Assembly: GCA_024653985.1 (NCBI GenBank)
Contig: JANLIS010000009.1
Span: 1 to 21,808 of the forward strand
Direction of reading: 5' to 3'
DNA from: Candidatus Roizmanbacteria bacterium
Lineage (GTDB): Bacteria; Patescibacteriota; Microgenomatia; UBA1406; GWC2-37-13
Length of the DNA stretch: 21,808 nt
Below, in pieces: positions 1 through 21,808 of the stretch (position 1 is the first letter of the stretch; each line of letters opens with the position of its first letter). A program made the translations under genes and the position numbers. Under the pieces are notes generated by a model that did not search any database, was not told where the DNA came from, and saw only the letters and a list, made by a program, of their open reading frames with translations.

Positions 1-87
1 AGTCGTCCATTTGCAAAGAAATTTTTCATTAGCGTAGTCATTATCATTTGCTTTAGTTTCCTAGGCCTTATTCCATTTATTAAATAA
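1..87 (+). CDS. C-terminal end of an upstream membrane protein (partial)
   Basis: Frame 1 is open from the first base to a TAA at 85-87, giving 28 residues. They form a basic stretch (SRPFAKKFF) followed by a hydrophobic run (ISVVIIICFSFLGLIPFI) and a final Lys. This looks like the last transmembrane helix of a protein whose body lies outside the window. No family can be named from this fragment. The first REP pair starts 14 bp after the stop. Confidence 0.5.
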   Translation, partial: SRPFAKKFFISVVIIICFSFLGLIPFIK

Positions 88-101
88 AAGATAATTATAG
101 A

Positions 102-207
102 CTGGATCCCCTTCTTCAAGGGGATGACAAACACATACTCTAATCCATATATAAAACGTTCTGTGTCATTCCCGCGTTTACCCTGTAAGGGGAGGCGGGA
201 ATCCAGA
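102..207. repeat. BIME-like pair of inverted REP sequences, copy 1
   Basis: Two hairpins in opposite orientation. The first (102-128) has arms ATCCCCTT/AAGGGGAT between CTGG and GAC. The second (165-206) has the arms GTCATTCCCGC and GCGGGAATCCAG around an insert that contains its own small CCCT/AGGG hairpin. Each hairpin is roughly the reverse complement of the other, which is the layout of a bacterial interspersed mosaic element. Two further pairs and one partial copy occur in this window. Confidence 0.8.
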
Positions 208-483
208 CTAAATATTCCTTACAAAAAAACGCGCCGGGCCCTCGGAAAATTCTTTGGACTCGGCGGCGTATAAGTGGGTCTTCTTCTTTATCCAGACCAT
301 AAACTTTCTGAAAAGTTTGAATCTTCAAAAGCTATTAGTCGATAAGTTTTCATAGCTTGAAAATTATTTTATGATTAAAATTTGATCAGTCTTTAATCAA
401 AACTTATAATTAAAATTAATCCTATAATTAAACATTAAAGGATATATTTTAGAATGTCAAGCGCATTTTTATTTTTGAGTGTT
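208..483. other. Non-coding spacer between two REP pairs
   Basis: No convincing gene is present. A GC-rich patch at 229-270 (GCGCCGGGCC ... CGGCGGCG) can fold back on itself. It is followed by an AT-rich stretch with weak inverted repeats: AAGCTAT/ATAGCTT around 340-357 and TTTGAT/ATCAAA around 378-400. Short open frames here come from REP sequence and show no coding character. Confidence 0.4.
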
Positions 484-570
484 GTCATTCCCGCGGAGGC
501 GGGAATCCAAGCTAAATATACCTTTTTAAAATGTGATTATAGTCTGGATCCCCGTCTTCACGGGGATGAC
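484..570. repeat. BIME-like pair of inverted REP sequences, copy 2
   Basis: The first hairpin (484-509) begins GTCATTCCCGCGG and ends GCGGGAATCCA. The second (544-570) begins CTGGATCCCCG and ends CGGGGATGAC. The spacer is 34 nt. The pair order is reversed relative to copy 1 and identical to copy 3 at 20365. It lies 38 bp beyond the 3' end of the SpoU methylase gene, so it could also act as a transcript-end hairpin. Confidence 0.85.
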
Positions 571-608
571 ACAAAGAACCTATATAAAAATATAAACGGT
601 ATGAAGGC

Positions 609-1181
609 TTATTTAAACGAGCTATTGACTGTGTGATAGCTCACAATCGCCGCAGATACAATGACGTTCAATGATTTATTGACTCCAAACATCGGAATTT
701 CCACGATCTGATCAGCTAATTTCAGAGTTTCCAGGGTTACTCCATACGTTTCATTGCCTAAAATTAAAGCAACCGGCATTGAATAGTCGGCTTTTGCGTA
801 AGGAATGGAATTTCCCGCCTGTTCCACTGCGATTATCTTAACCTCCGCGGTTAAGCTCGAGTCATTGAATTTTGCAGAAACCGCGGAGGTTTTTACCTCA
901 GCAATGGCTTCTCCTGCAGTTTTCTTATATTCCCAAGGAACAACTTTGTATGTTCCGATCGATGCTTTTTTTATTTTTGAATTGGGTGGAATTTCGCTTT
1001 CTCCACATATATATATCTTTTCTATCGCCAAAGCATCAGCTAACCGAAACAGCCCACCGATGTTATATGTATCATAAATATTTTCTAAAATAAAATACAT
1101 CGGTCTGCGTTTTATATTTTTTAATTTTTCTGAAATGTCGTCTATATTAACATCGCGTAACTCTTTAGCATTCAGTTTCAT
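609..1181 (-). CDS. SpoU/TrmH-family RNA 2'-O-ribose methyltransferase
   Basis: Predicted SAM-dependent 2'-O-methyltransferase of the SPOUT class acting on tRNA or rRNA. The 190 residues carry the three SpoU motifs: motif 1 (N40 to R46 in YNIGGLFRLADA), motif 2 (LGNETYGV, 141-148) and motif 3 (EIPMFGVNKSLNV, 161-173), which form the trefoil-knot SAM site. It lacks the N-terminal substrate-binding domain of RlmB-type enzymes, so it resembles short TrmH-like proteins, and the target nucleotide cannot be assigned. Residues 98-114 (TSAV...TAEV) are encoded by a palindromic repeat and sit between the predicted first and second halves of the fold. A -10 box (1192-1187) lies 5 nt before the ATG, suggesting a leaderless transcript. 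Confidence 0.9.
   Translation of the reverse strand: MKLNAKELRDVNIDDISEKLKNIKRRPMYFILENIYDTYNIGGLFRLADALAIEKIYICGESEIPPNSKIKKASIGTYKVVPWEYKKTAGEAIAEVKTSAVSAKFNDSSLTAEVKIIAVEQAGNSIPYAKADYSMPVALILGNETYGVTLETLKLADQIVEIPMFGVNKSLNVIVSAAIVSYHTVNSSFK
840..893 (-). repeat. In-frame palindromic element inside the SpoU gene (variant centre)
   Basis: The arms ACCTCCGCGGTT and AACCGCGGAGGT match those of the 42-bp element found in three other genes here, but the centre is different and longer: 27 nt instead of 18 when read in codons. In the gene's frame it adds 17 codons beginning TSAV and ending TAEV, the same phase as the other copies. It may be an old copy with a replaced loop, or a sister subtype. 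Confidence 0.8.
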
Positions 1182-1186
1182 AGCTT

Positions 1187-1192
1187 ATTATA
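1187..1192 (-). promoter_or_regulatory. -10 box 5 nt upstream of the SpoU methylase ATG
   Basis: TATAAT on the minus strand ends 5 nt before the start codon at 1181, so transcription would begin at or next to the ATG. The -35 region lies in the TCAAAAG heptamer repeat tract and has only weak matches. Confidence 0.5.
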
Positions 1193-1193
1193 A

Positions 1194-1310
1194 CTCAAAA
1201 GTCAAAAGGCAAAAGTCAAAATTACAATTCAAAAGTAAAAAATATGAGAAAAAACTTTTTAATTTTTAATTTAACTTTTAACTTCTAACTTTTCATTTTT
1301 AACTTTCTTG
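1194..1310. repeat. AT-rich quasi-palindromic spacer of heptamer units
   Basis: The left half is made of TCAAAAG-type heptamers and their variants (1194-1240). The right half carries the opposite-strand pattern (TAACTTTT, TAACTTC; 1250-1310). The two halves form a long imperfect inverted repeat between the divergent SpoU and DUF11-like genes. The same heptamer occurs inside the GT2 coding sequence at 17744-17766. Confidence 0.6.
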
Positions 1311-1318
1311 TCCTATAG

Positions 1319-1347
1319 TTGACATTTCCCGAATCTTATAGTATAAT
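1319..1347 (+). promoter_or_regulatory. Consensus sigma-70-type promoter of the DUF11-like gene
   Basis: TTGACA (1319-1324) and TATAAT (1342-1347) are separated by exactly 17 bp. The ATG at 1356 starts 8 nt after the -10 box, where the transcription start is expected. The mRNA is therefore predicted to be leaderless, and there is no Shine-Dalgarno sequence. Confidence 0.85.
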
Positions 1348-1355
1348 AATCGCCT

Positions 1356-1991
1356 ATGAAAAAATTAGCTGTTTTTCTTGCAACTTTAAGTGCTTTTATT
1401 TTCTTTGCAAATTCTGTTTCTGCTGATTGTGTCGGTCAATATGGCCAATACGGACAACCATGTAATTCTTATTCTATCCTCGTTGATAAAATGGTTCAAA
1501 AACCAGGAACCTCTGATTATGTAGATAACCTTTCTGTTTCAGATCCCCGCTATAAACCAGGCCAAACCGTGATGTTTAAAGTAACTGTAAAGAATACTTC
1601 TAACGCAACTATTGGTGAATTGACAGCCAAAGATTATGTTCCTTCATACTTGACTCCAATTGAAGGACCGGGTACTTATGATTCTGCTACAAGAACAGTC
1701 ACTTGGAATGGTGGTTATTTTGGAGTAGACGAACAAAAAACATGGTATTTTAAGATGGGAGTTGATTCTCAAGCTAATTTACCCGCAAATCAAGGATTGT
1801 TTTGTTTAGTCAACAAAGCTCAAGCTTGGTCAAATGACAAGACAGATGATGATTCATCTCAGTTTTGTATCGAAAAACAGGTAGCTACGCCTCCAAAAGT
1901 TCCTTCAGCCGGACCAGAAATGGGATTAGCCTTGATAGCTATCCAATTAGCCGGAGTCGGAGCTGGAATTTATCTTAAGAAAAGAGCCTAA
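1356..1991 (+). CDS. Exported DUF11-like surface protein with C-terminal anchor
   Basis: A 211-residue secreted protein, probably cell-surface. Residues 1-23 are a signal peptide (MKKLAVFLATL ... SVSA). Residues ~60-150 resemble the DUF11/CARDB-like beta-sandwich of surface proteins (VMFKVTVKNTS, TVTWNGG, WYFKMGV). Several Cys (C25, C36, C149, C171) could form disulfides outside the cell. The tail PSAGPEMG, then a hydrophobic helix, then KKRA, has the architecture of an LPxTG-type sorting signal but without the classical motif, so it may be only a membrane anchor. It has its own perfect leaderless promoter and is followed by a CTAATT-unit repeat, and appears monocistronic. The ligand is unknown. 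Confidence 0.8.
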   Translation: MKKLAVFLATLSAFIFFANSVSADCVGQYGQYGQPCNSYSILVDKMVQKPGTSDYVDNLSVSDPRYKPGQTVMFKVTVKNTSNATIGELTAKDYVPSYLTPIEGPGTYDSATRTVTWNGGYFGVDEQKTWYFKMGVDSQANLPANQGLFCLVNKAQAWSNDKTDDDSSQFCIEKQVATPPKVPSAGPEMGLALIAIQLAGVGAGIYLKKRA

Positions 1992-1994
1992 ACT

Positions 1995-2131
1995 TCGTCA
2001 ATTCCTAATTATTCTAATTGCTCTAATTGACCTAATCAATCCCCAATGTCTAAATCCCAATTGGAAATAATTGAATTATTGGTCATTATTTAGATCAATT
2101 AGAAATTAGGTTAGTTAGGTCAATTTTATAT
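1995..2131 (-). repeat. CTAATT-unit intergenic quasi-palindrome, copy 1
   Basis: The left arm repeats CTAATTNNN-type units (CTAATTATT, CTAATTGCT, CTAATTGAC). The right arm holds their reverse complements (TTAGATCAATTAG ... AGGTTAGTTAGGTCAATT). The centre contains CCAATTGG-like sequence. It follows the DUF11-like gene and may act as its terminator. Relative to copies 3-5 it is inverted. Confidence 0.75.
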
Positions 2132-2182
2132 CTTGTAGTTTCTCGTCTTCGGCCTTTGTGACTTCACTGTGTATAAAATACA

Positions 2183-2227
2183 TTAGCTTACTATAATCAG
2201 CACTATAGTTGCTTTTTAGCTTAGTAT
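2183..2227 (+). promoter_or_regulatory. Direct repeat in the promoter of the RNA-rich unit
   Basis: TTAGCTTACTAT (2183-2194) and TTAGCTTAGTAT (2216-2227) are two 12-bp copies with one mismatch, 33 bp apart (about three helical turns). The second copy fills the spacer of the strong promoter at 2209-2237. Such an arrangement fits a pair of protein-binding sites, but no binding protein is known. Confidence 0.35.
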
Positions 2228-2237
2228 GTGTTATACT
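2209..2237 (+). promoter_or_regulatory. Strong extended -10 promoter of the RNA-rich unit
   Basis: TTGCTT (2209-2214) and TATACT (2232-2237) are separated by 17 bp, and a TG at 2229-2230 one base before the -10 box makes it an extended -10. Transcription should start near 2241-2247. It is the only strong forward promoter seen ahead of the hairpin region and the two small membrane protein genes. Confidence 0.7.
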
Positions 2238-2246
2238 ACAGGTCAT

Positions 2247-2333
2247 ATGTTTAAGGGACGAAGCATACAATTAACGAGAGAATTAGATTTTACAAATACC
2301 CAGGAATCTGGGGGCCACTTAACGACCCTCTAA
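2247..2333 (+). CDS. Possible 28-aa leader peptide overlapping an attenuator
   Basis: The ATG at 2247 is 9 nt after the -10 box, the spacing seen at the leaderless genes of this window. The frame encodes 28 residues (MFKGRSIQL ... GGHLTTL) and stops at 2331-2333, exactly inside the sequence that forms the competing stems of the attenuator at 2279-2359. The last five codons are His-Leu-Thr-Thr-Leu. A frame of this length is not improbable by chance, so the call rests on its position, not on protein similarity. Confidence 0.35.
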   Translation: MFKGRSIQLTRELDFTNTQESGGHLTTL

Positions 2334-2359
2334 TTCTTGGGCATTTTTTTGTCCAAGAA
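2279..2359 (+). promoter_or_regulatory. Attenuator-like switch with three competing pairings and a U-run
   Basis: A terminator-type stem pairs CCCAGGAAT (2299-2307) with ATTCTTGGG (2333-2341) and is followed by seven T (2344-2350). A perfect alternative pairs AGAATTAGA (2279-2287) with TCTAATTCT (2329-2337), which leaves CCCAG (2299-2303) free to pair with CTGGG (2308-2312). A third pairing, TTCTTGGGC (2334-2342) with GTCCAAGAA (2351-2359), puts the U-run in a loop. The three cannot all coexist. The arrangement fits leader-peptide or ligand-controlled attenuation, but no known riboswitch class was recognised. Confidence 0.5.
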
Positions 2360-2370
2360 AATTGTTTCGT

Positions 2371-2610
2371 CCCGGCGGGGACTAGCTTCTCCGCCTAAGG
2401 GCGGAGCTTTTAAATAACTAGTCCCCGCTATTTTTTGATAGTGGGAACGTAGGTGACGGAAGTTACCTTGTCAATAGCTGACAAGCCGAACGACTATCGT
2501 CGCACTTTTACAAAATGGGTATAGACATCTTAGGTCCGGAAGGGCTCAAATAGCTTGAGCCTGGAAAGGTTTAAGCGTGTCTATTTTGTTCGAAAGAACA
2601 AATCAGGTTA
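2371..2610 (+). ncRNA. Putative structured non-coding RNA or long structured leader
   Basis: Six or more stems follow one another. GGCGGGGACTAG (2374-2385) pairs with CTAGTCCCCGCT (2418-2429) and encloses CTCCGCC/GGCGGAG. A competing stem pairs CCCGCTAT with ATAGTGGG (2424-2445). AGGTGAC/GTTACCT carries a GGAA tetraloop (2451-2468). CTTGTCA/TGACAAG has an ATAGC loop (2467-2485). A long hairpin at 2511-2588 again ends in an ATAGC loop (2550-2554). TTTGTTC/GAACAAA has a GAAA tetraloop (2585-2602). GCTAT at 2427-2431 is complementary to both ATAGC loops, so a loop-loop contact is possible. It does not match tmRNA, SRP RNA or RNase P RNA by eye. Confidence 0.5.
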
Positions 2611-2611
2611 C

Positions 2612-2712
2612 TATAATTTTATATGGGCTTATATGGATACGGGAAACATGGCAAATTTGAACACGAATTAACCTTAATCCCCTTTCTTTCCGAAACGAAT
2701 AATTCTATGTAA
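2612..2712 (+). CDS. Possible 29-aa micro-ORF with a -10 box just upstream
   Basis: TATAAT (2612-2617) lies 5 nt before an ATG at 2623, which opens 29 codons (MGLYGYGKHGKFEH ...) ending in TAA at 2710-2712. No good -35 box is visible, because the upstream bases are part of the GAAA-tetraloop hairpin. The stop falls inside the 2698-2723 hairpin. This may be chance; it is recorded because its layout matches the 28-aa ORF 380 bp upstream. Confidence 0.2.
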
Positions 2713-2791
2713 ATAGGATTATTTAAAGTAGGGAAAGATTGGCTTGCACTTTGACGCTAACTTAACTGTTGGCTTCAGAGTGCAAGCCAAT
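2698..2791 (+). other. Two stable hairpins in the leader of the zinc-ribbon gene
   Basis: AATAATTCTAT (2698-2708) pairs with ATAGGATTATT (2713-2723) across a GTAA tetraloop, 11 bp with one G-U. ATTGGCTTGCACT (2738-2750) pairs perfectly with AGTGCAAGCCAAT (2779-2791), and its loop holds a nested stem GCTAAC/GTTGGC (2756-2773). Neither is followed by a T-run on this strand, so they look like RNA structure or processing signals, not simple terminators. Confidence 0.55.
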
Positions 2792-2793
2792 TT

Positions 2794-2868
2794 AAAAAGA
2801 AAAGGAGAAAAAAAGGAAAGGTAATAAAAGTAAGAAAGAAGAAGAAAAGTAAAAGAAAAAAAATCATC
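2794..2868 (+). other. Polypurine tract before the zinc-ribbon gene
   Basis: About 75 nt that is almost entirely A and G (AAAAAGAAAAGGAGAAAA and similar), interrupted by only a few T. It lies between the last leader hairpin and the Shine-Dalgarno site of the gene at 2887. It would be unstructured and could serve as a ribosome standby region, or reflect replication slippage. Confidence 0.5.
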
Positions 2869-2886
2869 ATCAACAAGGAGAAAAAA

Positions 2887-3150
2887 ATGGAAAACAAAAA
2901 GAAAAAACCAATAGTCTTCGGTAGAATATGTCCTCATTGCCACGCGCCACATCAGGTGTATGGAATGAAATGTTTGGAATGCGGGAAGTTCATCTTCACC
3001 ACAGTCCAAATTGTCGTGATTTTTGTCATACTCGTAGTCTGCGCTATTGCCGCAATTGGATATTTTTCCCAGTTCCAAGGAGGAAAAGAAATTACGTCCA
3101 TAGTATTTGCGGTGGTTTTTGTTTTAGCGTTCAAGAATATGTTCAAGTAA
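2887..3150 (+). CDS. Small zinc-ribbon protein with two transmembrane helices
   Basis: An 87-residue protein. A short basic N-terminus (KKKK) is followed by a rubredoxin-type zinc ribbon with CPHC at 15-18 and CLEC at 29-32. Two hydrophobic helices follow (about 38-58 and 68-84), separated by a short GGKE loop, so the zinc knuckle and both ends are probably cytoplasmic. The start is supported by AAGGAG 7 nt before the ATG, unlike the leaderless genes elsewhere in the window. It is the first clear protein of the RNA-rich unit and lies ~160 bp before the second. The frame on the other strand is a shadow. Function is unknown; a membrane-bound adaptor or nucleic-acid-binding role is only a guess. 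Confidence 0.7.
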   Translation: MENKKKKPIVFGRICPHCHAPHQVYGMKCLECGKFIFTTVQIVVIFVILVVCAIAAIGYFSQFQGGKEITSIVFAVVFVLAFKNMFK

Positions 3151-3154
3151 GGAT

Positions 3155-3307
3155 TACCTTTTGAAAGGAGGTGGTGTAAAGTACGACGAGTGATACTCGC
3201 TAAAAATTAGGCAGCTGAGTCTAAAGACTCTTATGGCCTTTCAGTCACAAGCTGATAAACTCACCTTAAGTGAGAAATGAATCCGTATTAGTATAAGGAG
3301 TTCCACC
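3155..3307 (+). promoter_or_regulatory. Structured leader of the second membrane protein gene, with an orphan full-length SD
   Basis: AAAGGAGGTG (3164-3173) is a complete anti-SD match but no ORF of useful length begins at the proper distance; it can be masked by pairing of CCTTT with AAAGG. Small hairpins follow: CGAGT/ACTCG (3187-3199), GAGTC-TAAA-GACTC (3217-3230) and CTCAC/GTGAG (3260-3274). A second SD, AAGGAG, lies at 3295-3300 just before the ATG at 3308. The string of small stems resembles the region before the zinc-ribbon gene. Confidence 0.4.
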
Positions 3308-3961
3308 ATGTTGTACATTTCCCCGTTCGTAGCGTTTCTACTCACCGTTCTGGTGGTAGCCGCCATTGGCGCCCTAGTTGGCTTTCTCGTTTCACGAGTT
3401 TGGCCCATCGCTGGACGCTTTTTGTCCGTTGTAGCCGGCCTGTTGGTTGCCTTGATCCTCGGCCTTCTCGTTTGGCTGATCGTGATCTCGACTGTAACCT
3501 TCAGTCCCCGTGCCGTTGCACCCCCGGTGGTTGTTTCTAACCCCGCTCTCGGTGCCCCGTACGTCGCACAGCCCGTTCCCGCCCAATCGCAGCCCTTGCC
3601 CGCCGCCTGCTCTCGCCGTTTAATGACGACTTCCGAATTAACCAACCTGGTTGATTCTGTTTCGTCTGACGAATTCGCAGACACTTTGACGGTTTTAATC
3701 GGCAAGCAAGTGGACACCCAGTGTCTTAAGGACTTTACCAGTCCTGTTGGTAGTTGGCCCGTTACCGGACCGGCTGTGATCCTCACGGATCCTGGGCACC
3801 AACCCTTCACTGGCGGAGCACGAGTCGTAAAGACTTGGCATTTCCAAACAGATTGGATCTTTGGGGTTTATTTTTGCCCTTCTGGTTCCGTCTGCACGGT
3901 TCCCACGCCTGGTCGCGCGATTTTTCTCGACGGCAATTTGCCCGACGGATATCTTCACTAA
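3308..3961 (+). CDS. GC-rich membrane-anchored protein with an extracytoplasmic Cys-containing domain
   Basis: A 217-residue protein with two hydrophobic helices (about 5-30 and 38-62), a Pro/Val/Ala-rich linker (65-95), then a soluble domain of ~120 residues with four Cys (in AACS, TQCL, FCPS and SVCT), an even number that would allow two disulfides outside the cell. AAGGAG lies 7 nt before the ATG. Base composition is strikingly higher in G+C, with C-ending codons (GCC, CTC, CCC, GTC), unlike the AT-rich genes on both sides. This suggests recent transfer or strong selection on the RNA. No family is recognised. It is followed by the nested terminator at 4037-4125 and probably shares the 2209 promoter with the zinc-ribbon gene. 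Confidence 0.65.
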   Translation: MLYISPFVAFLLTVLVVAAIGALVGFLVSRVWPIAGRFLSVVAGLLVALILGLLVWLIVISTVTFSPRAVAPPVVVSNPALGAPYVAQPVPAQSQPLPAACSRRLMTTSELTNLVDSVSSDEFADTLTVLIGKQVDTQCLKDFTSPVGSWPVTGPAVILTDPGHQPFTGGARVVKTWHFQTDWIFGVYFCPSGSVCTVPTPGRAIFLDGNLPDGYLH

Positions 3962-3971
3962 CCTGAAGCCT

Positions 3972-4061
3972 ATGGAGCGCCCATTCGACTTGCTTCTCAT
4001 TAGAGCAAAAGTTGATTGGACGTCTCCGATTAAAGTATGTTGGGGGTTCCTGCGCGGTTGA
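3972..4061 (+). CDS. Possible 29-aa micro-ORF before the island terminator
   Basis: ATG at 3972 opens 29 codons (MERPFDLLLIRAKVD ...) ending in TGA at 4059-4061, inside the inner stem of the nested terminator. A weak GAAG lies upstream. It could be a chance frame; it is recorded because it mirrors the two micro-ORFs at 2247 and 2623, which also end inside hairpins. Confidence 0.2.
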   Translation: MERPFDLLLIRAKVDWTSPIKVCWGFLRG

Positions 4062-4125
4062 CTGTACTTTGTACATTCTCTGCCTTCGCAGTCAACCCGA
4101 TTTTTTACACCCCCAACATCTTTTT
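4037..4125 (+). terminator. Nested double-stem terminator of the RNA-rich unit
   Basis: The outer stem ATGTTGGGGGT (4037-4047) pairs perfectly with ACCCCCAACAT (4109-4119) and is followed by TTTTT (4121-4125). The inner stem GGTTGACTG (4056-4064) pairs perfectly with CAGTCAACC (4089-4097) and is followed by TTTTTT (4101-4106). A third mini-stem GTAC/GTAC sits in the inner loop. Either stem could terminate transcription alone. Confidence 0.8.
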
Positions 4126-4133
4126 CTATAACG

Positions 4134-4151
4134 GCTAATAATTTTATTAGC
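4134..4151. promoter_or_regulatory. 18-bp palindrome before the first GT2 gene
   Basis: GCTAATAA (4134-4141) and TTATTAGC (4144-4151) form a perfect inverted repeat around TT, ending 5 bp before the GTG at 4157. Its position between the island terminator and the GT gene suggests an operator or a cruciform-like boundary element. No promoter boxes are obvious around it. Confidence 0.3.
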
Positions 4152-4156
4152 AGTTA

Positions 4157-4924
4157 GTGGAAAAGAATATGAAAAACTTAAAAAATGATCAAAAATCTGT
4201 TTCCTTTATCATTCCCCTTCATAACGAAGAGGGTATTTTTGTGGCTCAAATTGTCAGATTAAATAAAATAATTAAAAAGCTTGAGCTTAAAAACTATGAA
4301 ATAATCCTTATTGAAAATGGTAGTACTGATGTCACATATAAATTGGCAAAAAAAACCAGCTTAATAGATAAAAACATTATTTTAATTAAATCATCTGTCC
4401 CTCACTACGGACAAGCTATAAAAAAAGGTCTCGAAAAGGCCATAAATGAAATAATAATTCAACTTGATCTTGATCTTATTGATTATAAATTCATAAAAAA
4501 AGCTACAAATTCTGCCGATGATTTTGATATTTTGGTCGGATCTAAGTTTTTAGGAAAAGTTGACGACCGTTCAGTTTTTAGAAAAATATTAAGCTACGGA
4601 TTAAAAGCAACTATAAAGACTTTATTTAATTATTATGGTACCGATACTCATGGAATCAAGGCTTATCGATCAGAAAAAATAGAAAAAATGATAGATAAAT
4701 TGCCAGTAACGAAACATATGTTTGATACCTCAATTATTATTGAAGCAGAAAATACGGGTCTTCAAGTTGTCGAAACACCTGTTAATGTAAAAGAGATCAG
4801 ACCATCAAGGTTTCCTTCTACGAGACGAGTTTTTGAAGCTATTTTTGATATTTTTGTTCTTTTCAAATTTAAATTCAGTAATTTGTATAGAATTAAATTA
4901 AAATTTCCAATCCCATTTATATGA
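4157..4924 (+). CDS. GT2-family glycosyltransferase (polyprenyl-phosphate sugar synthase-like)
   Basis: A GT-A fold inverting glycosyltransferase of 255 residues, probably transferring a sugar from a nucleotide donor at the inner face of the membrane. The nucleotide-binding start is seen in FIIPLHNEEG (~17-26) and ENGSTD (~53-58); the metal site is probably in QLDLDLID (~98-105). Compared with dolichol-phosphate mannose/glucose synthases it has the usual core but no clear C-terminal transmembrane helices. The GTG at 4157 is used here; an ATG at 4169 (MKNLKND) is an equally good start, as neither has a strong SD. Its stop overlaps the next ATG (ATGA at 4921-4924), so the two GT2 genes are co-transcribed and translationally coupled. 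Donor and acceptor are unknown. Confidence 0.8.
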   Translation: MEKNMKNLKNDQKSVSFIIPLHNEEGIFVAQIVRLNKIIKKLELKNYEIILIENGSTDVTYKLAKKTSLIDKNIILIKSSVPHYGQAIKKGLEKAINEIIIQLDLDLIDYKFIKKATNSADDFDILVGSKFLGKVDDRSVFRKILSYGLKATIKTLFNYYGTDTHGIKAYRSEKIEKMIDKLPVTKHMFDTSIIIEAENTGLQVVETPVNVKEIRPSRFPSTRRVFEAIFDIFVLFKFKFSNLYRIKLKFPIPFI

Positions 4925-5829
4925 AGAAACCATTAGTATCAGTCATCATTCCTGTTTATAACGGTCAATCATATCTAAAAGAGACAATTTTGTCTGTCCA
5001 AAAAAGCAACTATAAAAACTTTGAAATCATATTGGTGAATGACGGATCAAAGGATAAGAGTAAAGAACTGTGTTATAAACTCAAAAAAAAATATAAAAAT
5101 ATTAGGGTTTTTTCTTTCAAAAAAAACCGTGGCTTAAGTAATATTCTCAATTATGCTGTCAGGAAAGCTAAAGGAAAATATATAGCTAGAATTAATCAAG
5201 ATGATCTGATGGTGGTAAATAGAATTTTTTCTCAGGTATATTTCTTGGAAAATAACTTAGATCATGTCTTAGTTGGAGGAAATCTAAAATTGATTAGTGA
5301 AAAAGGAAAGCCAATTGACGTACTTTCCTACCCACAGACTGATCAGGAAATAAGAAACAATTGGCTCTATCTTAATTCTTTTGCTGATCCGGCCGTAATG
5401 TATAGAAAGAAAACATTCTTGAAAGTCGGTAATTACGATCAGAATTTTTATCCAGCTGATGATTATCATTTGTGGTTTAGAATGGGCCAAACCGGAAAAG
5501 TTGCCAATCTGAATCACGTTGTGATAAAATTTAGAGTTCATGATGAAGCGGCTACGGTAAAACTCCACAAAAAAATGATTGAAAGTACAAAAAAAGTCCA
5601 TGAATGGGCGGCTGAAAATATTCAAAAACCGTCTTTATTGGTTACTTTATATTGGAAAACACAATATTTTTTAGCAAAGTATTTCTCACCACAGTTCAAT
5701 TTTATTATTTACAGATTAATTAAAAAGGTAATCTATTCAAAAAGTCAGTTCGAAACTATTTTTTTTCCAAAGAAAATTATCAATAGAGTTAAGACCCATC
5801 CTAAAACATTCAATTTCTCTGGCCAATAA
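4921..5829 (+). CDS. GT2-family glycosyltransferase
   Basis: A 302-residue GT-A glycosyltransferase. The N-terminus has the classic SVIIPVYNGQ pattern, then LVNDGSKDKS and the DxD-like metal motif in NQDDL (~98-102). Residues ~150-160 (FADPAVMYRK) and ADDYHLWFRM match the acceptor-side region of bacterial GT2 enzymes that build surface polysaccharide. The C-terminal third is basic and amphipathic, consistent with membrane association. It overlaps the upstream GT2 gene by 4 nt. Its last 85 nt overlap the 3' end of the opposite-strand membrane protein gene, so the C-terminal residues (IINRVKTHPKTFNF) are encoded antisense to that protein's final helix. Likely role: surface glycan or glycolipid assembly. 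Confidence 0.85.
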   Translation: MKKPLVSVIIPVYNGQSYLKETILSVQKSNYKNFEIILVNDGSKDKSKELCYKLKKKYKNIRVFSFKKNRGLSNILNYAVRKAKGKYIARINQDDLMVVNRIFSQVYFLENNLDHVLVGGNLKLISEKGKPIDVLSYPQTDQEIRNNWLYLNSFADPAVMYRKKTFLKVGNYDQNFYPADDYHLWFRMGQTGKVANLNHVVIKFRVHDEAATVKLHKKMIESTKKVHEWAAENIQKPSLLVTLYWKTQYFLAKYFSPQFNFIIYRLIKKVIYSKSQFETIFFPKKIINRVKTHPKTFNFSGQ

Positions 5830-8800
5830 AAAACATAGTATTGAGTATTAGTAGGATTTATTTCAAAACAATTAGCATAGCCATTGCACTTAAGATGATT
5901 AATTGAGGCATCTTTTCCAACCAATAGATCAAAAAAGCTTGCATAAATCCCCCACTGTTTGTCATAACCTTCATTAAATAATAATATTTGGCCTTCCGAT
6001 GAATTTATATTTACTTTCCACAAAGAAGGTAAAATTTTTGTAAACTTTACATTACTTGTTTGATTAGTCGAGAATGAATTATTTTCTGGGCCAATTGATA
6101 AATTAGTCCAAATATTTGGTATTTGAACTACATTAAAATTGTCATAGAGGGCCATTCCCTCATTTTCCGAATCTTGAGCGATCATAAAATTTTTCTTTTT
6201 TTGATCTGATATTATGAAATTGTTAGGAAGAATGATATTCGTATTTGTTAATTCTAAATTATTAATTTTATTTAAGATATTCTGTTTATTAGCAAAAAAT
6301 TCTGGATTTTGAAATTCTTTAAATCCTTTTATATTTGGATAGCCTTGATTTAATGACAAAATCTGATTGGTGTATTTATTAAAATCATCCCCAAGATTAA
6401 AATGAGAAAATTTACCGGAAGCTAAGTTATAGTTAATTGACCAAATATAACTATTGTTACTGTCAAAATCTAAAGATTGAAAAAGATTGTTATCACAGTT
6501 CTCAAAATAACTAATTAGCCTATCAGACTGCCTATAAGTCCTATATGAATTAGGTTGGCTACAAACTCCATTTGATACAGAAAAACCGTCTTTTTTTCCT
6601 TGATAGAACGAAAAATAATTAAGGGGTAAATTGAAGCTCATTTTTAATTTTTGCGGTTTTTTAACAGTAAAAACAGTTGAATTATTTTCTAATTTAACGT
6701 TTAAATTATCTTCTGTCACGACTTCAAATTTCTTTATTGATAATTGATTGATTATGAGCGTCTGAGACTGATATCCTGTATTTTTTAAAGCAAAAAATAC
6801 AATTGGTTTGTAGGCATTTATCTCTTTATCTGTTGGAATAATCACTGAATCAGATTTGATTAAATCGTTTGAATTCAAACTTAATATTTGATGAGTATTA
6901 AAACAATTATCGATATTAGCATCTTTTATACAGGTTGATAAATAACTTGGCTTATAAAAATCATTAATAACCGATTTTAATGTTGGTTTATCTGTTTTAT
7001 AATCTTTTAAATATTTTGAATCTAGGTTATGTGCCTGTGATTGATAATTAATTTTTATCTCACTGTAGTTGGCTTTATTATCGACATAATCCTTCATATC
7101 GAACATGAAACAAGTTGAGCCATTCTGACTATCTACTCTGAAACCATTCTTATTGTCAACTGCCGAAGAATATTCATTTAATTTATCAGAAAAGCAGTTA
7201 GGATTATCAGTTAAATTTAAGTGGTTTAAATTTATTTTAGAGTCCAAATTTTCTTTCAATATCTGGACTTTAAGAGATCCTTGGTCAAGTATTAATGATC
7301 CAACGTATGTTTCTTGATTACTTAATTTTGACGGAAACGGAATTATATTGTCTCCTATTTTTATTCTTAATCCGGAAATTAATTTATATGGTAAGCTCTC
7401 ACCCCAATTTGACAAATAATTTTCTAAATTTTCCGTAATTTGCAATGAATTGGTTATTTTATTAATAGGAATCAAAATTTCTTTTATTTTTGTCTTGGCA
7501 GATAATATTTGATCCTCAAAAATTAAATTTGGAAAGGGATTACTGTAAAAATTTATGCTCAAATTTTTTTCATCAACTAAAGCAAACACTTCAACATTTA
7601 CTTGAGGCGTTCTAATGCTATTAGAACTTACTTCGATCCTGTAATTAAGATCCTTAACAAAATTAAAATTAACAACATTTGCTTCTACTTTTCCATTTTG
7701 AAATTTAAATTTAAGATCATTTCTTTTAAAAGGAAACGCGTTAAAGTTGTATTTATCGTATTGCAATGTATCTTTGGCTGGATCAATATTAAACTCAAAT
7801 GTTTTAGGATCAACAAAACTAAAATTATTAACTTGTCGAAATTTAGAGTCAGGGTTTTTTAATTCATATAAAACAATTTCATAATTAGGAGTTTTTTCGA
7901 TTAAGCTTAAATCGTCCTGACTAAAAGGAAAAATTTTTTCATAAATATCTAAATATTCGGAGATATTGACATTATATGAAGTAATTTTACTAATCAGACC
8001 TTCTGATTCTAATTTTCTAACAGATTCTTTTGAATCGAAATAATTATAAGTACCCCAGGAGCCCAATCCTTTTGCAGTCATCTGAGGAGATATCGTTTCA
8101 TCAAAGATGATATATTTAATTCCAGTCTTCTTTAAAAGTGGATATAAATCCTCTTTTTTTTTGGCTATTTTTTCAAATATTTCACTGTTTAGCTCAACAT
8201 TTTCCTGACTGGCTGGTTCGAAAGTTTTTTCGACCAGTGGCTTATTAATAAGAAAGTGTAAAAAAGAGGAACCTAAATATCCCCAGTTGTATGATCGCCA
8301 ATAACGATCTTGATTGAATGGCAAATGTAAAACTCTATAATCGCCTTTGTCATCATTTATTAACTTAGCAATTTCAAAATAGGCGCCTGGAACCTTGTTA
8401 AGATCAAAAAAACCAAAGAAACGACCAAAATAGCTACTATATACTGTTGTTGAAATAATTATTAGTGTCAAGATAAGAAATACTATGTTCTTTTTATTTA
8501 ATCTTTCTGATATTTTTGCGATAAAAAAACCAGCAGATAGACTTCCAGCAAAACCAATAAAATAATGAAATTTGGTATCGCCAAACCTAAAAAGACTGCC
8601 AAAGAAAGGAAGATTCTTTTCTAAAATAATATAAATAAACCCTAATGGAGAAAAAGCTTTTAACGATAAAAATAAATATAGGAAGATCGTAAATGGTATC
8701 CAAAGAAATTTTTTGTATTTTTTGTAATTAAACAGTAGTAATGCTATCCCACATAAATAAAATAATGGAAAGATATATAAAACTAAACTGTAAGGAAAAT

Positions 8801-9737
8801 TACTAATAAAATTACTGAGCGGGTGAATACCGGATGTTTGACTATTATCAAAACTTGTAACTGTCGTATCAAAAAAATTTGGGTAAAGAATTAATTGTTT
8901 GAATAGAGAATAAAAGGAGGCTGGTTTATTAAGCTGTATTTCATTGGCATCGATAAATGTTGGGGCCTGATAAACAATATTAGACTTATTTAATGTGTAA
9001 TTTATAAAAGGCAAAAGCCAAAAACTATTTAAAATAATAAAAAACAAAATAAAAATTAAGCTTTTCTTTATATTTTGACTTTGTAAAAGTAAAAATATCA
9101 TTAGGGCGATTAGCACGGTTATGAATATCGTAGCGGTCATATAGGCTCCAGAAGAAAAAATTATTAGCAGTGAAAAGATAACTGTTTTTTTCCATGTAAT
9201 TTTTTCTTGAATTAGACTTAAGAAAATATAAAATAACAACGGAACCGCATAAAAACGATTAATATACATTATCATCGGAAAATAAAAAGTTGCTAAAGTA
9301 TTGAGATTAAAAATATAAAATAATCCAGAAAATACCCCAATTAAATCAAGTTTTTGTTCATTATCTTGAAAAACACCTTTAAAAAGTTTTTTTGAAAATA
9401 AATAAGTCAAAATAACTCCCAAATCAAATGAAAAAAGGGAAAAAATTTGATCTAATAATCCCTGCTTTATGAAAGGACTTAAGATCAAAAAAAATAGTTG
9501 GCGAAACACATCTGTAGATTCGGAATCTGATGGTACGCCAAGCCCTCTGTATTCTCTCCAAGTGGCGAAAAAAGTCCGAAAAATATTGTTTTTTAGATTA
9601 AAGTAGGACGAATAATTATCCCAACCCATTAAATAAAAGTCAGGCTTGATATTAACCGCTGTAATTGCGAGTAGAATGATAGATAAAATCAATAATCCAG
9701 GTCTTTTTTTGAAGTAATTAAATATTTTTTCTACCAT
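5745..9737 (-). CDS. Very large multi-pass membrane protein, GT-C-like
   Basis: About 1330 residues. The N-terminal ~470 residues hold roughly a dozen transmembrane helices. An acidic motif in the first outside loop (YLMGWDNYSSYF) is typical of GT-C glycosyltransferases using polyprenyl-phosphate sugars. A long extracytoplasmic region rich in Asn and aromatic residues (~480-1300) follows, and a single helix (VLGWVLTLLIIFF) plus KKIVSN ends the protein. The architecture resembles AftD/DUF3367-type or YfhO-like proteins, but this is inference. An ATG at 9770 is possible, but the TATAAT at 9750-9745 lies 7 nt before the ATG at 9737 (MVEKIFNYF), which favours that leaderless start. The neighbouring GT2 pair suggests a shared role in glycosylating surface polymers. 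Confidence 0.75.
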   Translation of the reverse strand: MVEKIFNYFKKRPGLLILSIILLAITAVNIKPDFYLMGWDNYSSYFNLKNNIFRTFFATWREYRGLGVPSDSESTDVFRQLFFLILSPFIKQGLLDQIFSLFSFDLGVILTYLFSKKLFKGVFQDNEQKLDLIGVFSGLFYIFNLNTLATFYFPMIMYINRFYAVPLLFYIFLSLIQEKITWKKTVIFSLLIIFSSGAYMTATIFITVLIALMIFLLLQSQNIKKSLIFILFFIILNSFWLLPFINYTLNKSNIVYQAPTFIDANEIQLNKPASFYSLFKQLILYPNFFDTTVTSFDNSQTSGIHPLSNFISNFPYSLVLYIFPLFYLCGIALLLFNYKKYKKFLWIPFTIFLYLFLSLKAFSPLGFIYIILEKNLPFFGSLFRFGDTKFHYFIGFAGSLSAGFFIAKISERLNKKNIVFLILTLIIISTTVYSSYFGRFFGFFDLNKVPGAYFEIAKLINDDKGDYRVLHLPFNQDRYWRSYNWGYLGSSFLHFLINKPLVEKTFEPASQENVELNSEIFEKIAKKKEDLYPLLKKTGIKYIIFDETISPQMTAKGLGSWGTYNYFDSKESVRKLESEGLISKITSYNVNISEYLDIYEKIFPFSQDDLSLIEKTPNYEIVLYELKNPDSKFRQVNNFSFVDPKTFEFNIDPAKDTLQYDKYNFNAFPFKRNDLKFKFQNGKVEANVVNFNFVKDLNYRIEVSSNSIRTPQVNVEVFALVDEKNLSINFYSNPFPNLIFEDQILSAKTKIKEILIPINKITNSLQITENLENYLSNWGESLPYKLISGLRIKIGDNIIPFPSKLSNQETYVGSLILDQGSLKVQILKENLDSKINLNHLNLTDNPNCFSDKLNEYSSAVDNKNGFRVDSQNGSTCFMFDMKDYVDNKANYSEIKINYQSQAHNLDSKYLKDYKTDKPTLKSVINDFYKPSYLSTCIKDANIDNCFNTHQILSLNSNDLIKSDSVIIPTDKEINAYKPIVFFALKNTGYQSQTLIINQLSIKKFEVVTEDNLNVKLENNSTVFTVKKPQKLKMSFNLPLNYFSFYQGKKDGFSVSNGVCSQPNSYRTYRQSDRLISYFENCDNNLFQSLDFDSNNSYIWSINYNLASGKFSHFNLGDDFNKYTNQILSLNQGYPNIKGFKEFQNPEFFANKQNILNKINNLELTNTNIILPNNFIISDQKKKNFMIAQDSENEGMALYDNFNVVQIPNIWTNLSIGPENNSFSTNQTSNVKFTKILPSLWKVNINSSEGQILLFNEGYDKQWGIYASFFDLLVGKDASINHLKCNGYANCFEINPTNTQYYVFYWPEKLNVLGWVLTLLIIFFGKKIVSN

Positions 9738-9744
9738 TAGATTC

Positions 9745-9767
9745 ATTATACAATCTTCTGATATAAT
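9745..9767. promoter_or_regulatory. Back-to-back -10 boxes of two divergent leaderless genes
   Basis: TATAAT on the plus strand (9762-9767, with TGA before it as an extended -10) lies 10 nt before the ATG at 9778. TATAAT on the minus strand (9750-9745) lies 7 nt before the ATG at 9737. The two transcription starts are only ~40 bp apart, so each polymerase would cover the other's promoter. -35 matches are weak for both. Confidence 0.55.
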
Positions 9768-9777
9768 CATTCTATAT

Positions 9778-11982
9778 ATGTCACAATTATCTCACCTACA
9801 AATCCGCAACCCGAAAGACGATGAAACGCCTATTGAGTCGGGCACACAGATCTTTGCCTCACTTCTCCCCTCTCATATCCCGCTTTGGAAAAGGTGGTTT
9901 CTTCATCCAAAAACCTATGCTTTTGAGATCTATCTGATTTCACAAAAGTTGTACTTTTATGTCACAACTCCATCTGTGTCAGAAACGTTAATAAGTAGTT
10001 TAGTACAATCTTCTTTTCCTACTTCAACTGTAAAAAAAACCAGCGACCCAATGAATTTGGTATTTAAGTCACCAAGATTCTCTGTCGGCGAGGTTGTCTT
10101 AAATTCTTATTCTTACTTACCGACAAAAACTTATTTTGATTTTAAGGATGTTGATCCATTATCTGCTCTTTTGGGCTTCCTGTCAAAGCAACCAGCTCAT
10201 TTCAAATTTGCAGTTCAGATCGCAATAACCCCGGCATATTTCGCCTGGGCTGATGATGCCGTTACCGCCGCCCGACACTTGACCTATGATGAAACAGCTG
10301 ATAAATATGGTCAAAATCCACAAAAATTACTAATCATGAAAAAAGCTTCTTTTCAAGGTGGTAAAGCCGTTATCCGCTTAGTCGTTGGATCAACCACAAA
10401 TGAAATTGACCCGTATCCGTATATGGTAAATCTTGCCGGAACATTTGGTAGTTTTTCTTTGGGCGAAGGTAATCAATATGGCTTCAAAAAAAGGATCTTC
10501 TTTAAACAAGCGTTGATCGATAGAATAAAAGCCAGAAAGATCAGTTTTTTTGAACATAAAGGTCAGATCCTCAATGCTCAGGAATTAGCTACTCTTTGGC
10601 ACCCGCCTGGATACCTGCTTGCAGGAATAAAAAATATGGCCTGGGGAAAAACACTTTTGGGAGAGCCACCGGAGAATTTACCGGTTGTTCCCCCCTCCAC
10701 AACCTCCGAGGTTGAGGAGCGAAGCGGGAAAACCTCGGAGGTTAATGATGCAAAAAATGACATTAACTTCTTTGCCAAAGCCGAATTTAAAAACAAAGAG
10801 ACAATTTTTGGAATAAAAACTGAAGATCGTCGTAAACATGTATATATTATTGGAAAAACCGGAGTTGGAAAGTCAACACTGATCGCCAACATGGCGATTG
10901 ATGATATACGCAAAGGCCGAGGAGTAGGCATTATTGACCCACACGGAGATCTTTCGGAAACTATTTTAGATTTTATTCCAAAACGAAGAATGAACGATGT
11001 TGTCTATCTTGAACCTTTTGATACGGAAAGGCCGTTTTCCCTGAATGTTTTGGAGATTAAAAATAAACAACAAAAAGACTTAGTTGCTTCAGGAATTGTC
11101 TCAATTTTCTACAAACTTTATAAAGATAGTTGGGGTCCACGACTTGAATATATTTTGAGAAATGTAATTTTGACCTTACTTGATTCACCTGGAGCAACTC
11201 TTGTGGACATCTTATCTCTTTTATCAAACGCTGAATATCGAAAAAAGGTCGTCCGTTCTCTTTCCGATCCTGTCTTAAAAGATTTCTGGGAAAAGGAATT
11301 TGCTAAGATGCCAGACCGCCTGAAGGCCGAAGCAATTTCCCCGATTCAAAATAAAGTCGGTCAATTTGTTACTTCTAAAATGATCAGAAATATAATTGGT
11401 CGGACAAAATCGTCAATTGATCTGGAACAGATCATGAATGAAGGTAAGATCTTAATTCTCAATCTTTCTCAGGGAAAGTTAGGTGAGGATAATACTGCCC
11501 TGCTCGGAGCCATGCTGATCACTCAGATTCAACTGGCGGCTATGAACCGTTCTTTTATTAAGGAAGCTGATCGAAAAGATTTTTTCCTTTACGTCGATGA
11601 GTTTCAAAACTTTGCCACTCAATCTTTTATCAAGATTCTGTCTGAGGCAAGAAAATATCGCCTATCTTTGACCTTAGCCAATCAATATATTGAACAGCTT
11701 GATGAAGAGGTAACAAGAGCAATATTTGGTAATGTGGGAACTTTAATGTCATTCGTGGTCGGTGCCCGAGATGCCTACATCCTAACCCGCGAATATGCAG
11801 AAATTTATACAGAAAATGATCTGGTTTCACTGGGAAAATTTGAGGCTGTTCTAAAACTTTCAATTGATGGAATGACTTCGGCTCCATTTCCTGTTACGAC
11901 TTTACCACTTCCGTCAATGAAAAATGATAATCGTGAGAAAATTATCAAGCTCTCCAAAGAAAAATACGGAAGAAAGGTATAA
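9778..11982 (+). CDS. VirD4/TraG-like P-loop ATPase (DNA-translocase type)
   Basis: A 734-residue protein of the FtsK/HerA/VirD4 ATPase superfamily, as in type IV coupling proteins. Residues 1-340 form an uncharacterised N-terminal region without clear membrane helices. The motor follows: Walker A GKTGVGKST (359-367), DPHGD (387-391), Walker B FFLYVDEF (602-609), and ANQY (634-637) as the sensor-like segment. Known relatives pump DNA in conjugation or other transport, but there are no other conjugation genes nearby and no membrane anchor, so the role may be cytoplasmic DNA or protein handling. Residues 309-322 (TSEVEERSGKTSEV) are encoded by the in-frame palindromic element and lie in the linker just before the motor. 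It converges on the 134-aa/702-aa operon with a 21-bp gap. Confidence 0.85.
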   Translation: MSQLSHLQIRNPKDDETPIESGTQIFASLLPSHIPLWKRWFLHPKTYAFEIYLISQKLYFYVTTPSVSETLISSLVQSSFPTSTVKKTSDPMNLVFKSPRFSVGEVVLNSYSYLPTKTYFDFKDVDPLSALLGFLSKQPAHFKFAVQIAITPAYFAWADDAVTAARHLTYDETADKYGQNPQKLLIMKKASFQGGKAVIRLVVGSTTNEIDPYPYMVNLAGTFGSFSLGEGNQYGFKKRIFFKQALIDRIKARKISFFEHKGQILNAQELATLWHPPGYLLAGIKNMAWGKTLLGEPPENLPVVPPSTTSEVEERSGKTSEVNDAKNDINFFAKAEFKNKETIFGIKTEDRRKHVYIIGKTGVGKSTLIANMAIDDIRKGRGVGIIDPHGDLSETILDFIPKRRMNDVVYLEPFDTERPFSLNVLEIKNKQQKDLVASGIVSIFYKLYKDSWGPRLEYILRNVILTLLDSPGATLVDILSLLSNAEYRKKVVRSLSDPVLKDFWEKEFAKMPDRLKAEAISPIQNKVGQFVTSKMIRNIIGRTKSSIDLEQIMNEGKILILNLSQGKLGEDNTALLGAMLITQIQLAAMNRSFIKEADRKDFFLYVDEFQNFATQSFIKILSEARKYRLSLTLANQYIEQLDEEVTRAIFGNVGTLMSFVVGARDAYILTREYAEIYTENDLVSLGKFEAVLKLSIDGMTSAPFPVTTLPLPSMKNDNREKIIKLSKEKYGRKV
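10701..10743 (+). repeat. In-frame 42-bp palindromic element inside the ATPase gene
   Basis: Arms ACCTCCGAGGTT and ACCTCGGAGGTT flank the 18-nt centre GAGGAGCGAAGCGGGAAA. Read from ACC at 10702 it is 14 codons with no stop: TSEVEERSGKTSEV. The arms have GAG where the other copies have GCG, matched on both sides, i.e. a compensated change that keeps the palindrome. The same GAG version (ACCTCCGAGGTT) is in the REPs flanking the RAYT. Confidence 0.9.
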
Positions 11983-12003
11983 ATAACTCCTTTTAATCAA
12001 ATA

Positions 12004-12408
12004 TTATCTTGCGACTGCGACGGGAGCTGAATTAGCGGCTAAAGAAATTTTACTTAATAGAGTTTGAATTGCTTTATCTTTGACCTCAGGGCTTTCCTGA
12101 TATTCCTTATCTTCTGGATCATAGAGCATGAAGATATTTTTTTCCAATTCTGTTCTTTCATTACGTAGATCTGCTAATTTATCGACCAAATCAGCATCAT
12201 GATCTTCAATTGCTGCCTCTTCCATCAATTCAAGCTCTTTATCCAAATATTCATTTAGATCAGCAATTGCTTCCGCGTCTGGAGTCTTGCCTTGAATAAG
12301 TAAATCCAAACAATTCAAATATTCTTGTTTTGCTTCATCAGGCAACTCTTCATTTTTTTCTACAAATTCTCTGATGAATTGAAATGGGGTTTTATTTTTA
12401 GTGTCCAT
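12004..12408 (-). CDS. Small acidic helical protein
   Basis: 134 residues, strongly acidic and predicted mostly alpha-helical (FVEKNEELPDEAKQEY, ELELMEEAAIEDHDAD). There is no signal peptide, membrane helix or recognisable motif; the tail (AANSAPVAVAR) looks flexible. The ATG lies 8 nt after the stop of the 702-aa gene with no SD, so expression is probably by translational coupling in the same transcript. It may bind or stabilise its large partner, but this is a guess. No family is recognised. Confidence 0.65.
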   Translation of the reverse strand: MDTKNKTPFQFIREFVEKNEELPDEAKQEYLNCLDLLIQGKTPDAEAIADLNEYLDKELELMEEAAIEDHDADLVDKLADLRNERTELEKNIFMLYDPEDKEYQESPEVKDKAIQTLLSKISLAANSAPVAVAR

Positions 12409-12416
12409 ATTTTTAT

Positions 12417-14525
12417 TTAATTAAAGAAATGATGATATAAACTTCTAACACCTCTTCCAGGTGCTCCAGCAATTTTTCTCACTCCTTCAGTAAAAGAAAG
12501 GGCAGTTACTGCAGTTGCGCCTGATCCGATAATTAAATCTTTCATTGCTCCCATTCTTTCAGCTGCAACTGATTTTAAAGCTCCATTTGTAATTGCAGTT
12601 ATTTGATCAGGAGCTAAGTTCATCTGTTGACTAAGTGACTGAACCTTATTGAAAGCATCTATGAATGGTTTAGAATTTTTGAACAATTCTGATGTTGACC
12701 CACTTTGAATTGCTGTTTGAATCTGATTAATATCCACGCCTTTTAATCCTTCCATTAAGCCTCTCATCAAATCCGGACCATTTTGTATTACTTCTTTTAA
12801 AGGTGCGACCAATGCATTAGTTTTAGCTAATATGCTATGAGCAGCATCAATATGTTGATTGATACCTAAATAAGTAGCTCCACCGACGATTCCAGCCGCT
12901 ATTCCTGCTTCGGTTCCCTTAACTGCTACATCCGCTAAGTTGGTTCTTAATGCTCCAGTACGAACGCCGTCAGCAGTATTTATACCATTAATCTTTGCAT
13001 TGGCTAATTTTATGTTGGCTACCCTATCTTTGCCGACTCTTTCAAGTGCTTTTGTTAATATTCTAACTTCAATTATATTTCCCGGCTCGACTTCGCTAAG
13101 CTTTTTTCTTAAACCATCCTCGGCAAATTCCGCCTTTACTAAACTAGCAAAAAGATTAGACCTTTCTGCTTTAGAATCATCACCATAGTCTTTATATGTT
13201 TCAGACTCATCTCCTAACACTGATTCATTTAATTTTCCTGAAAGTCTGACTCTAAGTTTATTTTGATCGGGTAATTGAGCTTCTTCTTCTTGAGGTAATT
13301 TTATAGCAATCAATCTTTCTTTTCCATCTCGTGTTACACTTATCTTGCACCCTAACGCGTCTTCAACCGATTTTTGTCTTCCACTCATCGCACCATAAAC
13401 TAATTTTCTTGCCGGATCAACAATATCTTTTGCTTTTATGGCTTCTTTTAGGCCTCTTGTTGTCAAGAGGCTATCCTGTAAGGGTTTTTTAAGAAAACCC
13501 GTAGGACCAGCTGGTTTTTCTATTAACTGCCTAACTCTATTTGCAGCAGAATTAATTGCAGATTTTAAAGCTACCTCGTCAGCTTGTGAGACCTCGGCCC
13601 CTTGATACATTTCCTGTAGTATTTCTTGAGCTTGATTTTCAATTGCCAAATCTTCTGCGACGTGCTCGCCTCTAACGTCAGCTGATAATCTTTTTGATCC
13701 CTTTAAATTTTCGTCTTTAACAGCCTTATCAACTTCTCTAGCAAGCCTTAACTCTTCTTTTCTGGTAGCATTGACTGCTTTTCTAAGAGCTTTGGCGCTG
13801 TCATAAAAAGCATCTTCAATTGGCAGATCCGACTTTACTTGTTCCTGAATTCTTTGGACAAGAACTTCCTGGCCAGCATAGTAAACAGGTACGTTTTCTG
13901 CAGCTTCTTCAGCTACCCGTATAGCTTTATCTAAGTTGCCTTTTTGCCATTTTGCTTTTACGTTTTCTGGTGTTTTTCCCCATTCATTCAATAAAGCTTT
14001 TCCATAACCAAGTGCTTTTTTTTCTACTCTTGCGGTTGCTTCCTTTCCAGCTGCTTCAATTTTTGCTTTATTTGTTTTTTCTAATTTAGCCTGTGCTGTA
14101 GACTCAAGCGCGTTTGTTTTAGCTTCATAATCCGGCTGTTCGCCTTGTTCGTAATCGGCTTTCTCTGCTTTTACTTGCTCGATTTGTTTTATAGATTTTA
14201 TTAATCTACTTTCTTTTTTACCTAAATCCTTCTTTATTTTTTTTGAATCTCTTATTTCTTTGTCCTTAATTACTCTTTTACTATGAACTTCCCCAAATCT
14301 TTTTCCCGCATCAACATGTGTTTGCTCTACCCTGGTAGCAGCGGTCGTAATTAGGTCCCCCAACTGTCCTTGCATTTTATCTGAAGATCTGGCTACGCGA
14401 GACAATTCATTTGCCTTTTGACGACCACTTTCCAAGTGAGCATTAATTTCTGCAGGTCTAATACCTTCTAATCCTCTAGGAACTTTAGCTACTACAACTG
14501 GACTTTCTGGTGCGGGTGCTGGCAT
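12417..14525 (-). CDS. Large helical protein of unknown function
   Basis: 702 residues. A Pro/Ala-rich N-terminus (MPAPAPESPVVVAK) leads into a long charged, Lys/Glu/Ala-rich region (~25-330) expected to form coiled coils. A less repetitive middle part (~360-500) includes beta-type segments (KLRVRLSGKL, NIIEVRILTK). Two hydrophobic Gly/Ala-rich segments follow near the C-terminus (AGIAAGIVGGATYLG at ~538-552 and GSGATAVTALSF at ~671-682), with a Met/Gln-rich stretch between them. It resembles scaffold, tape-measure or effector-type proteins in style, but no family is recognised. It is first in a two-gene operon with the 134-aa acidic protein, facing the VirD4/TraG-like ATPase gene, so it could be a substrate or partner of that ATPase; this is speculation. 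Confidence 0.65.
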   Translation of the reverse strand: MPAPAPESPVVVAKVPRGLEGIRPAEINAHLESGRQKANELSRVARSSDKMQGQLGDLITTAATRVEQTHVDAGKRFGEVHSKRVIKDKEIRDSKKIKKDLGKKESRLIKSIKQIEQVKAEKADYEQGEQPDYEAKTNALESTAQAKLEKTNKAKIEAAGKEATARVEKKALGYGKALLNEWGKTPENVKAKWQKGNLDKAIRVAEEAAENVPVYYAGQEVLVQRIQEQVKSDLPIEDAFYDSAKALRKAVNATRKEELRLAREVDKAVKDENLKGSKRLSADVRGEHVAEDLAIENQAQEILQEMYQGAEVSQADEVALKSAINSAANRVRQLIEKPAGPTGFLKKPLQDSLLTTRGLKEAIKAKDIVDPARKLVYGAMSGRQKSVEDALGCKISVTRDGKERLIAIKLPQEEEAQLPDQNKLRVRLSGKLNESVLGDESETYKDYGDDSKAERSNLFASLVKAEFAEDGLRKKLSEVEPGNIIEVRILTKALERVGKDRVANIKLANAKINGINTADGVRTGALRTNLADVAVKGTEAGIAAGIVGGATYLGINQHIDAAHSILAKTNALVAPLKEVIQNGPDLMRGLMEGLKGVDINQIQTAIQSGSTSELFKNSKPFIDAFNKVQSLSQQMNLAPDQITAITNGALKSVAAERMGAMKDLIIGSGATAVTALSFTEGVRKIAGAPGRGVRSLYHHFFN

Positions 14526-14616
14526 AAATTAGCAAGTAAAAAAAATACTAATAACTTCATATTAATGGTAATATCAACAAAAAGTCAAGTGATATTTGTG
14601 TAATGAATAATAAATA

Positions 14617-14838
14617 TTATAAATTTTTTGTCAATGCTCCAACTTTTATTTTCAAGATTTTAGAGATCCTATGAAGAAATTTGATTGACGGATTAGCTTT
14701 TCCTTCTTCAACTTCTGCCAAGTAGCTTCGGTCAACCTGAGACCTATCTGCGACTTGATGTTGTGATAGTTTTAGTTTTTTTCGATATGACAGAATACTC
14801 TCCCCCAATCTTTTGTAATAAAAATTTCCACGCACCAT
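14617..14838 (-). CDS. Small XRE-family HTH regulator (paralogue 1)
   Basis: A 73-residue single-domain transcription regulator of the Cro/CI type. The helix-turn-helix is at ~18-45 (KLSQHQVADRSQVDRSYLAEVE), with the family hallmark EEGKANPSIKFLHRISKIL at ~48-66. There is no sensor domain. A paralogue lies at 15725-15943 (shared IFxLRKRKKL/YRKKLKL, DRSYL/NRSYL and GxANPSxKxL blocks). A -10 box (TATTAT, 14850-14845) is 6 nt before the ATG, so the mRNA may be leaderless. A perfect 16-bp palindrome at 14873-14888 is centred ~42 bp before the start, a typical activator position and the likely self-binding site. It points toward the 702-aa/134-aa operon, with an 91-bp gap, and may control it. Confidence 0.85.
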   Translation of the reverse strand: MVRGNFYYKRLGESILSYRKKLKLSQHQVADRSQVDRSYLAEVEEGKANPSIKFLHRISKILKIKVGALTKNL

Positions 14839-14872
14839 GGAGCAATAATATTGGAAGGGAAAGCTTAATTCA

Positions 14873-14888
14873 GTAGGTTATAACCTAC
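14873..14888. promoter_or_regulatory. 16-bp perfect palindrome, likely HTH operator
   Basis: GTAGGTTATAACCTAC is perfectly symmetric and centred about 42 bp upstream of the first HTH gene's start, next to a weak -35 region. The half-site TAACCTACAAA recurs at 15990-16000 before the second HTH gene and at 16094-16104 before ychF, and nowhere else was it noticed in the window. Confidence 0.6.
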
Positions 14889-14960
14889 AAAGTGTATATT
14901 TTAGCCTATTTTAACAATATATTTACCTTAATATATAAGATTAATAATCTTTTAAGCTAT

Positions 14961-15002
14961 TTGCCAAGCTTATTCTAACCTCCGAGGTTAGAATCGGGTG
15001 GC
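14961..15002 (-). repeat. REP direct repeat downstream of the RAYT gene
   Basis: A 42-bp sequence with one mismatch to the copy at 15680-15721. It contains a perfect 23-bp palindrome, ATTCTAACCTC-C-GAGGTTAGAAT (14972-14994), between GCCA and TGGC. AGCTTATTC (14968-14976) can also pair with GAATAAGCT (15004-15012). It is 17 bp from the RAYT stop codon. Confidence 0.9.
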
Positions 15003-15019
15003 TGGAATAAGCTAAAAAG

Positions 15020-15667
15020 CTATTCAAGAATTAATTTTTTAATATGTTTTAATTCTCTTTGATATTCGATATTATTTTCAACAAATTGCTTATAATCATT
15101 AATGTTATTAATTGAAATTTCTGTTATAAAGTCATTCAGTAAGTTTTTATCAGTAATAAAATCCTTGTAAGATGAAAATATCCAATTCTCGGGTAGATCA
15201 ACAAGTCGATTGGTTGTTGGATTAAGGTGAATATATCTAGAAACATGCAAAAGTTGTTCGTTAGATCTTATTTCTACCGCTTTAAAACTATTTTGCCATA
15301 AAGGACCTTGACGATTAAATTTTATGTTGAAATAACGGGTAAAACTGTTCTCTACATCACCTAAAAACTTTGAGAATGTCTTATTCATACAAATTTTAAC
15401 TAAAAAATGATAATGATCGGGCATTATACAATAAGAAAGTATTTTGCATTTAGTATTTTCTCTTGGATATATAATATTTTGATAGTTGTATTTTTTTCTT
15501 TTTGTAATATTAGAAAAGCTTTTTGTTGTTAAATTACTATTATAAAAATCAAGGGTATTTAAAAATCTTTGGCCATTGTCAATATCTTTAAAAATTCCGT
15601 AATTTGAAATGCTTTTATTAAAAACATGATATATTTCCCCTTCAATGAATTTATCTTTTCTTCTCAT
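15020..15667 (-). CDS. RAYT: REP-associated Y1 tyrosine transposase
   Basis: A 215-residue HUH-superfamily nuclease related to IS200/IS605 TnpA. Visible hallmarks are the N-terminal GEIYHVFNKS (10-19), the HUH metal motif HYH in MPDHYHFLV (82-90), the probable catalytic Tyr112 in FTRYFN, the RQGPLWQNSFKA block (119-130) and RYIHLNP (144-150), which is diagnostic of RAYTs. Family enzymes recognise, cut and join single-stranded REP hairpins. It is complete and flanked by two 42-bp REPs in direct orientation, forming a REPtron-like unit (14961-15721). The N-terminal motif is HVFNKS instead of the more usual HVxxR. AT-rich codon use is like its neighbours. It sits exactly between two paralogous HTH genes, suggesting insertion into a tandem pair. 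Confidence 0.92.
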   Translation of the reverse strand: MRRKDKFIEGEIYHVFNKSISNYGIFKDIDNGQRFLNTLDFYNSNLTTKSFSNITKRKKYNYQNIIYPRENTKCKILSYCIMPDHYHFLVKICMNKTFSKFLGDVENSFTRYFNIKFNRQGPLWQNSFKAVEIRSNEQLLHVSRYIHLNPTTNRLVDLPENWIFSSYKDFITDKNLLNDFITEISINNINDYKQFVENNIEYQRELKHIKKLILE

Positions 15668-15679
15668 ATTTATATCATT

Positions 15680-15721
15680 TTGCCAAGCTTATTCTAACCT
15701 CCGAGGTTAGAGTCGGGTGGC
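15680..15721 (-). repeat. REP direct repeat upstream of the RAYT gene
   Basis: 41 of 42 bases match the copy at 14961-15002 and the orientation is the same; the single change (A to G at 15712) weakens the outer stem by one pair. It lies 12 bp before the RAYT start and 3 bp past the stop of the second HTH gene, so it could also end the HTH transcript. Confidence 0.9.
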
Positions 15722-15724
15722 AAA

Positions 15725-15943
15725 TTAGACGCTTTTTAACAGGTCGCATATTTTTATCTTTAAAACTCGACAGATCTTATTAAGAACTTTTACAGACGGG
15801 TTAGCAAACCCCTTCTCTATCTTAAAAAGATATGAACGATTAATATCACACAGAAGACACAGCTGTTCTTGAGTCAGTTTCTTTCTCTTTCTTAGTCTAA
15901 AAATTATTTTTCCTAGATTACGACAGAAAATATTTCTACACAT
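15725..15943 (-). CDS. Small XRE-family HTH regulator (paralogue 2)
   Basis: A 72-residue Cro/CI-type DNA-binding protein paralogous to the one at 14617. The helix-turn-helix is at ~20-45 (KLTQEQLCLLCDINRSYLFKIE), followed by EKGFANPSVKVLNKICRVLKI. The ATG at 15943 (MCRNIFCRNLGK) aligns with the start of the paralogue (MVRGNFYYKRLG); the longer frame from 15982 would add 13 residues of promoter DNA. Three Cys in the N-terminus and two in the HTH region are absent from the paralogue. The half-site TAACCTACAAA at 15990 lies at about the same distance upstream as in paralogue 1, suggesting a shared regulon. Its stop abuts the RAYT REP. Confidence 0.8.
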   Translation of the reverse strand: MCRNIFCRNLGKIIFRLRKRKKLTQEQLCLLCDINRSYLFKIEKGFANPSVKVLNKICRVLKIKICDLLKSV

Positions 15944-15989
15944 CCTGAAAAACAGCTTAATAAAGCTATTATTTACTGTCAATCGCTTA

Positions 15990-16104
15990 TAACCTACAAA
16001 ACAACTAAATTAGACTGTCACAAAAACATTATTTTATTGATAAATACATTAAAGTTATTTCTCGTCCCGCGAAGTTCGTAGAGAGAAGTTGGATAACCTA
16101 CAAA
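15990..16104 (+). promoter_or_regulatory. Two operator half-sites between the second HTH gene and ychF
   Basis: TAACCTACAAA occurs at 15990-16000 (preceded by TTA, as in the palindrome at 14873) and at 16094-16104. They are in the same orientation, 104 bp apart, in the divergent spacer. The first is placed to act on the HTH gene, and the second lies ~67 bp before ychF. Confidence 0.45.
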
Positions 16105-16153
16105 ATAGTGTTTTGGATTGCTGTAAAAGGATTATTTTTAATATATTGGTATA

Positions 16154-16162
16154 TGCTATAAT
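16154..16162 (+). promoter_or_regulatory. Extended -10 promoter of ychF
   Basis: TGCTATAAT, an extended -10 box, ends 8 nt before the ATG at 16171. There is no good -35 box and no SD, so a leaderless transcript is expected. Confidence 0.65.
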
Positions 16163-16170
16163 GTTCCTCT

Positions 16171-17319
16171 ATGAAACTATCAATAGGGATTGTCGGACTA
16201 CCAAACGTCGGGAAATCAACTCTTTTTAACGCCCTGCTTAAGAAACAAGTTGCCAATGTAGCCAATTATCCTTTCTGTACGATAGAACCAAATATTGGAA
16301 TAATCGAAGTACCCGATGAAAGGCTTCCTGTTCTGGCAAAGATCGTAAATACAACGAAGATCGTTCCGGCCGTCATAGAATTTTATGATATCGCCGGACT
16401 TGTAAAAGGTGCTTCAACGGGAGAAGGTTTAGGAAATAAATTCCTGTCACATATTAGGGAAGTTGAAGCGATAGTTCATGTTATCAGACTTTTTAAAGAT
16501 GGTAATGTTGTTCATGTTTCTGACAAGATCAAACCAGTTGATGATATAAAAACCATCGAAACCGAGTTGATCCTGGCTGATTTGGCTACACTTGAAAAAC
16601 AACCAAAAAACAGGGCAGGTCAAGACCTGCCCCTACAGAAGAATCAACAACAATTGAACAATGAAACAATTGAACAATTAAAAACCCAACTTAATAAAGG
16701 TATTCCTGCTAGAGATATTAATCTAACAGATGACGAAAAAATTGCTGTTAAACAATTAAATTTGCTTACTATCAAACCGGTTATCTATGTCTTTAATGTT
16801 TCTGAGCAGCAGTTGCAGAATAAAGAAGAAACGGAAAAAAAGATTAAAGAGATTATGGTTTCATTGTTCCATGGTTCCATTGTTAAAAACAATAACAATG
16901 AAGCAATGAAACAATCGAACAATTATTTATATTTATGTGCAAAATTGGAATCTGATATCGTTGCCCTTGACCCAAACGATCAAAAAGAATACTTGAAACA
17001 GTTCGGATTTGAAGAATCGGGGCTGAACCGACTGATAAAAAAATCTTATGAAATATTGGGATTGATCTCCTTTTTAACGGCGGGTGAAATAGAAGCCCGG
17101 GCTTGGACAATAAAAAAAGGCTGGTTAGCCCCACAAGCGGCTGGAACAATCCACACTGACTTTGAAAAAAAGTTTATCAAGGCCGATATTGCTAAATATG
17201 AAGACTTCGTTAAATGTGGTGGTTGGGTAAAAGCCCGAGAACAAGGACTGGTACAGATAACAGGTAAAGATTATGAAATGAAAGACGGAGAGGTGGTCGA
17301 ATTTAAGATAGGATCTTAA
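16171..17319 (+). CDS. ychF: Redox/ribosome-associated P-loop NTPase YchF (OLA1 family)
   Basis: An Obg-family P-loop protein that, in studied members, prefers ATP and binds ribosomes. Visible are Walker [10 protein letters not shown] (9-17), the G3 motif DIAG (73-76), the altered G4 motif NVSE (209-212) that gives ATP preference, and a C-terminal TGS domain (about 305-380, [25 protein letters not shown]). At 382 residues it is longer than the usual ~363. The extra length matches two repeat-derived segments: about 148-172 ([10 protein letters not shown] then NNETIEQL) in the coiled-coil region, and about 233-252 ([13 protein letters not shown]) between G4 and the following strand. Both keep the frame, and the catalytic motifs are intact. 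Confidence 0.95.
16613..16632 (+). repeat. In-frame palindrome inside ychF
   Basis: GGGCAGGTC (16613-16621) and GACCTGCCC (16624-16632) form a perfect 9-bp stem with an AA loop. It is much more GC-rich than the gene around it and encodes AGQDLP in the variable coiled-coil region. It appears to be a further REP family, unlike the other elements in this window. Confidence 0.7.
16645..16680 (+). repeat. AACAAT octamer repeat inside ychF, first
   Basis: Consecutive 8-nt units CAACAATT, GAACAATG, AAACAATT and GAACAATT encode the Asn/Gln-rich NNETIEQL. The 8-nt period is not a multiple of three, so each unit is read in a different frame; only the total keeps the gene open. Confidence 0.7.
16862..16925 (+). 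repeat. AACAAT octamer quasi-palindrome inside ychF, second
   Basis: CCATTGTT-type units on the left and AACAATGA-type units on the right form an imperfect inverted repeat. It encodes about 20 low-complexity residues ([16 protein letters not shown]) absent from typical YchF proteins at this position. Confidence 0.65.
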
Positions 17320-17321
17320 AA

Positions 17322-17430
17322 AATTACTAATTTCTAATTGACCTAATTAACCTAAAGAAGTCTCAATTTCCAATTGGTTATTGGGTATTTTTTAGAAATT
17401 AGAACAATTAGATTAATTAGGTTAATTTTT
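17322..17430 (-). repeat. CTAATT-unit intergenic quasi-palindrome, copy 2
   Basis: It lies between the convergent ychF and GT2 genes. The arms are CTAATTGACCTAATTAACC and GATTAATTAGGTTAATT, around a CCAATTGG-like centre. It starts just after the ychF stop and supplies the GT2 gene's last codons and TAA. It could act as a bidirectional terminator. Confidence 0.75.
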
Positions 17431-18271
17431 TTGTTCTCCATTTAATATATATCACCCAAAACCTAATTGATGAAAATAATGCAAATACAAACCCCGGGAA
17501 TCCGTCCATGAACCCTTTGTGACGAAAATACATCATCAAAAATGTCATTTTGGGCTTCCAAACAAAATAACTAAAAAAATTAAGTTTCATATCCTTTGGC
17601 ATTCTTTCTACCTCGGCAGTTGTATATCTGTCCCAACGGGCTAAATATCTAGAAAAATCAGGATCAGCATAATGAAGTATTGGGTTTTTTAGAAATCCAA
17701 TTGTTCCATTGTTTAATTGTTTCATTGTTTCATTGTTATCTTCACTTTTGACTTTTGACTTTTGAATTATTTCCACGTTCTCATGAACGTCTTTACAAGG
17801 AAACTTGGCAAAACCGTTTTTGTATAGACGGATAGTGTAGTCGGGATATTGTCCGCCTTTCATTAAAAATCCTGTCAAAAACCAGTTCTTGCGAGGGAGG
17901 TTATATGCCACAAGTTGATTAACCTCCGCGTTTTTCCCGCTTCGCTCCTCAACCGCGGAGGTTTGCCTCCAGACGATCGACTTAATTTCCTTCTTTAAAT
18001 TTTCTGATAATACTTCATCCGCATCTAATTGTAAGATCCATTCCCCTTGGGCCGCTTCAATCGCCTTCTGCTTATTCTTATGAAACATGACCGGATTATC
18101 TGAGTTAATTATTCTGATCTTTTTCCCATAGGATTTAGCCACTTCGATCGTTCGATCGGTCGAACCACCATCAACGATTATCACCTCATCAGCAATATCT
18201 ATTGCTGAGTCCAGTGGATAGTGAAGATTCTTTTCTTCATTGTAAACTGCAATGCAAAGGGATAATTTCAT
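17417..18271 (-). CDS. GT2 glycosyltransferase with two repeat-derived insertions
   Basis: A 284-residue GT-A glycosyltransferase of the WaaE/KdtX-like group. Visible are LSLCIAVYNEEKNL at the N-terminus, VDGGSTDRT (33-41), the metal motif QLDADE (81-86), the Y-P-D-Y-T-IRLY block (~142-150) and a basic/hydrophobic C-terminus with a probable membrane-binding helix (FVFALFSSIRFWVIYI). Known relatives add sugars to lipid-linked cores. Residues 104-117 (TSAVEERSGKNAEV) are the in-frame palindromic element. Residues ~169-191 (QKSKVKSEDNNETMKQLNN) come from adjacent heptamer (TCAAAAG) and octamer (AACAATNN) repeats. The final codons and stop derive from the CTAATT-unit repeat. Without the insertions it would be close to the usual ~250 residues. 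Confidence 0.85.
   Translation of the reverse strand: MKLSLCIAVYNEEKNLHYPLDSAIDIADEVIIVDGGSTDRTIEVAKSYGKKIRIINSDNPVMFHKNKQKAIEAAQGEWILQLDADEVLSENLKKEIKSIVWRQTSAVEERSGKNAEVNQLVAYNLPRKNWFLTGFLMKGGQYPDYTIRLYKNGFAKFPCKDVHENVEIIQKSKVKSEDNNETMKQLNNGTIGFLKNPILHYADPDFSRYLARWDRYTTAEVERMPKDMKLNFFSYFVWKPKMTFLMMYFRHKGFMDGFPGFVFALFSSIRFWVIYIKWRTKKLT
17698..17768 (-). repeat. Octamer plus heptamer repeats inside the GT2 gene
   Basis: 17698-17740 holds four 8-nt units (CATTGTTT-like), the same family as in ychF on the opposite strand. 17744-17766 holds three CTTTTGA heptamers, the family that fills the 1194-1310 spacer. Together they encode the low-complexity QKSKVKSEDNNETMKQLNN in frame. Confidence 0.7.
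17921..17963 (-). repeat. In-frame 42-bp palindromic element inside the GT2 gene
   Basis: In the gene's direction it reads ACCTCCGCGGTT, then the 18-nt centre GAGGAGCGAAGCGGGAAA, then AACGCGGAGGTT, encoding TSAVEERSGKNAEV. One arm base differs from the def copy (ACC to AAC), changing Thr to Asn. Orientation and phase match the other copies. Confidence 0.9.
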
Positions 18272-18273
18272 AT

Positions 18274-18389
18274 TAAATTAACCTAATTAATCTAATTATT
18301 CTAATTAATTTAAAAAATAACCAAGCACTAATTAGAAATTAGGATTTGTTTAGGTTAATTAGGTTAATTAGAAATTAGAAATTGACTTA
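18274..18389 (+). repeat. CTAATT-unit intergenic quasi-palindrome, copy 3
   Basis: It fills the spacer between the divergent GT2 and def genes. The left arm is AATTAACCTAATTAATC and similar 9-nt units, and the right arm is AGGTTAATTAGGTTAATTAG followed by AGAAATT units. Its ends touch or overlap both promoter regions. Confidence 0.75.
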
Positions 18390-18396
18390 TATATTA

Positions 18397-18402
18397 TATA
18401 AT
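18397..18402 (+). promoter_or_regulatory. -10 box of def
   Basis: TATAAT ends exactly 8 nt before the ATG at 18411, as in the genes at 1356 and 16171. The sequence where a -35 box should lie is the end of the CTAATT-unit repeat. No SD is present. Confidence 0.65.
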
Positions 18403-18410
18403 AATCTCAT

Positions 18411-18962
18411 ATGAAAATCGTTACCGTTCCAAACAATGTCCTCTCATCCCCTACTAAATCAGTTATTGATATTGATAATCATATCAAAAAAATTGTTTCT
18501 GATATGGAACAAGTTTTAATTGCTCAAGATGATCCTCCAGGCGTTGGACTTGCTGCCAATCAAGTCGGATTGGACCTATCAATATTCATCATTAAACCAA
18601 CTGAAAAATCAAAAACTAAAGTATTTATTAACCCGCAGGTTGTAAAAACCTCCGCGGTTGAGGAGCGGAGCGGGAAAACCGCGGAGGTTAAATCAAAAAA
18701 AAGCAAAAAGAAAGTAAAATTGGAAGGTTGTTTGTCTATCCCCCGTATCTGGGGGCCGGTAAAACGGGCTGATCGGGTATTTCTTAATTATCAAGATCTC
18801 ACTGGAAAAAAATACCTAAAATGGTTTTCCGGTTTCGAAGCTATAATTATTCAACACGAAGTTGATCATCTTAATGGGGTTGTATTTACTCAAAGATCTA
18901 TCGAACAAAAGAGACAATTGTATAGAGAAGAGAAGGATGAGCTGGTCAAAATTGAGTACTAA
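18411..18962 (+). CDS. def: Peptide deformylase with an in-frame palindromic insertion
   Basis: It removes the formyl group from the N-terminal Met of new proteins and is a metalloenzyme of the ribosome exit site. All three family motifs are intact: GVGLAANQVG (44-53), EGCLS (105-109, Cys metal ligand) and QHEVDH (148-153, two His ligands and the catalytic Glu). At 183 residues it is slightly longer than usual. Residues 80-93 (TSAVEERSGKTAEV) are encoded by the palindromic element and lie in the loop between the FINPQVV strand and motif 2; the KSKKSKKK stretch after it is also atypical. Because deformylase is normally essential, the insertion must be tolerated. The TAA stop comes from the next CTAATT-unit repeat. 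Confidence 0.95.
   Translation: MKIVTVPNNVLSSPTKSVIDIDNHIKKIVSDMEQVLIAQDDPPGVGLAANQVGLDLSIFIIKPTEKSKTKVFINPQVVKTSAVEERSGKTAEVKSKKSKKKVKLEGCLSIPRIWGPVKRADRVFLNYQDLTGKKYLKWFSGFEAIIIQHEVDHLNGVVFTQRSIEQKRQLYREEKDELVKIEY
18647..18689 (+). repeat. In-frame 42-bp palindromic element inside def
   Basis: ACCTCCGCGGTT, the 18-nt centre GAGGAGCGGAGCGGGAAA and ACCGCGGAGGTT make 14 open codons from ACC at 18648, TSAVEERSGKTAEV. The 12-bp arms are perfect. The centre differs by one base from the copies at 10701 and 17921, and the change is silent (CGA to CGG). Confidence 0.92.
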
Positions 18963-19079
18963 TTTCTAATTAACCTAATTGATCTAATTTCTACAAAATG
19001 ACCAAGTATCAATTGGGGATTAAAAAATTGGGGTTTATTTAGGTCAATTAGACTAATTAGGTAATTAGATCAATTTAAC
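18961..19079 (+). repeat. CTAATT-unit intergenic quasi-palindrome, copy 4
   Basis: It lies between the convergent def and rpmB genes and starts within the def stop codon. The arms are CTAATTAACCTAATTGATC and AGGTCAATTAGACTAATTAG, around a CAATTGGGG centre. A bidirectional terminator role is plausible. Confidence 0.75.
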
Positions 19080-19081
19080 AG

Positions 19082-19438
19082 TTATGAGGTTTTCTTAGGA
19101 GCTTTTACTTTCTTTGGTTTAGCCTTTACCTTCGCATCTTCTACTGCCTTAGTTTCTTTATTCTTAGCATTCATTTCTTTCTTGATCGAAGCCAATGTCA
19201 AAAATGGTTTCTTACCATCGGTCATGTCTTTTCGAATCCTCTTTAAACACTTTGTGCACAATCTAATCCTCATCGCTTTTCCCTTTTCAATAATGCTCAG
19301 TCGAACTAAGTTAGCTTTAAAAATTCTTTGAGTTTTTGGAGCTCTTTTTTTCCATCGTCCTCCAGCAACACCTCTGTGATGGGTGTGGGAACGACCGTAA
19401 AGTAGTCCTTTTCCGCAATGATAACAACCAAATGTCAT
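19082..19438 (-). CDS. rpmB: Large ribosomal subunit protein bL28, zinc-binding form
   Basis: A structural protein of the 50S subunit. The 118 residues contain two CxxC pairs (C5/C8 and C61/C64), the four zinc ligands of the C+ form, the GLLYGRSHTHHRGVAG block (11-26) and the RIFKANLVR strand (38-46). It is longer than the usual 60-80 residues because of a Lys-rich tail (KAKPKKVKAPKK) likely to bind rRNA. It is convergent with def and divergent from the M50 gene, with CTAATT-unit repeats on both sides. Confidence 0.9.
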   Translation of the reverse strand: MTFGCYHCGKGLLYGRSHTHHRGVAGGRWKKRAPKTQRIFKANLVRLSIIEKGKAMRIRLCTKCLKRIRKDMTDGKKPFLTLASIKKEMNAKNKETKAVEDAKVKAKPKKVKAPKKTS

Positions 19439-19504
19439 ATTTTTTTACTAAACTTTCAATTAAAACTAAGTTTTATGATATCATAAACTATCTTAAAAAA
19501 CAAT

Positions 19505-19626
19505 TATTAAATTAACCTAATTGATCTAATTATTCTAATTGATCTAAAAAATAACCAATCGCCAATTGAGAATTGGGACTTATTTAGGTTAATTAGGTCA
19601 ATTAGAAATTAGAAATTAGAAATTTA
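19505..19626 (+). repeat. CTAATT-unit intergenic quasi-palindrome, copy 5
   Basis: The clearest copy: the 9-nt units CTAATTGAT, CTAATTATT, CTAATTGAT and CTAAAAAAT run in series, then AACCAATCGCC, then the complementary arm AGGTTAATTAGGTCAATT and several AGAAATT heptamers that run to 3 bp before the M50 start codon. It lies between the divergent rpmB and M50 genes. Confidence 0.8.
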
Positions 19627-19629
19627 TAT

Positions 19630-20274
19630 ATGATCTCTTATCTTTTTTCCAATCCCTTACTTTTCATATTTACTCTTTTTTCACTTCTTATTGCTATTAC
19701 TATCCATGAATTTTCCCATGCTTGGGTAGCCGACTATCTAGGTGATCCAACTCCAAGGCTTCAGGGTAGACTAAAACTCAATCCTTTAGTCCATATTGAT
19801 AACGTCGGGATGATTTTTCTGCTACTTTTTGGCTTTGGTTGGGGTAAACCGGTACAATTTGATCCTTATAATCTAAAGGACCCCAGGCGGGATGCTGCGC
19901 TTATATCAATAGCCGGTCCAAGCTCTAATTTTATTTTGGCTATAATACTTTCCTTATTACTTAAACTGTTCATAATTTTACAACTTGATTTTATGCTTAT
20001 TATAGGTAGTTTGATTTTTGTCCCCATGATCCAAATGAATATTCTTTTGGGTGTTTTTAATTTACTTCCGATCCATCCGATGGACGGTTTTAAAATTGTA
20101 GAAGGAATTCTACCGGAAGAAAAAGCGCGTGAATGGTCATCGCTTCAAAGATTTGGAATGATCTTTTTGATCATGCTTATATTCCCCATTGGAGGCAGTT
20201 CAATGTTAAGTGGCATCTTAATGCCAGCAGTCAGGTTCTTATTCAATCTTCTAGTACCGGGAAAGATAATGTAA
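19630..20274 (+). CDS. Site-2-protease-like M50 membrane metalloprotease
   Basis: An intramembrane zinc protease of 214 residues. The zinc site is HEFSH (26-30) in the first helix, with the third ligand region NLLPIHPMDG (144-153) matching the NxxPxxxxDG motif. About five or six hydrophobic helices are visible, and there is no PDZ or CBS domain, as in compact S2P-like proteins of the Rip/YwhC type. Family members cut membrane-bound regulators or clear signal peptides; the substrate here is unknown. Its start abuts the CTAATT-unit repeat, with no SD. A BIME-containing repeat follows the stop. Confidence 0.92.
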   Translation: MISYLFSNPLLFIFTLFSLLIAITIHEFSHAWVADYLGDPTPRLQGRLKLNPLVHIDNVGMIFLLLFGFGWGKPVQFDPYNLKDPRRDAALISIAGPSSNFILAIILSLLLKLFIILQLDFMLIIGSLIFVPMIQMNILLGVFNLLPIHPMDGFKIVEGILPEEKAREWSSLQRFGMIFLIMLIFPIGGSSMLSGILMPAVRFLFNLLVPGKIM

Positions 20275-20275
20275 G

Positions 20276-20458
20276 CGAATTATTAAATATTAAATATTAA
20301 TTATTAAATAAATCTTAAAGATTAAATATTAAAGGTCAAAGAAATATTAAATAGCAAATAAAATGTCATTCCCGCGGAGGCGGGAATCCAAGCATTCCTG
20401 GATCCCCGTTTTCACGGGGATGACAATTATTTAACCTTTAAGATTTAAGATTTAACTG
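20276..20458. repeat. AT-rich quasi-palindrome interrupted by a BIME
   Basis: The left part (20276-20364) is built from TTAAATATT and CTTAAAGATT units. The right part (20425-20458) has the complementary CCTTTAAGATTTAAGATT. Between them sits a complete REP pair (20365-20424). The layout suggests that a BIME inserted near the centre of an older repeat. It lies between the convergent M50 and Fn3 genes. Confidence 0.65.
20365..20424. repeat. BIME-like pair of inverted REP sequences, copy 3
   Basis: GTCATTCCCGCGGAGGCGGG (20365-20384) and AATCCA form one hairpin unit, identical to the first unit at 484-509. After a 6-7 nt spacer, CTGGATCCCCG...CGGGGATGAC (20398-20424) forms the second. This is the tightest of the pairs. 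Confidence 0.88.
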
Positions 20459-20463
20459 TTTAC

Positions 20464-21045
20464 TTATGGGGTTGGTGTTAGTTTTCTTACACACTTGAAA
20501 TAGTCTTGGGTTGAACAACCTTTACCTAATTTTGCCTTGATCAGAGTACAATCAGTTTCCGTACAACCTTCTGTCCCATCAGATATCTTAAGTTGTTGGA
20601 ATGGGGTTGGTTGAGCGTCTGAGGCCGCCTTGGTCGGGGCAATTGTTGGGGAAGCAACAGAACTCTCTGCTCCTTTGGTTGTAAAAGTCCAAGGGACACC
20701 TCCATTATCATACTTGGTATCACCTACCCTGACATCAAAATAATAAGTTGTATTCGGGGAAAGAAGGGTCAAATCTATAGTATGAGTTTTGCCTTTAGTT
20801 GCCTCTGGAGCAAAAAAATTTAAAGCTGTTGGAGTGGTTCCATATTCAACTACTCCTTGAGTGTCAACCCCAGTTGCCCAAGTGGCTCGAACAGAATTTT
20901 TTTCAATATTGGATACGATTACATCGCGTGGTTCAAAATCAGCGGCACGGGTACCAAAAATGGCAAAATAACCAACGACCAAACCGATAAAGACCATTAT
21001 TCCGACTATAATTGCTGCCGTTTTTTTGATGACAGGGTTGTTCAT
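20464..21045 (-). CDS. Membrane-anchored fibronectin type III-like protein
   Basis: 193 residues from the ATG at 21045 (MNNPVIKKTAA). An N-terminal signal-anchor helix (IIVGIMVFIGLVVGYFAIFG) is followed by an extracytoplasmic Fn3-like domain (~40-125), with the WATGVDTQGVVEYG strand, LTLLSPNTTYYFDVRV and WTFTT closing strand, as in the N-terminal domain of purple acid phosphatases. A Pro/Thr-rich linker leads to a C-terminal segment with three Cys (TEGCTETDC, GCSTQDYFKC) and a PTP end. The longer frame from 21105 adds 20 residues encoded by an AGTAT-type repeat and is rejected. GATACT 6 nt before the ATG is a possible -10 box. It is likely a surface or envelope protein. Confidence 0.75.
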   Translation of the reverse strand: MNNPVIKKTAAIIVGIMVFIGLVVGYFAIFGTRAADFEPRDVIVSNIEKNSVRATWATGVDTQGVVEYGTTPTALNFFAPEATKGKTHTIDLTLLSPNTTYYFDVRVGDTKYDNGGVPWTFTTKGAESSVASPTIAPTKAASDAQPTPFQQLKISDGTEGCTETDCTLIKAKLGKGCSTQDYFKCVRKLTPTP

Positions 21046-21053
21046 GATATTAG

Positions 21054-21121
21054 TATCTAGTATGAAGTATAAAGTATTTAGTATAAAAAACAAAATACTA
21101 AACACTAGATACTAAATACTG
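21054..21121. repeat. TAGTATNTAG-type quasi-palindrome
   Basis: The left half (AGTATGAAGTATAAAGTAT) and the right half (AATACTAAACACTAGATACT) form an imperfect inverted repeat of 7-9 nt units. It fills the gap between the cohesin and Fn3 genes and is yet another unit family with the same overall design as the CTAATT and TCAAAAG spacers. Confidence 0.55.
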
Positions 21122-21123
21122 AT

Positions 21124-21783
21124 TTATAACACTAACCTTAATACACTACCTAATAATAACAGTATAATCCCCGGAATAGCAATATTTGCCACATTATCAA
21201 ACACTCCACTCTGAGGCAGTTCTTCTGGTGCTGACGTCGGTGCCCCCGGAGCTGGCGTCGCAGTTGGATTTGACCCTCCGCCCCCACTTCCGATCGTGAC
21301 CGCCGAAGTTCCGTTTGTACTACAAACAATTACGTTTGAAGCATTAATATCGTTTTTAATAATTTTTGAGGTGTTACAGTCAAAAGATAAGGTTCCTGTT
21401 CCGTCTTTTAATCCTTGAAAAGTAATCGTCGCCAATGTGCCGGATGCTGAAATTGAAGACGCGGGGTCATTTACCATGCCGGCAATATAAACTTTACCTG
21501 CAGTTGAGATATCATTGGATACGGTTGGAAATAAGGTTCCGGCGGTCACAACCGTCGCCTTTAAAAGGGAACTGTCAAAACTGACATAAGCGTCAACCGA
21601 ACTTAAAGAATCGCTCCCCGGATCAACAGTTACATTAATTTGGAAAGTCCCGCCATTTGTGGTTGAAACCGTTGATTGATCAAATTTTAAACTGGCGGCG
21701 TTAACGGTTCTAATAAAGATCGGTAAGACTATAAACAAAATTGCCAGTGATAAAATCTTTATTATTATTTTTTTCATATTCAT
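21124..21783 (-). CDS. Secreted cohesin-domain protein with LPxSG-like tail
   Basis: 219 residues from the ATG at 21783. A signal peptide (MKKIIIKILSLAILFIVLPI ...) is followed by a cohesin-type beta-sandwich (~33-165; FQINVTVDPG, VDAYVSFDSSLL, GTLATITFQG). Next come a Gly-Ser/Thr-Pro-Ala linker and the tail ELPQSG, a hydrophobic helix and an Arg. LPQSG is one step from a sortase LPxTG motif, but the basic tail is only one Arg. Cohesins bind dockerins in cellulosomes; in other bacteria the fold is a general adhesion module. The ATG at 21792 lies inside a REP sequence, and the REP supplies an AAGGGG SD-like site 9 nt before 21783, so that start is preferred. No dockerin or sortase gene is in the window. 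Confidence 0.8.
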   Translation of the reverse strand: MNMKKIIIKILSLAILFIVLPIFIRTVNAASLKFDQSTVSTTNGGTFQINVTVDPGSDSLSSVDAYVSFDSSLLKATVVTAGTLFPTVSNDISTAGKVYIAGMVNDPASSISASGTLATITFQGLKDGTGTLSFDCNTSKIIKNDINASNVIVCSTNGTSAVTIGSGGGGSNPTATPAPGAPTSAPEELPQSGVFDNVANIAIPGIILLLLGSVLRLVL

Positions 21784-21787
21784 GTTT

Positions 21788-21808
21788 GTCATCCCCTTAA
21801 AGAAAGGG
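21788..21808 (-). repeat. Partial REP at the window edge, overlapping the cohesin gene start
   Basis: GTCATCCCCTTAAAGAAAGGG matches the reverse complement of the REP at 102-128 with small changes, and is cut by the window end. It contains the first ATG of the cohesin frame and the likely SD. Confidence 0.65.

Follow-up and report, generated by a model that had tools for sequence, protein, structure and literature searches.

Palindromic doublets lying in frame inside Roizmanbacteria genes as candidate REPIN-like elements of a RAYT-type transposase

We describe short palindromic doublets inside genes of a Candidatus Roizmanbacteria genome and of its relatives, which on balance are probably REP-doublet (REPIN-like) elements: short, non-autonomous and mobile, spread through the Roizmanbacteria family, often landing in frame inside genes, moved by a REP-associated Y1 transposase (RAYT), filtered by selection and turning over their centres. 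The evidence comes from the window, i.e., the whole 21,808-nt stretch of DNA that was analysed, from the genome assembly (86% complete), and from related genomes and homologous proteins. In-frame REP dimers and Rickettsia palindromic elements (RPEs) are already known; the lineage, the transposase candidate, the frame-by-context pattern and the centre turnover appear to be new, and the titles and opening abstract lines listed in our literature searches contain no report of such elements in Patescibacteria.

Each doublet consists of inverted 13-bp arms, AACC-N5-GGTT, flanking a variable centre. Four copies lie in genes of the window: in a SpoU/TrmH-type RNA methyltransferase (copy 840..891, gene 609..1181, both on the minus strand; SpoU family, PF00588, 2e-29), a VirD4/TraG-like, type IV coupling-protein-like ATPase (10701..10743 in 9778..11982, plus strand; PF10412, 2.2e-11), a GT2 glycosyltransferase (17921..17963 in 17417..18271, minus strand; PF00535, 2.5e-21) and a peptide deformylase (18647..18689 in 18411..18962, plus strand; PF01327, 2.6e-40), where the element occupies a variable stretch before EGCLS. 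A first-pass annotation of this DNA had given the three short copies at 10701, 17921 and 18647 arms of 12 bp and a centre of 18 nt; the copies stand, and their arms are in fact 13 bp long (AACCTCCG[C/A]GGTT and its complement) around a 17-nt centre. It had correctly recognised the same arms in the same phase, with another centre, in the SpoU gene, and the reading of all four copies from an ACC codon in the direction of the host gene. The SpoU copy contributes 51 nt net, with the centre SAKFNDSSL. The ATPase copy (peptide TSEVEERSGKTSEV) has the canonical centre and an A/T arm variant that, as had been noticed, is compensated in both arms, while the deformylase copy (peptide TSAVEERSGKTAEV) has the C/G variant. 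The GT2 copy (TSAVEERSGKNAEV) has one mutated arm base that does not pair. The change is apparently private to it, since five homologues of 96–99% identity (P0242–P0246) carry T in place of its N. Each in-frame copy should add about 14 amino acids to its host protein.

With up to two mismatches the arm pattern occurs 20 times in the window against 1.0 expected, a number reached in none of 100 shuffles; palindromic arms score on both strands and are thus counted twice in this figure, and the match at 3520 is unrelated. The doublets, two inverted palindromic units with a spacer, are capable of forming hairpins, with folding energies by DNA parameters of –13.5 kcal/mol for the 10701 copy and –15.3 kcal/mol for the 18647 copy (z –4.8 for both). 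Neither a GTAG nor a CGTC tag adjoins the copies of the window in the flanks that were read, and no Rfam family exceeds threshold anywhere in the window. The canonical centre leaves five of six frames open, bearing out an earlier claim of open frames. Preservation of active-site motifs had been asserted for all hosts; it holds for the deformylase, the sole host where they were seen, which retains GVGLAANQ, EGCLS and HEVDH, motifs that we take to be those of the active site. An AlphaFold2 model of this protein with 42 close homologues had a mean pLDDT of 43.6, and we therefore make no structural claim.

The genome as a whole holds 15 doublets (14 exact plus the 17921 copy) of 42, 48 or 51 nt, every one inside an open reading frame and in phase 0, and the ten copies with a directional centre are all in sense orientation. 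In-gene location by itself says little, because placement of 15 out of 15 has a probability of 0.07 given the 84% coding content of the stretch. The mostly intergenic distribution against which the first-pass annotation had weighed its reading is not seen in this genome; related doublets do occur outside genes.

The window also holds a candidate mobilising enzyme, a Y1 transposase gene of the RAYT type (15020..15667, minus strand; an open reading frame of 215 aa). Its product matches Pfam Y1_Tnp (PF01797, 1.3e-12), PDB 4er8 TnpArep (1.1e-4) and NCBIfam REP_Tyr_transpos (1.3e-20, at 73.7 bits below the cut-off of 80), and contains MPDHYHFL and SRYIHLNP, presumably the HxH and catalytic-Tyr motifs of a Y1/HUH domain. 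Solitary REP-like hairpins lie downstream (14947..15002, with the core AACCTCCGAGGTT at 14977-14989) and upstream (15666..15721, core at 15696-15708) of the gene, together forming a 56-nt direct repeat (88%). The 13-nt core, identical on either side of the gene, is common to the arms of the in-gene doublets; the outer stems of the solitary hairpins are absent from the doublets, so that the core alone matches. Neither the gene nor the single arms at 14977 and 15696 had been noticed at first pass. Because the doublet arms have the core of the hairpins flanking a RAYT (Y1) clade, with one such locus in this stretch, the RAYT is the likely mover, and it would most likely act in trans on the doublets as single-stranded hairpins.

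Among 72 genomes of the family, exact-arm doublets occur in 10, the canonical centre (at most three mismatches) in 15 and any AACC-N5-GGTT doublet in 24, the backward control pattern being found in one (G044); the doublet listing was repeated for nine genomes, and the doublets fetched are a part of those seen. Flanks were inspected for 70 of the 128 RAYT matches, 40 of them hand-chosen, many out of doublet-bearing genomes. AACC-N5-GGTT palindromes lie on both sides in 22 of the 50 loci of at least 45% identity and in 2 of the 20 below it, compared with 1 of 2400 random paired windows from 60 RecJ and deformylase loci and none in shuffled flanks. The flanking pair was not found in 28 of the 50 closer loci by this test, which is strict: the RAYT of G022, bordered by doublets on both sides, fails it. 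In G000, G017 and G019, RAYT flanks with AACCTCCGAGGTT coexist with doublets of matching arms. RAYT-like open reading frames are also present in at least four doublet loci of other lineages, with same-core arms on both sides in L112 and L096 and on one side in L175, and with ACCTCCGGGGTT doublets on both sides in L153. A scan of 379 genomes of the phylum found the canonical centre in this genome only; as the listing holds, apart from this genome, one family member (G050), the scan shows just the rarity of this centre outside the family. In a viral scan, a same-core doublet turned up on one contig.

It is a real possibility, if to our mind an unlikely one, that the doublets are RPE-like selfish palindromes spread by another moving agent or by template switching alone, the core of the RAYT hairpins reflecting convergence or the settling of RAYTs in palindromes. 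An insertion sequence (IS) that enters REPs is reported in the available text of PMC8450116, and the in-gene doublets, as described above, lack the outer stems seen in RAYT hairpins. G025, 98% complete and with nine exact-arm doublets, has five RAYT matches, none flanked by the core of its doublets (two have TGACA-type palindromes and three have none), and G016 has no RAYT match. The RAYT of G069 has a different core, no flanking pair was found at the inspected RAYT matches of G035 (four of five) or G052 (two of two), and G014 has a single distant RAYT that lay outside the flank inspection. Conversely, G002, G006 and G015 have a RAYT with the doublet-type core yet no exact-arm doublet, G015 having near copies. 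What argues against another agent is the abundance of two-sided palindromes at RAYT loci relative to the paired windows, together with the RAYT of G022 and that of G043, the former adjoined on both sides and the latter on one side by doublets of the very type that has multiplied in that genome.

Inside genes, the copies that persist would be those whose peptide is tolerated, in stretches variable among homologues. Sense phase 0 accounts for 36 of the 44 oriented in-gene copies of the family (binomial 9e-17 under equal use of open frames, the copies being partly non-independent), in agreement with the earlier view that use of one phase is non-random. This set omits copies lacking an oriented centre (e.g., 840), the 17921 copy and nine further copies that are unclear or outside genes, one of which, L303, is truncated where its contig ends. 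The eight exceptions comprise three in sense phase 1, three in antisense phase 2 and two in antisense phase 0. Flank hydropathy of at least 1.3, a cut-off picked after the values were seen, characterises five of the six phase-shifted copies versus one of the 38 in phase 0 (Fisher 3e-5); comparing all eight non-canonical with the 36 canonical copies gives no significant difference in hydropathy (Mann-Whitney P 0.06), so that the effect is clear for phase only. Lengths are multiples of three in 44 of 44 oriented in-gene copies, and in a wider set in 56 of 60 inside genes (the array L338 contributing overlapping doublets, and the locus L060 lying outside the family) versus 12 of 24 outside. The preferred frame encodes a hydrophilic TxxV...TxxV peptide, and selection would probably let other frames survive in membrane-like surroundings.

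The first-pass annotation had offered selection or a directional mechanism. Given the hydrophobic contexts of five of six other-frame copies versus one of 38 in frame 0, the frame-by-context pattern speaks for selection acting on the inserted peptide rather than for directional insertion. Insertion machinery or target choice that places the element in a fixed phase and in one direction with respect to the coding strand would account for the phase and orientation common to the 36 copies; we consider it highly improbable in view of the eight exceptions in other phases or reverse orientation, five of them in hydrophobic contexts, of centres in both orientations in SpoU, at identical junctions, and in deformylase, and of G043, where 7 of 9 copies of the same centre type have no open reading frame of 100 aa spanning them. 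In other phyla, many same-core doublets among the matches listed, at most three per locus, have no open frame of 70 aa. That the element is removed from the mRNA or skipped by the ribosome, leaving the protein unchanged, seems to us extremely unlikely: hop elements form stable hairpins, as the doublets do by DNA parameters, but skipping needs neither the open frames and multiple-of-three lengths of all 44 oriented copies nor a phase that tracks protein context. An in-gene cassette kept for function, through loop diversification or a peptide that stabilises or regulates its host, might explain constant SpoU arms around varied centres as well as a RecJ orthologue pair whose element is identical at 43 of 43 bases while its nearest flanks match at 45/60 and 47/60 (39 identical bases being the maximum over 186 overlapping 43-nt windows upstream). 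We hold this to be very unlikely, since the host proteins are mutually unrelated and both arms are absent in most of the closest 120 homologues (SpoU 103, deformylase 114, GT2 110).

The homologues suggest how REP-doublets moved by a RAYT might evolve once inserted: the arms would be retained, and the centre would drift, invert, be replaced or disappear. In SpoU, 17 of 120 close homologues have the two arms in a single loop and, between them, 15 different centres; eight match exactly at both junctions, with seven centres including an inverted FPLRSS (P0127, P0129), and nine have shifted junctions, as expected from repeated insertion into one loop. Six of 120 deformylase homologues share one left junction, with three centres, one of them inverted. 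Across 13 sequences, out of 16 collected, 98.2% of arm cells pair and both partners change in 5 of 13 pairs, which none of 500 shuffles reached. Template switching at inverted repeats, described in the available text as homogenising arms and inverting spacers within coding DNA (PMC8604942) and as giving compensatory changes and loop inversion (PMC8794818), may have produced the inverted centres and compensated arm changes; it is a mutation process rather than an element, and could account for how the doublets evolved later but not for their spread. Taking the element away would leave the deformylase with a loop of 14 aa, shorter than the 21–42 of all 120 homologues, so it was no simple addition; RecJ of this genome, like the deformylase, is shorter than its relatives once the element is subtracted, whereas subtraction by eye at the G017 RecJ site and the P0334 GT2 site gives lengths that differ from those of some relatives by no more than about two residues. 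At DNA level, no clean empty site was recovered. We considered a single ancient insertion at shared sites, which fits RecJ site 1 (G000, G014), and set it aside as many relatives hold other inserts there.

Of known systems, REPINs likewise combine two inverted palindromic units and a variable spacer into a hairpin, and the unit core is shared with RAYT-flanking hairpins, in this genome at 14977 and 15696 (core only) though not in G025. REPIN doublets are described, in the available text, as spread through extragenic space (PMC3116915), unlike the 15 of 15 in open reading frames here, and no GTAG tag is visible beside the copies of the window; extragenic copies of related doublets are found in G043 and in other genomes. 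Intragenic GTAG/CGTC REP dimers of O. terrae, R. conorii and others add 20–30 aa to open reading frames, sometimes two per gene, and the available text describes no frame-by-context pattern or centre swapping (PMC3733652); the Roizmanbacteria doublets differ in sequence, tag and lineage. RPEs and Wolbachia WPEs are palindromic repeats in frame inside unrelated genes, the RPEs being of 100–150 bp and from Rickettsiales, as far as the available text goes (PMC3767692, PMC10969869). The resemblance to RPEs, probably with another sequence, had been recognised at first pass and holds; the doublets are different in length (mostly 42–60 nt) and lineage (Patescibacteria), and further in their RAYT candidate and in centre turnover between fixed arms. 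As for MITEs, inverted arms are present, and target-site duplication would have to be assessed at a clean DNA-level empty site, of which none was recovered.

The dissemination of REPs has been called poorly understood (PMC8266576), and RPE-like protein change elsewhere merely conceivable in a 2024 review (PMC10969869), in the portions of these texts available. Across many species we find a candidate transposase together with its hairpins and dozens of in-frame copies, and homologues show arms and centres evolving apart, so that mobility, frame selection and loop tolerance become open to direct tests. In-gene doublets also matter for the annotation of these Patescibacteria proteins. We advance, as a distinctly less secure and on present evidence doubtful extension, that the doublets are in-frame, exchangeable loop cassettes, whose arms would be kept by RAYT and template switching together while their centres are swapped, inverted, replaced or lost. 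If this were true, one mobile system would be continually rewriting the loops of housekeeping proteins in a streamlined genome.

All four doublets of the window, each made of two inverted 13-bp arms (AACC-N5-GGTT and its complement) around a centre, lie within genes: a SpoU-type methyltransferase (840-891, minus strand), a TraG-like ATPase (10701-10743, plus strand), a GT2 glycosyltransferase (17921-17963, minus strand, one arm mismatch) and a peptide deformylase (18647-18689, plus strand), as the first-pass annotation had described for a palindromic element placed in frame in several genes. Matches to the arm pattern number 20 in the window, with 1.0 expected, when arms are counted on both strands. 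As DNA hairpins, the 10701 and 18647 copies have folding energies of -12.8 to -15.3 kcal/mol (z about -5). Throughout the window's genome (G000; 817 kb, 127 contigs, 86% complete), 14 exact doublets and the mutated 17921 copy, measuring 42, 48 or 51 nt net, are all in ORFs and all in phase 0, the frame read from the ACC codon, so that the proposed single phase holds genome-wide. Further hosts named by Pfam are DHFR, two group-1 glycosyltransferases, a DnaX-like protein, a DHH-family protein that we take to be RecJ, a GDP-mannose dehydratase/epimerase, a 60KD_IMP (YidC-type) protein and IPP transferase (MiaA); MiaA and RecJ contain two doublets each, and one host has no Pfam family. Because 84% of the window is coding, location in ORFs (15/15, chance 0.07) departs only weakly from expectation, unlike phase use, which departs from it strongly. 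The in-gene location, complete in this genome, is not general in its relative G043, where 7/9 copies with a canonical-type centre (that of the window's short copies) and TTCAA arms lie without an ORF of 100 aa.

Frame was examined over the 44 copies that lie in genes and whose centre has a direction, all with lengths in multiples of three: 36 are sense phase 0, two antisense phase 0, three sense phase 1 and three antisense phase 2. Equal use of open frames would give 36/44 with a probability of 9e-17, the copies being not fully independent. In a wider set, lengths are multiples of three in 56/60 doublets in genes vs 12/24 outside. Mean hydropathy of the flanks was at least 1.3 in 5/6 phase-shifted copies vs 1/38 phase-0 copies (Fisher 3e-5, cut-off set post hoc); comparison of all 8 non-canonical with the 36 canonical copies gave only P 0.06. 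Four of the five shifted copies in hydrophobic context are in a prepilin peptidase and three PMT-type proteins (two below Pfam's cut-off), and the fifth is at a contig edge. The pattern fits selection on the inserted peptide as its likely cause, and the peptide is probably retained in the host proteins.

The arm core, AACCTCCGAGGTT (13 nt), also stands alone at 14977 and 15696, directly outside the gene of a 215-aa Y1 transposase, which the first-pass annotation overlooked. This protein matches REP-associated tyrosine transposases (RAYTs; NCBIfam 1.3e-20, under the curated cut-off) and the solved TnpArep 4er8 (1.1e-4). Ten such solitary hairpins examined in this genome comprise three in genes (UPF0004/radical-SAM, PMT_2 and class-I tRNA-synthetase families), two at ORF ends and five without a long ORF. 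Two of the three in-gene copies (L047, L049, near 2001) read GGTCAG where the other compared copies of this solitary type have GGTTAG, which removes a stop codon from the host frame. A second RAYT of G000 (L052; contig C122, 1702-2526) has another core, AACCCCCGGGGTT, on both sides, and these arms recur in an in-gene doublet of a relative, G025 (L310).

Exact-arm doublets occur in 10/72 family genomes, the canonical centre in 15/72 and any AACC-N5-GGTT doublet in 24/72. The canonical centre also lies between other complementary arms, for example AACCGACTCGGTT, AACCGCCGCGGTT and AACCCCCGGGGTT. In an alignment of 13 copies, 98.2% of arm cells pair, 5/13 pairs are changed on both sides, and covariation is higher than in any of 500 shuffles or in the slid controls; since elements spread as units, this demonstrates joint arm change, not its frequency. 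An apparent homologue of the TraG-like ATPase in G020 (L338) has three overlapping doublets in tandem before ...VNFFAK, about where the window's ATPase has one.

RAYT homologues are found in 48/72 family genomes (128 matches). In a survey of 70 of these, including 40 hand-picked ones of which many came from doublet-bearing genomes, AACC-N5-GGTT palindromes flank both sides of 22/50 RAYTs at ≥45% identity and 2/20 below it, compared with 1/2400 window pairs drawn at random from RecJ and deformylase loci and none of the shuffled flanks; N5 varies among RAYTs and is often equal on both sides of one. Among the loci from other lineages, four have RAYT-like ORFs: same-core arms lie on either side in two of these loci and on one side in a third, and in the fourth the ORF stands between GGGG-variant doublets. 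The resident RAYT core matches the doublet arms in G000, G017 and G019. The match is nonetheless incomplete: G025 (98% complete) has nine exact-arm doublets and 0/5 RAYT matches with their core, the correspondence also fails in G069, G035, G052 and G016, and G002 and G006 have a RAYT with this core and no exact-arm doublets. We therefore lean, with limited confidence, towards REP-doublet mobile elements that would be moved by RAYT and tolerated in frame, with centres turning over between lasting arms; spread of the in-gene palindromes without RAYT, to which the mismatched genomes would correspond, appears rather doubtful.

How centres turn over was considered from protein sequences of the closest 120 of thousands of homologues per host, so that carrier counts are not population frequencies. 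Both arms occupy the same SpoU loop in 17/120, with 15 centres. Eight of the 17 agree exactly in both junctions, and seven centres lie between these: SAKFNDSSL, as in the window, with two variants drifted from it; the canonical type (P0128) and its inverse (P0127, P0129); KDPPVGGGK (P0224); and KNQQDKEQ (P0125), the last also present in RecJ of G000. The element is absent from P0135 and P0141, shortened in P0150 and represented by one arm (TSEV) in P0130. The deformylase element is present in 6/120, all of which share the left junction; of their three centres, one is inverted (P0092). The GT2 element is present in 10/120. Template switching between inverted repeats has spacer inversion and arm homogenisation among its described outcomes (PMC8604942, PMC8794818), and may have acted at these arms. 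The elements could be exchangeable in-frame loop cassettes, RAYT and template switching keeping the arms while centres change; we regard this as improbable, and slightly more so in view of the other nine SpoU carriers, which have additional residues on one or both sides, as repeated insertion into one loop may have produced. The RecJ element is identical at 43/43 positions between G000 and G014, against 45/60 and 47/60 in the nearest flanks, which points to constraint or renewed copying, inseparable here.

Other repeats accompany these elements. A second in-gene kind, AACAATGAAACAATTG-like (16642-16680, 16855-16925, 17700-17737), encodes NNETMKQLNN in GT2 and a 12-residue peptide in a YchF-type GTPase, and similar peptides (TMKQSNNET) occur in loops of homologues. 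A tRNA-synthetase-like protein of G025 (L200, 29-1204) carrying VILSEAKDLLRMRDSNKLRDSSAKPQND presumably has another in-frame repeat insert. AT-rich intergenic repeats (TCTAATTAACCTAATT...; up to 113 nt at 88%) lie at 17322-17396, 18271-18383, 18965-19022 and 19505-19617, and identical 30-nt copies of the palindromic TGTCATTCCCGCGGAGGCGGGAATCCAAGC near both contig ends (483-512, 20364-20393).

In-frame palindromes are described as RPEs and WPEs (PMC3767692, PMC10969869), and REP dimers within genes have been reported (PMC3733652). The likeness to RPEs noted initially stands for the in-frame palindrome; length and lineage, the features compared, set the present element apart from that class. REPINs with RAYTs are described as extragenic doublets (PMC3116915); the present element shares their build and differs in its place, inside genes. 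No GTAG or CGTC tag was seen at the window copies, and the element is not filed as either REP type. Within the literature searched, the combination seems new: hosts among the Patescibacteria, in-gene palindromes with a candidate RAYT, phase varying with the protein context, and arms that outlast their centres.
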